From Sandaracinus amylolyticus (GTDB lineage Bacteria > Myxococcota_A > Polyangia > Polyangiales > Sandaracinaceae), in the NCBI RefSeq assembly GCF_021631985.1, contig NZ_CP070225.1:7068001-7132000 (forward strand): DNA of 64,000 bases, in the 5' to 3' direction. The notes beneath the pieces were generated by a model. The model had not been told where the DNA came from. It worked only from the letters and a program-made list of their open reading frames with translations, and made no database searches. The position numbers and the translations under genes were made by a program. This document shows, in pieces, positions 1 to 64,000 of this stretch (position 1 is its first letter; the number at the start of each line of letters is the position of its first letter).

Positions 1-1
1 C

Positions 2-985
2 GGCGGCGCGCAGTACCTGGTGCGCGAGCGACGCGCCGGCGTGGACGACGATCTCGATCGCATCGAGTCGGGCGGGATGCTCCCGGGCGCCGATCCCACG
101 CTGGTCTCGGAGCGCGCGCGCACCCGCGGTCGCGATCAGCTCGGCACGCTGGGCGGCGGCAACCACTTCCTCGAGGTGCAGCGCGTCGCGCGCGTGCACG
201 ACGAGGTGCTCGCGGCGCGGCTCGGCATCGTCGAGGGCAACCTCACGGTGCTGGTGCACACCGGATCGCGCGGGCTCGGTCACCAGGTGTGCACCGACTT
301 CGTGCGGCGCATGGACGAGCGCTCGGACGCGCTCGGGATCGTGCTCCCCGATCGTCAGCTCGCGTGCGCCCCGCTCTCGTCGCCCGAGGGGCGCGAGTAC
401 CTCGCCGCGATGGCCGCCGCGGCGAACTTCGCGTTCGCGAACCGACAGACGATCACCCACACGGTCCGCGCGATCTTCGCGCGCATGCTCCACGCGTTCG
501 GCGATCCGACGCTCCACCTCGTCTACGACGTCGCGCACAACGTCGCGAAGATCGAGCGCTATCCCGAGGGCGAGCTCTGCGTGCACCGCAAGGGCGCGAC
601 GCGCGCGCTGGGCCCCTCGAGCGCCGAGCTCGCGCCGGCGCTGCGCGGCATCGGACAGCCGGTGCTGATCCCCGGGAGCATGGGCACCGCGTCGTTCGTG
701 ATGGTCGGTCGTGATGCGTCGGCGGAGCTCTCGTTCTCCAGCGCGTGCCACGGCGCGGGTCGCCTGATGAGCCGCGGCGCGGCGCGACGCGCGGTGCAGG
801 GCCACGTGCTGCGTCACGAGCTCGAGGCGCGCGGCATCGTCGTGAAGTGCCCGTCGAGCCCCGAGCTCGCAGAGGAAGCACCGCTCGCCTACAAGGACGT
901 CGATCGCGTGGTCGACGTCGTCGAGCGCGCGGGCATCGCGACCAAGGTCGCGCGTCTCGAGCCGCTCGGCGTGCTGAAAGGATGA
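2..985 (+). CDS. rtcB: RtcB-family RNA ligase, 3' part
   Basis: RtcB joins RNA 2',3'-cyclic phosphate or 3'-phosphate ends to 5'-OH ends, using GTP and Mn2+ through a histidine-GMP intermediate. The reading frame is open to the left edge of the window, so the N-terminal third (roughly 150 residues of a family about 480 long) is missing. Family motifs seen: GGGNHFLEVQ, HTGSRGLGHQ, AHNVAKIE, HRKGATRA (this segment carries the nucleotidylated His in the family) and a GSMGTASFVMVG block. The frame runs to TGA at 983-985. A CBS-domain gene follows after 4 bases, so the two are probably co-transcribed. An archease gene, a common partner, is not visible here. Identification is firm. Confidence 0.93.
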   Translation, partial: GGAQYLVRERRAGVDDDLDRIESGGMLPGADPTLVSERARTRGRDQLGTLGGGNHFLEVQRVARVHDEVLAARLGIVEGNLTVLVHTGSRGLGHQVCTDFVRRMDERSDALGIVLPDRQLACAPLSSPEGREYLAAMAAAANFAFANRQTITHTVRAIFARMLHAFGDPTLHLVYDVAHNVAKIERYPEGELCVHRKGATRALGPSSAELAPALRGIGQPVLIPGSMGTASFVMVGRDASAELSFSSACHGAGRLMSRGAARRAVQGHVLRHELEARGIVVKCPSSPELAEEAPLAYKDVDRVVDVVERAGIATKVARLEPLGVLKG

Positions 986-989
986 GCCG

Positions 990-1457
990 ATGACGACGAT
1001 GGGTGAGCTCTGCAATCGCACGGTGTCGATCGCCGAGCCGCGCGAGCGCGTGATCGATGCGGCGCGGCGGATGCGCGATCACCACGTCGGTTGTCTCGTG
1101 GTGGTCGAGGATCGCGACGGAGGGCGCGTGCCGGTGGGGCTGGTGACCGATCGTGATCTCGTCGTGGGCGCGCTCGCGACGCGGCCGGGATCGATCGAGC
1201 AGCTCGAGGTGCGCGACGTGATGAGCGCGCATCCGGTGATGGCGCGGGAGGAAGAGCCGCTGCTCGACGTGCTCTCGCGCATGCGCGCCCACGGCGTGCG
1301 TCGCGTTCCGGTGGTCGATCGCGCGGGTGTGCTCCAGGGGATCTTCGCGGTCGACGACATCCTCGAGCACGTGACCGAGCACCTCGATCAGGTCGTGCGA
1401 CTGCTCGGACGAGAGCGCGACCACGAGCGCGACGAGACCTCTCCGCGCGCGAGCTGA
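990..1457 (+). CDS. CBS-domain protein
   Basis: A 155-residue soluble protein built almost entirely of a paired CBS module: the first repeat at about residues 8-60, the second at about 72-125 (VMSAHPVMAREEEPLLDVLSRM is the start of repeat two, here listed only for orientation by its VMSAHPV core). CBS pairs bind adenosine nucleotides and act as sensors, but a stand-alone pair gives no direct clue to the target. ATG lies 4 bases after the rtcB stop, suggesting translational coupling. The last 70 bases overlap the 3' end of the convergent membrane-protein gene. The acidic and basic tail after residue 135 is low complexity. Confidence 0.85.
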   Translation: MTTMGELCNRTVSIAEPRERVIDAARRMRDHHVGCLVVVEDRDGGRVPVGLVTDRDLVVGALATRPGSIEQLEVRDVMSAHPVMAREEEPLLDVLSRMRAHGVRRVPVVDRAGVLQGIFAVDDILEHVTEHLDQVVRLLGRERDHERDETSPRAS

Positions 1458-2041
1458 CCGAGGGCGCGACCGATGACGTACGTCGCGATCACGATCATCA
1501 CCGCGACGAACATCAGGAACGGCACGACGTGCGGGAACACCGGCTCGAAGCCCGGCCACACCCGAAAGACCAGGTTCACGTCGTAGCGCGCGGCACCGGG
1601 CACCAGCCGGGTCAGGCTCGCGAGCACGAAGAGCGCGAGCGATGCGCGCCACCACGCCCGCGGATCCCACCCGATCGTACGGACCGCGGCGATGGCGAGC
1701 CCGACCGTGCCCGCGTGGATCAGGAGCGGCGTGGGCTCGGGCGCGCGGCCGAGCGCGAGGAGATTCCCGAGCCACATCGTCGTGCCGAGCGTCGTCCAGA
1801 TCGCGGCCACGCTGGTGAGCGACACGCTCCCGAGCGCGATGCCCAGCGCGAGCAGGAGCGGCGCGAGATGACACGCCCAGAGCAGCTCGTAGGCCGAGCC
1901 GTCGTACACCAGCCACATCACCAGCACGTGCGCGACCCACACCGCGAACGCGCCGCTCGCGAGCAGCACCCGGGACACCACGGCTTCGATCTGCGCACCG
2001 CGCGTGTTGGAAACCCGGTCAGCGTGCCGGAAACTCGGCAC
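1388..2041 (-). CDS. Polytopic membrane protein of unknown function
   Basis: About 217 residues with five to six hydrophobic segments (for example WVAHVLVMWLVY, LLLALGIALGSV, a segment around LIHAGTVGLAI and a last one at MFVAVMIVIATYVIG). No enzymatic motif is recognised. The longest frame starts with GTG at 2041; GTG codons nearer to the first membrane segment (around 1981 and 1978) are equally possible. The arginine/serine-rich tail overlaps the CBS gene by 70 bases on the other strand, so the true C-terminus of one of the two may be adventitious. It is transcribed divergently from the MarR-like gene. Confidence 0.65.
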   Translation of the reverse strand: MPSFRHADRVSNTRGAQIEAVVSRVLLASGAFAVWVAHVLVMWLVYDGSAYELLWACHLAPLLLALGIALGSVSLTSVAAIWTTLGTTMWLGNLLALGRAPEPTPLLIHAGTVGLAIAAVRTIGWDPRAWWRASLALFVLASLTRLVPGAARYDVNLVFRVWPGFEPVFPHVVPFLMFVAVMIVIATYVIGRALGQLARGEVSSRSWSRSRPSSRTT

Positions 2042-2113
2042 GTTTTCGCGTGATCACGCCCGTGATCCTCCGCGATCCCGAGCGGCACGGATCTCGCGAC
2101 TGCAGGCCCCGCC

Positions 2114-2560
2114 ATGCAGCGCGCACACACCGACGCCGTCCCGGTGTCCCGCTATCTCGCACCTGCGCCGGGTGCTTCGCTCGAGGCGCTCACGCTCGCC
2201 GTCACGCGCTTCGCGAGCCGCGTCGAGCGCGCGCTCGCGGAGCTCGACCTCACGAGCGAGACGCTCGCACTGCTCGCGCTGCTCGCGGCGGACGGGCCCT
2301 CGCGGCTGGGCGCGCACCACGCGGAGGCGCGCATCGTCGACGATCTCGTCGAGCGTGGGCTCGTCGCGGTGCGGCGCACCGCGTCGGTGCCGATCGAGGT
2401 CGAGATCACGGGGCAGGGCACGCGTGCGCTGGCTCGGGCCCGTGATCGCCTGCGCGACATCGAGCGCGCCCTCGACGCGATCGCCGATCCCCGTGAGCTC
2501 GCGGCGATCGCGCTCCGACTCCGCACCTTCGCCGACGCCGCCGACGACGTGCGCCGCTGA
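2114..2560 (+). CDS. MarR-like winged-helix regulator
   Basis: A 148-residue protein with the helical layout of MarR regulators: an N-terminal helix (ALTLAVTRFASRVERALAEL), a winged-helix region around residues 50-100 with a basic wing (VRRTASVPIEVEIT), the common ITGQGTRALARA transition, and a C-terminal dimerisation helix. Some expected helix-turn-helix residues are weak, so a divergent member. It lies directly upstream of the histidine kinase gene (25 bases) and divergently from the membrane protein gene. Targets cannot be read from sequence. Confidence 0.65.
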   Translation: MQRAHTDAVPVSRYLAPAPGASLEALTLAVTRFASRVERALAELDLTSETLALLALLAADGPSRLGAHHAEARIVDDLVERGLVAVRRTASVPIEVEITGQGTRALARARDRLRDIERALDAIADPRELAAIALRLRTFADAADDVRR

Positions 2561-2585
2561 CGCGCTCGCCTCACGATCGAACCCG

Positions 2586-3905
2586 ATGCGATTCCTTCTT
2601 CCGCGACGCCGTTCGTTCCCGGGCTGGGGGATCGACGATCCCGAGCACCGGCTCGTCCGCGCGAAGATGCGCGCGGTGCGCAAGCACCAGGGCGTCTCGA
2701 AGGTCGCCGCGCTCTTCGCGTTCCACGTGCTGCTCGCCGGGCTGCTCTGCGCCGCGGGGTACCCGTGGCCGCGCATCGCGGCGATCGCGGGCGTCGGGCT
2801 CTTCGCGTGGGTGCTCGAGCGCAGGCTCGAGGACTGCCTGAGCCCCGGGTTCCACAGCCTCAAGATCCTGCCGCCCGTGGTGGTCGTCGCGATCACCGGC
2901 GGCGTGCGAAGCCCGATCTTCCCGGCGTTCGTGTTCGGGTGCGCGCCCTTCCTGATGCTCGTCGCGTACGGCGAGCGGCGTGGGCGATGGATGTGGGCCG
3001 GCGCCGCGGTGATCGCGGTGATGACGTTCCTTCCCGAGGAAGTGCGCGGCCCCGCGCTCCCCGCGCCCTACGATCTCCTGCTCACGGGCGGCACGATGGT
3101 CGTCGCGCTCTCGGTCGTCGGCACGCTCGTCGAGCGGCTCGAGATCGCCGATCGCTTCGTCGACTCCGAGATGCAGAAGCTGCGTGGCGATCTGCTGCAC
3201 GAAGCGCTCGAGCGATCGCGCACCTTCGAGGCCGTCGCCGCGAAGGTGGGCCACGAGCTGAAGACGCCGATCGCCGCGATCCGCGTGCTCGCCGACATCG
3301 AGCATCGCCACGCGAAGGACGAGGCGTCGCGCGAGCGGCTCGCGACCGTGATCGGCGAAGCGCGCCGGATGCAGGAGATCGTCAACGACTACCTGGTGCT
3401 CGCGAAGCCCGTCGAGGCGCTCGAGATCGCGCCCTACGATCTCTCGACGGTGATCGGCGAGGTCGCGAGCTCCTTCCGCGAGACCGCGGAGCGCGCGGGG
3501 GTCGAGCTGCGCGCCAACACGGACGCCGGGACCACGATGCGCGGCGATCGCCGTCGCATCCGCGAGGCGCTGACGAACCTCGTGTCGAACGCGGTGCAGG
3601 CGAGCGAGCGCGGAGGCACCGTCTCGATCGATCTCGGGTGCGACGACGATCACGCGAGCGTCGAGGTGCGCGACGAAGGGCGCGGCATCCCCGCGCATCT
3701 CCTGCCGCGCGTGGGCACCGCGTTCTTCACCACGCGCGAGGGCGGCACCGGGCTCGGCGTGGTGCTCGCGCGCACGGTCGTGATGCAGCACGGCGGTCGG
3801 CTCTCGATCGACAGCCAGGAGGGGCTCGGCACCACGGTGCACGTCGTGCTTCCGCGCCACGCGGTGAGCAGCAGCGCGAGCACGATCGAGGGGAACGTTG
3901 ACTGA
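2586..3905 (+). CDS. Membrane-bound sensor histidine kinase
   Basis: A 439-residue kinase that autophosphorylates on His and passes phosphate to the downstream response regulator. The ATG at 2586 is chosen because the longer open frame upstream is arginine/serine-rich noise running through the MarR-like gene. N-terminal half: five or six membrane segments between residues about 41 and 182, with no large periplasmic sensor domain. Then a coiled linker, the H-box VGHELKTPIA with His about 223, the N-box TNLVSNAVQASE, and G-boxes DEGRGIP and GGTGLGVVLA. The gene overlaps or abuts the NtrC-type regulator, so the two form a cognate pair. The signal sensed is unknown; it may be a membrane property. 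Confidence 0.93.
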   Translation: MRFLLPRRRSFPGWGIDDPEHRLVRAKMRAVRKHQGVSKVAALFAFHVLLAGLLCAAGYPWPRIAAIAGVGLFAWVLERRLEDCLSPGFHSLKILPPVVVVAITGGVRSPIFPAFVFGCAPFLMLVAYGERRGRWMWAGAAVIAVMTFLPEEVRGPALPAPYDLLLTGGTMVVALSVVGTLVERLEIADRFVDSEMQKLRGDLLHEALERSRTFEAVAAKVGHELKTPIAAIRVLADIEHRHAKDEASRERLATVIGEARRMQEIVNDYLVLAKPVEALEIAPYDLSTVIGEVASSFRETAERAGVELRANTDAGTTMRGDRRRIREALTNLVSNAVQASERGGTVSIDLGCDDDHASVEVRDEGRGIPAHLLPRVGTAFFTTREGGTGLGVVLARTVVMQHGGRLSIDSQEGLGTTVHVVLPRHAVSSSASTIEGNVD

Positions 3906-3936
3906 GCGGTCCGCCCTCCCCAGAGTCCGCCCTCGC

Positions 3937-5322
3937 ATGGGTCGAGTCCTCGTCGTCGACGACGAAGCCGCGATGCGCTTCGCGCTCGCCGAGCTCCTTC
4001 GCGAGCACGGCCACGAAGCAGTGCTCGCGCCGGGCGGCCACGACGCGCTCGCCGCGCTCGATCGTGTCGATACCGTGATCGTCGACTACGCGATGCCCGA
4101 GATGGACGGGCTCGAGCTGCTCGATCGCATCCGCCAGCGCGACGCGTCGATCCCGGTGGTGATGGTCACAGCGCACGGCTCGGAGCGCCTCGCGGTGCAC
4201 GCGATCCAGCGCGGCGCGTACGACTATCTGCACAAGCCCTTCGAGCCGGACGAGCTCGCGCGGGTGATCGATCGTGCGGTCGAGGCGTCGCTGCTGCGGC
4301 GCGAGGAGCGGCGCGGGCGCATCGAGCGCAGCGTCGGCAAGCGCGTGATCGCGGAGAGCGCGTCGATGCGGCGTCTCCTCGCCGACGTGGAGCGGATCGC
4401 GCGCCGCGACATCACGGTGCTGGTCACCGGCGAGAGCGGCACCGGCAAGGAAGTGATCGCATCGCTGCTCCACGCGCAGAGCCCGCGCGTCAACGGAGGA
4501 TCGCTGGTGCGCTTCAACTGCGCGGCGCTGCCGGGCGAGCTCGCGGAGGCGGAGCTCTTCGGCCACGCGAAGGGCGCGTTCACCGGCGCGCACGCCCAGC
4601 GCTCGGGGTTCTTCGCGCGCGCCGACGGCGGCACGCTGGTCCTCGACGAGGTCGGCGAGCTGCCCCTCGCGATCCAGGCGAAGCTGCTGCGCGCGCTGCA
4701 GAACGGCGAGATCCAGCCGGTGGGCGCGGGGCGCACCGATCGTGTCGACGCGCGCGTGGTCGCGTGCACGAACCGCGATCTCGAGGCCGACGCGAACAGT
4801 GGGCGCTTCCGCTCCGATCTCTACTTCCGGCTCGCGGTCGTGGTGCTGCGGGTGCCTCCGCTGCGCGAGCGTCGCGAGGACATCCCCGCGCTCGCGAACG
4901 AGCTCTGCGCGCGCTACGGCGAGCGCTTCGGGATCGGCGACGTGCGCCTCTCGGATCGGCTGGTCGCCGAGCTCGCGCGTCGTGACTGGCCGGGCAACGT
5001 GCGCGAGCTCGAGAACGCGATCGCGCGCCTCGTGGGCCTCAGCGACGGCGGCGAGATCGACCTCGATCGGCTCGACGACGCGCGCCCCGCGCCCGAGCCC
5101 CGCGAGAGCGAGACCGAGGGCGCAGGGCTCTCGCTGCGCGAGCAGGTGCAAGCGTTCGAGCGCGGGCTCATCGTGCGCGCGCTCGAAGAAGCGCACGGCA
5201 ACCAGGTGCGCGCCGCGCAGGCGCTGCGCACGAGCCGCGCGACGTTGATCGACAAGATGCGCAAGTACGGCCTGCGTCGTCCCAGCGATCGCGACGACGA
5301 GGACGACGACGACGACGCGTGA
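3937..5322 (+). CDS. NtrC-type sigma54-dependent response regulator
   Basis: About 461 residues. Receiver domain at 1-115 with acidic pocket VVDDE and phosphoacceptor Asp about 50 (IVDYAMPEMDG), Lys in LHKPF. AAA+ domain with Walker A GESGTGKE (about 166), the sigma54-contacting loop GAFTGA (about 213-218), Walker B LVLDEVGEL, and an arginine-finger region. Fis-type helix-turn-helix at the C-terminus (NQVRAAQALRTSRATL), followed by a run of Asp residues. An in-frame TTG at 3898 would overlap the kinase stop; ATG 3937 gives the standard MGRVLVVDDE start. It activates sigma54 promoters when phosphorylated; targets are not evident nearby. Confidence 0.94.
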   Translation: MGRVLVVDDEAAMRFALAELLREHGHEAVLAPGGHDALAALDRVDTVIVDYAMPEMDGLELLDRIRQRDASIPVVMVTAHGSERLAVHAIQRGAYDYLHKPFEPDELARVIDRAVEASLLRREERRGRIERSVGKRVIAESASMRRLLADVERIARRDITVLVTGESGTGKEVIASLLHAQSPRVNGGSLVRFNCAALPGELAEAELFGHAKGAFTGAHAQRSGFFARADGGTLVLDEVGELPLAIQAKLLRALQNGEIQPVGAGRTDRVDARVVACTNRDLEADANSGRFRSDLYFRLAVVVLRVPPLRERREDIPALANELCARYGERFGIGDVRLSDRLVAELARRDWPGNVRELENAIARLVGLSDGGEIDLDRLDDARPAPEPRESETEGAGLSLREQVQAFERGLIVRALEEAHGNQVRAAQALRTSRATLIDKMRKYGLRRPSDRDDEDDDDDA

Positions 5323-5326
5323 CGCG

Positions 5327-6535
5327 TCACTCGCCGAAGAGCGCGCGGCGCGCGCCGAGCACCGCATCGGTCGCGACGTAGTCGAGCGCGGCGTGGATCG
5401 GCGAGATGTCGCGCCGAGGCTGCTCACCGCGCGCGAGCGCGCCGATGCGCCATGCGAAGTAGCCGGTCTCGCCGGCGGCCGCGAGATCGCCCGGGGCCTT
5501 GGGACGCTCGTGGAGCGCGGCGCGCTCGGCCTCGCCGCGCAACATCCGCCGCGGCAGATCGGGCTCGACGCAGATCGGGCGCGCCATGCCCGCGAGGTCG
5601 ATCGCACCGCGCGCGATCGCCGCGTCGATCGCGGCGCGTGATCGCCACCCACCGGTCGCCATCACCGCGGCGCCGGTGATGCGCTTCGCGGAGAGCGCGA
5701 GCTCGGCGAAGTACCCCTCGCGCGGCGCGTCGCGATCGAGGCCGAGCATCGCGGCGCGCTCGATGTCGCCTCCGGAGATCTCGAGGAGATCGATGCCCGC
5801 GCGATCGAGCATCGCGATCACGGCGAGCGCGTCGTCGGGCGAGAAGTGGCCGCGATCGGCATCGGGCGCGTTGAGCTTCACGGCGATCGTGAACCTCGCG
5901 CCGCACGCGGCGCGGGTGCGCGCGACGAGCTCGAGCAGCATCCGCGCGCGGTTCTCGAGCGAGCCGCCCCACGCGTCGTCGCGGCGGTTGATGCGCGGCG
6001 AGAGGAACTGGCTCAGCAGGAACCCGTGGGCCGCGTGGAGCTGCGCTCCGTCGAAGCCCGCATCGCGCGCCATCACCGCGCCCGCGACGAACGCATCGAG
6101 GATCGCCTCGATCTCGTCGTCACGCAGCGCGCGAGGACGCGCGAACGCGCCGAGCATCGCGACCGCCGGTCCGTCGCTCGGCGCGACGGGATCGTTCGCG
6201 ATGAAGCGGCTCGTCTGGCGGCCGGGATGACAGAGCTGCACCAGCGCCGCGTTGCCCGCGCGCTTCGCTGCCGACGCGAGCCGGGCGAGGGCCTCGCGAT
6301 CGGTGCGCTCGTCGAGCACCACGTTGCCCATGCGCTCGCGATGCCGGCGGCTGATCGTCGTGTTGCCGGTGATGATCAGCGACGCGCCACCGCGCGACCA
6401 GGTCTCGTAGAGATGCTCGAGCTCGGGCGTGGGGTCGCCCCGCCGCGCGAGCCCCTCGCTGGTCGCGGCCTTCGCCAGCCGGTGCGCGAGCACGAGCCCG
6501 GAGCGCAGCGTGATCGGATCGATCATCGAGCCCAT
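5327..6535 (-). CDS. Old Yellow Enzyme family NADH:flavin oxidoreductase
   Basis: A 402-residue FMN-dependent TIM-barrel oxidoreductase, which reduces activated C=C bonds or related substrates with NAD(P)H. Signs: the N-terminal barrel start (IDPITLRSGLVLAHRL), QLCHPGRQTSR, the conserved HAAHGFLLSQFLSP block, NRRDDAWGGSLENRARML, and the FMN-phosphate region IDLAGMARPICVEPDLP. Two adjacent ATG codons (6535 and 6526) are candidate starts; the longer frame upstream overlaps the divergent gene and is rejected. It converges on the NtrC-type gene with only 4 bases between stops. The physiological substrate is unknown. Confidence 0.92.
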   Translation of the reverse strand: MGSMIDPITLRSGLVLAHRLAKAATSEGLARRGDPTPELEHLYETWSRGGASLIITGNTTISRRHRERMGNVVLDERTDREALARLASAAKRAGNAALVQLCHPGRQTSRFIANDPVAPSDGPAVAMLGAFARPRALRDDEIEAILDAFVAGAVMARDAGFDGAQLHAAHGFLLSQFLSPRINRRDDAWGGSLENRARMLLELVARTRAACGARFTIAVKLNAPDADRGHFSPDDALAVIAMLDRAGIDLLEISGGDIERAAMLGLDRDAPREGYFAELALSAKRITGAAVMATGGWRSRAAIDAAIARGAIDLAGMARPICVEPDLPRRMLRGEAERAALHERPKAPGDLAAAGETGYFAWRIGALARGEQPRRDISPIHAALDYVATDAVLGARRALFGE

Positions 6536-6638
6536 CCGACGAGGATGACCGCATCGCGGGCGCCCGACTTGAACGATGCGGCGAATGGGCCTCGACGCGG
6601 CGCGCGGACGACCGCAGCCTTCGGCCGTGACCACGACG

Positions 6639-7309
6639 ATGCGAGCGATCCGCGGGATGGTGATGGGCGAGCTGGGGCGCTGGCGTCCCTCGTTGATCGA
6701 GGCGCTCGAGGCACACGAAGGGCGCGAGGCCGCGGAGGCGATCTGCGACGAGGCCGCGAGCCGGCTCGACGCGATGCTCGACTCGATCCCGGACCCGGGC
6801 TGGACCGCGCCGCACATGCGTGCGTTCACGATCGGCGGCGCGATCTACGTCGCGACCTACCTCGCGCTCGCGCCGCGCGGCTACGACGCGGCGCGCGCGT
6901 GGGAGATCTGCGAGTCCGCGACGCGCGCACGGGGATGCGCGGGATGGAGCGCAGCATGGCGGCGAACGGTCTCTTCATCTGGCCGATGAAGGCCCTCTCG
7001 CGCTGGATCGCGAAGCGCTCGCACGAAGCGCCGGTCGGAGGCTGGGTCTTCGACTTCGTCGAGGGCGAGCCCGGCACCTTCGAGTACGGCGTCGACTACA
7101 AGCGCTGTGCGATCCGCGAGCTCGCGATCGCGAACGGCGCCGCCGAATTCGCGCCGTACATCTGCCTCGCCGACGTGCCGGGGAGCGAGGTGTTCGGCTG
7201 GGGGCTGACCCGCACCGAGACGATCGCGCAGGGCGGCTCGCGCTGCGACTTCCGCTTCCAGCGCGGCGCCGAGACGCGGGTGCGCGTGAAGCTCCCGATC
7301 GCGCGCTGA
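6639..7309 (+). pseudogene. ATC-hydrolase-family gene with one-base frameshift
   Basis: The product resembles the L-2-amino-thiazoline-4-carboxylate hydrolase family: a helical N-terminal half (ELGRWRPSLIEALEAHEG, IGGAIYVATYLAL) and the C-terminal half with FEYGVDYKRCAIREL, ICLADVP, RTETIAQGGSRCDFRF. The two halves are in different frames. Adding one G to the run of four G at 6931-6934 joins them cleanly through ARGMRGMERSMAANG. So the sequence either carries a real one-base deletion or a homopolymer error. Upstream in-frame starts exist at 6576 (ATG) and 6627 (GTG). It is divergent from the Old Yellow Enzyme gene and convergent with the cytochrome gene. Confidence 0.75.
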
Positions 7310-7311
7310 GG

Positions 7312-7989
7312 TCAGAGCGCGCCGATCGTGCGATGGCACTCGGCGCAGGTTCCGAGCAGCGCACCGTAGGCTCGTGCCCGCTGCGCTCCGTCGCGGGCAC
7401 GCTGTGCCTCTCTCGCGCGCTCGCGCGCACGATCGTCGACGAGCGGCGCGTCGAGCAGCGCTGCAGCACCTGCGGCGTAGCGCTCGGCGTCCTCGAGCAC
7501 GAGCCCTTCCCAGAGCCGATCGGTCGCCCAGGCATGGTGGCGCGTCCGCGCAGCGACGTCGTCGCGCGGAGGGACCGGCGCCTCGGACATCCGCACGTCC
7601 GCCCCCATCTCGCGATGACACTCACCGCACGTCCGCGCGACGGTGCCCAAGCCGTGCGCAGCCGCTCCGACGTCGCGCGCCGACTCCACCTCGCGCGCCG
7701 CGCTGTGCATCACGTCGAGCCACAGCCCGCGCAGCGAGATCGGCGCTCCGGCACGCGCGAGCTCGCGCGCAGCACGCCGCGCCACGACGAGATCTCCACG
7801 CACCAGCGCGTCGCGCACACGAATGGATGGCTCGAAGTGGTGCGCCGAGGGCGGGGAGGTGGCGCGCTCCTGCGCGGGCGCGCTGGGGGCCTGCACCGCG
7901 AGCGGCAACGCGAGCGCGACGGCCGCGATCACGAAGAGCACGCCGCGCCAGCAGGTCCGCACGGTCACATCGGAGCACCTACGCGCCAT
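7312..7989 (-). CDS. Exported diheme c-type cytochrome
   Basis: A 225-residue protein with an N-terminal signal/anchor (VLFVIAAVALALPLAVQ, residues about 17-33) and two heme-binding CxxCH motifs, CGECH near residue 122 and CAECH near 216. Between them is an Ala/Arg-rich helical region, as in cytochrome c'/c556-like or small multiheme subunits. It should be periplasmic. It has no obvious operon partner; the stop is two bases from the end of the frameshifted gene on the other strand. Electron partner unknown. Confidence 0.8.
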   Translation of the reverse strand: MARRCSDVTVRTCWRGVLFVIAAVALALPLAVQAPSAPAQERATSPPSAHHFEPSIRVRDALVRGDLVVARRAARELARAGAPISLRGLWLDVMHSAAREVESARDVGAAAHGLGTVARTCGECHREMGADVRMSEAPVPPRDDVAARTRHHAWATDRLWEGLVLEDAERYAAGAAALLDAPLVDDRARERAREAQRARDGAQRARAYGALLGTCAECHRTIGAL

Positions 7990-8026
7990 ACGTGAACGCC
8001 CAACGCGCCCATTCGGTCGTCCGCGC

Positions 8027-8350
8027 TCACGCGTGCACGTCGCGGCTCGGCGCGCCCTCTCGCTCGGCGCCCTTCACTCGCGCGCGGAGCTGCTGCAGGA
8101 GGAGCTCGCGCGTCGCCCCGTCCGCTCGGCTCCGCAGCAGCTGCTCGCCGTCGACGACGACGCGGGTCGAGGTCCACGTGCCCTCGGGCCCGCCGCGCAC
8201 CCACTCGAGCAGCACCACGACGTCGTCGGTGTCGACGCGCGGCTCGATCTCGAACAGGAACCCCTCGAGCCCGAGCTCCTCGAAGAGCGCGGCCGACGCG
8301 GCGCGCGCCTCGAGCAGGCCATCGAGCGTCCACAGCTTCGATCGCTCCAT
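8027..8350 (-). CDS. Small hypothetical protein
   Basis: A 107-residue acidic protein starting at ATG 8350. It has a regular alpha/beta composition (LDGLLEARAASAALFEELG, then FLFEIEPRVDTDDVVVLLEWV, a short segment with alternating hydrophobic residues) and no membrane segment or known motif. The frame has typical third-position GC for this genome and no overlap with a better frame, so I regard it as probably real. Its neighbours on the same strand are the alpha/beta hydrolase upstream and the diheme cytochrome downstream. Confidence 0.55.
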   Translation of the reverse strand: MERSKLWTLDGLLEARAASAALFEELGLEGFLFEIEPRVDTDDVVVLLEWVRGGPEGTWTSTRVVVDGEQLLRSRADGATRELLLQQLRARVKGAEREGAPSRDVHA

Positions 8351-8383
8351 GCACGCGCACCTAGACGCGACGTGCTCCGGCGA

Positions 8384-9211
8384 TCACGGGCTCGTGCCCG
8401 CCTCTCGCGCCACGTGCGGCGCGCGCCGCGGCCGATCCTCCAGCAAGAAGCGCTCGACGACCTCGGCGAACAGATGAGGCGCGGTCGTCATCGCCTCGTG
8501 CGCTTGCCCGCCGAGCGCGACCACGCGCGCATCGCGCATCGTCCTCGCGAGCGCATCGGTGAGGTAGCGCGCGCGCACACTCTCGGTCCCGAAGAGCAGC
8601 AGCGCCGGCATGGCGAGCACGCGAGCTCGCTCCGGCACGAACGTGTAGCGATGGATCGCGCGCAGGTCGCTCAAGCTCGCCTCCGCGTCGCTCGTCCACG
8701 TCGTCCAGTCGGGCGAGGCCCGCAGCGCGAGCAGCTCGTCCTCCTTCATGCCGATCGCATCGCGCAAGAACGTCGCCGCGACCTCGTCCCACGCCTTGCT
8801 GGCAGCGAACGACTCGAGCCGCGCGAGCAGCACGTCGTCGACCGCGTTCGGCCACGGAGGCTCGTAGAGCACCAGCTTCGCGACGAGCTCCGGCACGCGG
8901 ATGCTCGCCTCGAGCGCGCAGAGCGCGCCGAACGAGTGGCCGAGCAGGAACACCGGCGTGCCCACCGCGCGCACCACCGCGACGACGTCCGCCGCTTCGT
9001 CCTCGACGCGATGCCCGCCGTCGCTCGGGGTCTCGCCGCGACCGCGCCGCGCGATCGCGATCACCGTGAAGCGCTCGCGCAGCCGCGGCGCCACGTACAT
9101 CCAGTTCGTCTCGTGATCGCTGAAACCCCCGTGCACCAGCACGAGCGGCGGCCCGGTGCCCGCGCGCTCGTAGGACACCCGCGTCCCGTCCTCCGCCACG
9201 ACGCTCTCCAT
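8384..9211 (-). CDS. Alpha/beta hydrolase
   Basis: A 275-residue alpha/beta-fold hydrolase. Seen: oxyanion-hole region VLVHGGFSD, nucleophile elbow GHSFGA (Ser near residue 95), a region with acid candidates around LLLFGTES, and the catalytic His in GGQAHEAM near the C-terminus. The start at ATG 9211 (MESVVAEDGTRVSY) is chosen because the upstream open frame runs antisense through the HtrA gene. Family members are esterases, lactonases or haloperoxidase-like enzymes; the substrate cannot be told. Transcribed divergently from the protease gene with an 85-base intergenic region. Confidence 0.88.
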   Translation of the reverse strand: MESVVAEDGTRVSYERAGTGPPLVLVHGGFSDHETNWMYVAPRLRERFTVIAIARRGRGETPSDGGHRVEDEAADVVAVVRAVGTPVFLLGHSFGALCALEASIRVPELVAKLVLYEPPWPNAVDDVLLARLESFAASKAWDEVAATFLRDAIGMKEDELLALRASPDWTTWTSDAEASLSDLRAIHRYTFVPERARVLAMPALLLFGTESVRARYLTDALARTMRDARVVALGGQAHEAMTTAPHLFAEVVERFLLEDRPRRAPHVAREAGTSP

Positions 9212-9296
9212 CACACGACCTCCGCTCTCACCGGATATCGCGACGGCGCGCTCGCGCGCGAGTTGGTCCGGCGCTGCCCGGGATGACCTCCTCGAC

Positions 9297-10730
9297 ATGA
9301 ACGTCGATCGGGAGCGCGCACCGCGGCGCGTCATCACCGCGGTGTGCGGCGTGGCGCTCGGCCTCACTGCGTCGGCGTTCGCGCCGCCGAGCTCCTCGCA
9401 CACCGAGGCGCAGCCCTCCGAGCGCAGCGCGACGATCGCCGATGCGCAGCGGGTCGGCAGCGCGTTCGCGCAGGTCGCGGCGCGCGTCGCGCCCTCGGTC
9501 GTGTCGATCCGCGTCGACGCGGTGCTGAGCGAAGAGGACATCTCGCCGCTGCTGCGCTGGATGCTCCCGGATCTCCCGCCCGAGACCGTGATCGCCGCGG
9601 GCGCGTCGGGGTTCGTGATCTCCGAGGACGGCGCGATCCTGACCAACCGTCACGTCGTGTCGCGCGCCGCGCGCATCCGGGTGCGGCTCGCCGATGGACG
9701 CGTGCTGCCCGCGAGCGTCGTCGGCACCGATCGCGCCACCGACCTCGCGGTGATCCGCGTGCCGGCGCGCGGCCTCGAGCCGCTGCGCTTCGCCGACATG
9801 CGCGAGCACCACGTCGGCGACTGGGTCGTCGCGGTGGGCTCACCCTATGGCTTCGATGCGACGGTGACGACCGGTGTCGTGAGCGCGCTCGGTCGCAGCG
9901 GGCTCGGGATGAGCGAGCTCGAGGACTACGTGCAGACCGACGCCGTGATCCATCCCGGCAGCTCGGGCGGGCCGCTGGTCGATCTCGACGGAGCGGTCGT
10001 CGGCGTCACCACGATCGTGCTGCGGCCGGCGCCCGGCGTGAGCTTCGCGGTGTCCGCCGAGCTCGCGCGCGACGTCGCGCAGCAGCTCCTCCGACACGGC
10101 CGCGTGCGCCGGCCGTGGATCGGCGTCGAGCACCAGGACCTCACGCCCGAGCTCGCGACCGCGCTCGGCGCGCCCGCCGATCGCGGCGGCGCGATCGTCA
10201 ACGCGCTCGACGCGGAGAGCCCCGCGGCGCGCGCCGGTGTGCAGCTCGGCGACGTGATCATCGCGATGGACGACGCTCCGATCGCGCGCAGCGTGGATCT
10301 CACCCGCAACCTCCTGCGCCATCCGGTGGATCACGATCTCACGCTCGAGGTGCTGCGACGCGGTCACGAGCGACGTATCGAGCTCCGTCCGATCGCGCGC
10401 GCCGAGGAGGACGAAGAGCGTCCTCCGGTGTCGCGCGCGAGAGCGCGTCCCCAGAGCCGCGATCTCGGGATCGAGCTCCTCGCGCTGACGCCCGAGCTCG
10501 CGGAGCAGGTGGGCTACGACGGCAGCGACGGCGCGATCGTCGGCGGTGTGCGCGAGGCAGGCCCCGCGTACCACGCGGGGCTGCGCCCCGGCGACGTCAT
10601 CGTCGACGCGGATCGCGAGACGGTCCGCACGCTCGAGGATCTCTCTCGCGCGCTCTCCGACGGCACCGCGCTGCTGCGCGTCGTGCGCGGCGAGCACGCG
10701 TTCTACACGGTCCTCGGCGAGCGCAGCTGA
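9297..10730 (+). CDS. HtrA/Deg-type periplasmic serine protease
   Basis: A 477-residue trypsin-fold quality-control protease. N-terminal signal sequence (VITAVCGVALGLTASAFA). Protease domain about 40-255 with His in LTNRHVV, Asp in ATDLAVI and Ser in HPGSSGGPL; the usual GNSGGP is GSSGGP here. Two PDZ domains follow, about 265-365 (PWIGVEHQDL, AGVQLGDVIIAMD) and about 385-475 (AGLRPGDVIVDAD). This two-PDZ layout matches DegP/DegQ. It acts on misfolded envelope proteins. A repeat with hairpins follows directly after the stop and may end transcription. Confidence 0.93.
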   Translation: MNVDRERAPRRVITAVCGVALGLTASAFAPPSSSHTEAQPSERSATIADAQRVGSAFAQVAARVAPSVVSIRVDAVLSEEDISPLLRWMLPDLPPETVIAAGASGFVISEDGAILTNRHVVSRAARIRVRLADGRVLPASVVGTDRATDLAVIRVPARGLEPLRFADMREHHVGDWVVAVGSPYGFDATVTTGVVSALGRSGLGMSELEDYVQTDAVIHPGSSGGPLVDLDGAVVGVTTIVLRPAPGVSFAVSAELARDVAQQLLRHGRVRRPWIGVEHQDLTPELATALGAPADRGGAIVNALDAESPAARAGVQLGDVIIAMDDAPIARSVDLTRNLLRHPVDHDLTLEVLRRGHERRIELRPIARAEEDEERPPVSRARARPQSRDLGIELLALTPELAEQVGYDGSDGAIVGGVREAGPAYHAGLRPGDVIVDADRETVRTLEDLSRALSDGTALLRVVRGEHAFYTVLGERS

Positions 10731-10732
10731 GC

Positions 10733-10790
10733 CCTTGCCGGAGTGCTCGTCCCGCCGGTAGCGGACGGGAGCGCGCGCAGCGCGCGGATT
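10733..10790 (+). repeat. Intergenic dispersed repeat, copy 1
   Basis: A 58-base unit just after the HtrA stop, sharing the core GGAGTGCTCGTCCCGC, then GGACGGGAGCGCGCG and an AGCGCGCGG end, with two further copies at 29970-30124. It contains two potential hairpins: CCCGCCG/CGG-A-CGGG around 10751-10769 and GCGCGCG/CGCGCG around 10770-10786. No T-run follows, so a standard Rho-independent terminator is not supported, though a role in 3' end formation is possible. Confidence 0.7.
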
Positions 10791-10797
10791 GTTCGAC

Positions 10798-12108
10798 TCA
10801 GCGGATCACGATCTCGCGCAGCGCGCGGCCGCGCGCATCGACGATTCGGTGCCCGGGGAGCCACACCGGCGCAGGCGAGCGGAACGCGATCGCGCGCGGT
10901 CGTCCCGGCTTCTCGCAGGGCGGCGCGAGGTCGTACGGGAAGCTGCGATCGGCGACCACGTAGCTCTCGATCACCGCGCGATCCGCGCCCGCGTTCGTGC
11001 ACAGATATCCGTCGAGGAAGTCGACGAGCTCGGGGCCGTCCGCGCCGCGATCGCTCGCGCCGTCGACCAGCCATTCCGTGAGCACGCCGAACGATCGCGC
11101 GCGCTGCTGATCGACGTCGGACGACGCGACGTAGAGCCGCCACAGCGAGCTCGCGATGATCCACTCCGAGAGCGGCTGCGACATCGGACCGCCGGGATTC
11201 GCGACGTACTCGCCGCTTCGCGACAGCGCGCCGAGATCGAGCGCGAGCGAGATCTCGCCGCTGACGGTGTCGCCGTAGAACGGATCGCCGCGCACCGCCG
11301 ACGCGAAGAACGAGGGCCAGCCCTCGTTCCACGCGAGCCGAGGATCGGTGTCCGCGCCCGCGTGCGGATTTCCGCCGACGATCTGGCTGAACGACACGAC
11401 GTGCTGGAGGAAGTGCCCGAGCTCGTGCAGCAGCACCGGCACGTCGAACTCGTCGGTGTCGTCGGGGCCACCGAGGATCCACAGCTCGTCGCCGCTCGCG
11501 TACGACGTGCCGCCCGGCGTGACGCGGCCTCGCTCCCAGTGCGTCTCGAGCGGCGGGAACGGCGCATCGCGCTCGAACGCGACGCGCGCGTACTGGAGGC
11601 CCTCGCGCATCGTGTGCGCGATCGCGAGCGCACCGCCGAAGTCGACCTCGGCGACGTGCACGTCCCCGACCCCCGCCGAGACCGAGCCGCGGAACGCGTA
11701 GGTCGCGCCGTCGAAGTCGGTCACGTCGCTCGCGGGATCGGAGCTGGACGCGAGCACGCGCACCGCATCGCCGACCGCGTCGAACGCGAAGCGTCCGTCC
11801 TCGTCGGTCGTGGCGCGCGCGATCTCGCTCTCGCCATCGAGCAGCACGACCTCCACGCCCGGCGCCGGCGATGCGATCGCGGCGCCGAGGCCGCCGCGCG
11901 CGAACGGACGTCGATCGTACGTCACGCGCCCCGACACCCCGCTCGGCGCCGCGTCGATCGCGGGCTGCGCGTCGTCACGCGGCTGCGCCGCATCGACGCT
12001 GGGCTGCGCCGCGTCGTACCGGCCGGCGTCGCCTCCTCGTGGGCTCGCGTCGTCGCATCCGATCACCACGAGCCACGCCGAGAGGATCGCCCACGCCGTC
12101 CAACGCAT
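10798..12108 (-). CDS. Putative lipoprotein with HELGH metallopeptidase-like motif
   Basis: A 436-residue exported protein starting at ATG 12108. N-terminal hydrophobic segment ends in a lipobox-like VVIGC, giving a predicted lipidated Cys followed by an Asp/Ala/Pro-rich spacer containing repeated DAAQP units. Then a carboxypeptidase-regulatory-like beta domain (SGVSGRVTYDRRPF... DGRFAFDAVGDAV) and a larger domain with LLHELGHFLQHV, whose HELGH resembles the zinc-binding HExxH of metallopeptidases. A downstream glutamate zinc ligand may lie in WNEGWPSFFAS. The similarity is motif-level only. Envelope location and peptidase activity are inference. Confidence 0.75.
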   Translation of the reverse strand: MRWTAWAILSAWLVVIGCDDASPRGGDAGRYDAAQPSVDAAQPRDDAQPAIDAAPSGVSGRVTYDRRPFARGGLGAAIASPAPGVEVVLLDGESEIARATTDEDGRFAFDAVGDAVRVLASSSDPASDVTDFDGATYAFRGSVSAGVGDVHVAEVDFGGALAIAHTMREGLQYARVAFERDAPFPPLETHWERGRVTPGGTSYASGDELWILGGPDDTDEFDVPVLLHELGHFLQHVVSFSQIVGGNPHAGADTDPRLAWNEGWPSFFASAVRGDPFYGDTVSGEISLALDLGALSRSGEYVANPGGPMSQPLSEWIIASSLWRLYVASSDVDQQRARSFGVLTEWLVDGASDRGADGPELVDFLDGYLCTNAGADRAVIESYVVADRSFPYDLAPPCEKPGRPRAIAFRSPAPVWLPGHRIVDARGRALREIVIR

Positions 12109-12194
12109 CGCGCGATGCTCGCTCGCGCATCCCACGACGCGCAACGCTCATCGTGGACCCTGGTGCTCCTTCGACTTGACCGGGGCTTGTATCT

Positions 12195-12431
12195 AGTGCA
12201 CCGGCCGATTGCCCGCCGTGGTAGGGCTGCCGGTCCAGCGGTTTCGGGAGAGGGTCGCCGCGTAGGGCTTGGGGCATCGTCCCCGTGACTGAGATTGGCG
12301 CCCTCGACCGAGTTTCTTTGCTCGAACGGTATCCAGAGGCGTGGCTCGTCCACCGTCCTCGCATGGACAAGCAAGGGCACGAAGCTCGGCTCCGAGGCTC
12401 CCGGGGACGCGAACACGAGCTCGAGAGGCAC
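12195..12431 (+). ncRNA. Candidate IS110 bridge (guide) RNA region
   Basis: The 237-base non-coding stretch before the transposase is where IS110-group elements encode a structured RNA that pairs with donor and target DNA. Visible structure: a nested hairpin near 12263-12303 (GGGC...GGGG...CCCC...GCCC). An 8-base match ACGGTATC occurs at 12326-12333 and again at the right end of the element (13630-13637), as expected if this part of the RNA recognises the donor end. No experimental evidence; inference from family knowledge plus this match. Confidence 0.4.
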
Positions 12432-13601
12432 ATGAGATTCGTCGGGATCGACATCGGTTCGGAGAAGCACGTCGTCGCGATCGTGGACGAGGCGGGCAAG
12501 GCACTGCGGAAGCCGACGCCGTTCTCCGAAGACGCGTCGGGCTACGAGCGACTGCGCTCGATGCTCGGTGAGCCCGCCGACGCGTTCATCGCGATGGAGG
12601 CGACGGGGCACTATTGGCAGAACCTCTTCGCGTTCCTGCATGCAGCAGGGTTTCAGGTCGCGCTGTTGAACCCGACGCGCACGTCGCGGTTTGCAGCCGA
12701 GGATCTGCGGCGCGCGAAGACCGACGCGCTCGACGCTCTGGGCATCGCACGCTTCGCGCAGCAGAAGAGACCTGCGGCGACCCCGATGCCCGATGAGGCC
12801 ACGCTCGAGCTGCGTGAGCTGATCCGGCTTCGCGACCGCCTCGTGCAGGACCTCGGCGACCGCACGCGGCAACTGCACCGCGCGCTCGACCTCTGTTTTC
12901 CGGAGTTCACCGAGCACGTGCGCGACGTGGCTTCGGCCAAAGCGACCACGCTGCTCATCGCGAGTCCGACCGCCGAGGCCTTCCGTGCTGCCGACCCGAA
13001 CGCGCTGGCGGAGCTGAAGTACGACGGCCGCCACGTCATCGGTGTCGAGCTCGCGCAAGCGCTCTGCGCGGCTGCGAAGACCTCCGTGGGCCGCCACCAG
13101 GGCACGGCGTACGAGCTTCAGATCCGCTACGCGTGCGAGGACATCGCGACGCTCCGAGCGCGGATCAAGAAGCTCGACGACGACATCGGCCAGAGCCTCG
13201 AGCGCCACGAGGTCGGCAAGCTGCTGACCACCATCGACGGCGTCGGCGACAACACCGCGGCGCGGATGATCGCCTCGATCGACTTCGACGCGTTCAAGAG
13301 CGCGGCCGCGCTCGCGGCGTACGTCGGCGTCGCCCCGATCGTGAGCCACTCAGGCAAGCGCCAGCCACTGCGAGGCCCCGCCTGCACGATGGGCGACGCC
13401 GACCTGCGCGCGAAGCTCTGGATGCCGACGCTGCGAGCGGTGACCCACAACCCGTGGCTCAAGGCGTTCTACGGGCGCCTGGTCGCGGCCGGAAAGCCGA
13501 AGAAGCTCGCGATCATCGCTGCGATGCGCAAGCTCCTCGGCGCGATGATCAGCGTCGCGCGCACCCGCACGCCCTTCGTGCCGAGGCTCGCGGCGGCCTG
13601 A
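12432..13601 (+). CDS. IS110-family DEDD transposase
   Basis: A 389-residue recombinase. N-terminal RuvC-like DEDD domain: FVGIDIGSEKHVVAIVDEAG (first Asp), FIAMEATGHYW (Glu), NPTRTSRFAAEDLRRAKTDALDA (Asp-Asp). C-terminal transposase_20 domain with the helix-hairpin-helix like LTTIDGVGDNTAARMIA and the conserved serine region GVAPIVSHSGKRQ. Start at ATG 12432 gives the family-typical MRFVGIDIG; an upstream in-frame ATG at 12285 would add unrelated sequence overlapping the non-coding left end. Codon use is somewhat less biased than neighbours, consistent with acquisition. The gene appears intact. Confidence 0.93.
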   Translation: MRFVGIDIGSEKHVVAIVDEAGKALRKPTPFSEDASGYERLRSMLGEPADAFIAMEATGHYWQNLFAFLHAAGFQVALLNPTRTSRFAAEDLRRAKTDALDALGIARFAQQKRPAATPMPDEATLELRELIRLRDRLVQDLGDRTRQLHRALDLCFPEFTEHVRDVASAKATTLLIASPTAEAFRAADPNALAELKYDGRHVIGVELAQALCAAAKTSVGRHQGTAYELQIRYACEDIATLRARIKKLDDDIGQSLERHEVGKLLTTIDGVGDNTAARMIASIDFDAFKSAAALAAYVGVAPIVSHSGKRQPLRGPACTMGDADLRAKLWMPTLRAVTHNPWLKAFYGRLVAAGKPKKLAIIAAMRKLLGAMISVARTRTPFVPRLAAA

Positions 13602-13637
13602 CGACCGCACTTCGAGCTTGCACGAGGTCACGGTATC

Positions 13638-14378
13638 TCAGTCCTCGTCGTCGAGGCTCGCGCCGCCGAGCGTCGCGCGCAGCTCGTCGATGGAGCGGAT
13701 CGCGAACCCTTCCTTGCTCGTCGCGACCAGCCCTTCCTTGTGCCACTGCGAGAAGATGCGGATCACGGTCTCCACGCGCGCGCCGACGTAGGTCGCGACG
13801 TGCGCGCGAGAGAGCGCGAGCGGGACGTAGGTCTTGCCGTCGATCCCCTCGTCCCCGAAGCGCTCGGCGAGGTCGAGCATGAACGCGGCGACACGACGCT
13901 GGACCGTGCCCGCTGCGAGCACGTCGATCTTCGCGTGCAGCAGCACGCAGTGCTCGAGCAGCGCGCGGTTGATCGCGAGCGCGAGGCGCACGTCGGTCTG
14001 CACCAGCTCGAGGATCGGCGCAGACGCGACGCGCAGCACCTCGAGCGACGGAGTCGCGGCGTACGCGTCCGCGATGAACGCGCGGCGCTCGAGCGTCACC
14101 GGGATCGCGGGGCTCTCGCCCGGGCCGAAGAGCGCGATCAGCGTCGACTCGTGGCTCGTCGGAGCACGCTGCAGCTCGAGCACGCCGCGCAACACGACGT
14201 GGAAGTGCTCGGCGGGCGCGCCGCGCCGCCACAAGCACTCACCCTGATGCAGGCGATGCACGTCGGCGTGAGGGACCAGCGTCGCGAGCAGCTCGGGGTC
14301 GAGCGAGCGGAACAGACGCGACGTGGAGAGCGTGCGGAGGAGCGATTCACGCTGCACGAGGGACCTCGGAGGAACCAT
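13638..14378 (-). CDS. CRP/FNR-family regulator (paralogue 1)
   Basis: A 246-residue regulator: cyclic-nucleotide-binding-like beta roll at about 20-125 (GECLWRRGAPAEHFHVVLRGVLEL), long dimerisation helix, and a winged helix-turn-helix with LSRAHVATYVGARVETVIRIFSQW. The recognition helix ETVIR differs from the ETISR of FNR by Ile for Ser. There is no N-terminal cysteine cluster, so iron-sulfur oxygen sensing is not expected; heme or NO sensing as in Dnr is possible. A close paralogue lies at 16741-17493. It neighbours molybdenum-cofactor and respiratory genes, so it probably controls nitrogen-oxide respiration. The IS110 element ends at its stop codon. Confidence 0.9.
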   Translation of the reverse strand: MVPPRSLVQRESLLRTLSTSRLFRSLDPELLATLVPHADVHRLHQGECLWRRGAPAEHFHVVLRGVLELQRAPTSHESTLIALFGPGESPAIPVTLERRAFIADAYAATPSLEVLRVASAPILELVQTDVRLALAINRALLEHCVLLHAKIDVLAAGTVQRRVAAFMLDLAERFGDEGIDGKTYVPLALSRAHVATYVGARVETVIRIFSQWHKEGLVATSKEGFAIRSIDELRATLGGASLDDED

Positions 14379-14416
14379 GGGTCATCTCGCAGGGCACGCA
14401 AAGCGCGGGACGCGCC

Positions 14417-15379
14417 TCATCCGAGCACGGCGCGCACGACCTCGTCGAGGCGCGACGGATCACCACGCCGCGACGCGCTCTTCATCCCGTGCACCAGCGC
14501 GAAGCGCTCGAGCGCGCGCAGCGTGGGCCATCGTGCCCCGAGCCGGGCGCCGATCGCGTCGCGCAACGCCGCGGGCGGCGCTGCGGCATCGAGCTCGGGC
14601 ACCGCGTCGATCTCGCGGGTCGCGGTGCCCGCGAGGATCGTGCGCACGGCGCCGACGTCGACGACCTCGCGCGCGCCCTCGGTGACCATCGCGCGACGCG
14701 CATCGAGCTCGAGCGCGCGCCACGTCTCGAGCGAGAGATGAAGGCCGGCGCGATCGAGCGCGCGCCGCGCCGCGAGCGGGACGAGCTCGAGCCGCACGTC
14801 GATGCCCTCGAAGCCCCACACGTTCGCGGGCACGTCGAGCACCTCGGGCGTGTTGGCGTTCACGAGCTCTTCCTCTCGCACGTCCACCTCGATCGTCTCC
14901 TCGGGCGTCGCGAGATCGTGCAGGGAGCGCCGTCCCTCCGCGATGCGCGCGGCGATGCGCCCCACCAGCGCACGCCGGTACACGGCGACCAGCGGCTCTC
15001 CCTTCGCGCGCACCACGAGCGCCTCGGGCGCGCGCTCGGCCGCGGCGATCACCGACGCGATCGTCGACGCACGCACCCGCGGGAGATCTCCCGGCAGCAC
15101 GATCACATCACCGAGCCGCTCGAGCGCGGTGAGGACCCCGCCGGCCGGACCGTGCCCTTCGTGCGCGTCGTCGATCTGCGCATCACCGCGCGTCGCGACG
15201 TCGGGATCGCACGCGCCCACGAGCGTCACCGCGCGCCCGGTCGACTCGCGGAGCGCCGCGATCGCGCGGTCGACGAGCCACCCCGCATCGAGCGGCTCGC
15301 GCAGCTTGTCGCGGCCGAAGCGGGCACTGCGTCCACCCACGAGCACGATCGGGTGCAGGAGATCTCGCGGCATCGCCAT
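14417..15379 (-). CDS. mobA: MobA fused to nitrate-reductase-associated domain
   Basis: A 320-residue two-domain protein. Residues 1-about 180 are molybdenum cofactor guanylyltransferase: VLVGGRSARFGRDK (nucleotide-binding signature), VIVLPGDLPRV and NANTPEVL. MobA attaches GMP to molybdopterin to make the bis-MGD cofactor needed by NapA. Residues about 188-320 (GFEGIDVRLELVPLAARRAL, LSLETWRALE, TLRALERFALVHGM) resemble the small nitrate reductase-associated protein family, normally a separate gene. ATG 15379 is chosen over upstream in-frame codons. Two TTGC-N6-GCAA palindromes lie upstream. The fusion is a sequence observation; the second domain assignment is by remembered family pattern. 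Confidence 0.85.
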   Translation of the reverse strand: MAMPRDLLHPIVLVGGRSARFGRDKLREPLDAGWLVDRAIAALRESTGRAVTLVGACDPDVATRGDAQIDDAHEGHGPAGGVLTALERLGDVIVLPGDLPRVRASTIASVIAAAERAPEALVVRAKGEPLVAVYRRALVGRIAARIAEGRRSLHDLATPEETIEVDVREEELVNANTPEVLDVPANVWGFEGIDVRLELVPLAARRALDRAGLHLSLETWRALELDARRAMVTEGAREVVDVGAVRTILAGTATREIDAVPELDAAAPPAALRDAIGARLGARWPTLRALERFALVHGMKSASRRGDPSRLDEVVRAVLG

Positions 15380-15430
15380 GCCCGCGATCCTGCCTCGGCG
15401 CACCGGCTCGGTGCGAGCGGGATCGACGGC

Positions 15431-15477
15431 TTTGCACCGGCGCAAACCTCGCGCCTCGCGCGTTGCAGCCGTGCAAC
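15431..15477. promoter_or_regulatory. Paired TTGC-N6-GCAA palindromes upstream of mobA
   Basis: Two perfect inverted repeats with the same geometry: TTTGC-accggc-GCAAA at 15431-15446 and GTTGC-agccgt-GCAAC at 15462-15477, centres 31 bases apart (about three helical turns). They lie 52-98 bases upstream of the mobA start and just beyond the stop of the next membrane-protein gene. The 14-16 base, 6-base-spacer layout is that of CRP/FNR operators, and two CRP/FNR genes flank this region. Binding is inferred. Confidence 0.6.
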
Positions 15478-15481
15478 CCCC

Positions 15482-16693
15482 TCAGATCGCGCGCGGCCTC
15501 GCGACGCTCGCGACGAGCGCGCTGGTCGCGACGATCGCCATGCCCACCGCGCCCGCGGTCGCGACTCCGATCGTCCAGGCACCGCCCCAGGCGGCGGGCC
15601 ACACCTCGGAGAGCGGCACGAGGGTCGCCAGCAGCACGATCACCGCGGCCTGCAGCACGCCACGGGCGGGCACGGCGCGCGGGCCGATCACACGACGCGC
15701 GACGAGCACGATCGTCAGGGTCACGAGCCCGAGCAGCAGCGCGTGGAGATAGAGCAGCCGCAGCCCGGCCATCGAGGTCCACGCGATCCACGGCGTCGCG
15801 CTCGCGACCACGCGCGCGACCGCCGCGATCGCGCCCATCGCGAGCGGCACCGCGAGCTCCTTCGCGCGCGGCGCGCGCGCCAGCCGCACGATCTCCGAGA
15901 GCAACGCGCCGCCCCACACGAGCCCTGCGCCCGCCGAGACCCAGCGCAGCGCATCGGGCACCACGCCGCGCGGCACCGCGAGACCGAACGCGAGCGTGCT
16001 CGCGAGCGCGATCGCCAGCGTCACGCGCGGCCGCGCGCGCTCGATGCCCAGCGCGTCGTAGGCGAGCCCCAGCGCGGCGAGCACGAGCCATCCCTCCGAG
16101 AACGGATCGAGGAAGAGGTGCATGCCGATCGCGGTCCCGCGCTCGACGTCGAGGCCGAGCGGGCGCAGCAGCGCGAGGCTCCACGCGCCGGCGCTCGAGA
16201 CGACCAGCGTGACGAGCGCGAGATCCCAGGACGCGAGCGCGGCGTTGCGGGTCATCCCGCGCGTCTCGCGCACGTAGCGCGCGACGAACGCGTACCACGC
16301 GATCATGTTGAGCCCGGCGACGATCACCGAGAGCGGCACCCGTGCATCGCCGATCACCGCGGGCGCGTAGCCGAAGCGCAGGAAGAGCGGATGGCTCGCG
16401 ACGCCGAGCGTGAGCGTCGCGCCGATCACGTGGCCCATCGCGCGCGACATGCGCGCGCCGCGCATCGCCGCGGTCCGCGCCGCGACGAGCAGCATGATCG
16501 CGGGCGTCACCCAGCCGAAGAACATCAGGTGCGAGTGCGCGTGCCGCACGTTCACCAGCGAGATCCCGTGCGCCCAGCCCCACGACGTCGTGCCGCGGAA
16601 GAGCACGCCGGTGAGCGCCGCGATCGCGAAGCAGACGAGGGCGGCCCACCAGAACCGCACCAACTCCCGCGGGCTCGTCGACGTCGCGCGCAT
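15482..16693 (-). CDS. Polytopic membrane protein, possible heme/copper-binding respiratory protein
   Basis: A 403-residue integral membrane protein with about 11-12 hydrophobic segments. The second segment contains NVRHAHSHLMFFGW, a histidine-rich motif reminiscent of metal-binding helices in NnrS and heme-copper oxidase-like proteins; further His residues sit near predicted helix ends (IGMHLFLDP, LYLHALLLG). Start ATG 16693 is used because the longer frame runs antisense into the crp paralogue. It lies between mobA and crp paralogue 2 on the same strand. A part in NO handling or respiration is inferred from context; the family itself is not named with confidence. Confidence 0.7.
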   Translation of the reverse strand: MRATSTSPRELVRFWWAALVCFAIAALTGVLFRGTTSWGWAHGISLVNVRHAHSHLMFFGWVTPAIMLLVAARTAAMRGARMSRAMGHVIGATLTLGVASHPLFLRFGYAPAVIGDARVPLSVIVAGLNMIAWYAFVARYVRETRGMTRNAALASWDLALVTLVVSSAGAWSLALLRPLGLDVERGTAIGMHLFLDPFSEGWLVLAALGLAYDALGIERARPRVTLAIALASTLAFGLAVPRGVVPDALRWVSAGAGLVWGGALLSEIVRLARAPRAKELAVPLAMGAIAAVARVVASATPWIAWTSMAGLRLLYLHALLLGLVTLTIVLVARRVIGPRAVPARGVLQAAVIVLLATLVPLSEVWPAAWGGAWTIGVATAGAVGMAIVATSALVASVARPRAI

Positions 16694-16740
16694 GGGTCCG
16701 CTCGCGAGCCAGGTAGACACGTCCGCGCGGCGCGCCACCG

Positions 16741-17493
16741 TCAGGAGGACGCGGCGTGCGCAGCGTCGCGCGTCGTGCCCGCGAGCAGCGCGCGGAGCTC
16801 GTCGGTCGAGCGGATCACGAAGCCGTCCTTGGTCGTCGCGACGAGCCCGTCGCGCTGCCACTGCGAGAACGTGCGGATCACCGTCTCGACGCGCGCGCCG
16901 ACGTAGGTCGCGACGTGCGCGCGAGAGAGCGCGAGCGGCACGTAGGTCTTGCCGTCGAGCCCCTCGTCGCCGAAGCGCTCGACGAGGTCGAGCATGAACG
17001 CGGCGACCCGACGGTGGACGGCGCCCGCCGCGAGCACGTCGATCTTCGCGTGGAGCAGCGCGCAGTGATCGAGGAGCGCGCGGTTCGTCGCGAGCGCGAG
17101 GTGCACCTCGCTCTGCACGAGCTCGAGGATCGGCGCGGCGCGGACCCGGAGGATCTCGAGCGACGCGGTCGCCGCGAACGCGTCGGCGACGAAGGAACGG
17201 CGCTCGAGGGTCGCCGGGATCGCAGGGCTCTCGCCCGGTCCGAAGAGCGCGATCAGCGTGGAATCCGGGCCGTTCGCCGCGCGCTGGAGCTCGAGCACGC
17301 CGCGCAGCACGACGTGGAAGTGCTCGGCCGGCGTGCCGCGCCGCCACAGACACTCGCCCTGCTGAAGGCGATGCAGGCTGGCGTGCGGGACGATCGTCGC
17401 GAGCAGCGACGCGTCGAGCGTGCGGAAGAGACGCGACGTCGCGAGGGTGCGCAGGAGGACGTCGCGCTGCACGTGCACCTCGAAGCTCGTCAT
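16741..17493 (-). CDS. CRP/FNR-family regulator (paralogue 2)
   Basis: A 250-residue regulator highly similar along its length to the protein encoded at 13638-14378 (shared LHRLQQGECLWRRG block, FGPGESPAIPATLERR, SRAHVATYVGARVETVIR). Same architecture: beta-roll sensor domain, dimer helix, winged HTH with identical recognition residues ETVIR, so both should bind the same DNA site. ATG 17493 overlaps the stop of the upstream membrane protein gene (17490) by four bases, placing it third in an operon MIP18-membrane protein-crp. Duplicate regulators may respond to different signals; residues of the sensor domains differ mainly near the termini. Confidence 0.9.
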   Translation of the reverse strand: MTSFEVHVQRDVLLRTLATSRLFRTLDASLLATIVPHASLHRLQQGECLWRRGTPAEHFHVVLRGVLELQRAANGPDSTLIALFGPGESPAIPATLERRSFVADAFAATASLEILRVRAAPILELVQSEVHLALATNRALLDHCALLHAKIDVLAAGAVHRRVAAFMLDLVERFGDEGLDGKTYVPLALSRAHVATYVGARVETVIRTFSQWQRDGLVATTKDGFVIRSTDELRALLAGTTRDAAHAASS

Positions 17494-18614
17494 GGAGATC
17501 GCTCCGTCGCGGCACCGAGAGAAAGCCCGTCGCGATCGGCCGCGCGGGCACGACGGTGCGCGAGGAGGGACACGACGATCGTCGACGCGAAGACGACGAG
17601 CGCGAGCGCGCTCGCGAGCGCGCCGAGGCCGCGGAGGCTCGGCTCGCCGAGCAGGTCTCCCGCGACGCGGGTCGCGGTGGCTCCGTGCAGCAGCACGAGC
17701 GGCACGTAGAGGAAGGGCGGCGGCGCGAGCCGCACCTTCAGGACCGCGCCGAGCACGATCGGCGCGTGCGCGAGCACCATGCCCAGCACGAACCCCGCGT
17801 AGATCGCGTGGAGCGCCGCGTCGTAGCGGAGCCCCGCGAGATCGCCGCCCGCGAGCACCACGAGCGGCGCCGCGATCACGAGCCAGGGATGACCGAGCGC
17901 GAGCGCGGTCTTCAGGTAGGGCGGCGTGCCGGGAGCGCGCACCCGCAGCACCGCATCGTGCGCGAGGAGCCACAGGCCCATCGCCGCGAGCCCCGCGCCG
18001 CGCGCCCACGCACCGAGCCCGGGCTCGATCACCGCGCTCGCGGAGCCGACAACGAGCAGCGCGACCGCAGCGGCGAGCGTCGCGGTGCGCCCGCGCCGCG
18101 GCGGGAGCAGGCGCGTCATCTCGAGCCGCTCGCCGACGATCGTGAGCACGAGGAACGCCGACCACCCGAGCGATGCGTCGGCGATGGTGCGGCCCGCGAG
18201 CCACGCGACGTTGCCGAGCGCCCACGCGAGCGCGCCGAGCGTGAGCATCGCGAGATCGAGCGAGGGCGAGCGCGCGAGGAGCCACCCGTGGAGCACGAGC
18301 GCGGCGAGGCCCGATGCGGTCGCCAGCACCGGCGCGATCGGCGCGCCGAGCACCATCGCGACGCCCGATGCCGCGGCGAGGACCGGCGGGACCAGCGCGG
18401 CGAGGTGCCCGACCGCGACCGCGCGCTCGAGCCCGATCAACGTGCCGAAGAACCCGACCGCGAGCAGCGGCCCGTGCGCCATGATCGCGCTCGCAGGCAG
18501 GGGCACGCCCCACCCTGCGCGCACCAGCCCGGCGAGCACGCCGGACACCAGCGCGAGCGCGGCGCACGCGGCGATCGGAGCGCGCAGCGCGAGCGGGATC
18601 GCGCGCGCGCTCAC
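17490..18614 (-). CDS. Polytopic membrane protein, NnrS-like context
   Basis: A 374-residue hydrophobic protein with about 12 predicted membrane segments (ALALVSGVLAGLVRAGWGV, MAHGPLLAVGFFGTLIGLERAVAVG, GMVLAHAPIVLGAVLKV). Histidines in MAHGPLL and LAHAPIVLGA are placed like ligands in NnrS-type heme/copper membrane proteins, but overall similarity to NnrS is not certain. GTG 18614 overlaps the stop of the MIP18 gene (GTGA), indicating translational coupling. It probably serves NO tolerance or metal/heme insertion for nitrogen-oxide enzymes; that is inferred from neighbours. Confidence 0.7.
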   Translation of the reverse strand: MSARAIPLALRAPIAACAALALVSGVLAGLVRAGWGVPLPASAIMAHGPLLAVGFFGTLIGLERAVAVGHLAALVPPVLAAASGVAMVLGAPIAPVLATASGLAALVLHGWLLARSPSLDLAMLTLGALAWALGNVAWLAGRTIADASLGWSAFLVLTIVGERLEMTRLLPPRRGRTATLAAAVALLVVGSASAVIEPGLGAWARGAGLAAMGLWLLAHDAVLRVRAPGTPPYLKTALALGHPWLVIAAPLVVLAGGDLAGLRYDAALHAIYAGFVLGMVLAHAPIVLGAVLKVRLAPPPFLYVPLVLLHGATATRVAGDLLGEPSLRGLGALASALALVVFASTIVVSLLAHRRARAADRDGLSLGAATERSP

Positions 18615-18922
18615 GACCAACCCAGTGCGCGGCGCGCGCCATCGCTCATGCGCGCCGGGCTCCACGCGAGCGCCGAGGCGCGCACCTCGATCGCGTCGCG
18701 CGGGAACGCATCGCGGAGCGCCTGCAGCGCGTCCTCGTGGATCGTCTCGCGCATCGGGCACGCGGGCGTGGTCGCGAGGAGCTCGACCGAGAGCATGCCG
18801 TGATCGCGCGCGATCGCGCCGACGAGGCCCAGGTCGACGATCGAGAGACCGAGCTCGGGATCGAGCACGGGCCGGAGCGCGTCGTGGACCCGCTCGAGCT
18901 CGCTCCCTCCCGTGTTGCGCAT
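18611..18922 (-). CDS. MIP18/DUF59-family iron-sulfur assembly protein
   Basis: A 103-residue protein with the MIP18 (SufT/PaaD-like) pattern: VHDALRPVLDPELGLSIVDLGLV, then a central beta strand (LSVELLATTPACPMRE) with the conserved TTPACPM cysteine, and a C-terminal RASALAWSP strand. These proteins help load Fe-S clusters. ATG 18922 is used; GTG 18937 would add five residues. It heads a three-gene operon and has a TGA-N6-TCA palindrome 34 bases upstream, so it is likely induced with the nitrogen-oxide genes. Often such proteins occur beside NO-detoxification genes. Confidence 0.85.
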   Translation of the reverse strand: MRNTGGSELERVHDALRPVLDPELGLSIVDLGLVGAIARDHGMLSVELLATTPACPMRETIHEDALQALRDAFPRDAIEVRASALAWSPARMSDGARRALGWS

Positions 18923-20912
18923 GGCGGGCAGGTACACACCGCGCGCGCGGCGCCATGATCTGGATCACCTCGCGCCGCGATTGCGCGAGATCAATCGGTG
19001 GGCGCACGACGATCCGCATGACGAGGTCGTGATCGATCCCACCGCACGCACCACGCTCGCGTTGCTCGAGGCGCTCTTCCCGGGAGGGCGGAGGGTGCCC
19101 GGTGCCGACGAGGCGACGCTCGAGCACGTGCGCGTGTTGGTCGGCGAGCACGCAGGTCCGCTCGGCGATCTCGCGCTGCGCGGCGCCGTCGCGGCGCTCG
19201 ACGTGCTCGCGCGCGCGCGCCACGCGCGGGGCTTCGCCGACCTCGATCGCGCGTCGCAGCGATCGCTCGTCGACGCGTGGAGCGGATCACGATCGCCCGC
19301 CGGCGTGATCGCGCGCGCGCTCGCGAGCGTCACCGGCCTCGCGCACCTCGATCGTTCGAGCGTGCGCGCGTGTGTCGGCCCGGCGCGCGAGCGTCCGGTG
19401 ATCGACGAGCGCCCGCCGCGCGGGATCTCGGACGCCAGCGAGTGGCCGGATCTCGAGCCGATCGACTGCGACGTGGTCGTGGTCGGGACCGGCGCGGGTG
19501 GCGCGGCGCTGGGCACGACGCTCGCGCGCCGCGGGCTCGCCGTGGTGTTCGTCGAAGAAGGAACGTGGCGGCCGCGTCGTGCGCTCGGCGGGCCCGCGCT
19601 CGACGCGCATCGCCGCCTCTACGCGCCGACCGCATGGGCGATCGGCAACGTGCGCGTGCCGATCTTCAGCGGGCGCACGCTCGGCGGCTCGACCGCGATC
19701 AACACCGGCTCGTGCTTCCGCGCGCCGCGATGGGCCCATGCGCGATGGGCGGAGCTCGCAGGATCGAGCGAGCTCGAGCTCGAGCAGCTCGCGCCCTACT
19801 ACGACGACGCGGAGCGCGCCCTCGGTGTCGCGCCGTGCTCGCGCGCGCTCGCGGGCCCGATCGCCGACGTGATCGCGCGCGGATGCGACGCACTGAGCGC
19901 ATCGCACGGGCCGGTCGCGCGCAACGCGCCGGACTGCGAGGCCGGTGGGTTCTGCGACTTCGGCTGCGCCCGGGGCGCGCGTCGCTCGACCGACGTCTCG
20001 TTCCTGCCGAGCGCGCTCGCGCGCGGCGCGCTGGTGCTGACCGCTGCGCGCGCGGAGCGGGTGATCCTCGAAGGACGCCACGCGCGCGGGCTCGTGGTGC
20101 GTGATCGCGCGGGGCGCGAGATCGTGATCCGAGCGCGCGCAGTGGTGCTCGCCGCCGGCGCGCTGCGCACGCCACGCTTGCTCGCGCGCATCGATCGACT
20201 GCGCCGCATGCGCGCGCTCGGCGCGCACCTCCGCATCCAGCCGAGCGCGGGGATCGCGGGCGTGCTCTCGGAGCGCATCGAGCCGTTCCGTCACGTCCCG
20301 CAGGGCTGGGCCTCCGACGACCTGATCGGTCGAGGGATCATGGTGCTCGCGGCGCAGCCCGATCCGAGCCTGGCCGCGTCGGTGCTCGGGAGCGCCGGCG
20401 GCGCGCTCACCGAGGCGATGGACGCGATCGATCACACCGCGTTCCTCGGCGTGCTCGCGGCGGACCTCGAGTCGGAAGGACGCCTGCGGCTCGACGCGCC
20501 GGGTGGTCATCCGATCGCGTCCTACGTGCTCGCGCGCGACGATCGTGTGCGGCTCGCGCGCGGTGTGGCGCGGGCGGGCGAGATCCTCCGCGCCGCCGGT
20601 GCGAAGCGGATCGTTCCACTGGTGGAACGATCGCGGGTGCTCGACGGAGCGCGCGCGTGGCGCGCCTACGAGCAGGGCGCGCTCTGGGACGACCCGCTGC
20701 GGCTCGTGAGCTTCCATCCGATGGGCACGTGCCGCATGGCGAGCGATCCCTCGCTCGGCGTGATCGATCTCGATCATCACGTGTGGGGCCTCGAGGATCT
20801 CTTCGTGGTCGACGCGAGCGCGATCCCGGGACCGCTCGGAGTGAACCCCCAGGTCGCGATCGTGGCGATGGCGCTGCGCGCGGCCGAGTGCGTGGAGCGC
20901 GACCTGTCGTGA
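18921..20912 (+). CDS. GMC-family FAD oxidoreductase with N-terminal helical domain
   Basis: A long flavoenzyme (663 residues from ATG 18921; the true start may be GTG 19029, since 18921 overlaps the divergent gene start). Residues about 40-160 form a helical domain like gluconate 2-dehydrogenase subunit 3 (ARTTLALLEALFPGG). Then the FAD-binding domain: CDVVVVGTGAGGAALGTTLARRG, GGSTAINTGSCFRAP, and the C-terminal GMC signature HPMGTCRM with SAIPGPLGVNPQVAIVAMALRAAE. A CDFGCARGARRS segment has clustered cysteines. Members oxidise alcohols, sterols or sugars and pass electrons to a cytochrome or quinone. Its stop TGA directly abuts the ctaA stop. Substrate unknown. Confidence 0.88.
   Translation: MAGRYTPRARRHDLDHLAPRLREINRWAHDDPHDEVVIDPTARTTLALLEALFPGGRRVPGADEATLEHVRVLVGEHAGPLGDLALRGAVAALDVLARARHARGFADLDRASQRSLVDAWSGSRSPAGVIARALASVTGLAHLDRSSVRACVGPARERPVIDERPPRGISDASEWPDLEPIDCDVVVVGTGAGGAALGTTLARRGLAVVFVEEGTWRPRRALGGPALDAHRRLYAPTAWAIGNVRVPIFSGRTLGGSTAINTGSCFRAPRWAHARWAELAGSSELELEQLAPYYDDAERALGVAPCSRALAGPIADVIARGCDALSASHGPVARNAPDCEAGGFCDFGCARGARRSTDVSFLPSALARGALVLTAARAERVILEGRHARGLVVRDRAGREIVIRARAVVLAAGALRTPRLLARIDRLRRMRALGAHLRIQPSAGIAGVLSERIEPFRHVPQGWASDDLIGRGIMVLAAQPDPSLAASVLGSAGGALTEAMDAIDHTAFLGVLAADLESEGRLRLDAPGGHPIASYVLARDDRVRLARGVARAGEILRAAGAKRIVPLVERSRVLDGARAWRAYEQGALWDDPLRLVSFHPMGTCRMASDPSLGVIDLDHHVWGLEDLFVVDASAIPGPLGVNPQVAIVAMALRAAECVERDLS
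18956..18994. promoter_or_regulatory. Two CRP/FNR-type half-palindromic sites
   Basis: TGA-tctgga-TCA at 18956-18967 and TTGC-gcgaga-TCAA at 18981-18994, 26 bases apart centre to centre. They lie between the MIP18 operon (start 18922, minus) and the GMC oxidoreductase gene (plus). The first matches the TGA-N6-TCA core of FNR/NNR boxes; the second is identical over 14 bases to a site upstream of ctaA at 21844-21857. If used for the plus-strand gene, its start must lie downstream, for example at GTG 19029. Confidence 0.55.
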
Positions 20913-21821
20913 TCACGAGCTCACGAGGGCGCGCGCGACGAACGCGTGCCCGGGCGCGGCGCCGGCGAGGTCGCGGGTGCGCGCGAGCAGGTGCACGAGC
21001 CCGATCACGACGAGCTCGCCCAGCACGAGATGGCTCGCCACGATCGCGAGGCGCGGGCCGAGCGCGACGGTGAGCAGCCCGAGCGCGACCTGCGCCGGCG
21101 CGGCGAGCGCGAGCGCGAGGCCGATCACGGGCCCGCGCTCGCGCGACACCAGGACGCCGACCCGCATCACCAGCACGAGCGCGACGATCCCCAGCGCGCG
21201 ATGCGCGAGGTGGATCACCCCCAGCGCGTGCGAGGGCGCGAGCGTCCCGTCGCAGGCGAGCAGGTCGCGCCCGCACGCCATGCTCGCGCCGAGGTGACGC
21301 ACCGCCGCGCCGAGCAGCACCTGCGCGACGACGATCACGAGCGCGCTGCGGATCGCATCCCGGGTGCGCCGCGCGATCGGAGCTCTCGGGCCGCGCTCCC
21401 GCGTCGCGATCCATGCGAGCAGCGCGCACAGCGTGGTCGCGCCCGCGAGATGCAGCACCGACACGAGGGGCGGCAGGCGAAGCAGCACGGTGATCGCGCC
21501 GAGCAACGCCTGCACGACCACGAGCCCTGCGGCGACGATCGCGAGGTGTCGCTGCGAGCGCGACGCGCGGGCCGCGACCCACGGGAGCGCGAGCACGCCG
21601 ATCATCACCGCGAGCGCGAGCAGGCGGTGCGAGTGCTCGTACAGGATCCCGCCTTCCATCGGCGGCATCACCTCGCCGTGGCAGAGCGGCCAGTCGGGGC
21701 ACGCGAGCGACGAGCCCGTGGTGTGCACGACCCCGCCCAGCGCGACGAGCGCGAGCGAGAGGACGAGGACGAGCGTGGTGAGCACGCGGAGACGTTCGGA
21801 GCTCGGCACGCGCCCCGTCAT
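20913..21821 (-). CDS. ctaA: Heme A synthase (CtaA/Cox15)
   Basis: A 302-residue membrane enzyme that oxidises heme O to heme A for aa3-type oxidases. Eight predicted helices in two homologous four-helix halves. Typical residues: GGVVHTTGSSLACPDWPLCHG with the paired cysteines of the first extracytoplasmic loop, YEHSHRLLAL heme-ligand His, second half RHLGASMACGRDLLACDG with another cysteine pair, and IHLAHRALG. Start at ATG 21821; the longer frame upstream crosses the divergent promoter. Two TTGCGC-N3-ATCAA sites lie 23-60 bases upstream, suggesting control by the CRP/FNR regulators. No ctaB or oxidase genes are in view. Confidence 0.92.
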   Translation of the reverse strand: MTGRVPSSERLRVLTTLVLVLSLALVALGGVVHTTGSSLACPDWPLCHGEVMPPMEGGILYEHSHRLLALAVMIGVLALPWVAARASRSQRHLAIVAAGLVVVQALLGAITVLLRLPPLVSVLHLAGATTLCALLAWIATRERGPRAPIARRTRDAIRSALVIVVAQVLLGAAVRHLGASMACGRDLLACDGTLAPSHALGVIHLAHRALGIVALVLVMRVGVLVSRERGPVIGLALALAAPAQVALGLLTVALGPRLAIVASHLVLGELVVIGLVHLLARTRDLAGAAPGHAFVARALVSS

Positions 21822-21843
21822 GCCCGCCGCGCGCGCCGCGTGG

Positions 21844-21881
21844 TTGCGCGAGATCAAGCGGCCCGGATTGCGCCGCATCAA
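21844..21881. promoter_or_regulatory. Two TTGCGC-N3-ATCAA boxes between ctaA and the FAAL gene
   Basis: TTGCGCGAGATCAA at 21844-21857 and TTGCGCCGCATCAA at 21868-21881, centres 24 bases apart. They share the right half ATCAA with FNR boxes while the left half reads TTGCG instead of TTGAT. Similar sites occur at 18981-18994 and 31429-31442. They lie in the 95-base divergent region, so they could serve ctaA (minus), the lipid operon (plus), or both. Confidence 0.6.
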
Positions 21882-21916
21882 CCAGGTCGCGGCCGGCGCG
21901 TGGCTCGCTCGGGGCG

Positions 21917-23595
<1,679 letters not shown>

Positions 23596-23614
<19 letters not shown>

Positions 23615-24609
23615 TCGGAGGAACCGGCTTCGTCGGGCTCAACCTCGTCGACGCGCTGCTCGCGCGCGGCGTAGCGGTGCGGGTGACGCGCCGCGCGCGG
23701 AGCTTCACGGTGCTGGTGCGTCGGCGCCCGGTCGAGCTCGTCCCCGCGGCGCTCGACGATCACACCGCGCTCGTCGACGCGATGCGCGGATGCGACGCGG
23801 TGTTCGTCGCGGGCGCGCACTATCCGCGCTACTCGCTCCATCGCGATCGCGAGGTCGCGACCGGCGTCGCGCAGATCGCCGCGCTCGGCCGCGCCGCGCT
23901 CGAGGCCGGCGGACCGCGCGTCGTGTATCTGTCGAGCACCGGCGCGATCGGCGATGCACCACCCGGTCGCGCGGCGGACGAGCGCGACGTGCCCGACGAA
24001 GCGCCGCGCGAGAGCGTCTATCGCGCGGTGAAGTGGTCGATGGAGCGCGAGCTCGAGCGATGGCAGGCGCGCGGGCTCGACGCGATCACGCTCGCGCCCG
24101 GAGGATGCCTCGGGCCGCACGACGTGCGCGCCGGCACCGGCGGCCTGCTCGTCGGCATCGTCGCGGGGACGCTGCCGTGGTGGACCGATGGAATCGTGAG
24201 CTTGGTCGACGTCGGCGACGTCGCCGAGAGCGCGGTGCAAGCGGCGCTGCATCCCGCGCCGTCGCGGCGCTACTGCCTCGTCGCCCACAACGTCCGCCTC
24301 GGCGCGCTGCTCGCGCGCGTCGCCGCGCGCTACGGCGGACGCGTGCCCGGCCCGTCGATCGGCGCCGACGACGCACGACGTCGCGCCGACGCCGAAGAAG
24401 CCGCCGCCGCGCGCTGGCGCAAGCGCGTCCCGTTCCCGCGCGAGCTCGTCGATCTCGTCGTCGCGGGCCGTCCGATCTCGTCGGCGCGCGCGATGGACGA
24501 GCTCGGCACGCGCTTCCGCCCGCTCGAAGAGACGCTCGATCGCGCGTGGGCGTGGTTCGCGCGTCATCGCTACCTGCCCACGCTGCGCACCACCGAAGGA
24601 GCCGCATGA
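23596..24609 (+). CDS. NAD-dependent epimerase/dehydratase (3-beta-HSD-like)
   Basis: A 337-residue extended short-chain dehydrogenase. Rossmann motif LVIGGTGFVGLNLVDALLARG at the N-terminus (GxxGxxG), YLSSTGAIGD, the YxxxK catalytic pair in VYRAVKWSME, and a C-terminal substrate region. ATG 23596 has a strong ribosome site (AGGAGG at 23583-23588) and overlaps the FAAL stop by 19 bases. OleD-type enzymes of bacterial olefin synthesis belong to the same broad family and also sit by an AMP-ligase gene, but no OleA thiolase is seen here. Probably reduces or oxidises a beta-keto/hydroxy acyl intermediate. Confidence 0.88.
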
Positions 24610-24896
24610 CACACCGAGGCGACGCTCTCACCACCAAGGAACGACGCACGCTCACGATCGCGCTGCTCGCCGAGATCCTCGAAGCGGATCCGGCCACGCT
24701 GCGCCCGCACGATCGACTGCGCGACGACCTCGGGCTCGACTCGCTGCAGAGCCTCGAGCTGCTCTCGCGCCTCGCCGAGGAGCTGCGCATCGATCTCCCG
24801 ATGGAGGACGCGCTCGCGCTCCGCACCGTCGAGGACGCGTGCTGCTTCGTGGAGACCACGTGGAGCACGCAGAGCGCGGAGCGTGCGCGTGGGTGA
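24606..24896 (+). CDS. Acyl carrier protein
   Basis: A 96-residue ACP. The phosphopantetheine serine is in DDLGLDSLQSLELLSRL (residue about 43), followed by helix III region LPMEDALALRTVEDACC. The N-terminal helix TLTIALLAEILEADP is typical. ATG 24606 overlaps the stop of the reductase gene (ATGA). It should carry the acyl chain activated by the FAAL while the dehydrogenase and other enzymes of the operon act. The last 14 bases overlap the start of the acyl-CoA dehydrogenase gene. Confidence 0.92.
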   Translation: MTHRGDALTTKERRTLTIALLAEILEADPATLRPHDRLRDDLGLDSLQSLELLSRLAEELRIDLPMEDALALRTVEDACCFVETTWSTQSAERARG

Positions 24897-26364
24897 CACG
24901 TCGCTCGACACGATGCTCGCGACGACCCGGCGCTTCCTCGCCGCCGAGGTCGACGCGCGTGCCCACGATCGCGCGGGGTGCATGCCCGAGCGCGTGCTCG
25001 AGGGCGCGCGTGCGCTGGGCCTCTTCGGCCTCTCGATCCCCGAACGATGGGGCGGCCTCGGCCTCTCGCTGCGCGAGGTCGCGGCGATCGTCGCCGAGGT
25101 CGCGCGTGCCGATCGATCCCTCGCGACGACGGTCGGCCTGCACGCCGGGCTCGGCACACGCGCCCTGATCGATCTCGCCCCCGAGCCGCTGCAGGCGCGA
25201 TGGCTCCCGATGCTCGCGCGCGGGACACGCCTCGCGTCGTTCGCCGCGACCGAGCCCGGCGCAGGATCGGATCTCGCGTCGGTGCGCACCACCGTGCGTC
25301 GCACGCGCAGCGGGCTCTGCGTCGACGGAGAGAAGGCGTACGTCACGAACGCCGGGCTCGCGGGCGTGCTCACCGTGCTCGTGCGCGACGCCGATGCGAC
25401 GGGCCGACCGAGCGCGCTCGTGCTGGTCCCGCGCGACACCCACGGCGTCGAGATCGGGCGCGAGGAGCGCAAGATGGGCCTGCGCGCGTCGTCGACGTGC
25501 ACCGTGCGCTTCGACGGCGCGATCGTGCCCGCCGATCATCGCCTCAGCGCGCGTGGGCTCGAGGACGCGCATCGCACGCTCGCGTGGGGTCGCGTGCTGC
25601 TCTCCGCGGGATGCCTGGGCACGGTGCGCATCGCGCTCGAGCGCACGCTCGCGCACGCGTCGGAGCGCAGGCAGTTCGGGCGCGCGCTGATCGAGCTCGG
25701 ATCGGTGCGGCACCACGTCGCGTCGATCGCGACCGCCGAGGCCACGATCTCGGCGCTGCTCGATCGCGCCTGCGCGCACGACGCCGATCTCCCGATGCAC
25801 GCCGGCGCGCTCAAGGTGCTCGCGAGCGAGCTCGCCTGCGAAGCGTGCGATCGCGCGGTGCAGGTCCACGGCGCCCTCGGCTTCCTCGAAGATCCCGGGG
25901 TCGCGCTGCTCTCGCGCGACTGTCGCGTCACCCGGATCTTCGAGGGCGCGAACGACGTGCTGCTCGTGCGCCACGGCACCGCGGTGCTCGCCGGCCATCG
26001 CCTGCCGCGCGCGCACCACGATGGCGCGCTCGGCGGACAGCTCGACGCGCTCGCGTCGCGGCTCGACGACGCGGTGTTCGCCGCGCGCCGTCTCCACGGC
26101 GTCGTCGCCATCCGACACCAGACGATGCTGCAGGCGCTCGCGCGCGCCGATCTCTGGTTGCACGCCGCGAGCGCGACCCTCGACGCGGCATCGAGCGGCG
26201 ATGCGACGCGCGCCTCGGTGCTCGCGCTCGGCGCCCGCCGCGCCCTCGATCGCGCCGGACGCGCGCTCGATCGCGCCGAGCAGAGCGAGCTCTACGAGGG
26301 GTACGAGGACGACATCGTCGAGGCGCTCTCGCGCGAGCCGACGCGGGTGGGAGCGTGCGCATGA
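24883..26364 (+). CDS. Acyl-CoA (or acyl-ACP) dehydrogenase
   Basis: A 493-residue flavoprotein. Family markers: ATEPGAGSDLASVRT, the FAD-contact region KMGLRASSTCTVRFDGAIVP, QFGRALIELGSVRH, and the C-terminal VQVHGALGFLEDPGVALLSRDCRVTRIFEGANDV block, where the usual catalytic Glu lies in FEGAND. A C-terminal extension of about 110 helical residues resembles the very-long-chain acyl-CoA dehydrogenase group. GTG 24883 overlaps the ACP gene. In this operon it probably desaturates an ACP-bound acyl chain at the alpha-beta position; substrate and carrier are inferred. Confidence 0.9.
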   Translation: MRVGDTSLDTMLATTRRFLAAEVDARAHDRAGCMPERVLEGARALGLFGLSIPERWGGLGLSLREVAAIVAEVARADRSLATTVGLHAGLGTRALIDLAPEPLQARWLPMLARGTRLASFAATEPGAGSDLASVRTTVRRTRSGLCVDGEKAYVTNAGLAGVLTVLVRDADATGRPSALVLVPRDTHGVEIGREERKMGLRASSTCTVRFDGAIVPADHRLSARGLEDAHRTLAWGRVLLSAGCLGTVRIALERTLAHASERRQFGRALIELGSVRHHVASIATAEATISALLDRACAHDADLPMHAGALKVLASELACEACDRAVQVHGALGFLEDPGVALLSRDCRVTRIFEGANDVLLVRHGTAVLAGHRLPRAHHDGALGGQLDALASRLDDAVFAARRLHGVVAIRHQTMLQALARADLWLHAASATLDAASSGDATRASVLALGARRALDRAGRALDRAEQSELYEGYEDDIVEALSREPTRVGACA

Positions 26365-27659
26365 GACGCCTGCGCTTCGTGTACCCGCGCTTCCGCAGGC
26401 ACGCCGACGTGCACCCCGAGCTGCGCGACGCGGTGCCGTGCAACGAGTACTTCGGCCCGCCTTCGCTCGGCATCGCGTGCCTCGCCGCGATCACACCGGG
26501 CGAGTGGGAGATCGAGTTCCGCGACGATCGCGTCGAGGACGTCGGCCTCGACGATCCGCCCGACCTCGTCGCGATCTCGTGCTTCACGCCTGCAGGCGTG
26601 CGCGGGATGCAGCTCGCCGACGCGTTCCGCGCCGCGGGCGCCCAGGTCGTGATGGGCGGCGTCTTCCCGACGACGCGTCCCGACGAAGCAGGCGCGCACT
26701 GCGACGCGGTGGTGATCGGCGAGGGCGAGGCCGTGTGGCCCGAGGTCCTGCGCGACGCAGCCGCCGGCACGCTGCGCCCTCGCTATCGCGCGAGCACGAG
26801 CGCCGCGCTCGACGCGCTGCCGCTGCCGCGCATCGATCTCTACGTCGCGAAGGAGAACGATCGCTACCGCCCCGACGACTATCCGGTGCAGCTCTCGCGC
26901 GGGTGCATGCTCACCCGCTCCGCGTGCGCGATCCCCGCGAGCATGGGGCGCCGCATCCGCTGCTACGACGGCGATCACGTGCGCGGCCAGATCGCCCAGC
27001 TCGAGCGGCACGGCAAGCTCGCCTCGCTCACCGAGGACACGTCGTTCTTCCCGGGCTCGCCGCAGCAGCGCGCGTTCTCGGATCTGCTCGACGTCGCGAT
27101 CGCTCGGGGCGTCGAGGTCGGCGTGAGCTACGTGGGGATCTCGATGCCGATGATCCTCGCGCAGTCGCCGCAATTCTTCGCGCGCCTCCGCGCCGGTGGA
27201 GTTCGCATGTTCTATCTGGTCGGCGGCTTCGATCCGATCACGCGCGGCGCGTTCACCGGGCGCGATCCGAAGAACCGGCGTCGTGCCGTCGACGCGCTGC
27301 GACGCTGTCACGACGAGGGCATCGAGCCCTACACGTCCTTCCTCGTCGGCAACGAGGACGACGACGAGGGCACCTTCGATCGCATGCTCGAGCTCGCCGA
27401 CGAGGTCGCGCTCGCGAAGGCGGAGTTCGCGATCCGCACGCCCTACCCCGGCACGCCCGACTTCGAAGCGCTCTTCCGCGCGGGGCGCCTGCTGCACACC
27501 GACTGGTCTCGATACAACGACGCCGACGTCGTGTTCCGCCCCGCGAAGATGAGCCCCGAGCGGCTCCTCGAGGGCTATCTCCAGCTCTGGCGCGACTTCT
27601 ATCGCCCGCGGCAGTCGCTCGCGTCGCTCGGTCATCGCGAGCGCACCATCCAGTTCTGA
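26361..27659 (+). CDS. B12-binding-type radical SAM protein with degenerate cluster motif
   Basis: A 432-residue protein. N-terminal cobalamin-binding-like Rossmann region (PPSLGIACLAAITPGEWEI, VAISCFTPAG, VVMGGVFPT, VVIGEGEAVWPEVL) and a C-terminal radical SAM barrel. The cluster motif expected as CxxxCxxC reads C182-MLT-R186-SA-C189: the middle Cys is Arg (CGC at 26916-26918; TGC would restore it). The rest of the barrel, including GGVRMFYLVGGFDP and TSFLVGNEDDDE, looks intact. ATG 26361 overlaps the previous stop. Without the Cys it may not bind a standard [4Fe-4S] cluster, so it is inactive, non-canonical, or the base is an error. Confidence 0.85.
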   Translation: MRRLRFVYPRFRRHADVHPELRDAVPCNEYFGPPSLGIACLAAITPGEWEIEFRDDRVEDVGLDDPPDLVAISCFTPAGVRGMQLADAFRAAGAQVVMGGVFPTTRPDEAGAHCDAVVIGEGEAVWPEVLRDAAAGTLRPRYRASTSAALDALPLPRIDLYVAKENDRYRPDDYPVQLSRGCMLTRSACAIPASMGRRIRCYDGDHVRGQIAQLERHGKLASLTEDTSFFPGSPQQRAFSDLLDVAIARGVEVGVSYVGISMPMILAQSPQFFARLRAGGVRMFYLVGGFDPITRGAFTGRDPKNRRRAVDALRRCHDEGIEPYTSFLVGNEDDDEGTFDRMLELADEVALAKAEFAIRTPYPGTPDFEALFRAGRLLHTDWSRYNDADVVFRPAKMSPERLLEGYLQLWRDFYRPRQSLASLGHRERTIQF

Positions 27660-27670
27660 TCGCGTGAGCG

Positions 27671-29287
27671 ATGTCGCGTCGCCTCGCGCACGCGCGTGCA
27701 CGTGGGGCCGCCGTGGAACATCCGCTCCTGCGCAACATGGGTCGCCGGCGCTTCGTCGGGACCTCGAGCGCCGCCCTCGCCGGGCTCTTCGCCGGCGCGT
27801 GCGGCGCGCCCACGCCCACCGTGATCGAAGAGTCCGGCGCGCTGATCGTCGGCTCGGGGTTCGGCGGATCGATCGCCGCGCTCCGCCTCGCCGAAGCGGG
27901 CATCCCATCGCTCGTGCTCGAGCGCGGTCGACGATGGGAGATCACCGAGGCGGGCGACACGTTCTGCTCGCTGCGCCGTCCCGATCGACGCGCCGCGTGG
28001 ATGAGCGAGCGCACGCACATCGGGCTCGTGCGAGGCGGGCTCGTCCCCTACGCGGGTCTCGTCGAGCGCATCGACGCGAACGCGCTCGCGGTGATGGCCG
28101 CAGCGGGCGTCGGCGGAGGCTCGCTCGTCTACGGCGGCATCTTCATGCGGGTGCCGCGCGCGATCTTCCATCGCGCGATGCCCGAGTGGATCTCGTACGA
28201 CGAGATGGACTCGACCTGGTACCCGAAGGTGCACGCGGTCATGCCGGCGCGGCCGATCCCCGACGACGTGCTCGCGAGCGACGCGTACCGCGGCATGCGC
28301 GTGTTCCTCGATCACGCCGAGCGCGCCGGGCTCGCGCCGTTCCGCGTCGACAACGCGGTGGACTGGGATCTCGTGCGCGCCGAGCTGCGTGGCGAGATCC
28401 CGCCCGAGGCGACGGTCGGCGACTACATCTACGGCCTCAACAGCGGCGCGAAGATCTCCCTCGATCGCACCTACCTCGCGCGCGCCGAGGCGACCGGCCT
28501 CTGTCAGGTGCGCGCGCTGCACCAGGTGCGGCGGATCGCGCGCGATCCCGATGGTCGCTACGTCGCCGAGGTCGAGCGCATCGACGAGGACGGCGTCGTG
28601 CTCGAGCAGCTCCGCGTGCGCGCGCCGGCGCTGGTGCTCGCCGCGGGATCGACCGGCACCACGCGGCTGCTCCTGCGTGCGCGCGCCGAGGGTGCGCTGC
28701 CGATGCTCTCCGACGAGGTCGGTCGTGGCTGGGGCAACAACGGGCAGAGCCTCACGGTGCGCGGCCGCTTCGAGGAGGACGTCGGCGCATGGCAGGGCGG
28801 GCCCGCCTGCATCTTCGTGCACGACCTCGACAACCCCATCGGTCCGGTGACGATCGAGCACGCGCCCGCGGCGTTCGGCGGCGAGTGCCACTGCATGATC
28901 CAGCCCTCGTCGGGCGTGTGCGACGAGCTCGCGAGCGCGAGCTGGGATCCGCAGAGCGATCGCATCGTGATCGACTGGCACCCCGAGTACGCGCGCACCG
29001 CGCGCGCTGCCGCGCAGGACACGATCCGCAGGCTGAACGAGGCGAGCGGAGCCGTGGTCGAAGAGCGCCTCGGCGTGACCGACGGCAGCACGTTCCATCC
29101 GCTCGGCGGGTGCGTGATCGGACGCGCGACCGATCGCTTCGGGCGCGTGCACGGCTATCCCGGCCTCTACGTGCTCGATGGATCGCTGATCCCGGGATCG
29201 ACCCCGGGCGCGAACCCGTGCTTCACGATCGCGGCGCTCGCCGAGCGCAACGTCGACACGATCGTGCGCGAGGACTTCGGCGCATGA
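27671..29287 (+). CDS. Exported GMC-family oxidoreductase
   Basis: A 538-residue FAD enzyme of the cholesterol-oxidase-like GMC group. N-terminal twin-arginine type signal (MGRRRFVGTSSAALAGLFAG, ending AGACGAP, also a possible lipobox). FAD motif ALIVGSGFGGSIAALRLAEAG, GGGSLVYGGIFMRVP, and the C-terminal HPLGGCVIG with YVLDGSLIPGSTPGANPCFTIAALAER. Export is uncommon for biosynthetic partners and suggests a periplasmic or membrane-surface oxidation of the operon product. It follows the radical SAM gene by 11 bases and overlaps the next gene by four. Confidence 0.88.
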   Translation: MSRRLAHARARGAAVEHPLLRNMGRRRFVGTSSAALAGLFAGACGAPTPTVIEESGALIVGSGFGGSIAALRLAEAGIPSLVLERGRRWEITEAGDTFCSLRRPDRRAAWMSERTHIGLVRGGLVPYAGLVERIDANALAVMAAAGVGGGSLVYGGIFMRVPRAIFHRAMPEWISYDEMDSTWYPKVHAVMPARPIPDDVLASDAYRGMRVFLDHAERAGLAPFRVDNAVDWDLVRAELRGEIPPEATVGDYIYGLNSGAKISLDRTYLARAEATGLCQVRALHQVRRIARDPDGRYVAEVERIDEDGVVLEQLRVRAPALVLAAGSTGTTRLLLRARAEGALPMLSDEVGRGWGNNGQSLTVRGRFEEDVGAWQGGPACIFVHDLDNPIGPVTIEHAPAAFGGECHCMIQPSSGVCDELASASWDPQSDRIVIDWHPEYARTARAAAQDTIRRLNEASGAVVEERLGVTDGSTFHPLGGCVIGRATDRFGRVHGYPGLYVLDGSLIPGSTPGANPCFTIAALAERNVDTIVREDFGA

Positions 29288-29967
29288 GGCGCGCGCTGCC
29301 GCTCGCGGTGCTGCTCGGCTGCGCGATCGACCCTCCCGCCGGCGCGTGCGACACCGAGACCTGGATCCCGGCGGACGCGCCGCTCGCGATCCCGATGCGC
29401 GCGCGCGGCGCGATCACGTGGCAGGCGGGCTCCGGCGAGACGATCACGATCGCAGGAACGCTGGCGCGCGCCGACGAAGCGAACGCGACCACCACCCTGC
29501 TCCTCGACACCGCGGACGGCGAGCTCGAGCTCGAGATCGCGCTGCCGCGCGAGCGCCTCGGCGTCCTGCCGATCGGAGCAGCGGTCGAAGCGCGCCTCGG
29601 CCCCGGGATCGTGCTCGCCGGGGACGACGGGAGAATCCTGACCGCGGTCATTTCTCATCGCGGCGCGACCGACGCAGTCGCAGCGAACGTCACGTTCCGA
29701 CAGAGCTACGCGGAGTGCGTCGCGCGCGTCGAAGCACCGTCGTGCACCCGCGCGATGGCGACCCCGCTCGTCGACGTGGTCACCGGCGCGTCGATCGTGC
29801 GGCTGCCGCCGGGCGCGACCTGGCGCATCCCCGACGACGAGGATCCCAGCGCCGAGATCGAGATCGTCCGCAGCGTGCGCGCCCCGACGAGCGACGAGCT
29901 GAGCGAGACGCTCTGCGCGGAGCAGCCGGCGCACGAGCTCGCTGCGATCGTGCGCCGACTGCGGTGA
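29284..29967 (+). CDS. Putative exported lipoprotein
   Basis: A 227-residue protein. Short N-terminal signal with lipobox LAVLLGC, then a beta-rich mature region (ITWQAGSGETITIAGTLA, TTLLLDTADGELELEIALP) and cysteines near residue 140-150 and 210 that could form a disulfide. No known domain is recognised. ATG 29284 overlaps the GMC oxidoreductase stop (ATGA), so it belongs to the lipid operon and may assist the exported oxidase or bind its product at the envelope. Followed by the dispersed repeat. Confidence 0.75.
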   Translation: MRRALPLAVLLGCAIDPPAGACDTETWIPADAPLAIPMRARGAITWQAGSGETITIAGTLARADEANATTTLLLDTADGELELEIALPRERLGVLPIGAAVEARLGPGIVLAGDDGRILTAVISHRGATDAVAANVTFRQSYAECVARVEAPSCTRAMATPLVDVVTGASIVRLPPGATWRIPDDEDPSAEIEIVRSVRAPTSDELSETLCAEQPAHELAAIVRRLR

Positions 29968-29969
29968 GT

Positions 29970-30124
29970 CCTTGCAGGAGTGCTCGTCCCGCAGGTCCCG
30001 GACGGGAGCGCGCGAAGCGCGCGGACGGTAGGGACCGGCGGGCGAGCCGATGGGTTGCCGGAGTGCGCGTCCCGCAGGCCCCGGATGGGAGCGCGCGGAC
30101 GGTAGGGACGGCGGGCGAGCGGAT
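29970..30124 (+). repeat. Intergenic dispersed repeat, copies 2 and 3 in tandem
   Basis: Two tandem copies of the unit seen at 10733-10790: about 29970-30052 and about 30053-30124. Each has GGAGTG(C/T)-GTCCCGCAGG, GGA-GGGAGCGCGCG and ends in a GGACGGTAGGGA-GGCGGGCGAGC block that is missing in copy 1. Copy 2 contains GCGCGC-GAA-GCGCGC, a strong hairpin. As with copy 1, it begins right after a plus-strand stop codon. The remaining bases to 30142 hold nothing recognisable. Confidence 0.75.
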
Positions 30125-30142
30125 TTCGACCGACCTCGAGTG

Positions 30143-31393
30143 TCACTGCACGACGGGGAGCGTCACGTGCGGACAGCCGCTCTTCTTCGGCACCGCATTC
30201 ACCCACTGCCCGTAATTGCGCTGCTCCTCGAGACGACACGACCACACGAGCTTTCCGTCGTGCACCGTCATGTCGGGACAGCCGTCGCACATGTTCGCGC
30301 GCCCGTCCTCGAGCACGTCGATCGGCTGGATCACGAGCACCGACTGCAGATGCTGCGTCTCGAGCGCATACCGCGGGCGCGCCGCGACCGCCCCGAGCCA
30401 ATTCCGCGCCGCGCTGCGCACGCCACCGTCGAACAGCGCAGTCCCCATCACCGTGCGTCCGACCGAGAGCGTCCAGTCCGGCGCGTAGCTCAGATATCGA
30501 CCACTGACGACGTGATATCCCGCTTGCGCGAGCTCCATGAATTTCGGCCCGACGTATCCGTGCACGCGCCCCGGCGACCCCACGCGCAGCGCGACGAGCC
30601 ATTTCAGCGAGTCCGGCTTCTCGGTGCCGTTGAGGTACGCGCACGGCGTGAACTCGGGCTCGCGCTCGCGGATCACCCCGACGACTTCGCGCGCGTCGAT
30701 GTCGGTACGTCGCTCGGGGCGCTCGGTCTCCGCATAGACGATCTCGCCCATGTCGACCTTGCGCGCGCCAGCGTAGTAGTCGAAGTCGTCGAGCTTCGCC
30801 GCGCGGAACAGGATGAACACGACGGTGTGCACCTTGCCGATGTTCCGGCCCGCCCATGCGAGCACGTCCGGCACCTCGTGCAGCGTCTCCTCGTAGACCG
30901 TGGAGTTGAACGCGCAGGCGAGCCCGCCGACCGACGCGACGAGATCGACGTACTCCTGACGCAGCTCGTTCGTCTCCTTCTCGGTCTTGCCGCGCCATCC
31001 GGGACGGCCCTGTCGCGAGTCGACGTGGAACGTGATCCCGACGAGGCCCGCGCGCTTGAGCTCGACGAGCATCTCGCGCGTGATCGCCTTGCCGTTCGTG
31101 TTCACGATCGCCTTGCGGCCCATCGCGCGCACACGCCGGATGATCGCGGGCAGGTCCGGGTGCAGCAGCGGGTCACCGCCGGCGATCGAGACCCCGTCGA
31201 AGTTGCGGAGCGCGGCGAACGTGTCGAGGTCGCGCTGCACTTCGTCGATCGTGCGGTGCGACTTCACGTTCTCGCGATAGCAGCCGTCGCACGCGAGGTT
31301 GCATTGTTGCGTGGGCTCCAGCCACGCGATCGGGTTGTCGGAGAGGCTCCACGGGAGCCGGTACAGCGAGCGATGATCGATTCGTGCGTGCAT
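30143..31393 (-). CDS. Radical SAM protein with C-terminal cysteine-rich region
   Basis: A 416-residue enzyme. Radical SAM motif CNLACDGC near residue 31-38 in LEPTQQCNLACDGCYRE, GGDPLLHPDL (SAM-binding GGE-like motif as GGDP), and an auxiliary cysteine region near the end (MCDGCPDM, SCRLEE, CPHV) that could hold an extra cluster. The family is not recognised. It is transcribed downstream of the cysteine-containing CRP/FNR gene, 45 bases away, with a TTGCGC-N3-ATCAA site at 31429-31442. It may modify a cofactor, lipid or peptide used under nitrogen-oxide respiration; that is inference from position. Confidence 0.85.
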   Translation of the reverse strand: MHARIDHRSLYRLPWSLSDNPIAWLEPTQQCNLACDGCYRENVKSHRTIDEVQRDLDTFAALRNFDGVSIAGGDPLLHPDLPAIIRRVRAMGRKAIVNTNGKAITREMLVELKRAGLVGITFHVDSRQGRPGWRGKTEKETNELRQEYVDLVASVGGLACAFNSTVYEETLHEVPDVLAWAGRNIGKVHTVVFILFRAAKLDDFDYYAGARKVDMGEIVYAETERPERRTDIDAREVVGVIREREPEFTPCAYLNGTEKPDSLKWLVALRVGSPGRVHGYVGPKFMELAQAGYHVVSGRYLSYAPDWTLSVGRTVMGTALFDGGVRSAARNWLGAVAARPRYALETQHLQSVLVIQPIDVLEDGRANMCDGCPDMTVHDGKLVWSCRLEEQRNYGQWVNAVPKKSGCPHVTLPVVQ

Positions 31394-31428
31394 CGCGGGT
31401 CGACTACCAGTCGTTCCCCCGCGTGCTC

Positions 31429-31442
31429 TTGCGCTCGATCAA
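31429..31442. promoter_or_regulatory. TTGCGC-N3-ATCAA box upstream of the radical SAM gene
   Basis: TTGCGCTCGATCAA, ending 36 bases upstream of the radical SAM start (31393) and overlapping the last codons of the CRP/FNR gene (stop 31439). It matches the pattern found at 18981-18994, 21844-21857 and 21868-21881. Because part of it codes for the regulator's C-terminus, chance is possible. Confidence 0.5.
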
Positions 31443-32200
31443 GCCGCGAGCGCGAGCCCGTCGTGGTCGAGGATCTCGAGACCGTCGCGATCGCGACGCA
31501 CCAGCCCGCGTCGCTCGAGCTCGCCGAGCACGCGACAGAAGCTCTCGTGCCGCACCCCCGCGAGCCGCGCGAGGTCGCGCTGCTGCAGCCCGTGGGGCAG
31601 GCGCTCCTTGCGGCGCGGCGGTGCCATCGTGTCGGCGATCGCCGCGAGCAGCGTCGCGACGCGCCGCTCGGCGGTGCTCTGCGCGCGCGCGAACGCGAGC
31701 CGCTCCATCCGCTCGAGCGCCTGGCCCATCCCCGTGATCACGTCGCGCGCGTGCGCCGGATCGTGCGCGAGGAAGTGCTCCGCGACGTCTCGCGGGCAGA
31801 GGCACACCATGAGATCGGTCGCGGCGTAGCCGAGATCGCGCGGCTCGCCGCCGCTCGGCATCGCCACGTAGGCGCCGGGGCCCGCGCAGTCGATCGCCGC
31901 GGTCTCGCCGCTCGCGTCGCCGCGCACCCGCACCAATACGCCGCGCCGCACGAGCACGAACGCGTGGCGCTCGGCCCACGCGGGCGGGAGCGGCGCGCGC
32001 GCGGTGAGCGTGGAGCGCACGAACGCGCACGCGGCGCTCGCCACCGACCCGCGCGCACCGTACGAGTCGCGCTCGCTCACCGCGGGCACGAGCGACTCGA
32101 AGCACCCGATGCGGGTCGCAGGACAGTCGACGCACGGCGCACCGTGGCCGGATCGCGGGGCCTCGGGCTCGGTCTCCGGCAGGTTGCGCGGTGGCGTCAT
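31439..32200 (-). CDS. CRP/FNR-family regulator with N-terminal cysteines
   Basis: A 253-residue regulator distinct from the two paralogues. N-terminal CVDCPATRIGCF (residues about 23-34) places three cysteines as in FNR-type iron-sulfur sensors; a fourth may be in SAACAFV. Sensor beta roll about 50-150, dimer helix, and a C-terminal HTH with LQQRDLARLAGVRHESFCRVLGEL; recognition helix ESFCR keeps the E--xR pattern. So oxygen or NO sensing through an Fe-S cluster is plausible. Two TGA-N6-TCA sites at 32255-32294 lie 55-95 bases upstream, suggesting autoregulation or cross-control. Upstream of it on the same strand are the hemerythrin and nir genes. Confidence 0.88.
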   Translation of the reverse strand: MTPPRNLPETEPEAPRSGHGAPCVDCPATRIGCFESLVPAVSERDSYGARGSVASAACAFVRSTLTARAPLPPAWAERHAFVLVRRGVLVRVRGDASGETAAIDCAGPGAYVAMPSGGEPRDLGYAATDLMVCLCPRDVAEHFLAHDPAHARDVITGMGQALERMERLAFARAQSTAERRVATLLAAIADTMAPPRRKERLPHGLQQRDLARLAGVRHESFCRVLGELERRGLVRRDRDGLEILDHDGLALAA

Positions 32201-32254
32201 CTCGATCCTCCCGTTCAGGTGATCGAGAGCTGCGCACGCGTCACCCGAGATCCA

Positions 32255-32294
32255 TGACCTCCGTCATGCTCGCGAGAGCACGTGACCTTCGTCA
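32255..32294. promoter_or_regulatory. Two TGA-N6-TCA sites upstream of the CRP/FNR gene
   Basis: ATGA-cctccg-TCAT (core 32255-32266) and GTGA-ccttcg-TCAC (core 32283-32294), centres 28 bases apart. Both are symmetrical and overlap the 3' end of the hemerythrin gene (stop 32264). Spacing to the regulator start at 32200 fits an activator or autoregulatory operator. Confidence 0.6.
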
Positions 32295-32803
32295 CGCCGG
32301 GCGCGCATCTCGGCGATCACCGCGCGCCGCTCGTCGACCGAGAGCAGCCGCGGGAGCGCGGGCACGATCACGCGCTCCTCGGACTCGAGGTGCAGGTGCA
32401 GCGCGTCGCGGAGCGCGGGCGCGAGCGTGCGCAGGCGCTCGACGTGCTCGGGGTACACCTGGGGATCGATCGCGATCGCGAGGGTGCGCTCGACCAGCTC
32501 GGCGCGCATCGCATCGTGCTCCTCGTGCTCGTCGTGCATGCGCGTGAGGGCCGCGTCGACGTCGGGCGCGCGTCCGCGGAGGCGCGGCAGGATGCTCTCG
32601 TCCTCGTCGCGGATGTGGAGCGGGAGCGCCTTCTCGAAGTAGCGCGCCACCGACGCCGCGACCCCGGCGCGCTCTTCCGCGCTCGCGTCGAGCGTCGCGA
32701 GCTTCACCGCGAGCGCGGTGAAGTGCCGGATGCGCTCGTGACAGTCGAGCACGAGATCGTGCAGGTCGGTCGCGCTCCGCTTCTTGCCGATGGACAGCAG
32801 CAT
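32264..32803 (-). CDS. Hemerythrin HHE-domain protein
   Basis: A 179-residue four-helix protein with the metal-binding pattern of hemerythrin-like HHE domains: a His in LVLDCHERIRHFTAL, LHIRDEDESILPRL, MHDEHEEHDAMR, and HLHLESEERVIVPAL. These bind a diiron site and handle O2, NO or iron; relatives (YtfE/DnrN-type) repair nitrosative damage to Fe-S clusters, fitting the adjacent nitrite and NO reductase genes. ATG 32803 (MLLSIGKK) is used; the long frame beyond it is antisense to the porin gene. A TGA-N6-TCA site lies 54 bases upstream. Confidence 0.88.
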   Translation of the reverse strand: MLLSIGKKRSATDLHDLVLDCHERIRHFTALAVKLATLDASAEERAGVAASVARYFEKALPLHIRDEDESILPRLRGRAPDVDAALTRMHDEHEEHDAMRAELVERTLAIAIDPQVYPEHVERLRTLAPALRDALHLHLESEERVIVPALPRLLSVDERRAVIAEMRARRDEGHVLSRA

Positions 32804-32856
32804 GCCCTCCAAGTGCGATCGCCCGGCTCGGCGTCCAGTCCTCGCGCCGGGCGAGC

Positions 32857-32868
32857 TGACCGATGTCA
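32857..32868. promoter_or_regulatory. TGA-N6-TCA site upstream of hemerythrin gene
   Basis: TGA-ccgatg-TCA centred about 60 bases before the hemerythrin ATG (32803), in the 77-base gap after the porin gene stop (32881). Core matches FNR/NNR-type operators; outer bases are not symmetrical, so weaker than the nap and nor sites. Confidence 0.45.
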
Positions 32869-32880
32869 TGCGCGAGGTGC

Positions 32881-34251
32881 TCAGGGCAGCGTCACGCCGA
32901 GCATCAGGTACGCCCAGTGCGTCACCTGCTCGCGCCCGAGGCGCGCCGCACCCGCACCCGGCGCGAACAGCGCGTAGCCGCCCCACAGCGCGACGTGCGG
33001 ATCGGGTCTCCACCGCACCTCCACGTCGAGCTCGGTGCCGAGGAAGCGCTCGTCGTTGCTCGCGTCCTGCGCGATCGTGCGGCCCGTCGCGTCGCTCCAT
33101 CGCGCGCCCGGCTCCGCGAGCGCGAGCAGGTGCACGTCGGCCCACACCTCGAGGCTCGTCCCTCGCGGCGCGATCCCCGCGCGCACGAACCCGTGCGCCT
33201 GGTTGCGCAGCCCGATCAGATCGGCGCTGCCATAGCGCGCGTGGTTGGTCGGATGGAAGTTGTCGAGCTCCGCGAGGTCCGCGCCCGCGCCCGAGCCGTA
33301 GCTCGCGCCGCCGCCGATCGACGGTGCGAGCGCGACGTCGTCGAAGCGGTAGTGCACCTCGCCCACCGCCGCGAGCGCGACGTGATCGCGGTCCATCACG
33401 CGGCCGACCTGCGCGACGAGCTCGAGCTCGCAACGCAGCGGGCCTCGCCCTTCGCTCTCGAGCCGCACGCCGGGCGAGACGATGTCGCGCTGTCGATCGA
33501 GGTACGCGCCCATCTGCATCGGGTCCGTGATCGTGCTCGGCACCTCGGTCGGCCCGTCGTGGCGATAGAGCGCGTACACACCGAGCCGTCCCACCGGCGC
33601 GAGCACGAAGCTCGCGCTGGTGCCTGCGAGCCAGTCGCCCTCGCTCTGCGCGCTCTCGCCGGTGCGCGCGTCGAAGATCGCGCGCACCGTGCGCACCCAC
33701 GCGCCGAACGCGTCGAGCGTCACGATGCCCTCGCTCCATCGGCCGCGCACTGCGTCGAACGAGCGCGCCGCGCTGGTCCAGTTGAGCGAGCCGACGAAGC
33801 GCTGACTGCCCCAGTCGATCTCCTGACGACCGACGCGCACGAAGGTCTGCTCGCCGCCGATCTGCAGGAAGCCCTGGTGCACTTCGGTCGTCGCGCCGGT
33901 GCTCGCGGTGGGCTCGACCACACCGAAGTCGCGCGCGTCCTGGAATTGCAGGAGCACGCGCACGTCCCGGAACCGCGCATCCATGCCGAGCCGGTTGCGC
34001 ATCGTGACGAAGTAGAGATCGTCGCGACCGATCAGCGGATCGATGCGCAGCTCGGCGCGCGCGCGCGACTCGAGCTGCGGCCGGAGCTCGAGCTCGCCGA
34101 CCTGGATCACGCCGGGCGGCGGCGCGGCGATCACCGGAGCGGGCGGCTCGGTCTCGGTCGTGGTGTCTTGGTCCTGGGCGCGCGCGGACGGTGGCAGGCT
34201 CGCGAGCGCGAGCGCCATCGCCGCGAGCGCTGCATGGCGCAGCGTCGTCAC
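32881..34251 (-). CDS. Outer-membrane porin-like protein (alginate-export type)
   Basis: A 456-residue exported protein with signal peptide (MALALASLPPSARAQ) and a long beta-rich mature part with alternating polar and hydrophobic residues, as in porins: RAELRIDPLIGRDDLYFVTMRNRL near the N-terminus (quoted by its core RNRLGMDARF) and GRQEIDWGSQRFVGSLNW, which is the recognisable block of the alginate_exp porin family. In a respiration island it may admit nitrate or nitrite, or form part of an electron or solute route; the substrate is unknown. It lies between the SCO1 gene (31 bases) and the hemerythrin gene. Confidence 0.82.
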   Translation of the reverse strand: MTTLRHAALAAMALALASLPPSARAQDQDTTTETEPPAPVIAAPPPGVIQVGELELRPQLESRARAELRIDPLIGRDDLYFVTMRNRLGMDARFRDVRVLLQFQDARDFGVVEPTASTGATTEVHQGFLQIGGEQTFVRVGRQEIDWGSQRFVGSLNWTSAARSFDAVRGRWSEGIVTLDAFGAWVRTVRAIFDARTGESAQSEGDWLAGTSASFVLAPVGRLGVYALYRHDGPTEVPSTITDPMQMGAYLDRQRDIVSPGVRLESEGRGPLRCELELVAQVGRVMDRDHVALAAVGEVHYRFDDVALAPSIGGGASYGSGAGADLAELDNFHPTNHARYGSADLIGLRNQAHGFVRAGIAPRGTSLEVWADVHLLALAEPGARWSDATGRTIAQDASNDERFLGTELDVEVRWRPDPHVALWGGYALFAPGAGAARLGREQVTHWAYLMLGVTLP

Positions 34252-34282
34252 GGTCGTCTCTCCTGTGCGTGGGGCGCGTGGC

Positions 34283-34915
34283 TCAGGAAGGACCGGGCTC
34301 GGCCGCGCGCGTGAGCGCCGCCGTGGTCTCTCCGATGTCGCGGCCCGTTCCTTCGAGCTGGTGCACGACGCGTCCCTCGCGATCGAGCACCGTGTAGAGC
34401 GCGGCGTGCGCGAAGCTCCCGTCGGGCAGCCGCCGGTACGTCATGCCGAGCGTCGACGCGAGCGCGCGGATCGAGCCCTCGTCACCGCCGATCAGCTGCC
34501 ACGTGTCGGGCATGCCGCGCTGGATCGCGAGGCCGCGCAGCCGCTCCGGTGTGTCGCGCGCCGGGTCGATCGTCACCAGCACCACGTTCGTCTCGGCGCG
34601 CGCCGGCTCGGGCAGCGCAGCGACGATGCGATGCACGTCGGCGACGATCAGCGGGCACATCGTCGTGCATCCGCCATAGAAGAACGTGACGAGCGCCGGT
34701 CGTCCGCGCAGCGACGCGAGCGCGAACGGCGCGTCCTGCGCATCACGCAACGTCAGATCGGGGTCGAGCTGGTAGAGCGACGCGCCGTCGAGCGTCGGCC
34801 GCTCCGCCGCCATCGGTGCGCCCTGGTGCGCAGCGTGATCGTGCGCGTGTTCGTCGTGGGACTGCCCGCACGCACCGAGCGCGAGCGCCAGGACGATCGT
34901 CGTCGCTCTCCTCAT
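34283..34915 (-). CDS. SCO1/SenC copper chaperone
   Basis: A 210-residue membrane-anchored thioredoxin-fold protein. Lipobox LALGACG, His-rich linker (HDEHAHDHAAH), copper-binding CTTMCP (CxxxC) and the distal His in SFAHAALYTVLD. SCO proteins deliver copper to CuA or other copper enzymes; next to nirK it most likely serves NirK maturation, or redox protection. ATG 34915 overlaps the stop of the NirV-like gene (ATGA). Typical length and all three copper ligands present, so the call is firm. Confidence 0.93.
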   Translation of the reverse strand: MRRATTIVLALALGACGQSHDEHAHDHAAHQGAPMAAERPTLDGASLYQLDPDLTLRDAQDAPFALASLRGRPALVTFFYGGCTTMCPLIVADVHRIVAALPEPARAETNVVLVTIDPARDTPERLRGLAIQRGMPDTWQLIGGDEGSIRALASTLGMTYRRLPDGSFAHAALYTVLDREGRVVHQLEGTGRDIGETTAALTRAAEPGPS

Positions 34916-35697
34916 TGTCCGTCTCCTCGCAGGTCCGCTGCGCATCGCAGCCCGAGGTGCGGCAGCGCGAAGTCCGCGCGCAGGCTCGAGCGGAACGCGA
35001 ACCGCATGAACGTCGCGTACTCGGTCGGATCGCCGCCGCCGAGCGCGCCCGCACCGCACACGCGCTGCGCGTCTCGCCCGCCTCGCTCGCGATCGTCGGA
35101 CGCCACCATCGACGCCCCGAAGTCATCCACCCACTCCCACACGAGCCCGTGCAGATGGCGCACGCCCCACACGTTCGGCGCGCCCGATCCCGCCGCGCGA
35201 TCGGGCGCGCGCCGCGGTCGCGCGTACCACTCGAGCACACGACGCGCGTGCTCGGTGTCGTCGCTCGCATCGGCACGCGTCGCATCGGCACACGCCGCCC
35301 ACTCCCACTCCGCCTCGGTCGGCAAGCGCCGCCCGCGCCACCGGCAGTACGCGCGCGCGGCGTGCCACGACACCTCGGTTACCGGCCGCGCGAGCGAGCT
35401 CTCTCCCGGTTCTTCCGCGCTCTGCCAGCTCGCGAGATATCGCTCCTCCGCGAGCACGCGCGGCACGGCGTCTCGACGCCACCGCGGGCTCTCCCTCACG
35501 AACGCGCGCATCTGCGCGCGCGTGACCGGGTGCTCCTCGAGCGCGAACGACACGACGTCGATCGCAGGCTCGCCATCCCGTGCGAGGAGCCCGCGGTACG
35601 AGCCCGCGCCGACGACGCGCAATGGCGTGGCCGCGTCACCGACCTCCGCGCTCGCGCCGCACACGACGCCGAGCACGATCGCGGTGATCGCCATCAT
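34912..35697 (-). CDS. Formylglycine-generating-enzyme-family protein (NirV-like)
   Basis: A 261-residue exported protein (signal ITAIVLGVVCGASA). FGE-sulfatase fold markers: EEHPVTRAQMRAF, PVTEVSWHAARAYCRWRGRRLPTEAEWEWA and the closing FRSSLRADFALPHLGLRC. Proteins of this family called NirV are often encoded beside nirK, and this one lies 85 bases downstream of it. True formylglycine synthases need two cysteines; those are not clearly present. ATG 35697 or 35694 starts. Its function in nitrite reduction is unproven; possibly assembly. Confidence 0.82.
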   Translation of the reverse strand: MMAITAIVLGVVCGASAEVGDAATPLRVVGAGSYRGLLARDGEPAIDVVSFALEEHPVTRAQMRAFVRESPRWRRDAVPRVLAEERYLASWQSAEEPGESSLARPVTEVSWHAARAYCRWRGRRLPTEAEWEWAACADATRADASDDTEHARRVLEWYARPRRAPDRAAGSGAPNVWGVRHLHGLVWEWVDDFGASMVASDDRERGGRDAQRVCGAGALGGGDPTEYATFMRFAFRSSLRADFALPHLGLRCAADLRGDGQ

Positions 35698-35782
35698 CTC
35701 CCCGACGCCGCGGTCCACCGCCCGCTCCTCCCTGCCCATCGAAGTGCTCGCGATCGCAGTCCGCGCGGTGATGCCGATCACA

Positions 35783-37300
35783 TCAGGGATGCACCGAGGG
35801 ATCACGACGCGGCAGCGACGCGCGCACCGCAGCGACTTCGTCGTCGCGGATCGCCTCGCCTCCGTCGTTCCCGAAGCTCGATCGCACGTACGTCAGCACG
35901 TTCGCGATCTCGTGATCCGTGAGGTTCGAGAAGGGCGGCATCACACCGTCGAAGCGACGGCCATTGACGTCGATCGGCCCCGACAAGCCGGCGAGCACGA
36001 TGCGGATCGAGCGCTCGCGATCGCTCATCAGGTAGTCCGATCCCGCGAGCGGCGGGAACACGTTGCCGAGGCCCGTCGCGTCGCGCTGGTGGCACGCCGC
36101 GCAGGTCCCGAGGAACGTCGCTTGTCCTTGCGCAATCCGATCACTGCCGCCGTCACCCGGAGGCTGCGCCGCCGCGGCGAGCGCAGCGGGACCGAGATCG
36201 CCGAGATAGACCTCGTCGACCTCCTGGCCCGAGTAGATCGCACGCTGCTCCTCGCCCTCGACGCGCAACATGCCGACCGCGCCCTTGTTGAACGCGCGCA
36301 GCAGCGCGTGATCGACGAGGATGTACGTGCCCGGCACCTCGAGCCCGAAGTCCACGATCGCCGCGCCGCCCGCGGGCACCGTGGTCGTCTGCACGTCGCT
36401 GGTCACGGTGCTGCCGCCCTCGGCCCACACGCGATCGAAGATCTCGCCGATCACGTGGAACGAGCTCGTCAGGTTCGGCCCGCCATTGCCGAAGAAGATG
36501 CGCACGTCCTCACCGGTGCGCGCGGTGATCGCGCGGTCGCCCGCGAGCGCACCGTCGCGCCCGTTGAACAGCACGTACGACGCGTCCTCGTCGATCGCGC
36601 GCTCGAGATCGAAGGGCTGCAGTCCGGGCTCGCGATAATCACCCGTCGTGTAGAAATCACCCTGGACGACGTAGTACTCGCGATCGACCGGCGGGTATCC
36701 ACCCTCCGGCTCGACCACGATCAATCCGTACATGCCATTCGCGACGTGCATGCCGACCGGCGCGGTCGCGCAGTGATAGACGTACACGCCCGCGTTGAGC
36801 GCGCGGAACGAGAAGCGCGTCTGGTGCCCGGGCGCCGTGAACGTGCTCGTCGCGCCACCACCGGGCCCCGTGACCGCGTGGAGATCGATGTTGTGCGGCA
36901 TCGTGTTGTCGGGGTGGTTCATCAGGTGGAGCTCCACGTGATCTCCGCGCCGCACTCGGATCATCGGGCCGGGCACGGTCCCACCGAACGTCCAGAACGT
37001 GTATTGCGCGCCGTCGGCGATCTCTCGCACTTCTTCGCGCACCTCGAGCCGCACGGTCACGTGCGCCGGCGCGTCGCGATTCGTCGGCGGAGCGGCCATC
37101 GGCGGCACGCCGAGCTCGGCGTCGACGCGCGGCAGCGCCGCGGGATCGATCGGCGCGAGCGGCTCGCGCGCGCTCGTCGCGGGCGCGCTCGCGACGTGTG
37201 GCGGCTCGGCCGCCGTCGACTCTCGATCACAGGCACCGCCGAAGAGCGCCGGGACGAGCGCGAGCGCGCTCGCCGACGCGAAGAGACGTTCTCGTCGCAT
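35783..37300 (-). CDS. nirK: Copper nitrite reductase NirK with C-terminal cytochrome c
   Basis: Reduces nitrite to NO in the periplasm. 505 residues, against about 360 for plain NirK. Lipobox-like or secretion signal at the N-terminus ([11 protein letters not shown]). First cupredoxin: [12 protein letters not shown] (type 1/type 2 His and the catalytic Asp), [16 protein letters not shown] (type 1 Cys, His, Met). Second cupredoxin: [11 protein letters not shown] (catalytic-site His) and [16 protein letters not shown]-terminal cytochrome c domain about 405-490 with CAACH and distal Met in [10 protein letters not shown]. Such a fusion removes the need for a separate electron donor. A TGA-N6-TCA site lies 50 bases upstream. 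Confidence 0.94.
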
Positions 37301-37349
37301 TGGGCACCTCTGCTGCGAATGGAGGTACCCGCTCTCGGAGCGAGCCGAG

Positions 37350-37361
37350 TGATCCAGATCA
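37350..37361. promoter_or_regulatory. FNR/NNR-like site upstream of nirK
   Basis: TGA-tccaga-TCA, extended symmetry GTGATCCAGATCAT. Its centre is 55 bases before the nirK ATG and it overlaps the last codon of the upstream nrfD-like gene, so nirK probably has its own inducible promoter in addition to read-through. Confidence 0.6.
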
Positions 37362-38597
37362 TCCGTCGTGCGAATGCGCGGGCGCGGTCTGCATCCACGG
37401 CAGCGCGACCTTGAGCGCGATCGTCAGCACCATCAGCCCGAGGGCCCAGATGCCCGCGGTCACGCGCCACTCGATCAGGCTCGGCACGTACTCGACGATC
37501 TCGTGCAGCGTGCTCGGGATGAAGCCGGGGATGATCAGACCCATCCCCTTCTCGATCCACACACCGACGAAGATCCCGACCAGCGCCACGTCGAGCAGCG
37601 CGGTCCGTCGCGTGAGCGCCGGCACGAGCAGCACCACCGCGCCGAAGAGGTTCAGCGCGACCGCGCTCCAGATCCACGGCACGAGCCCGGTCGCGCCGTG
37701 CATGCCGAAGTACAGATATCGCGCCGCCGTCGCGTGCGCGCCGCCGGTGTAGAACGCGGTGAACACCTCCGCGAACACCATGAACAGATTGACCAGCACC
37801 GTGACCCGCATGACCGCGATCAACGTGCGAATCGGGCTCTCGGGGACGCGGAACGTCGTCACGCGCCGCACGATCTGGAGCAGCAGCACGAGGAACGCGG
37901 GACCCGTCACGAACGCCGACGCGAGGAAGCGCGGCGCGAGCAGCGCGGTGTTCCAGAACGGCCGGCCGCCGAGCCCGCCGTAGAGGAACGCGGTCACCGT
38001 GTGCACCGAGATCGCCCACGCGATGGAGATCATCACGAAGGGCACGTACCAGCGCGGATCGGGCGTGCGCCCGAGATAGCGCATGTACACGAGATATCCG
38101 CAGATGTGCAGGTTGATCAGCAGATATCCATTGAGCACCACGACGTCCCACGTGAGCATCGAGATCGGCCAGTGGAAGCGGCCGATCAGCGGGATCAGGT
38201 GCCAGAACCGATCGGGCCTGCCGAGATCCACGACCACGAAGAGCAGCGCCATGATCAGCGCCGCGATCGCGAGGAGCTCGCCGACGATCACCACGTCGTG
38301 CATGTCGTGATCGCGATAGAGGTACGCGGGGATCACCATCATCACGCCGCCCGCGGCCAGCCCCACGACGAACGTGAAGTTCGCGATGTAGAGGCCCCAC
38401 GACACGTGATCGCTCATCCCGGTGAGCGCCATTCCCTGCGCGACCTGGGTCGCCCACGCGTGCGCGCCGACCAGCGCGATCGCGGTGAGGCCGGTCATCC
38501 ACGCATAGAACGTCACGCCACCGTCGGTCGCGCTCCACAGCGCACGAGCGAGGAAGCGCGGGTAGCTCACCCAGTGCGAATCCGCTTTCGTCTGCAC
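37359..38597 (-). CDS. NrfD/PsrC-family membrane quinol-binding subunit
   Basis: A 412-residue integral membrane protein with about ten helices. NrfD-family traits: [56 protein letters not shown], and [14 protein letters not shown]. These subunits exchange electrons between quinols and a periplasmic ferredoxin-like partner, here the four-cluster protein encoded immediately upstream (7 bases). With the tetraheme cytochrome it forms a three-part quinol-oxidising module that may feed NapA or NirK. The family is related to alternative complex III subunits ActC/ActF. Confidence 0.92.
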
Positions 38598-38604
38598 GAC
38601 TGCC

Positions 38605-39519
38605 TCACTCGTCGAAGAAATAGAAGAAGCGGGGGCGGGTCCCGAGCTCTTCCTTCAGCACGAACACACGCTTGTTCGCGAGCACCCAGCGGATCTCGGA
38701 GCTCGGATCGAGCAGATTGCCGAACACGCGCGCGCCGGTCGGGCACGCCTCGAGGCACGCCGGCAGGCGCCCCTCGCGGGTGCGGTGCAGGCAGAACGTG
38801 CACTTCTCCATCACGCCCTGAGGGCGGATGCGGTTCGAGAGGTACGCCTGATCCGGATTGACCTCCTCCGCGGGGATCTCCGGTGCTTCCCAGTTGAACC
38901 GGCGCGCGTGGTACGGACAGGCCGCCTCGCAATAACGACAGCCGATGCACCAGTCGTAGTCGACGACGACGATTCCGTCGCGCTCCTTCCACGTCGCCTC
39001 GACCGGACAGACGTCGACACAAGGAGGGTTGTCGCACTGCTGGCACTGCACCGGCATGTAGTACTTGCCCGGCTGCGGCACCGCGTGGTCGTAGGTCGCG
39101 TCGCCGTGCTCCATGTCGAAGGAGCCCTGCTGCATCTCGAGCACGCGGATGTAGCTCTGGTTCGTGCGGCGATCGTGGTTGTTCTCGCGGTGACACGCGT
39201 CCGCGCAGCGCCGGCATCCGATGCACACGCTGAGGTTGAGCGCATATCCGAACTGCACGCCTTCGCGCGGCCGCACGTCGCGCACGTGCACCTCGGCGCC
39301 GTAATTCTCGAGGGCGTCGGCCTCGATGCGGCGGAGGACGACCTCGAGCTCCGCGGGCGTCATCTCGCGATAGTGCTTCTGCAGGAACTCCTCGGCGCCG
39401 AGCTCTTCGACGACCTCGGCCACCGGCGCGAGCGCGCGCGCGAACGCCGCGGCGCCCAGGGTCGCGCCCGCCGTCTTCAGCATCGTGCGACGGGACACGA
39501 AGTCCTGACTCTCACTCAT
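38605..39519 (-). CDS. Periplasmic four-[4Fe-4S] ferredoxin subunit (NrfC/DsrO-like)
   Basis: A 304-residue TAT-exported protein (signal SRRTMLKTAGATLGAAAF). Four clusters are seen: CIGCRRCADACH, CQQCDNPPCVDVCP, CIGCRYCEAACP and a split CTFC...CLEACP. This is the electron-wire subunit of NrfD-type complexes, between the membrane quinol subunit and a terminal protein. ATG 39519 overlaps the stop of the tetraheme cytochrome gene by eight bases. The first motif ends CH rather than CP, a minor change. Probably docks to the NrfD-like protein encoded next. Confidence 0.93.
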   Translation of the reverse strand: MSESQDFVSRRTMLKTAGATLGAAAFARALAPVAEVVEELGAEEFLQKHYREMTPAELEVVLRRIEADALENYGAEVHVRDVRPREGVQFGYALNLSVCIGCRRCADACHRENNHDRRTNQSYIRVLEMQQGSFDMEHGDATYDHAVPQPGKYYMPVQCQQCDNPPCVDVCPVEATWKERDGIVVVDYDWCIGCRYCEAACPYHARRFNWEAPEIPAEEVNPDQAYLSNRIRPQGVMEKCTFCLHRTREGRLPACLEACPTGARVFGNLLDPSSEIRWVLANKRVFVLKEELGTRPRFFYFFDE

Positions 39520-40132
39520 GGCGCGGCGCTCCTTCGTGGCGCGGCACCACCGGCGCGACGCGATCGCGCGGCGGCGGCATCGGGCGAAAGCTCGGATATC
39601 GCGGCGCGTGGGGATCGTGGCAGTCGACGCAGTGATTGCGCTCGCGCGGACCGACGCTGCGATCCCAGTGACCGCGCATCCCGCCGTGCGATCCGTGCTG
39701 GTAGTCGCGGTACTGCGGCCCGTGGCACTGCGCGCAGAGCGTCATCGCCTCGCGCATCGGCAGCGCGCGTCCGTCGGCGAGGCGGAGCGAGGTCGGATCG
39801 TCGCTCGCGTGGCAGGCGCCGCAGGTGTTGCTCCCGTGCGCGAAGCGCAGCCCGGCGTGTGGCCCGCCCACCTCGTCCGCGCTCGTCGCGCGTGACTCCG
39901 GGGTCACCCCGGCGATCGAATGGCACGTCGCGCATGCGGTGCCGGGCACGCCGTCGCTCGTCGTGATCGACGTCAGCTCCGGTGGCTCGTGGATCGTGGT
40001 TGGGAACAGCGCCGCTTCGGCCTCGGGCGAGCGCTCGGTGCTCGCGCCGAGGCCCGCGCGCCAAGCGATGATGTCGGGGTCGGGCCCACAAGCGGCCAAC
40101 ACCACCGCACCGATCGAGATCGCGAGCTCCAT
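39512..40132 (-). CDS. Tetraheme c-type cytochrome lipoprotein
   Basis: A 206-residue protein with lipobox SIGAVVLAACG and four heme motifs CATCH, CGACH, CAQCH and CVDCH. Spacing and His-rich stretches resemble the NapC/NrfH-associated or Hme-type multiheme cytochromes but there is no NapC membrane helix. First gene of the minus-strand operon cytochrome-ferredoxin-NrfD-nirK-nirV-sco, divergent from napDABF. It likely carries electrons from the NrfD module to NapAB and/or NirK. ATG 40132 is the start nearest the signal; a longer frame to 40180 overlaps the FNR-like site. Confidence 0.88.
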   Translation of the reverse strand: MELAISIGAVVLAACGPDPDIIAWRAGLGASTERSPEAEAALFPTTIHEPPELTSITTSDGVPGTACATCHSIAGVTPESRATSADEVGGPHAGLRFAHGSNTCGACHASDDPTSLRLADGRALPMREAMTLCAQCHGPQYRDYQHGSHGGMRGHWDRSVGPRERNHCVDCHDPHAPRYPSFRPMPPPRDRVAPVVPRHEGAPRHE

Positions 40133-40180
40133 TCGCACGCAATGGGAGTACGCGCGAGATCGCGGCTGCCTACGGGGCAC

Positions 40181-40194
40181 ATGATCTTCGTCAT
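40181..40194. promoter_or_regulatory. FNR/NNR-like palindrome in the nap divergent promoter
   Basis: ATGA-tcttcg-TCAT, symmetrical over four bases each side. It sits 49 bases before the tetraheme cytochrome start (40132) and 66 before napD (40261), so one regulator could control nap and the NrfD/nir operon together. The remaining part of this 128-base region shows no other clear signal. Confidence 0.65.
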
Positions 40195-40260
40195 ATCGAG
40201 TCCGGGGCTCCGTCGACGGGCGTCGCTCGGCGCGTACCTCGCGGCCCGGAGGCTGGAGCG

Positions 40261-40506
40261 ATGGCGATCGTCGGTGTGGTCGCGCGGTGGCGCCGCGAGG
40301 AAGGAGCGCAGCGCGAGGTGCGCGCGCGTCTCCTCTCCGATGCGCGCGTCACCTGCGGCCCGAGCACGAGCGAGGGAATCGCGCTGACGATCGAGGCATC
40401 GACCGCCGAGGTGAGCACGTGGCTCGTGGAGCTCGGCACGTGGCCGGGCGTCGAGCTCGTCACCCCCGTGTTCCACGAGTTCGAAGACGAGCTGCCCGCG
40501 CGCTGA
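40261..40506 (+). CDS. napD: NapD-like chaperone
   Basis: An 81-residue protein matching NapD in size, position and fold pattern: MAIVGVVARWR beta strand, ITIEAST-like GIALTIEASTAEV, and a C-terminal LVTPVFHEFEDE. NapD binds the twin-arginine signal of NapA and prevents early export. It is directly before napA (20 bases). Sequence identity to well-known NapD is low, so the name rests partly on synteny. Confidence 0.8.
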   Translation: MAIVGVVARWRREEGAQREVRARLLSDARVTCGPSTSEGIALTIEASTAEVSTWLVELGTWPGVELVTPVFHEFEDELPAR

Positions 40507-40526
40507 GCGCGGGCGCACGAGGGACC

Positions 40527-42941
40527 ATGGACCGACGAGAGTTCGTGAAGGCCTCCGCGATGGCGGCGGCGACGGCGGCGCTCGCCGAAGGGCCAGCGCT
40601 CGCGCAGCTGCGTCGCTCGCGCGACGACGGCGCCGCCGCTCTTCCTCGAGATGGAGTGGCCTGGGACAAGGCGCCTTGTCGCTTCTGCGGCACCGGGTGC
40701 CACGTGCAGGTCGGCGTGCGCGATGGGCGCGTCGTGGCGATCCAGGGCGACGCCCAGGCCGCGGTGAATCGCGGGCTGCTCTGCGTGAAGGGCTATCACG
40801 TCGGGCTCGCGCTCTACGGGCCCGATCGCCTGACCCGCCCGATGCTGCGCCGCGGCGACGACTTCGTGCCGATCACCTGGGATCAGGCGATCGACGTCAT
40901 CGCCGAGCGCATCGAGCGCAATCCCCGAGGCTTCGGCTTCTACGGAAGCGGCCAGTGGACGATCCCGGAGGGATATGCCGCGCTGAAGATGGTCAAAGCC
41001 GGGCTCGGCACCAACAACATCGATGCCAATGCCCGACTCTGCATGTCGTCGGCGGTGACTGGCTTCCTCTCGGTCTACGGTGTCGACGAGCCCGCGGGCT
41101 GCTACGACGATCTCGATCGCGCCGACGTGATCGTGCTGTGGGGCAACAACCCCGCGGAGATGCACCCGGTGCTCTTCTCGCGCATCGTCGATCGGCGCTC
41201 GCGCGGAGAGTCGGTGACGATCATCGACATCGGCACGCGGCGCACCCGCACCACCGCCTTCGCCCAGCACCACCTGCAGTTCCGCCCGAACACCGATCTC
41301 GCGATCGCCAATGGCGTGATGCACCTCCTCTTGCGCGAGGGCACCTACGATCGCGCGTTCGTCGAGCGACACACCGCGTTCCGCGCGCTCGAGGACGAGA
41401 ATCCGACGCTCCAGGGCCGCGCCATCGACTTCGAGACGTTCCGTCGCCGGCTCGACGAGTACACGCCGGAGCGCGTGGAGGAGATCAGCGGCGTGCCCGC
41501 GGATCAGATCCGCATGCTGGCGCGGCTCTTCGGCGATCGCTCGCTGCGCATCACGAGCCTCTGGTGCATGGGCATGAACCAGCACACGCGCGGGACCGCG
41601 ATCAACGCGCTCGTGCACTCGCTGCACCTGCTCTCCGGACATTTCGGCCGCGAGGGTGATGCCCCCACGAGCCTCACCGGACAGCCCTCTGCGTGCGGCA
41701 CCGTGCGCGAGGTCGGCACGCTCGCGCACCTGCTCCCGGGCGGGCGGATGATCGCGAACGAAGCGCAGCGCCACGACGCCGAGGATCTGTGGAACGTGCC
41801 GCGCGGCCGCATCTCGCCGCAGATCGGCCCGCACACGCTCGAGATGTGGCGCCGCTTCAACACCGAGACCTCGGAGGGCGGCGACATCGACACGATCTGG
41901 GTGCAGGTCACGAACCCCGGTCAGACCCTCCCGAACACCCACGCGCTCTTCGATCGAGCGCGCGGGCTCCGCGACAAGTTCCTGATCGTGTCGGACGTCT
42001 ATCCGACGCTCACGACGCGCGCCGCCGATCTCGTGCTGCCCTCGGCGATGTGGGTCGAGAAGAACGGGATGTTCGGCAACAGCGAGCGACGCACCCAGCA
42101 GTGGTTCAAGCAGGTCGATCCGCCGGGCGAGGCGCGCGACGATGCATGGCAGACGATCGCAGTCGCCCACCGACTGATGGAGCGCGGATTCGCGGGAATG
42201 CGCGACGCCGAGGGTCGATTCCTGTTCCACACGACCGACGCACAGGGGCGCGAAGTGCCGATCTGGGATTTCCGCCACTACTACGACGTAAACGTCGACG
42301 AGCGCCTGTTCGAGGAATACCGACGCTTCACCCGCGTCAAGCACAAGGATCTCGCGCCCTACCAGGAGTACGTGCGGGCGCGCGGCCTGCGCTGGCCGGT
42401 CGTCGAGCGCGATGGCGTCTGGCACGAGACGCGATATCGATTCGTCGAAGGCGAGGACTCGTACGTGCGCGCCGGCGCAGGCGTGCAGTTCTATCACTCG
42501 ACGACCCACGACGATCGCGCGCAGATCTGGTTCCATCCCTACGAGCCTCCGCCGGAGTCGCCCGACGACGAATATCCGTTCTGGCTCTGCACCGGTCGCG
42601 TGCTCGAGCACTGGCACTCGGGGACGATGACGATGCGCATCCCGCCGCTGCGGCGCGCGATGCCGCAGAGCTACCTCGAGATGGGCCGCGCCGACGCGCG
42701 GCGGCTCGGAGTGCAGGACGGCGAGGTCGTGCGTGTCGAGTCGCGACGCGGGCACGTCGATCTGCCGGTGTGGATCGAGGGGCGCGGGCGCCCGCCCGAG
42801 GGCTCGCTCTTCGTGCCCTTCTTCGACGAGCGACTGCGCATCAACGACGTGACGCTCGACGCGCACGACCCGTTCTCGAAGCAGCCCGACTACAAGAAGT
42901 GCGCAGTGCGCGTGCGCCGGCTCGCAGGAGGCGCGCGGTGA
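40527..42941 (+). CDS. napA: Periplasmic nitrate reductase catalytic subunit
   Basis: Reduces nitrate to nitrite. 804 residues. TAT signal MDRREFVKASAMAAATAAL. N-terminal [4Fe-4S] ligands CRFCGTGCHVQVG ... GLLCVKGY. Molybdenum-ligating Cys in NARLCMSSAVTGF. Bis-MGD binding blocks VLWGNNPAEMHPV, GMNQHTRGT and the C-terminal dinucleotide domain (VRVESRRGHVDLPVWI, SLFVPFFDERLRIN). Length and order match NapA, including its C-terminal region with TGRVLEHWHSGTMT. Overlaps the napB-like gene start (GTGA). It needs the bis-MGD made by the MobA-type protein at 14417-15379. Confidence 0.95.
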   Translation: MDRREFVKASAMAAATAALAEGPALAQLRRSRDDGAAALPRDGVAWDKAPCRFCGTGCHVQVGVRDGRVVAIQGDAQAAVNRGLLCVKGYHVGLALYGPDRLTRPMLRRGDDFVPITWDQAIDVIAERIERNPRGFGFYGSGQWTIPEGYAALKMVKAGLGTNNIDANARLCMSSAVTGFLSVYGVDEPAGCYDDLDRADVIVLWGNNPAEMHPVLFSRIVDRRSRGESVTIIDIGTRRTRTTAFAQHHLQFRPNTDLAIANGVMHLLLREGTYDRAFVERHTAFRALEDENPTLQGRAIDFETFRRRLDEYTPERVEEISGVPADQIRMLARLFGDRSLRITSLWCMGMNQHTRGTAINALVHSLHLLSGHFGREGDAPTSLTGQPSACGTVREVGTLAHLLPGGRMIANEAQRHDAEDLWNVPRGRISPQIGPHTLEMWRRFNTETSEGGDIDTIWVQVTNPGQTLPNTHALFDRARGLRDKFLIVSDVYPTLTTRAADLVLPSAMWVEKNGMFGNSERRTQQWFKQVDPPGEARDDAWQTIAVAHRLMERGFAGMRDAEGRFLFHTTDAQGREVPIWDFRHYYDVNVDERLFEEYRRFTRVKHKDLAPYQEYVRARGLRWPVVERDGVWHETRYRFVEGEDSYVRAGAGVQFYHSTTHDDRAQIWFHPYEPPPESPDDEYPFWLCTGRVLEHWHSGTMTMRIPPLRRAMPQSYLEMGRADARRLGVQDGEVVRVESRRGHVDLPVWIEGRGRPPEGSLFVPFFDERLRINDVTLDAHDPFSKQPDYKKCAVRVRRLAGGAR

Positions 42942-43702
42942 ACGACGCGCTCACGGCGCGCGCGCTGTACGTGCTCGCGTTCGTCGTCGTGGGCGGCGCG
43001 GTCGCCGGCTACGTGGCGGGCACGCGGCCGAGCCCACCCGCGGTGCGCACCGAGCCGAACGCGATCGCGATGCACGACGACGCCCTCGCGCTCGCGCCTT
43101 CGTACGCCGATCTCGGCAGCGACGATCCCGGTGCGATCGGCGCACGGCAGCGCGCGGCGTTCGCCGCGATGCTCGCCGATCGTCCGGCGCTCGGTGCGGA
43201 GCGGAGCCCGGCGAGCGAGGCCGAGCGCATCGCCGCGCTCGAGGGGCGCGCGGCGATGCGCGCGTGCGACGGAGCGCCGCCTCGAATCCCTCACGCGATC
43301 ACGCAGCTGGAGACGCGGAATTGCGTGAGCTGTCATGCCGAAGGCGTGCGCGTCGGACCGCAGGTCGCGCCGGCGATGAGCCACGCGGCCTACACCAGCT
43401 GCACGCAGTGCCACGTGGTCGACGAGGCGCCGATGCCCGGCGCGGAGCGCGCGCTCGAGACCGGGCCGCCGATCGCGACGACGTTCGTCGGGCTCGCCTC
43501 GGCGGAGCGCGGCGAGCGCGCGTGGGACGGCGCACCGCCGCAGATCCCGCACCCGACGCGCATGCGAGAGCGCTGCGAGAGCTGTCACGGCACGCTCGCG
43601 GAAGGACTGCGCACGACGCATCCGTGGCGACAGAGCTGCACGCAGTGCCACGCACCGTCCGCGGCCTTCGATCAGGCACCGACGACGACGGGAGGACGCT
43701 GA
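42938..43702 (+). CDS. napB: NapB-like tetraheme cytochrome, internally duplicated
   Basis: Small electron-transfer subunit for NapA. 254 residues with an N-terminal membrane/signal segment (VLAFVVVGGAVAGYVAG). NapB normally has about 150 residues and two hemes. Here four CxxCH motifs occur as two similar units: IPH-CVSCH-MSH-CTQCH (about 118-160) and IPH-CESCH-H-CTQCH (about 205-245). GTG 42938 overlaps napA. The first unit is the better NapB match (CTQCHV, AYTSCTQCH). The second may extend the heme wire toward the NrfD-linked cytochrome. Gene call is sure; the duplication is my reading of the repeat. Confidence 0.88.
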   Translation: MNDALTARALYVLAFVVVGGAVAGYVAGTRPSPPAVRTEPNAIAMHDDALALAPSYADLGSDDPGAIGARQRAAFAAMLADRPALGAERSPASEAERIAALEGRAAMRACDGAPPRIPHAITQLETRNCVSCHAEGVRVGPQVAPAMSHAAYTSCTQCHVVDEAPMPGAERALETGPPIATTFVGLASAERGERAWDGAPPQIPHPTRMRERCESCHGTLAEGLRTTHPWRQSCTQCHAPSAAFDQAPTTTGGR

Positions 43703-44097
43703 TGGAGCGCACCACGCGACGTGGTCTGTTCTCGATGGCGCGCCGGCTCGCCGGAGGCGCGGAGTCGGACTGCCACGCTGACTCCGATGCTCCGGAATCG
43801 ACGCCCGTCGACTCCGACGTTCCGCCGTGGGCGCGACGCGCCGCGGCGCGCTCGGCGCCGCATCCCGCGTCGGTCGCGCGGGTCCTGCCGTTCGCGTGCC
43901 TCGGCGGCTCTCCTTCGTTCTGCAGCGCGTGCGTCGAGCACTGCCCGATCGAGGGCGCGCTCCAGCTCACCGAGCGCGCGCCGCGCGTCGATCCCGATCG
44001 CTGCGACGGATGCGGCGCGTGCGAGCGAGTCTGCCCCGCACCCCAGCGCGCGATCGTCGTCCTTCCCCGACTTCCTGCGAACGGAGCCCGATCATGA
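43702..44097 (+). CDS. NapF/NapG-like ferredoxin
   Basis: A 131-residue protein with two [4Fe-4S] motifs: a C--CSACVEHCP segment around residue 72-85 and CDGCGACERVCP around 103-114. The Arg-rich N-terminus (TTRRGLFSMARRLAGG) resembles the NapF pattern rather than a TAT signal. NapF is a cytoplasmic accessory protein for NapA maturation. ATG 43702 overlaps the napB stop by one base (TGATG). Part of the nap operon. Confidence 0.85.
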   Translation: MERTTRRGLFSMARRLAGGAESDCHADSDAPESTPVDSDVPPWARRAAARSAPHPASVARVLPFACLGGSPSFCSACVEHCPIEGALQLTERAPRVDPDRCDGCGACERVCPAPQRAIVVLPRLPANGARS

Positions 44098-44429
44098 GCG
44101 CAGCGCCGGCAGAGCTTCCCGACGTGTTCCAGGGCGAGCTCGATGGTGCGCTCTTCGAGGCGCTGTTCGACGACCTCGCGCGCTTCGCGACCATCGAGAG
44201 CGTGCACCTCAAGAGCGGCCCCGACGCCCACGCCGACGAGACCCCGATCACCCTCGACAAGGCACGCCTGCTCCTCGTGCTCGGCAGCGTGCACGGCGTG
44301 CGCATCCGCTATCAGCACGAGGGCGTCGAGTGGATCGACACCATCCTGCGTGGCCGGCGCGCGCTGCGCCTCGTGCGCCTGCGCGTCCCCGGCGCGCGCC
44401 CGAAGCGCCGCCTGCAGGTCGTGCGCTGA
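44094..44429 (+). CDS. Hypothetical nap-linked protein
   Basis: A 111-residue basic protein with no signal or membrane segment. It has an alpha/beta appearance (ELDGALFEALFDDLARFAT, ARLLLVLGSVHGVRIRYQHEGVEWIDTILRG as its core, with VHGVRIRY and VEWIDTIL strands). Not recognised. It starts with ATG overlapping the ferredoxin stop (ATGA), so it is translated with napDABF, and ends at the palindrome before norE. A cytoplasmic assembly or regulatory role is the most one can infer. Confidence 0.7.
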   Translation: MSAAPAELPDVFQGELDGALFEALFDDLARFATIESVHLKSGPDAHADETPITLDKARLLLVLGSVHGVRIRYQHEGVEWIDTILRGRRALRLVRLRVPGARPKRRLQVVR

Positions 44430-44438
44430 TCGCGATCA
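44427..44438. promoter_or_regulatory. Perfect palindrome upstream of norE
   Basis: TGATCGCGATCA, a perfect 12-base palindrome with TGA-N6-TCA form. It begins at the stop codon of the preceding gene and its centre is 40 bases before norE (44473). Fits an FNR/NNR-type site driving norEF. Confidence 0.6.
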
Positions 44439-44472
44439 GTGCGCGTCGGACGCACGCGTGCACGTCGCACGC

Positions 44473-45072
44473 ATGACCGATCTGGTGCTCGAACGATCCT
44501 CCGCCGCGAGAACGAGAGCGCTCGACGATCCGCCCGGCGGAGTGCTCATGTGGATCGTCGTCGCGGTCGAGCTCGTCGCGTTCGCGATCGTGCTCGTGTT
44601 GATCGCGCTCGTGCGGATCCAGCAGCCCGACGTGTTCCGCGCCGGACAGGACGCGCTCTCGCCCGCATCGGGCCTCGCGCTCACGCTCGCGCTGGTCACG
44701 AGCGGTTGGCTCACCGCGGAAGCGGTACACGCGCACCGCGAAGGAGCGCTCGGTCGCGCGCGACGCCTCTACGGCGGCGCGGTCGTCACCGGGCTCGTGT
44801 TCGTCGCGCTGAAGAGCGCCGACACGATCACGAAGATCGGCGCGGGACACGGGCTCGGCGTCGACGACTTCTGGGACGCGTACCTGCTCGGCACGGGCTT
44901 CCACTTCGCGCACGTGATCGTCGGGCTCGGCATGCTCGCGTGGGTCGGCGCGCGCGTCGGTCGCACGCGCTTCGAGGATCCCGAGACCGCCGTCGCGGGC
45001 ACCGCGCTCTTCTGGCACATGTGCGACGTCGCGTGGTTCTTCCTCTTCCCGCTCTTCTTCGCGAGGTCGTGA
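44473..45072 (+). CDS. norE: NorE, cytochrome oxidase subunit III-like
   Basis: A 199-residue membrane protein with five predicted helices. COX3-family traits: MWIVVAVELVAFAIV, GFHFAHVIVGLGML and the closing ALFWHMCDVAWFFLFPLFF. NorE is not needed for catalysis but raises activity of the cytochrome c-dependent NO reductase. It overlaps norF by one base and probably belongs to one unit with the nap genes or its own FNR-like promoter. Confidence 0.88.
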   Translation: MTDLVLERSSAARTRALDDPPGGVLMWIVVAVELVAFAIVLVLIALVRIQQPDVFRAGQDALSPASGLALTLALVTSGWLTAEAVHAHREGALGRARRLYGGAVVTGLVFVALKSADTITKIGAGHGLGVDDFWDAYLLGTGFHFAHVIVGLGMLAWVGARVGRTRFEDPETAVAGTALFWHMCDVAWFFLFPLFFARS

Positions 45073-45284
45073 TGCGCATCGCAGCCTGGGCCCTGCTCGT
45101 CGCGCTCGCGGTCTTCGCGGTGCTCTCGGGAGACGTCGTCGTCGGCCTCGCGGTCGGCGCGGTGAAGTGCGCCGTCGTCGGCGCCGAGTACATGGAGCTG
45201 CGCCACGCGCATCGACTCCATGCGCTCGCGGCGCTCGGTGCGGTCGTGGTGATGACGGTCGCGCTGGTGGCGATCACGTCGTGA
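45072..45284 (+). CDS. norF: NorF, small membrane protein
   Basis: A 70-residue protein with two helices (WALLVALAVFAVLSGDVVVGLAV and ALAALGAVVVMTVALVA; read by their cores LLVALAVFAVL and GAVVVMTVALVA), like COX4-type/NorF. The region VKCAVVGAEYMELRHAH is the family core. Partner of NorE. Its last 11 bases overlap the convergent protoporphyrinogen-oxidase-like gene. Confidence 0.82.
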   Translation: MRIAAWALLVALAVFAVLSGDVVVGLAVGAVKCAVVGAEYMELRHAHRLHALAALGAVVVMTVALVAITS

Positions 45285-46620
45285 GCGCGCGCGCGGCGGC
45301 GAGCCCGGTCGCGAGACAGTCGGGCACGCCGACCCCGCCGCTCGCACCGCCCGCGAGGTGCACGCGCCCGATCTCCCGCGCACGCGCCTCGATGCGCGCG
45401 CGACGCGCGGGGTGACCGACCGTCGGCACCGGCAGCGCGCTGCGACGGCGGCGCAGCCGCGTGAGCCGCGGGCGCGCGCGGATGTCGAGCAGCGGCTCGA
45501 GCTCGAGCCGTGCGAGCTCGATCACCTCGTCGTCCGTCGCGCCGCTCGCGTCGATCACCGAGCGGAAGAGCACCGCGCCCTCGGGCGCGCGGGCGTGCCA
45601 CTTCATGCTCGCCCAGGTGCATGCGCGCGTGCGCGCCCCCGGCGTCGCGACGACGTGCCCGGTGCCGTCGAGCGGGTGATCGACGGCGCGCCGATCGTAG
45701 GCGAGCGTGACCACGTCGGCGTCGACGAGCTTCACCGCGGACAGCTCGCTCGCGAGATCGCTCGAGAGCCTGCCGAGCATCTGCGCCGCGGTGGGCGCGG
45801 GCACCGCGACGACCACCGCGTCGGTGTCGATCGCGCCGCTCGAGGTGCGCACCCGGAATCGACCGCAAGACGCGCGTACCACGTCGAGCACCGTCGTGCG
45901 GCGCACGATTCGCTGGGTGCCGATGGCGCCGGCGAGCCTGCCGATCAGCGTGTCCATGCCCCCGCGCAGCGCCGCGAGGCCCGGCGTCGGGGGACGTCGC
46001 GACGCGCGGAGCACCGCGAGCCCGAGGCTCCCGTGATCGCGCACCATCGCGCGCAGGTGCGGCATCGTCGCGTCGAGATCGAGCTCGTCGCCGCGCACGC
46101 CGTAGATCGCGCGGAGCAGGGGATCGACGAGGCGCGCGCGGGGCTCGTGCCCCATGCGGCGCTCGACGAAACGCGCGACGGACGTGCTCTCCGGCGCGCT
46201 GCGCGAGACGAGCGGCTCGAACATCAGGCGCGCCTTGCCCGCCGCGCTCAGGAGCGGCGAGCCGAACAGCGCGAAGGGCGCGCGCGGCACGAGGCCCGCG
46301 AGCCCTTCGGGCAGCGGCACCAGGTGCCCCGCCTCGTCCGCGACGTACGCGCGGCGCGGCGCCGGCCCTTCGCGCACCAGCTGATCACTCATCCCGAGCG
46401 CGTCGATCACCTCGCGCGCGGCGGGGCGCGCCTCGAGGATCGCGTCGGGCCCGTGCTCGATCACGAAGCCGTCGTCGGTGCGCTCGGTCTCGACGAGACC
46501 ACCGAGGCGCGCGCTCGCCTCGAGCACCTCGACCGCGATGCCCTTCGACGTCAGCGCCCACGCGGCCGCGAGGCCGGCGACGCCGCCTCCGATCACGACC
46601 ACGTGCTGCACGCGGGTCAC
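45274..46620 (-). CDS. Protoporphyrinogen oxidase-like flavoprotein
   Basis: A 448-residue FAD amine-oxidase-fold enzyme of the HemY/PPO type, which oxidises (copro)porphyrinogen. FAD motif VVVIGGGVAGLAAAWAL, EASARLGGLVETE, DDGFVIEHGPDAIL, RMGHEPRARLVDPLLRAIYG (family block by its VDPLLRAIYGVRGDELD part), and the C-terminal HLAGGASGGVGVPDCLATG. GTG 46620 overlaps the stop of the radical SAM gene. Last gene of the nor operon; supplies heme b for NorB/NorC, or a modified tetrapyrrole. No nirS is present, so heme d1 would not be needed. Confidence 0.87.
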   Translation of the reverse strand: MTRVQHVVVIGGGVAGLAAAWALTSKGIAVEVLEASARLGGLVETERTDDGFVIEHGPDAILEARPAAREVIDALGMSDQLVREGPAPRRAYVADEAGHLVPLPEGLAGLVPRAPFALFGSPLLSAAGKARLMFEPLVSRSAPESTSVARFVERRMGHEPRARLVDPLLRAIYGVRGDELDLDATMPHLRAMVRDHGSLGLAVLRASRRPPTPGLAALRGGMDTLIGRLAGAIGTQRIVRRTTVLDVVRASCGRFRVRTSSGAIDTDAVVVAVPAPTAAQMLGRLSSDLASELSAVKLVDADVVTLAYDRRAVDHPLDGTGHVVATPGARTRACTWASMKWHARAPEGAVLFRSVIDASGATDDEVIELARLELEPLLDIRARPRLTRLRRRRSALPVPTVGHPARRARIEARAREIGRVHLAGGASGGVGVPDCLATGLAAARALTT

Positions 46621-47726
46621 GACGCCCTCACGAGGCGCGCGGGGTCGAGCAGCCGCGGCTGGTACGAGCACGCCGGATCTTCGGCGAGCGCATCGCCGGT
46701 GACCGCGTACGCACGCGCACGCGAGCCGCCGCACACCTTGCGGAACTCGCACACGCCGCACTTGCCGCCGAGCCCATCGGGCTCGCGCAGCGCGCGGAAG
46801 AGCGGGTGATCGCGATAGATCGCGGCGAGCCCTTCACTGCGCACGTCGCCGCACGCGATCGGGAGGAACCCGCTCGGATAGACCTCGCCGACGTGCGAGA
46901 CGAAGGCGACGCCCTGCCCGTCGTTCACGCCGCGCACCGCGCGTCCGATTCCGTCGCGCAGCCCCACCACGTCGTCGCGCTTGAACTTGCGCTGCAGGAG
47001 CACACGCCGGAAGTGCGGCGCCGCCGTGGTCTTCACGTCGAACACGCGCCGCTGCGCGACCGTCGCGAGCCACTCGAGGAGCAGCTCGACCTCGTCGCGA
47101 TCGAGGCACGCGAGATCGGAGCCCCGTCCGGTCGGCACCACGAAGAACACGCTCCACAGCTCGATGCCGAGCTCGACGAGGTGCGCGACGATGTGAGGCA
47201 GCTCGTGCTTGTTGAAGCGCGTGACCGACGTGTTCACCTGCGTCGTGATGCCGAGCGCGCGCGCGGCGCGCAGGATCTCGAACGTGCGGGCGTGCGATCC
47301 GTCCACACCGCGGAAGCCGTCGTGCATCCCACGGCTCGCGGCATCGAGGCTGACCGCGAGCCGCGCGAGCCCGGCGTCGCGCAGCTCGACGAGCAGCTCG
47401 CGCGTGATCAACGGCGTCGCGCTCGGCGTCAGTGCCACGCGCAGCCCGATGTCGGTGCCGTAGCGCACGAGCTCGACGAGGTCCTCGCGCTTCGCGGGAT
47501 CTCCGCCCGTGAGCACGACCAGCGGCGTGCCCATGTCGCGGATCGATCGCAGCAACGCCTTGCCCTCGTCGGTCGAGAGCTCGCGCGGATCGCGATCGGG
47601 GATCGCACACGCGCGGCAGTGACGGCACGCGAGATCGCACGCGCGCGTCAGCTCCCAGAACACGAGGAACGGCGCAGTCGCGAAGGGTCCGCTGCGCGAC
47701 GAGGGCTCGTGTGTGGTCGGTTCCAT
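46617..47726 (-). CDS. Radical SAM/SPASM heme-synthesis-type protein (NirJ/AhbD-like)
   Basis: A 369-residue enzyme. Radical SAM motif CDLACRHC preceded by LVFWELTRA, GGDPAKREDL, and a SPASM-type end with CGVCEFRKVCGG and a final C in DPACSYQP. NirJ (heme d1) and AhbD (heme b from Fe-coproporphyrin) share this layout; the start APFLVFWELTRACDLAC is typical. Beside a protoporphyrinogen-oxidase gene and norD in a NirK organism, a role in heme b supply under low oxygen is more likely than heme d1. One base separates it from norD. Confidence 0.85.
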   Translation of the reverse strand: MEPTTHEPSSRSGPFATAPFLVFWELTRACDLACRHCRACAIPDRDPRELSTDEGKALLRSIRDMGTPLVVLTGGDPAKREDLVELVRYGTDIGLRVALTPSATPLITRELLVELRDAGLARLAVSLDAASRGMHDGFRGVDGSHARTFEILRAARALGITTQVNTSVTRFNKHELPHIVAHLVELGIELWSVFFVVPTGRGSDLACLDRDEVELLLEWLATVAQRRVFDVKTTAAPHFRRVLLQRKFKRDDVVGLRDGIGRAVRGVNDGQGVAFVSHVGEVYPSGFLPIACGDVRSEGLAAIYRDHPLFRALREPDGLGGKCGVCEFRKVCGGSRARAYAVTGDALAEDPACSYQPRLLDPARLVRAS

Positions 47727-47727
47727 C

Positions 47728-49692
47728 TCACCGGGCCATGTCCGCACAGACCCGGCCCAGCGCCACTGCGAGGTGATCGGGATCAGCGACGACGGTGTGC
47801 CGTGAGGGACCGAACATGCGCGGGAGGTGGAAGCGCGCCTCGCGATCGAACGCGAGCGCGTGCACGTGGATCCCGTCGCGCTCGGCCTCGCGCACCGCCT
47901 GGCGCACGTCGGCGACGCCGTAGCGCCCTTCGTAACGATCGTAGTCGTTGGGCTTGCCGTCGGTGAGCAGGAGCAGGAGCTTGCGGCGCGCGGACGTGCG
48001 CGCGAGCAGGTGTGTCGCGTGGCGCAGCGCGGGCCCGATGCGCGTGTATCCGGCGGGCTCGATCGACGCGAGGCGATCACGCGACGCGTCCCAGCGCTCG
48101 CGCAGGCCCTTCACGATCGTGAAGCGACAGTCGCGGCGCGTGTGGCTGTGGAAGGTCGCGACGCCGAGCTCCACGTCGGATGCGTCGAGCGCCTCGGCGA
48201 TCGAGAGCGCGCTCTCGAGCTCGACGTCGAGCACGCGGCGATCGGCGACGTAGCCCTCGGTCGAGAGGCTCGCGTCGAGCAGGAGCAGCACCGCGAGCTC
48301 GGGCGCATGACGGCGGCGCGAGCGATAGAGGCGGTCGGGGCCCGAGCTCCCGCTGCGCAGCGACGCGAGGCGATCGACGACCGCGTCGTCGTCGACCTCG
48401 GTGCCGTCGAGCTGGCGCGCCCGCCATCGACGCGTGTGCTCGAGCCGCGCGAGCTCGGCGCGAATCGCGTCGACACGACGCGCGCTCCGCGCCCGCAGGG
48501 AACCGACGTACGCGCCGGCCTCTTCGGGCGTGACGCGCGCTCGCACGATCGAGGGGCGCACGCGGCACCACCCCGGCCGATAGCTGTGCTCCGCCTCGTG
48601 CCACTCGTCGTAGTCGAGGCCGTGCTCGTTCCGCGAGCCCTGGTCGACGAGATCGCCCGCCGTGCCCTCGAGCATCGCGTCGCAACGCAAGAGCGACTCG
48701 GTGCGCTCGGCGCCGCGCACCACCTCGCGGAGATCGAGCTCGTCGAGCGCGGCCGCGTGATCGTCGAGCTCGTCGCGACCATCGGTGCTCTTGCTCCCGC
48801 CGCGATGCTCCTCGGCGGTGTGGACCTTCTCGAACGAGTGCACGAGCGGGTTGTCCTGCTCCGGATCGTCGGGCAGCTCGACCCGCCGCACCTGCTCGCG
48901 TGGTCGCGCCCGCAGCTCCTTGCCCGACGCGAGCGATCCCGCGATCGCACCGGGATCGCGCTCGCTCGCGCGCTCGTCGGCGCCCGGCGCGCCGATCGCG
49001 CCCCAGATCACCGGGATGCTCGGAGCACGCGCACCACGATCCCCGAGCGCACGCAGCGCGGGGAGCAGCGCGTCGACGTCGCGCGCGAGCTCGTCCGCAT
49101 CGCGCGGTGCGCGGGCGATCGCGTGGATCAGCCACGCGCGCTCCGTCTCCGAGGCCCGATCTCGCGCGTCGTGATCGCCGAGCCGCGCGCGCACCAGGAG
49201 CTCGAGCGCTCGCTGCGCGGGAGGCACGTCGATCGGCCGGGCACGCGCGTCGAGCGCGCGCTCTTCGAGCAGCACGAAGCGCTCGATCGCGCCGGGGCAC
49301 AGCGCCAGCAGTCGCTCGCGGGTGGCGCTCGCCGCGAGCGCGGTCGCGAGCACCCGCGCGATCGGATCGATCCCCCCGTGATGGAGCCCGGCGCGCATCG
49401 CCGCGACGCTCCACGCCACGCGCATGCGATAGAGGTGCTCGTTGTCGTCACGTGTCGCGGCGAGATCGATCCGCGCCGGCAACAGGATCGCGCGCCCGGC
49501 GAAGCCTCCCTCGCGCTCGGCCTCGCGGATCTCGATCGGCACCTCGGCGAGCGCCGAGCCCACCACGCGCAGTCGCTCGCGCATCGCCTCGAGGGTCGCC
49601 TCGCGCGCGCGCTCCTCGGCGGTCGGCTCGGTGCGCGCGAGCTTGCGCGCCGCGCTCCACATCCACCCGAAGAGCGCCTCGTCCCAGCCCAT
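47728..49692 (-). CDS. norD: NorD, NO reductase activation protein with VWA domain
   Basis: A 654-residue cytoplasmic protein. C-terminal von Willebrand A domain about 470-650 with the MIDAS start LLLDASLSTEGY and LLLLTDGKPNDYDRYEGRYG, the NorD signature. The middle has acidic and charged linkers (HSFEKVHTAEEH) and EWHEAEHSYRPGWCRV. Works with the MoxR-type NorQ to insert metal into or activate NorCB. ATG 49692 lies two bases after the norQ stop. Longer frames upstream are noise. Confidence 0.92.
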   Translation of the reverse strand: MGWDEALFGWMWSAARKLARTEPTAEERAREATLEAMRERLRVVGSALAEVPIEIREAEREGGFAGRAILLPARIDLAATRDDNEHLYRMRVAWSVAAMRAGLHHGGIDPIARVLATALAASATRERLLALCPGAIERFVLLEERALDARARPIDVPPAQRALELLVRARLGDHDARDRASETERAWLIHAIARAPRDADELARDVDALLPALRALGDRGARAPSIPVIWGAIGAPGADERASERDPGAIAGSLASGKELRARPREQVRRVELPDDPEQDNPLVHSFEKVHTAEEHRGGSKSTDGRDELDDHAAALDELDLREVVRGAERTESLLRCDAMLEGTAGDLVDQGSRNEHGLDYDEWHEAEHSYRPGWCRVRPSIVRARVTPEEAGAYVGSLRARSARRVDAIRAELARLEHTRRWRARQLDGTEVDDDAVVDRLASLRSGSSGPDRLYRSRRRHAPELAVLLLLDASLSTEGYVADRRVLDVELESALSIAEALDASDVELGVATFHSHTRRDCRFTIVKGLRERWDASRDRLASIEPAGYTRIGPALRHATHLLARTSARRKLLLLLTDGKPNDYDRYEGRYGVADVRQAVREAERDGIHVHALAFDREARFHLPRMFGPSRHTVVADPDHLAVALGRVCADMAR

Positions 49693-49694
49693 GA

Positions 49695-50501
49695 TCAGAG
49701 CATCAGATCGACGACGTCCTGCATCGCCTGGAGCGTCGCGAGATCGTCGGAGAGCGGCTGCACGATCGCGTGCTGGCACGCCGCGCGGGGAGGCATTCCG
49801 GCGCGCGCGAGCCGTGCCGCCGCGACGACGAGGCGGGTGCTCACCGTCTCGGCCAGGCCGAGCTCGCCCAGGCTGCGGATCTTGCGCGCGACCGCGACGA
49901 GCTTGCGCGCCAGGGACGCGTCGACGCCCGCCTCCCGCGCGACGATCTCCGCCTCGATCGCCGGCTCCGGGTAGTCGAGCGCGATCGCGACGAAGCGCTG
50001 TCGCGTCGACGGCTTGAGGTCCTTGGGCCCGCGCCGATAGCCGGGATTGAAGCTCGCGACGAGCATGAACGCGGGCGGCGCGCGCAGCGTCTGGTCGTGT
50101 CGATCCACGTAGAGCTCGCGGCGGTGATCCGAGAGCGGATGCAGCACGACGATCACGTCCTCACGCGCCTCGGCGACCTCGTCGAGATAGAGGATCGCGC
50201 CCTCGCGCACCGCACGCGTGACCGGTCCGTCCTGCCACACGGTGTCGCCGCCCCGGACGAGCCAGCGCCCGAGCAGATCCGCCGCGCTCGTCTCGTCGTT
50301 GCACGCGACCGTGACGAGCGGCCGACCGAGCGCGGAGGCCATCGCCTCGACGAGGCGAGACTTGCCGCACCCGGTCGGCCCTTTGAGCAAGAGTGGCAGT
50401 CGGTGCTCGTACGCGGCGCGGAACACCTCGCACTCGCGCCCGACCGCGCGGTAGTACGGCGCCGCGCTCGCGCGCTCGAGCGCGCCACTGCCACCATCCA
50501 T
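49695..50501 (-). CDS. norQ: NorQ, MoxR-family AAA+ ATPase
   Basis: A 268-residue ATPase. Walker A KGPTGCGKS, Walker B ILYLDEVAEA, sensor motif VASFNPGY and an Arg-finger region PSTRQRFVAI. Pairs with NorD as a chaperone for the heme b3/FeB site of NorB. ATG 50501 overlaps the norB stop (ATGA). The match to CbbQ/NorQ is strong (PYYRAVGRECEVF start, DLKPSTRQRF). Confidence 0.94.
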   Translation of the reverse strand: MDGGSGALERASAAPYYRAVGRECEVFRAAYEHRLPLLLKGPTGCGKSRLVEAMASALGRPLVTVACNDETSAADLLGRWLVRGGDTVWQDGPVTRAVREGAILYLDEVAEAREDVIVVLHPLSDHRRELYVDRHDQTLRAPPAFMLVASFNPGYRRGPKDLKPSTRQRFVAIALDYPEPAIEAEIVAREAGVDASLARKLVAVARKIRSLGELGLAETVSTRLVVAAARLARAGMPPRAACQHAIVQPLSDDLATLQAMQDVVDLML

Positions 50502-51919
50502 CACTCGCCTCCCTCGTAGAGACGCATCGCGGGCGCGGGCAGAGCGTCGATGTCGCGACCCGCGGGACCGCGCACCGGCAGCGTGGAGCGCACGCCCTCG
50601 ACCTGCCCGACCGGGCGCCCGTGACGGATGAAGTTCCAGACGAACGCGACGATGCCGAGCGTGAACAGCGACGCCGCCATGATGAGCCCCCAGAAGTGCA
50701 CTTCGATCTCTCGCTGCACCGCGAGGAACTCCATGCCGACGCGCCGCTCGAGCACGACCTGCGTGACGCCCGCGACCGCGAAGGCGAGCGTCATCGCGAT
50801 CATCCCGACGTTCGACGCCCAGAACGCGAGCGTCGCCGAGGGTGCGTCGTAGAGCCGGCGTCCGGTGAGCATCGGCAGCGAGTGGACGATCACCGCGAGC
50901 ACGATCATCGCGTACGCGCCCCAGAACGCCATGTGGCCGTGCATCGCGGTCACCAGCGTGCCGTGCGTGTAGAGGTTCACCTGCGGGATCGTGTGCGCGA
51001 ACCCGAGGAACCCCGCGCCGACGAACGAGAGGATCGAGCAGCCGATCGTCCACGCGAGCGCGGTGCGGTTCGGATGCGCGCGTCCGCCGCGCTTCGCCAT
51101 CGTGATCGCGTAGGCGGCCATCCCGAGGAACGCCAGCGGCTCGAGCGCGCTGAAGACACCACCGATCATCAGCCAGTAACGTGGAGTGCCGATGAAGTAG
51201 TAGTGATGTCCGGTGCCGAGGATCCCCGAGAGGAACGTGAGCCCGACGATCACGTAGAGCCACTTCTCGATCACCTCGCGATCCACGCCCGTCAGCTTGA
51301 TCAGCAGATAGCTGAGGATCGCGCCCATGATGAGCTCCCACACGCCCTCGACCCAGAGATGGACCACCCACCATCGCCAGTACGAGTCCATCGTCTGGCT
51401 GGCAGTCGGGATCATCCCGGGCAGATAGAGCAGCGCCGACATCAGGAGGCCGAAGAAGAGCACCATCGACGTGGTGGTCTTCCGCTCGCTCTTCCAGATC
51501 GTGACTCCGATGTTCGCGATGAACATCAGGACGTCGACCACGACGAGGTAGTCGAGCGGGCGCGGGATCTCGAGGAACTTCCGGCCCTCCCACCAGTCGA
51601 AGTGGAATCCGATGATCGCGGTCACGCCGACGGTCACGAGCGCGGCGAGCTGCAGATACGCGAGCTTCGGCCACTCGAGCTCTCGCTGCGACTCCTCGGG
51701 CACGATGTAATAGGCGGCGCCCATGAACCCGCAGAGCAGCCACATCACGAGCAGGTTCGTGTGGGTCGCGCGCGCGGCGTGGAACGGGATCCAGTCGTGC
51801 AGCACGTCGTGCCCGGCGTGCGCGAACGCCATGATGAACCCGTAGACGATCTGCAGGGTGAACAGCAGCATGCACGTCGCGAAGAACCACCACGCGACGC
51901 GTTGCGACTCGTACTTCAT
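50501..51919 (-). CDS. norB: Nitric oxide reductase large subunit
   Basis: A 472-residue heme-copper-oxidase-family subunit that reduces two NO to N2O with electrons from NorC. Twelve helices. Key residues: HATHTNLLVMWL (heme b ligand region), WWVVHLWVEGVWELI (FeB His and conserved Glu), GTGHHYYFIG (two FeB His) and MHGHMAFWGAY (heme b3/b ligands). No N-terminal quinol-oxidase extension, so the cytochrome c-dependent type, agreeing with norC immediately upstream (overlap ATGA-type). The C-terminal 30 residues are a cytoplasmic Pro/Arg tail. Confidence 0.96.
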   Translation of the reverse strand: MKYESQRVAWWFFATCMLLFTLQIVYGFIMAFAHAGHDVLHDWIPFHAARATHTNLLVMWLLCGFMGAAYYIVPEESQRELEWPKLAYLQLAALVTVGVTAIIGFHFDWWEGRKFLEIPRPLDYLVVVDVLMFIANIGVTIWKSERKTTTSMVLFFGLLMSALLYLPGMIPTASQTMDSYWRWWVVHLWVEGVWELIMGAILSYLLIKLTGVDREVIEKWLYVIVGLTFLSGILGTGHHYYFIGTPRYWLMIGGVFSALEPLAFLGMAAYAITMAKRGGRAHPNRTALAWTIGCSILSFVGAGFLGFAHTIPQVNLYTHGTLVTAMHGHMAFWGAYAMIVLAVIVHSLPMLTGRRLYDAPSATLAFWASNVGMIAMTLAFAVAGVTQVVLERRVGMEFLAVQREIEVHFWGLIMAASLFTLGIVAFVWNFIRHGRPVGQVEGVRSTLPVRGPAGRDIDALPAPAMRLYEGGE

Positions 51920-52623
51920 CGCGCCTCCTCCTCGTCCTGTCGGGCCCGCAGCGTCGATAGATAGGTGGTCAGCTCACGAATCTGCACGTCGCTCAGCGGC
52001 AGTCGTGGCATCGCGGTCCCCTGTTTGATCGCGGGCGGATCGTGGAGCCACCGATCGATCCACTCCGCGTCGTAGCGGTCACCGACTCCATCGAGCGCCG
52101 GGCCGACGGTGCCGCCGCGTCCGCCCAGCGAGTGACACGCCGTGCACATCTGATCGAACACCGGCGGCCGGTGCTCGTCGCGCGCGACGGGCGCGCTGGA
52201 CGACGCCGCGAGCACCGGCGCGGGCGGGAACCCGTTGAGGTCCATCTCGCCGATCCAGCGGAGGAACGCGACGAGATCGTCGATCTCCTGCTCGCTCAGA
52301 TCGTATCGCTGCATGCGGCGCTGCCCCGGATACATCGACTCCGGATCGCGCAACATCGAGCGGATGAACTCCGGTCCTCGACGCTCGTACACACGAGTCA
52401 GCTCGGGCGCGTAATAGGCACCCTCACCGAGCAGCGTGTGACATCCCATGCAGTTGTGGGCCTCCCAGAGGTCCTTTCCGCGCCGCACCTCGGGCGTCAG
52501 GTTCTCCTCGTGCGTCTGCTCGGGCACGCGCGCGAGCGTGTCGGCGGTGAGCAACAGGAACGCGACCGAGCAGAGCCCGGTGCCCACCAGGAAGAACGTC
52601 TTCGCCGCGGATTTGGAGAGCAT
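51916..52623 (-). CDS. norC: NorC cytochrome c subunit with extra heme domain
   Basis: A 235-residue subunit. N-terminal anchor helix FFLVGTGLCSVAFLLLTADTLA then the NorC domain with CMGCHTLLGEGAYYAPELT, characteristic of NorC. After about residue 120 a second cytochrome c domain follows with CTACHSLGGRGGTVGPALDGVG and a Met in GTAMPRLPLSD. Usual NorC is near 150 residues with one heme, so this is a fusion with a c-type cytochrome that may serve as built-in donor. ATG 52623 is 15 bases after the HiPIP-like gene. Confidence 0.93.
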   Translation of the reverse strand: MLSKSAAKTFFLVGTGLCSVAFLLLTADTLARVPEQTHEENLTPEVRRGKDLWEAHNCMGCHTLLGEGAYYAPELTRVYERRGPEFIRSMLRDPESMYPGQRRMQRYDLSEQEIDDLVAFLRWIGEMDLNGFPPAPVLAASSSAPVARDEHRPPVFDQMCTACHSLGGRGGTVGPALDGVGDRYDAEWIDRWLHDPPAIKQGTAMPRLPLSDVQIRELTTYLSTLRARQDEEEAR

Positions 52624-52638
52624 GGCAGTCCGCCTCGC

Positions 52639-52950
52639 TCAGCTCCGCGCGACGAACGAGTCGCAGGTGCCCTGCGGGTGGATCCCGCCCGCGACGACCG
52701 AGCACGTGCCACACGCGCTCTCGCCGCCGGTGTAGAGCTGACAGCGCACGCAGTGGCGCGACGCGTCGGGCCCGTGATCGACGTAGTGCAGCGCGGTGCG
52801 CATCGCCTGATCACCAGCCGGGCCCGGGGTGCACTCGAGCGCTCCGCCGCCGCAGCCGATCGCGGTGACCGCAGGCGCAGCCGCGAGCACCACCAGGCTC
52901 CGACGCATCATCTCGCGCCGTCCCAGCCGGCGCGCGTCGTCGTGGTCCAT
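52639..52950 (-). CDS. High-potential iron-sulfur protein-like (HiPIP)
   Basis: A 103-residue TAT-exported protein (signal RREMMRRSLVVLAAAPAVTA). Mature part about 65 residues with CVRCQLYTGG, CGTCSVVAGG and GTCDSF, matching the four-cysteine HiPIP pattern (C-x2-C, C, C). HiPIPs are soluble periplasmic carriers. Start ATG 52950 has a good ribosome site (AGGAGGGAACG). First gene of the nor operon, so it may donate electrons to NorC. An operator-like palindrome overlaps its ribosome site. Confidence 0.82.
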   Translation of the reverse strand: MDHDDARRLGRREMMRRSLVVLAAAPAVTAIGCGGGALECTPGPAGDQAMRTALHYVDHGPDASRHCVRCQLYTGGESACGTCSVVAGGIHPQGTCDSFVARS

Positions 52951-52960
52951 CGTTCCCTCC

Positions 52961-52982
52961 TGACCGCGCATCGTGGCGGTCA
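52961..52982. promoter_or_regulatory. Inverted repeat between nor operon and CBS gene
   Basis: TGACCGC (52961-52967) and GCGGTCA (52976-52982) with an 8-base spacer. It lies 11 bases before the HiPIP start and overlaps the ribosome-binding region, and 36 bases before the CBS gene start. Could be a repressor operator or an RNA hairpin controlling translation. It is not of the TGA-N6-TCA form. Confidence 0.5.
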
Positions 52983-53017
52983 CGCGATGGAAGCTACGCG
53001 CCGGGGACGATCCACCC

Positions 53018-53743
53018 ATGACGCAGATCAACCGCCGCGCGCGGTCCCTGATCCACATCATGCAGACAGACATGGAGGACGCGATGGCGCTGCGCGCAGA
53101 CGAGGCCGAGGCACCGGGACGACGCGGCGAGCGAACGCTGGTGGTCGCGTGCCCGCAACAGATCGACGCCGTGCCGATCGCGGTGTGCGCGAAGTGCGAG
53201 CTCTGCGACGGGCTCGAGCTCGACGCGAGCGCGGGCACGGTCTCGGTGCGCTGTCGGGTGGAGCCCGAGCCCGCGGTCGACGGTTGGGCATCGGAGGTGG
53301 ACGCGCCGGTGACGCGCTTCATGGCGTCGCCGGTGATCACGGTGCCGCACGACAGCGCGCTCGAGAACGTGCGGTGGTGGCTCGTCGATCGCGGCGTCGG
53401 CGCGATCCCGGTGATCGACGACGGCGGCGCGCTGATCGGCATCCTGTCGACGACCGACGCGCTGCGCGAGCTCGGTGACGCGACCAGCACGGTCGACGCG
53501 ACCCCGCGACACGCGCGGGCACGAGCGCACGGCGAGCTCGCGCTGTCGGGCATCACCGCGCGGGACGCGATGACGCCGGTGGTGCACGCGGTCACGACCG
53601 GCGCGACGATGGCGCGCACCGCGCAGCTGATGGCGCGCGAGCGCGTGCATCACGTCGTGGTGCTCGACGCGCACGGTGCGTTGGTCGGGATCGTGTCGAG
53701 CCTCGACGTCGCGCGCTGGGCTGCCGCCGTCGCGCGACGGTGA
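53018..53743 (+). CDS. CBS-domain protein with cysteine-rich N-terminal segment
   Basis: A 241-residue protein. Residues about 60-85 have CPQ and CAKCELCDG, a possible metal site; then two CBS domains about 100-155 (RFMASPVITVPHDSALE) and 185-240 (ARDAMTPVVHAVTTG, VVVLDAHGALVGIVSSLDVA). The pair binds nucleotides. ATG 53018 is preferred over an upstream GTG/ATG because it follows the inverted repeat and gives a good MTQINRRARS start. Divergent from the nor operon; may sense energy or redox state during denitrification. Confidence 0.8.
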   Translation: MTQINRRARSLIHIMQTDMEDAMALRADEAEAPGRRGERTLVVACPQQIDAVPIAVCAKCELCDGLELDASAGTVSVRCRVEPEPAVDGWASEVDAPVTRFMASPVITVPHDSALENVRWWLVDRGVGAIPVIDDGGALIGILSTTDALRELGDATSTVDATPRHARARAHGELALSGITARDAMTPVVHAVTTGATMARTAQLMARERVHHVVVLDAHGALVGIVSSLDVARWAAAVARR

Positions 53744-53776
53744 GGGCGAGCCTCACCGTCGCGCTGGCGAAACGGA

Positions 53777-53935
53777 CTACGGCTTGGTGAGGATGCCGAG
53801 CACGATCACGGCACCGAGCAGGAGGACGAACGCGATGATCATGACGAGCGGGCCCTTCGAGTCGGGCACGTCGTTCGCGTCGTTCTTCAGCTCGGAGCCC
53901 GTCGCCTCGGCGCCCTCGTCGGGACGCTCGGACAT
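53777..53935 (-). CDS. Small single-pass membrane protein
   Basis: 52 residues: acidic soluble N-terminus (MSERPDEGAEATGSE) and one helix PLVMIIAFVLLLGAVIVLGIL near the C-terminus, ending TKP. The strong ribosome site CAGGAGAACGTC before ATG 53935 supports it as a real gene despite its size. It resembles small accessory subunits of respiratory complexes in form only. Convergent with the CBS gene. Confidence 0.65.
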   Translation of the reverse strand: MSERPDEGAEATGSELKNDANDVPDSKGPLVMIIAFVLLLGAVIVLGILTKP

Positions 53936-54006
53936 GACGTTCTCCTGTCGAAGATGATGAGAGCGCACGCGCGGTGCGCGTGCTGCGGATCGTTCGACGG
54001 GAGTCG

Positions 54007-54342
54007 CTAGAAGTCGTCGGGATCGGCGCGATGCGCGCGACGCTCGCGTCGTCGCATCAGCGCTCTTCGGCTCCGCGCGCGAGCGCTGCGCGCACGGACG
54101 AGCGAGCCGCGCGACGGCAGCCACCGAGGCGCAGGCACGGGCAGCGAGATCGGCCGCGGCGCGACTGCACGCGCGGGCGCGAGGAGGATCGCGCGCGGGG
54201 CCTGCTCGACGTCGACGTCGGGCGCGCTCGCGACCCGCACCGAGGCGGGCGCTCGTCCCGCCGGCGACACACGCGGCGCGTCGTGCGCGACGCACGCGGC
54301 GAGCACGAGCAGAGCTGCGAGAGCACGACCGAGCAGCAACAC
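54007..54342 (-). CDS. Possible small lipoprotein
   Basis: About 111 residues from GTG 54342 (TTG 54351 also fits). Leu/Ala-rich signal with lipobox LVLAACV, then a Pro/Val/Ala-rich segment and a very Arg-rich end (RRERRAHRADPD). The lipobox is convincing but the rest is low complexity, so this may be a chance frame in GC-rich DNA. The 200 bases between it and the next plus-strand gene (54343-54545) hold nothing I recognise. Confidence 0.4.
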   Translation of the reverse strand: MLLLGRALAALLVLAACVAHDAPRVSPAGRAPASVRVASAPDVDVEQAPRAILLAPARAVAPRPISLPVPAPRWLPSRGSLVRARSARARSRRALMRRRERRAHRADPDDF

Positions 54343-54545
54343 CGGCCGCAAGACTGACCGACAGCGGTGCGCGCGCAACCGCGGTGCGTGTGACACGGAC
54401 GATCGACACACGTGCGGCGTGTCGCCACGCGCAGAGCGCGCCGATGCGCGCCGTCTCTGGCGCACGGTCACCGGCACGGGATTGGCTCTCACGGTTTCCC
54501 GAGCTGCGGGGCAACGATCCCGCGCAGCGACGACGGAGTGGATCG

Positions 54546-54842
54546 ATGATCGACTGCGACGAAGTGCCTCACATGCCGCTCTCGCGCGCGCTCGCGGATG
54601 CGTGTGCGCGCGTCGCGGAGACCTTCGAGCAGCGGTGGCCCTCGAGCCCGATGGCCGACCGCGCCGCCGCGAGGGCGCGCGCCGCCGCGATGCAGCTCCG
54701 CGGATGCCAGCGGTGCCGGCGTGGCCTCGCGCTCGCGCAGCCGTCGTGGCGCATCGTCGAGGTCGACGGAACCACGTTCGGTCTCTTCTGCAGCATCGAG
54801 TGCGCGGAGGCGTACGACGTGCGCGCGGAGCCGCGTGCATGA
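54546..54842 (+). CDS. Small putative zinc-binding protein
   Basis: 98 residues from ATG 54546. A C-terminal CQRCRRG ... LFCSIECAEAY pattern looks like a small TRASH/MYM-type zinc ribbon with paired cysteines about 30 residues apart. The N-terminal half is helical (LSRALADACARVAETFEQRW). Function unknown; possibly a metal or DNA-binding accessory. Upstream in-frame starts are rejected as they run through Arg-rich noise. Confidence 0.6.
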   Translation: MIDCDEVPHMPLSRALADACARVAETFEQRWPSSPMADRAAARARAAAMQLRGCQRCRRGLALAQPSWRIVEVDGTTFGLFCSIECAEAYDVRAEPRA

Positions 54843-54915
54843 TCGCTCCCGGCGCGCGAGTCGTCTCACGTCGGGGTCGTTGCGAAGAAATCACCGCCGT
54901 GATGTCGTGGTCGTG

Positions 54916-55128
54916 ATGAAGCGCGTCACGCTCGCACGCCGCATCGCTGCGCGTCGTCGGCTCGTCGAAATGGCCGAGGATTTCGCGCCTTTCTACGACC
55001 GCACACGCCTCGAGCGTCTGTTGCGGGAGCGCGCGCCAGGGCTCGTGCAGCTCGTTGGTGAGCGCGAGATCGAGGCCGTGCTCGAGCTCGCGACGCGCCC
55101 CCTACGAGCCGACAACGCTCCGAATTGA
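54916..55128 (+). CDS. Small hypothetical helical protein
   Basis: 70 residues from ATG 54916. Basic, helical (LARRIAARRRLVEMAEDFAPFY, then RLERLLRERAPGLVQLVGE; each read as a helix). No motif recognised. It follows the zinc-ribbon gene by 73 bases, in which a 25-codon frame exists but is not supported. The next 144 bases to 55272 contain no gene I can support. Confidence 0.5.
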   Translation: MKRVTLARRIAARRRLVEMAEDFAPFYDRTRLERLLRERAPGLVQLVGEREIEAVLELATRPLRADNAPN

Positions 55129-55272
55129 CTCGCGCCACGCGTGGCGTCGTGCCCCGCCGCGAGCTGCACGTGGAGCGCCGCGCGACGGAGCTCGAGCACG
55201 TCGTGCGCAGGAATCGAGCTTCCGCCGCTGGAACCCGTTTTGAACAGGACGATCACTCGGAAGTGAGGGATC

Positions 55273-55692
55273 GTGACGACGGAAGACCTCGCGCGCCGGA
55301 AGCAGGAGCTGTTGTGGATCCAGCACGAGCAGGGGACGTTCGTGCGGCGCGAGAAGCGCTACTGCCGCCACGACAAGGACTACGTGCTCGCCGTGGGGCC
55401 GGCGCGCTGGTGGGGCCGGGTGCTCCCCGCGATCGCGCTCCTCGGCTTCGTCGCGGTGATCCTCGTGGTGTTCGTCGACCCGTTCGGCATCTTCGCGCTG
55501 ATCGCCGCAGGTCTCCTCATCGCGGTGCTCGGCCCGTTCATCGCGCTCGCGCGACGTCCGCTCCGATGCCCGCGCTGCCGTCGCGAGGTGCCCTATCACA
55601 CCAAGGAAGAAGCCGACGAGGCCGATCGCCAGGACGCAGCGCGACGCGCTGCGATGGGGATCGAGCGCCCGAGCGCATCGTCGCCGACGTGA
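55273..55692 (+). CDS. Small membrane protein with cysteine pair
   Basis: 139 residues from GTG 55273, with a plausible ribosome site (GTGAGGGA) before it. N-terminal soluble part with two cysteine/His residues (RYCRHDKDY), two helices (VLPAIALLGFVAVILVVFV and FALIAAGLLIAVLGPFIAL), then CPRCRREVPYHT, a CxxC knuckle. Similar layouts occur in zinc-ribbon membrane proteins of unknown role. It converges on the SMR gene with 15 bases between stops. Confidence 0.7.
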   Translation: MTTEDLARRKQELLWIQHEQGTFVRREKRYCRHDKDYVLAVGPARWWGRVLPAIALLGFVAVILVVFVDPFGIFALIAAGLLIAVLGPFIALARRPLRCPRCRREVPYHTKEEADEADRQDAARRAAMGIERPSASSPT

Positions 55693-55707
55693 CGATCGAA
55701 CGCGCCC

Positions 55708-56034
55708 TCAGTGCGGACCGCCGCTCGCGTGGAGCACGACGACACCGGCGATGATCAGCGCGATCGCGACCACCTTGGGCACGGTCAACGCGTCACCGAA
55801 GAACGCGAGCCCGATGACCGTCACCGCCGCCGTGCCCAGGCCCGACCACACCGCATAGGTCGTGCTGAGATCGAGCCTCTGGATCGCCTGGCTCACGAGG
55901 CCGAACGAGCCGAGATAGCCCAACATCATCAGCACGCTTGGCACGGCCCTGGTGAAGCCCTCGGACAGCTTCATGCAGGTGAACGCGCCGACCTCGCACA
56001 CGATCGCAGCGATCAGCAGGAGCCAGCCCGACAT
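55708..56034 (-). CDS. Small multidrug resistance (SMR) family transporter
   Basis: A 108-residue protein with four helices and the SMR signature: membrane Glu in AIVCEVGAFTCMKLSEGFTR (conserved Glu-14 of EmrE), LSTTYAVWSGLGTA and VPKVVAIALIIAGVVVL. Works as a dimer driven by proton exchange, exporting cations or hydrophobic compounds. It lies 17 bases downstream of the methyltransferase gene and may export the product of the isoprenoid operon. EmrE-like rather than the guanidinium exporter type, by AYAVWSG-like residues; not certain. Confidence 0.9.
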   Translation of the reverse strand: MSGWLLLIAAIVCEVGAFTCMKLSEGFTRAVPSVLMMLGYLGSFGLVSQAIQRLDLSTTYAVWSGLGTAAVTVIGLAFFGDALTVPKVVAIALIIAGVVVLHASGGPH

Positions 56035-56051
56035 GCGCGCCGCCCTTCGAT

Positions 56052-56870
56052 TCAGGAGCGAGCCGACGTCGGTTTGAGCGCGCGGATCACCACGTAGCCC
56101 GCGAGGCCGCTGCGCACGAGGCGGGCGAGCGCGCGGAGCAGCGCGCCGTCGGTCCAGCTCAGCGTCGAGAGCACTCCGCGTCGCTCGGCCCACTCGTAGA
56201 ACGCGCCGATCGTCTCGTGACCGACGTGCTCGATCGCGACGTCGACGAACCCGACGTCCTCGAGGATCAGCCGGTACGTGTCCGCGGTCCACACGTTGGC
56301 GCGCGGCACCGACGTCGCGCGACAGAGCAGCTCGATCGCGGCCTGCTCCATCAAGTCCCGGCTCGGCCGGCAGATCACGGAGTCGACCAGGCCGAGCGTG
56401 CCTCCCGGCACGAGCGTGCGAAACGCTTCTTCGAGGAAGCGTCGTCGCGGGCGCATGTGGTCGGCGCCTTCGATGCAGATCGTGTGGGTGAATTGCGCGC
56501 TCGCGAAAGGAAGCGCGGTGCCACTGCCGTGGTGGATCGCGATCGCGCCGGAGGCGCCCGACATTCGCACTCGCGCTCTCGCTCGGTGCACCGACTCGCG
56601 CGCGAGATCGACTCCATCGATCACACATCCGAACGTCCGATGGAGCAGCACTGCCGGTGCTCCCACGCCGCACGCGACGTCGAGGACGCGGCTCGTCCTC
56701 GACAGCCCGATGCGCCGGCCCAGCGAGAGCACCAGGTTCGCGCACGCGTCGCGATGGTCGTCCGTGCTCTGCGTCCAGAGCCCGAAGCTGAGATGACCCT
56801 CCGAAGCGTGCTCGTGATGGCGGTTCATCGCCTCGTAGAGAATCGCGTTCGTGCGTTCCTCCGCTCGCAT
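56052..56870 (-). CDS. SAM-dependent methyltransferase
   Basis: A 272-residue class I methyltransferase. Motif I VLDVACGVGAPAVLL (SAM-binding), then IDGVDLARESV, ALPFASAQFTHTICIEGADHM and PGGTLGLVDSV. The N-terminal region (NRHHEHASEGHLSFGLWT) resembles small-molecule and sterol/ubiquinone-type methyltransferases. ATG 56870 has a ribosome site (AAAGGAAGGGC). A 132-base gap separates it from the prenyl synthase gene, so it may have its own promoter. It could methylate a terpenoid intermediate; substrate unproven. Confidence 0.88.
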   Translation of the reverse strand: MRAEERTNAILYEAMNRHHEHASEGHLSFGLWTQSTDDHRDACANLVLSLGRRIGLSRTSRVLDVACGVGAPAVLLHRTFGCVIDGVDLARESVHRARARVRMSGASGAIAIHHGSGTALPFASAQFTHTICIEGADHMRPRRRFLEEAFRTLVPGGTLGLVDSVICRPSRDLMEQAAIELLCRATSVPRANVWTADTYRLILEDVGFVDVAIEHVGHETIGAFYEWAERRGVLSTLSWTDGALLRALARLVRSGLAGYVVIRALKPTSARS

Positions 56871-57002
56871 GCCCTTCCTTTCGGTGAGAGGTGCGCAGCA
56901 CCCACGCCGGAAGGATCGGGTGACGAGCGGACGCTCGACGCGGAGATCTCGACCGATGACGACGACGAGCCGACGAGCAGGCGCGGCGCGCCGACGACTC
57001 GC

Positions 57003-58058
57003 TCATCGCGATCGCTGACCCAGCGCGGTCAGCGCACCGAGCAATGCGCTCCGCCCGCGCTCGCGAAGCGGAGCGTCGCGCAGTGCGTCTCGACTCTGCG
57101 TCAGGAGCTCTTCCAGACGTGACTGGAGCCGCGCCCGCGCCCCGCGCTCGATCATCTGCGAGACGACCTGCTCGATCTCGCCATCGCTCGCGTCGACGCG
57201 CCCGAACACCCGGGACAAGAGCGGGCGAGACACGTCGTCCTCGAACAGATCGAGGACGAGCGCAGTGCGTTTTCCACGACGGATGTCGGCGCCGACGGGC
57301 TTGCCGGTCACTCGGGGATCGCCGAAGACGCCGAGCAGATCGTCCCGCAGCTGGAACGCGATCCCCAGCGGGCCGGCATAACGATCGAGCGCGACGCGCA
57401 CGCTCGACGTGGCCGACGCGAGCGCTGCGCCCATCCGCACCGGACCCAGCGCCGTGTAGCTCGCAGTCTTCAGCGAGTGCACCAGCTCGACGTCCTCGCG
57501 ACCGAGCGCGGCCGCGTGCACGTCCAAGATCTGCCCGAACACCACGTCGCTCTGGGTGGAAGCGAAGATGCGCGCGCACTCCGCGATCCGATCGGACGGG
57601 CCCTGCTGCGAGAGCAGCTCCGACTGCGCCAACGCAATCGCCAGATCACCGGCGAGGATCGCGGACACCGCGCCTGCGTGCTCCGACTCGAACGTGCGGC
57701 CGAGCTCCGCGTGCACGCTCGGTCCGCCTCGTCGCGTCTCGTCCTGATCCATCCAGTCGTCGTGGATCAGGAAATACGACTGGAGCAGCTCGAGCGCGAC
57801 GCCCGCCTTCGTCACCGCGCGCACGTCGTCGTCGTCGCCGGCTGCGACGTACGCCGCCGCGAGCATCGCAGGACGAAATCGTTTGCCGCCCCGCAGCGTG
57901 ATCGCCCGGAGCGACCTCGCGGTCGCGAAGGTCGCCGGGCCATATCTCGCCGCACGTTCGCAGAGCACATCGAACCGCGCCTCGAGCTCCGCGTCCACCG
58001 CGCGGCGGGTCGCGTCGAGGAGCGCCTCGAACGACTCACGCTCTCGATCGATGCTCAT
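57003..58058 (-). CDS. Short-chain prenyl diphosphate synthase
   Basis: A 351-residue trans-prenyltransferase that condenses IPP with allylic diphosphates. First Asp-rich motif DDWMD (100-104) with Tyr95 and Phe96 just before it, which in this family limit product length, suggesting C15 (FPP) rather than longer. RGGKRFRPAM, second Asp-rich motif FQLRDDLLGVFGD, and KPVGADIRRGKRTAL are present. ATG 58058 overlaps the stop of the DVDDTA gene (ATGA). Operon with HMG-CoA synthase, IPP isomerase and MVK-HMGR. Confidence 0.93.
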   Translation of the reverse strand: MSIDRERESFEALLDATRRAVDAELEARFDVLCERAARYGPATFATARSLRAITLRGGKRFRPAMLAAAYVAAGDDDDVRAVTKAGVALELLQSYFLIHDDWMDQDETRRGGPSVHAELGRTFESEHAGAVSAILAGDLAIALAQSELLSQQGPSDRIAECARIFASTQSDVVFGQILDVHAAALGREDVELVHSLKTASYTALGPVRMGAALASATSSVRVALDRYAGPLGIAFQLRDDLLGVFGDPRVTGKPVGADIRRGKRTALVLDLFEDDVSRPLLSRVFGRVDASDGEIEQVVSQMIERGARARLQSRLEELLTQSRDALRDAPLRERGRSALLGALTALGQRSR

Positions 58059-59062
58059 GACGTCGCCCGCAGCGCATCGACCAGCGAATGTCGCGCGCTC
58101 GAGCTCTCTCCGAGCAAGAAGCGCTTCGAATAGTCGACGCACAGACCCGGCAGCGTCGCGTTCATCCACTGGAGGTTGTAGCCGTGGACGTAGGTCAGTC
58201 GTTCGTCCCCCGCCCAGCGCGAGCGGATCTCGTTCGACTCGAGCTGATCCAGCTCACGCTCGAGATGACGCCGGAGCACGTCGCGCGAGCGCTCGGTCAA
58301 GAACGGCCGATGCGCGCGGTCGTAGAACAAGAGCAGGAAGACCCCGACCACCTTCGGCTCGTAGTACATCATCAGGTCGAGGTACCGACCGGGGATCGAG
58401 GCGTTGATCAGCTTCTGGTTCTCTTCGAAGACACGTCGCTGCAGCTCGTTTCCGTCTTCGGGGAGCGCCGTGATCATGTTCGCCATGCAGAGCAGGTCGC
58501 AGTCCCACTTGTGCCAGTCCGCGTGCTCCCAGGTCCGCAGCACGAATCGGCGGTCGACCTTCGCTTCGATCGCCGCATCGTGAAAGCGTCGCGGCAGCGT
58601 GTCTCTCGAGAGGAACGGGCGCAGCTGCTCGTCGCCGGCGGGCCGACCGCGGTACTTGAGCCACCACGCCGTGTCGTCGACGTCGTGCACGATCTTGGTC
58701 GGCCGCCGCCCGCGGAAATACGGCCGCCCACTCGTCAGCTGCGACTCCTTCCACCACCCGCAGAGCGTTCCGTCTCCGAACTCCGCCAAGTGCTGCTCGA
58801 GCTCACGATCGATCGCCAGCGAGAGCCCCCGGCGGATCAGGGTCTCGAGCAGGTGGAATCCATTGAGGTCGTGGAGGCGCGCTCGCACGGTCCCGCGGCG
58901 ATCGACGAACACGACGTAGTTGCCGGGATCGAAGGGCTGCGCCGCACTCTCGTCGATCGGCGCTCCGACGAGCCAGCCTCCGACTTCGTCGGCGACTGCC
59001 ACCAGCTCGTCGCGAATCTCCGTCCACTTGATCTCGAAGAGCTTCTCCAGCCAATAGGGCAT
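58055..59062 (-). CDS. Unrecognised protein with DVDDTA motif in isoprenoid operon
   Basis: 335 residues from ATG 59062. Mostly helical, rich in Trp and His, with no signal. Residues 127-132 read DVDDTA within KIVHDVDDTAWWLK. That is the DxDDTA of class II terpene cyclases, whose second Asp protonates the substrate; it also fits the DxDxT of HAD phosphatases. Other blocks: NGFHLLETLIRRGLSL, EHADWHKWDCDLLCMANM, YVHGYNLQWMNATLPGLCVDYSKR (quoted by its YNLQWMNAT part). No other cyclase motif is clear. Position between MVK-HMGR and prenyl synthase, with ATGA overlap, argues for a role in terpene formation. Function is unproven. Confidence 0.75.
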   Translation of the reverse strand: MPYWLEKLFEIKWTEIRDELVAVADEVGGWLVGAPIDESAAQPFDPGNYVVFVDRRGTVRARLHDLNGFHLLETLIRRGLSLAIDRELEQHLAEFGDGTLCGWWKESQLTSGRPYFRGRRPTKIVHDVDDTAWWLKYRGRPAGDEQLRPFLSRDTLPRRFHDAAIEAKVDRRFVLRTWEHADWHKWDCDLLCMANMITALPEDGNELQRRVFEENQKLINASIPGRYLDLMMYYEPKVVGVFLLLFYDRAHRPFLTERSRDVLRRHLERELDQLESNEIRSRWAGDERLTYVHGYNLQWMNATLPGLCVDYSKRFLLGESSSARHSLVDALRATS

Positions 59063-59085
59063 CTCGGACTCCGTGTCGGAAGGGC

Positions 59086-61245
59086 TCACTCGGCCGCCAT
59101 GACTTGAGAGCGGTTGTGCAGGGACATGTGTCCTCGCTGGATTCCCTCGCACGCGAGGGCGCGCAGCGCGGCGAGGTTCGACGCGAGCCCGACGGACGCG
59201 ATGACTCCCGCGAGCTCCTGCGCGCTCGTCACACCGAGGATCTTCACGGCGAGGCGCGCCCCCGGATGCACTCTCGAGGTGCCGCCGACCGTCCCGACCG
59301 CCATCGGCATCGCGAGACTTCCGTCGAGCGACCCATCGCGGCCCACACGCCAGATCGCGAGCGGCTCGTATCGATTGCGGCGTGCCGCATAGGCGTGCGC
59401 GCCCGCCTCGACCGCACGCCAGTCGTTGCCGGTGGCGATGGTCACGGCGTCGATGCCGTTCATGACACCTTTGTTGTGAGTTGCTGCGCGATAGGGATCG
59501 AGCTCGGCGAACTGACTCGCACGCACGATCCCGTCGCGAACCTCCTCGCCCTGCCAGCGCGTCGTGTCCAGCGCCCGCGCGGGAATCGAGCAGCGTGCTC
59601 GCACCATCCGGCGATCGGCGAGATTCGACAGGATGCGCAGGCCCGGTCGCCCGCCGAGGATCGACGCGACGTCGCCCGCGAGGCTCTCGGCGAGGGTGTT
59701 CACCATGTTCGCGCCCATCGCGTCGCGGCAGTCGACGTGGAGGTGCACCACGACCATGCCCGGCGCGCCGGGTCGGCTCGGAGCGAGCACGCGGGCCTCG
59801 AGCCCCCGTGCGCCTCCCCCGCGGCGCACCAGCGAGGCCAGGATCTCGTCGGCGCGTCGCAAGAGGCGCTCGCGATGCTCGTCCAGGCGTCGCTCCGCGG
59901 CGCCCGTGTCCGCGACGTCGAGCACCTGGAGCTGTCCGATCATCACCGGCGGGTCGGTCTCGGTGAAGAACCCGCCCCCCGCGCGCACCAGCTTCGCGGC
60001 GTTCGACGCAGCGGCGACGACCGACGGCTCCTCGACGCACATCGGGACGAGATGGTCCTTCCCGTCGACGCGGAAGTTGAGCCCGAGCCCGATCGGGAGC
60101 GCATAGAGGCCCACGACGTTCTCGACCATCTGATCGGCGATCTCGAATGACAACGATCCGCGATCGAGCAGCGCTGCATCGCCCTCGTCGAGCTTGCCGC
60201 GCTGCACCAGCTCGTTCCGCCGCTCGCTCAGCGTGAGCTCATAGAAGCCGGGGATGCGCGACGAGGCTCGGTCCCCCCGCGCGCGCTGCGAGCTCCCCGG
60301 CTCGTCCACGCTCGCGTCGCTCGAACGATCGAGCGTGGTGATGAACGCGTGGAGCCCGGCGCGCGCCCAGGCCTCTCGGACGCGCTCGAGATCCGGCGCG
60401 ACCGCGATCACGCATCCACCGCCGCCCGCGCCCGTCAGCTTCGCACCGAGCGCACCGTGCTCGAGCGCGATCTCACGGAGCGCTTCGATCTCGACGCTCG
60501 AGACCCCGAGCCAATCGAGCTCCTGGTGATTGCGGGTCATCGCTCCACCGAGCGCGGCGAGGTCGCCGTCGGTGATCGCGCGAGCGCCGTCGGCCACGCA
60601 CGTCGCGATGCGATCGAAGCTCGCGAGGACCCGCTGGGGCTCCCGCTCGAGCTGACTGCGGACGCGCGCGATCATGCTGCGGCTGCTCCGGGTGTGTCCG
60701 GTGAATCCGACGCACAAGCGGAGCGCCGGCGCGCTCGACGCCGGGAAGCGCCTCAATCCGTCGGCCGTCGTGTACAGCGCCAAGCCACCGTGCTGCGCGA
60801 TCGCCTGATCGATGCCCGACGCCTGGCCGTGGAACACCGCCTCTGCCGCATTCGCGCTCGCGGCGATCGACTGCGGATCCCGGCTTCCCGTCGCCGCGCG
60901 CAACACGGCCCGCGCGAGCGCCGTCGAGAACGCGGCCGAGCTGCCCAATCCCGTCCCCGGCGGCAGCTCGAACTCGACGTGGAAATCCCAGTGGAGCGCG
61001 GAGCGCGCGACTCCGGCCACACGCAGGATCTCGTCGAATGCCGTCGCGATCCGGCCATGGTCTCCGTCGCTCGAATCACGACCGGGCGTCGACACCGAGA
61101 GCCGTCCGGTGCCCGGAGCCACCGAGACCGAGACGCCGCGCTCGATCGCCGCGACGAGCCCGGGCCGTCCGTACAACACGGCGTGCTCGCCGAAGAGGAT
61201 GATCTTTCCGTGTGCGCGCTCGCTCCAACGCAGTGAGTCCGTCAT
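59086..61245 (-). CDS. Bifunctional mevalonate kinase / class II HMG-CoA reductase fusion
   Basis: A single 719-residue frame holding two enzymes of the mevalonate pathway. Residues 1-about 305: mevalonate kinase, GHMP fold, with RAHGKIILFGEHAVLYG, ATP loop PPGTGLGSSAAF (95-106) and KLTGAGGGGCVIA. Linker about 306-328, charged and Ser-rich. Residues 329-719: HMG-CoA reductase, SRIPGFYELTLSERR, ENVVGLYALPIGLGLNF, DCRDAMGANMVNT, ATHNKGVMNGIDAV and the catalytic His in GHMSLHNRS. ATG 61245 overlaps the fni stop (ATGA). The reductase makes mevalonate and the kinase phosphorylates it. No stop or frame break separates the parts. Confidence 0.92.
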   Translation of the reverse strand: MTDSLRWSERAHGKIILFGEHAVLYGRPGLVAAIERGVSVSVAPGTGRLSVSTPGRDSSDGDHGRIATAFDEILRVAGVARSALHWDFHVEFELPPGTGLGSSAAFSTALARAVLRAATGSRDPQSIAASANAAEAVFHGQASGIDQAIAQHGGLALYTTADGLRRFPASSAPALRLCVGFTGHTRSSRSMIARVRSQLEREPQRVLASFDRIATCVADGARAITDGDLAALGGAMTRNHQELDWLGVSSVEIEALREIALEHGALGAKLTGAGGGGCVIAVAPDLERVREAWARAGLHAFITTLDRSSDASVDEPGSSQRARGDRASSRIPGFYELTLSERRNELVQRGKLDEGDAALLDRGSLSFEIADQMVENVVGLYALPIGLGLNFRVDGKDHLVPMCVEEPSVVAAASNAAKLVRAGGGFFTETDPPVMIGQLQVLDVADTGAAERRLDEHRERLLRRADEILASLVRRGGGARGLEARVLAPSRPGAPGMVVVHLHVDCRDAMGANMVNTLAESLAGDVASILGGRPGLRILSNLADRRMVRARCSIPARALDTTRWQGEEVRDGIVRASQFAELDPYRAATHNKGVMNGIDAVTIATGNDWRAVEAGAHAYAARRNRYEPLAIWRVGRDGSLDGSLAMPMAVGTVGGTSRVHPGARLAVKILGVTSAQELAGVIASVGLASNLAALRALACEGIQRGHMSLHNRSQVMAAE

Positions 61246-62321
61246 CGCGCTCTCCCTTCCGCCGACAACCACGCATTCAGCCTCGGCCCCATCACGCGCG
61301 GGACGTCCCGCAGCCGACTCGGTGACTCGCTCCCGGTGAGGAACGTGATCGCGCGCACCGCGTCGATGACGTCGCGCAGGTACTCGACCGCTCCGTCGTA
61401 TCCACCTTCCTGCTGAGCGCGAAGGACGGGCGCCGCGAGGCCGCCGAGCGTCGCGCCGAGGGCCAGCGCGTGCGCCACGTCGATGCCGGTTCGGAGCCCC
61501 CCCGTCGCGACGACCTCCAGTCCGGCCTCGGCAGCCCAGACGACCGATGGCGCCGTCGGAATGCCCCAATCCCACAGGGCCTCGCCCAGACGCTTCGTCG
61601 CGCCGCTGACGCGCCGGGCCTCGACTGCCACCCACGACGTGCCGCCGGCACCACTGACGTCGACTGCACGCACGCCGACTTCACGCACCGCGCGAGCGAC
61701 ACCGAGCGAGATCCCACAACCCGTCTCTTTGACGACGACCGGCGTGGGCAGCTCCCGCACCAAGCGCTCGAGCGTGCGCAGCCCGTCCGTGAAGTCGCGA
61801 TCGCCGTGAGGCTGGATGAGCTCCATCGCGGGATTGAGGTGGATGCACAGCGCGTCCACCTGCGCACGCTCGACCAAGCGGCGCACGTCGTCGGTCGACA
61901 TCGCGCGCGCCTGGACGATCCCGAGGTTCCCGAGGATCACCGTGCTCGGCGCGACGTCGCGGACCTCGTACGTGTCCGCGCTCTCCGGACGCAGCGCCAT
62001 CGCGCGCTGTGACCCGAGCCCGAACGCGATGCCGAGCGTCTCCGCGGCACGCGCGAGATCACGATTGATCGCGCGAGCGTCCGCCGTGCCACCGGTCATC
62101 GCGCTGATGACGATCGGCGCCCGCAGCGTCTTGCCGAGGAAGGTGGTGCGGAGATCGACGTCACTCACCCTCCGCTCCGAGAGCGCGTGGTGGACGAGAT
62201 CGACCTCCTCGAGGAGCGTGCTCTTTCGCCGGAACTCCGAGTGACGATCGACGCAGAGTCGGATGTGGTCCTGTTTGCGCCCTTCGATCAGCTGCGCTTG
62301 TTCGTCGTGAGGCGGGGACAT
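61242..62321 (-). CDS. fni: Type 2 isopentenyl-diphosphate isomerase
   Basis: A 359-residue FMN/NADPH-dependent enzyme that interconverts IPP and DMAPP. Markers: RKQDHIRLCV, APIVISAMTGGT, FGLGSQRAM, HLNPAMELIQPHGDRDF, VVVKETGCGIS, DVSGAGGTSWVAVE and the phosphate-binding TGGLRTGIDVAHALALGA. It starts at ATG 62321, overlapping the HMG-CoA synthase stop (ATGA). Length and motifs standard. Completes the supply of both C5 units in the operon. Confidence 0.95.
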   Translation of the reverse strand: MSPPHDEQAQLIEGRKQDHIRLCVDRHSEFRRKSTLLEEVDLVHHALSERRVSDVDLRTTFLGKTLRAPIVISAMTGGTADARAINRDLARAAETLGIAFGLGSQRAMALRPESADTYEVRDVAPSTVILGNLGIVQARAMSTDDVRRLVERAQVDALCIHLNPAMELIQPHGDRDFTDGLRTLERLVRELPTPVVVKETGCGISLGVARAVREVGVRAVDVSGAGGTSWVAVEARRVSGATKRLGEALWDWGIPTAPSVVWAAEAGLEVVATGGLRTGIDVAHALALGATLGGLAAPVLRAQQEGGYDGAVEYLRDVIDAVRAITFLTGSESPSRLRDVPRVMGPRLNAWLSAEGRAR

Positions 62322-63811
62322 CACGCCACCTCTTGTTCGCCGGCGCCGTCGTTCGACAGATACTGGTAGTACCGGTATCCGTGATCCGTCAGCTCCGGCG
62401 TCGACAGCCGCCCGAGGCGCTGCAGCACGAACTCGTCGCGCGGCGGATGCACACTCGGAGGCGGGCCGACGAGCACGATCTCCTCGCCGGCTCCGTTCGC
62501 CGCTTCCGCGCTCGCGACGACCTCCTCGTGCTCGTGCAGGCGCTCGTACTCGGCGACCGAGATCGCGATGCGCCGGCCACCCTCGGAGACGGGACGGAGC
62601 TCGGTGCCGTAGTGGCGCGCCGCGACTCGCTTCCACTCCGGACCGACGGTGCCCGAGAACACCTTCGCGCTCGCGCCGCTCCCGTAGGAGCACAAGAGGA
62701 CTCGTCGCCCCGTCAGGTCGACTCCATCTCTGCGCGCGGCATCCGTCATGCTGGCGAACGCGAGATAGAGCGACGCCGAGTACACGTTGCCGATCTCACC
62801 GGGCAGCTCGAGCGAAGGCGCGACCGTCCGCTCGAAGTGCGCACGGAAGAAATCCGTCTTCATCAGGCGCTTCTCGAGCTCCCGCGTGTCGTCGGGCGCG
62901 AGCCCCGCCGCGAGCTCTCGCATCCGCTCGCCGTGGGACTCGCTGCCCTCCCACATCAGGCGGAACACGCGCGCGGCGGCGTACTCCGCCATGCGCGGGA
63001 ACGGGACGTGGAACAGGAACGAATCGAATTCCGCGAGGAGCTGGCGCACGGAGGCGATCCCCGGCTCGAGGCCGCGCCGCGCACCAGCGCGGTCCAGGTG
63101 CTCGCGCAGCGCGTCCTCCAAGCACGAGAGATAGACGTCGATCGAGTGCTTCCCGTCGACGGTCGCCGTGCGGCTCCAATTCGGACGAAAGAAGTCGCGC
63201 GCGTCGCGGGTGGCAGTTCCGACGACGCCGGGATCCAGCGCGAGCAACCGCGGGCTCTCGCTGACCAGCATCGCGACCGCGCCCGCGCCCTGGGTGTACT
63301 CGCCGGGGCTGCGAAGTCGGTACTTCGAGATGTCGGTCGCGATCACGATCGCATAGGGACGCGTGTTCTCGCCCGCCCTCAGATGATTGACGGCCGACTC
63401 GAGCGCATAGGTCGCGCCGATGCATGCGAACTGCACCTGCGGCGTGCCGACGTGACGGAGCGACTTCCCGTAGTGTCGCTCCAACATGCCGAGCACGTAC
63501 GCGGCGATCGACTTCGACTGGTCGACCGTCGTCTCCGTCCCGACCGAGAGCAGCTCGATGTCGGAAGGATCGATTCCCGTCGCGTCGATCAGCTGCTTGG
63601 CGGCCATCGCCGCCATCGTCGCGGCGTCCTCGTGGCCATCGGCGACCGCCATCTTGCGGATCCCGATCCCCGCCACGAGCTTCCCACGCAGCAAGTCGGG
63701 CGAGCCGATGCCGAGCTGCGGCGCGCGCACCGCGCACCATTCCTGCGTCAGATCCACGTACAGCCTCGGCACGTACAGCGAATAAGCGTCGATTCCGAAC
63801 GTCCGTCGCAT
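62321..63811 (-). CDS. mvaS: HMG-CoA synthase
   Basis: A 496-residue thiolase-fold enzyme that condenses acetyl-CoA with acetoacetyl-CoA. Catalytic residues are in place: Glu93 in GTETTVDQSKS, Cys130 in VQFACIGATYAL, His268 in FLFHVPFPRM. Also GSGASAKVFSG. It is about 100 residues longer than common bacterial HMG-CoA synthases (near 390), with a C-terminal extension from about 400 including NGAGEEIVLVGPPPSV. First gene of the isoprenoid operon, with its start 98 bases from the partial gene stop upstream and an inverted repeat between. Call is firm; the extension is unusual. Confidence 0.93.
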   Translation of the reverse strand: MRRTFGIDAYSLYVPRLYVDLTQEWCAVRAPQLGIGSPDLLRGKLVAGIGIRKMAVADGHEDAATMAAMAAKQLIDATGIDPSDIELLSVGTETTVDQSKSIAAYVLGMLERHYGKSLRHVGTPQVQFACIGATYALESAVNHLRAGENTRPYAIVIATDISKYRLRSPGEYTQGAGAVAMLVSESPRLLALDPGVVGTATRDARDFFRPNWSRTATVDGKHSIDVYLSCLEDALREHLDRAGARRGLEPGIASVRQLLAEFDSFLFHVPFPRMAEYAAARVFRLMWEGSESHGERMRELAAGLAPDDTRELEKRLMKTDFFRAHFERTVAPSLELPGEIGNVYSASLYLAFASMTDAARRDGVDLTGRRVLLCSYGSGASAKVFSGTVGPEWKRVAARHYGTELRPVSEGGRRIAISVAEYERLHEHEEVVASAEAANGAGEEIVLVGPPPSVHPPRDEFVLQRLGRLSTPELTDHGYRYYQYLSNDGAGEQEVA

Positions 63812-63859
63812 GAGACCTCGAGAGTATGGTTGTTGGATTTCTCTGCTCGACGTCCCGCG

Positions 63860-63900
63860 AGAAGATCAGTCGATCGCACGAATCGACCGACTCATCTTCT
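63860..63900. promoter_or_regulatory. 41-base imperfect palindrome upstream of the isoprenoid operon
   Basis: AGAAGATCAGTCGAT at 63860-63874 and its near-complement ATCGACCGACTCATCTTCT at 63882-63900. The pairing is perfect over AGAAGAT and good inside, with two small mismatches or gaps. On the minus strand it sits just after the stop of the partial gene (63909) and 49 bases before the HMG-CoA synthase start. It could be a terminator, though no T-run follows, or an operator for the operon. Confidence 0.5.
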
Positions 63901-63908
63901 GACGGGCG

Positions 63909-64000
63909 CTACTGGCGCGCCTCGACGAGCTCGGCGCCCGCGCCGGGCGAGAGCGTCAGGACGCGCTGCACACCAGGAACGCTCGCGAGCGCCCGAGCCA
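63909..64000 (-). CDS. 3' end of an unidentified gene
   Basis: The minus-strand frame from the window edge to TAG at 63909-63911 encodes about 30 residues ending LTLSPGAGAELVEARQ. Codon third positions are strongly G/C like real genes here. It is too short to identify. It precedes the isoprenoid operon on the same strand and may or may not belong to it. Confidence 0.5.
   Translation of the reverse strand, partial: ARALASVPGVQRVLTLSPGAGAELVEARQ

Follow-up and report, generated by a model that had tools for sequence, protein, structure and literature searches.

The question raised by this locus is which reaction is catalysed by P0001, a protein carrying the motif DVDDTA that is encoded within a mevalonate operon of a soil bacterium, in the 64,000-nucleotide stretch of DNA analysed here (the window). 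A sequence-only reading had described a 335-residue protein with DVDDTA at residues 127-132, placed between an HMG-CoA reductase (HMGR) fusion and a short-chain prenyl synthase, and had considered either a class II terpene cyclase or a HAD-type phosphatase. Its description of the protein agreed with translation of the minus-strand frame, and the position was confirmed by the family matches of both neighbours (Table 1).

The gene and its operon

P0001 is a genuine gene and not a chance frame, because its third-position GC (0.863) falls within the range of its neighbours (0.838-0.881) and above the 0.665 of the long opposite-strand frame, and most changes relative to its two relatives fall on third codon positions; codon-position bias and the relatives together ruled out a chance frame. 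The gene starts 23 bases past the stop codon of the fusion, and its own stop codon overlaps the start of the prenyl synthase gene as ATGA. The minus-strand gene order is orphan membrane protein, diphosphomevalonate decarboxylase, HMG-CoA synthase, type 2 isopentenyl diphosphate isomerase, mevalonate kinase-HMGR, P0001, prenyl synthase, methyltransferase, and SMR exporter.

The fusion consists of mevalonate kinase and a class II-type HMG-CoA reductase in one protein of 719 aa. The same genome, of which the window is C1:7068001-7132000, has another mevalonate kinase/HMGR region at C1:6773978, where the match contains a stop codon, and the P0001 operon is therefore an extra, dedicated mevalonate supply. 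Mevalonate kinase and HMG-CoA reductase are encoded by separate frames in both relatives and in the other copy of this genome. The product of the prenyl synthase had been read as FPP from the residues before DDxxD; Y-F at positions -5/-4 does fit FPP, but among solved structures its best relatives include both a GGPP synthase and an FPP synthase, and either chain length is possible. The methyltransferase and SMR exporter genes (55708-56870) lie directly 3' of the prenyl synthase gene, where they would fit methylation and export of a cationic product such as the sandacrabins; neither was seen in the operons of the two relatives.

Table 1. Features of the P0001 locus, with coordinates in the window unless another sequence is named
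Feature	Coordinates	Strand	Remarks
SMR-type (EmrE-like) exporter	55708..56034	-	PF00893, E 1.1e-26
Small-molecule SAM methyltransferase, downstream	56052..56870	-	PF13649; best PDB matches RebM-like 3bus, MitM
Short-chain polyprenyl diphosphate synthase	57003..58058	-	PF00348, E 2.5e-50; best PDB matches 3lk5, 8f8f; ATG overlaps P0001 stop
P0001, orphan DxDD protein, proposed stand-alone class II terpene cyclase	58055..59062	-	335 aa, ATG to TGA
Invariant block LMMYYEPKVVG, residues 230-240	58343..58375	-	Second longest invariant run; Y233/Y234, proposed acid-orienting tyrosine
Invariant block WHKWDCDLLCMANMI, residues 183-197	58472..58516	-	Longest invariant run; K185 proposed phosphate contact, N195 proposed acid-orienting
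DVDDTA, residues 127-132	58667..58684	-	Within invariant block VHDVDDTAWW, 125-134; D129 proposed general acid, D127 partner
Mevalonate kinase-HMG-CoA reductase fusion	59086..61245	-	GHMP and PF00368; TIGR00549 and TIGR00532
Type 2 isopentenyl diphosphate isomerase	61242..62321 (approximate)	-	Named from sequence; sole support an FMN_dh match
HMG-CoA synthase	62321..63811	-	PF01154 and PF08540
Diphosphomevalonate decarboxylase, 3' part	63909..64000	-	Continues past the window; orphan seven-helix membrane protein next
Orphan seven-helix membrane protein	C1:7132926-7133549 (L006:2927-3550)	-	207 aa; just past the right end of the window; seven hydrophobic segments

Distribution and the companion membrane protein

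Two relatives, 61 and 60% identical to P0001, were identified in two genomes from another family (G427 and G433). Both were located through a search with the neighbouring HMGR, which the relative follows in each genome; among the 19 best HMGR loci outside this genome, a DVDDTA gene was alongside in 2 only. Direct searches with P0001 gave no relative in the genomes of its own family or in 379 Myxococcota genomes, and no further relative was present in 108 genomes of the family of G427 and G433 or in 290 genomes of the class. Two weak matches among these 290 (E about 6e-4) were rejected as chance, one being a frame antisense to an ABC transporter gene and the other an open frame unrelated to P0001. 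No relative was found in plasmids using tblastn, or in broad genome collections and a viral scan using exact matches of 7-8 residue peptides, a search compatible with distant relatives in other phyla. Among the genomes sampled, the family has so far been found in three myxobacterial genomes only. Separately, small lipoprotein-like proteins of ~356 aa with IDVDDTA, VNANVY, and YFYPG are encoded in two other genomes (G298 and G205; L082 and L083), and are apparently single-domain class II-like cyclases in other myxobacteria.

Mevalonate genes and a prenyl synthase gene stand beside the P0001 gene in all three genomes. G427 and G433 share the operon throughout the stretch that begins with the membrane protein and ends with the prenyl synthase, and a GHMP kinase (probable phosphomevalonate kinase) comes next. 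LytTR-type two-component regulators and an RND efflux system are encoded near this kinase in both lineages (L006:4264-13233; L029:11126-19880), which suggests regulation of the cluster and export of its product.

The membrane protein belongs to a family of 207-221 aa with seven hydrophobic segments and the invariant Asp-rich loops IDLHxDD and DEKLNDxMD. It had no family match in Pfam or NCBIfam, and it was present in the same three genomes as P0001, out of 140, and in all three operons; the two orphan families travel together. The membrane protein could be a prenyl transferase or a cyclase partner. A Pyr4-like transmembrane cyclase was considered and rejected, since there was no match to PF25129 at E 10, a model that other genes of G427 and G433 do match. 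The published gromomycin core (GroD, GroH, and GroF, the last Pyr4-like with DLADPD), from the myxobacterium Pendulispora albinea, is like the P0001 operon in combining a prenyl synthase gene with unannotated proteins that include a membrane protein. A relation to GroF or GroH was unsupported: the Pyr4-like genes of G427 and G433 lie elsewhere, in neighbourhoods lacking relatives of P0001 or of the membrane protein.

Sequence, fold, and invariant residues

P0001 had no Pfam match even at E 10, no NCBIfam match, and no related PDB sequence, in agreement with the earlier observation that the rest of the protein is not recognisably a cyclase. Profile comparison with class II cyclases using hhalign gave P values of 0.036-0.12 over 12-15 columns around the motif only, whereas under the same conditions true class II families recognised one another with P below 1e-7. 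Membership in the class II superfamily is left unsupported, since the alignment is confined to the motif and falls short of significance. P0001 lacks the glycine/tryptophan repeats found in most class II cyclases.

Two AlphaFold2 runs gave mainly helical models without HAD-type strands, at pLDDT values (35 and 43) too poor for assignment of a fold such as the alpha6-alpha6 barrel of class II beta domains; with three sequences, a helix begins at residue 128, next to D129. Foldseek with the low-pLDDT model gave no match at E 0.001 and no terpene cyclase, the 14-3-3 and other helical proteins returned at E above 0.3 being meaningless given the model. VIA-align reached Z values of at most 7.0 on the weak model; its matches mixed a few alpha/alpha toroids (complement TED, transcobalamin, GH105, LanC-like) with 14-3-3 and unrelated helical proteins, and are not evidence by themselves.

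DVDDTA is unchanged in 3/3 family members, and the three longest invariant runs of the alignment are those with DVDDTA, K185/N195, and Y233/Y234. The pattern D-x-D-D-T-[AG] arose in 136 of 200,000 shuffles of the residues of P0001. K185 and N195 are 10 residues apart, N195 and Y234 39, and K185 and Y234 49, and 208 residues extend from DVDDTA to the C-terminus. A K-N-Y pattern, which was picked post hoc, was obtained from shuffled invariant residues in 0.3% (strict) to 6% (loose) of trials.

Among the closest parallels are the HAD-TCbeta drimane synthases AstC and AacA (fungal) and AsDMS (Aquimarina), in which class II chemistry takes place in one beta domain. Their DxD(D/T) motif, the Asn and Tyr (or Tyr alone) that orient the acid, and the Lys or Arg that contacts phosphate are spaced similarly to the putative counterparts in P0001. 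According to published work, the FPP cyclase AstC is a one-domain helical barrel (TC domain 200-475) in which N324 and Y361 orient the acid D273 of the motif D271xD273T and K314 holds the alpha-phosphate; the mutants K314A, N324A, and Y361F lost nearly all or all activity. The corresponding residues of AsDMS are D331/D333/Y427 and R378. Using residue numbers taken from the papers and no alignment, the K-N-Y spacing is 10 and 37 in AstC and 10 and 39 in P0001, R378 and Y427 of AsDMS are 49 apart as are K185 and Y234, and the motif lies 204 residues from the C-terminus in AstC-TC (208 in P0001), but the acid-to-tyrosine distance is longer in P0001 (105, against 88-94 in AstC and AsDMS). These enzymes also differ from P0001 in their motif, DxDT(T) instead of DxDDTA, and in an N-terminal HAD domain; in P0001 only ~65 of 335 residues precede the helical part, and there is no HAD match.

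DVDDTA is itself the motif of hopene cyclase; the squalene-hopene and oxidosqualene cyclases (PF13243) are, however, two-domain proteins with G/W-rich repeats, and the profile alignment with them covered 14 columns at P 0.1. The earlier expectation that a cyclase this small would be new did not hold, since class II cyclases of one domain are known in MstE, and the isolated AacA-TC and AstC-TC domains, ~270 residues long, are active alone. Like P0001, MstE (merosterolic acid synthase, PDB 6SBC) has one domain, an acid Asp motif, and no gamma domain; no sequence similarity between the two was detected in the PDB sequence search, and the P0001 gene, for its part, adjoins that of a prenyl diphosphate synthase. 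The substrate of MstE is a prenylated aromatic acid.

Proposed function and its alternatives

P0001 probably works like a class II cyclase, the best of the readings considered. For the more specific proposal, a stand-alone class II cyclase of highly divergent sequence with FPP or GGPP as its substrate, belief and doubt are about evenly balanced. Of the original cyclase suggestion, the invariant DxDDTA, the helical prediction, the AstC-like K/N/Y spacing, and the coupling to a prenyl synthase stand in favour, while homology was not recovered by Pfam, NCBIfam, PDB, or hhalign searches.

The other suggestion, a HAD-type phosphatase that would have DVDDT for its DxDxT motif and a prenyl phosphate for its substrate, is decidedly unlikely and fared poorly. 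KIVHDVDDT resembles motif I by eye, and HAD domains do occur together with terpene cyclases, but no HAD model was matched even at E 10, neither weak model has a strand before the motif or later, residues 128-335 are predicted to be helical, and motifs II, III, and IV are not clear. The residue after T in HADs is usually bulky and aliphatic, whereas in P0001 it is A.

A class I terpene synthase, or some other all-helical pathway enzyme in which DVDDTA is coincidental, is a doubtful reading, although the all-helical prediction, a low-confidence model that fits several helical folds, and the DD followed by aromatic residues would agree with it. The motif cannot be read as DDxxD or DDxxxE, the only NSE-like stretch (N277..S281) has lost its Asn in both relatives, and there was no class I Pfam match; a class I synthase proper was rejected because DDxxD and NSE/DTE are not conserved in the three-sequence alignment.

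It is rather improbable that P0001 is instead a non-cyclising prenyl transferase, whose aspartates would hold FPP for joining to a small acceptor, possibly in the N-farnesylation of 5,6-dimethylbenzimidazole in the sandacrabins. The sandacrabins of S. defensii MSr10575 are reported to be bis-farnesylated dimethylbenzimidazoles with two open-chain farnesyl groups, for which the N-farnesyltransferase was not found, and the host is taken as this strain. The cluster brings mevalonate genes of its own and what is probably an FPP synthase, its methyltransferase could be related to the methylation of sandacrabin C, and its SMR exporter to sandacrabins B and C, which are lipophilic cations. Lipophilic cations are exported by the SMR class. 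Against a transferase, DxDDTA is not known to have a role in prenyl transfer, the membrane protein with its pair of Asp-rich loops is an equal or better candidate, and G427 and G433 have the core but neither the methyltransferase nor the SMR gene.

From the gene, its invariant residues, and the conserved operon, all of which are observed, we infer a fold, residue roles, a substrate, and a product for the class II reading as follows. P0001 would be a single-domain, protonation-initiated terpene cyclase of very divergent sequence, receiving FPP or GGPP from the synthase encoded immediately downstream and drawing on the dedicated mevalonate pathway. The proton for the terminal double bond would come from D129, with N195 and Y234 orienting this acid. 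The cascade would be terminated by D127 or a different base, with the diphosphate held by K185 and the invariant arginines R119, R120, R282, and R288. The product may be a cyclic prenyl diphosphate of the drimenyl or labdane type, which would be passed to the co-conserved membrane protein. A bolder version, also doubtful, is that the family comprises terpene cyclases or prenyl transferases that share no ancestry with those already known. Having arrived at DxDD acid chemistry on their own, they would act with an equally new membrane partner, within a dedicated mevalonate operon, to make an undescribed terpenoid (in S. defensii possibly the sandacrabins).

What is new is the P0001 family, which has no named relative in Pfam, NCBIfam, or PDB, together with its membrane companion; the small size of a cyclase is already known from MstE. 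The operon encodes a whole terpenoid pathway with its own precursor supply, in which the enzyme that forms the skeleton is unseen by Pfam and NCBIfam, and clusters of this kind probably escape genome mining. If P0001 is a cyclase, the class II enzymes would gain a one-domain member of very divergent sequence, which could serve as a new seed for searches, and as a hypothesis the cluster is a candidate locus for farnesyl transfer in sandacrabin biosynthesis.
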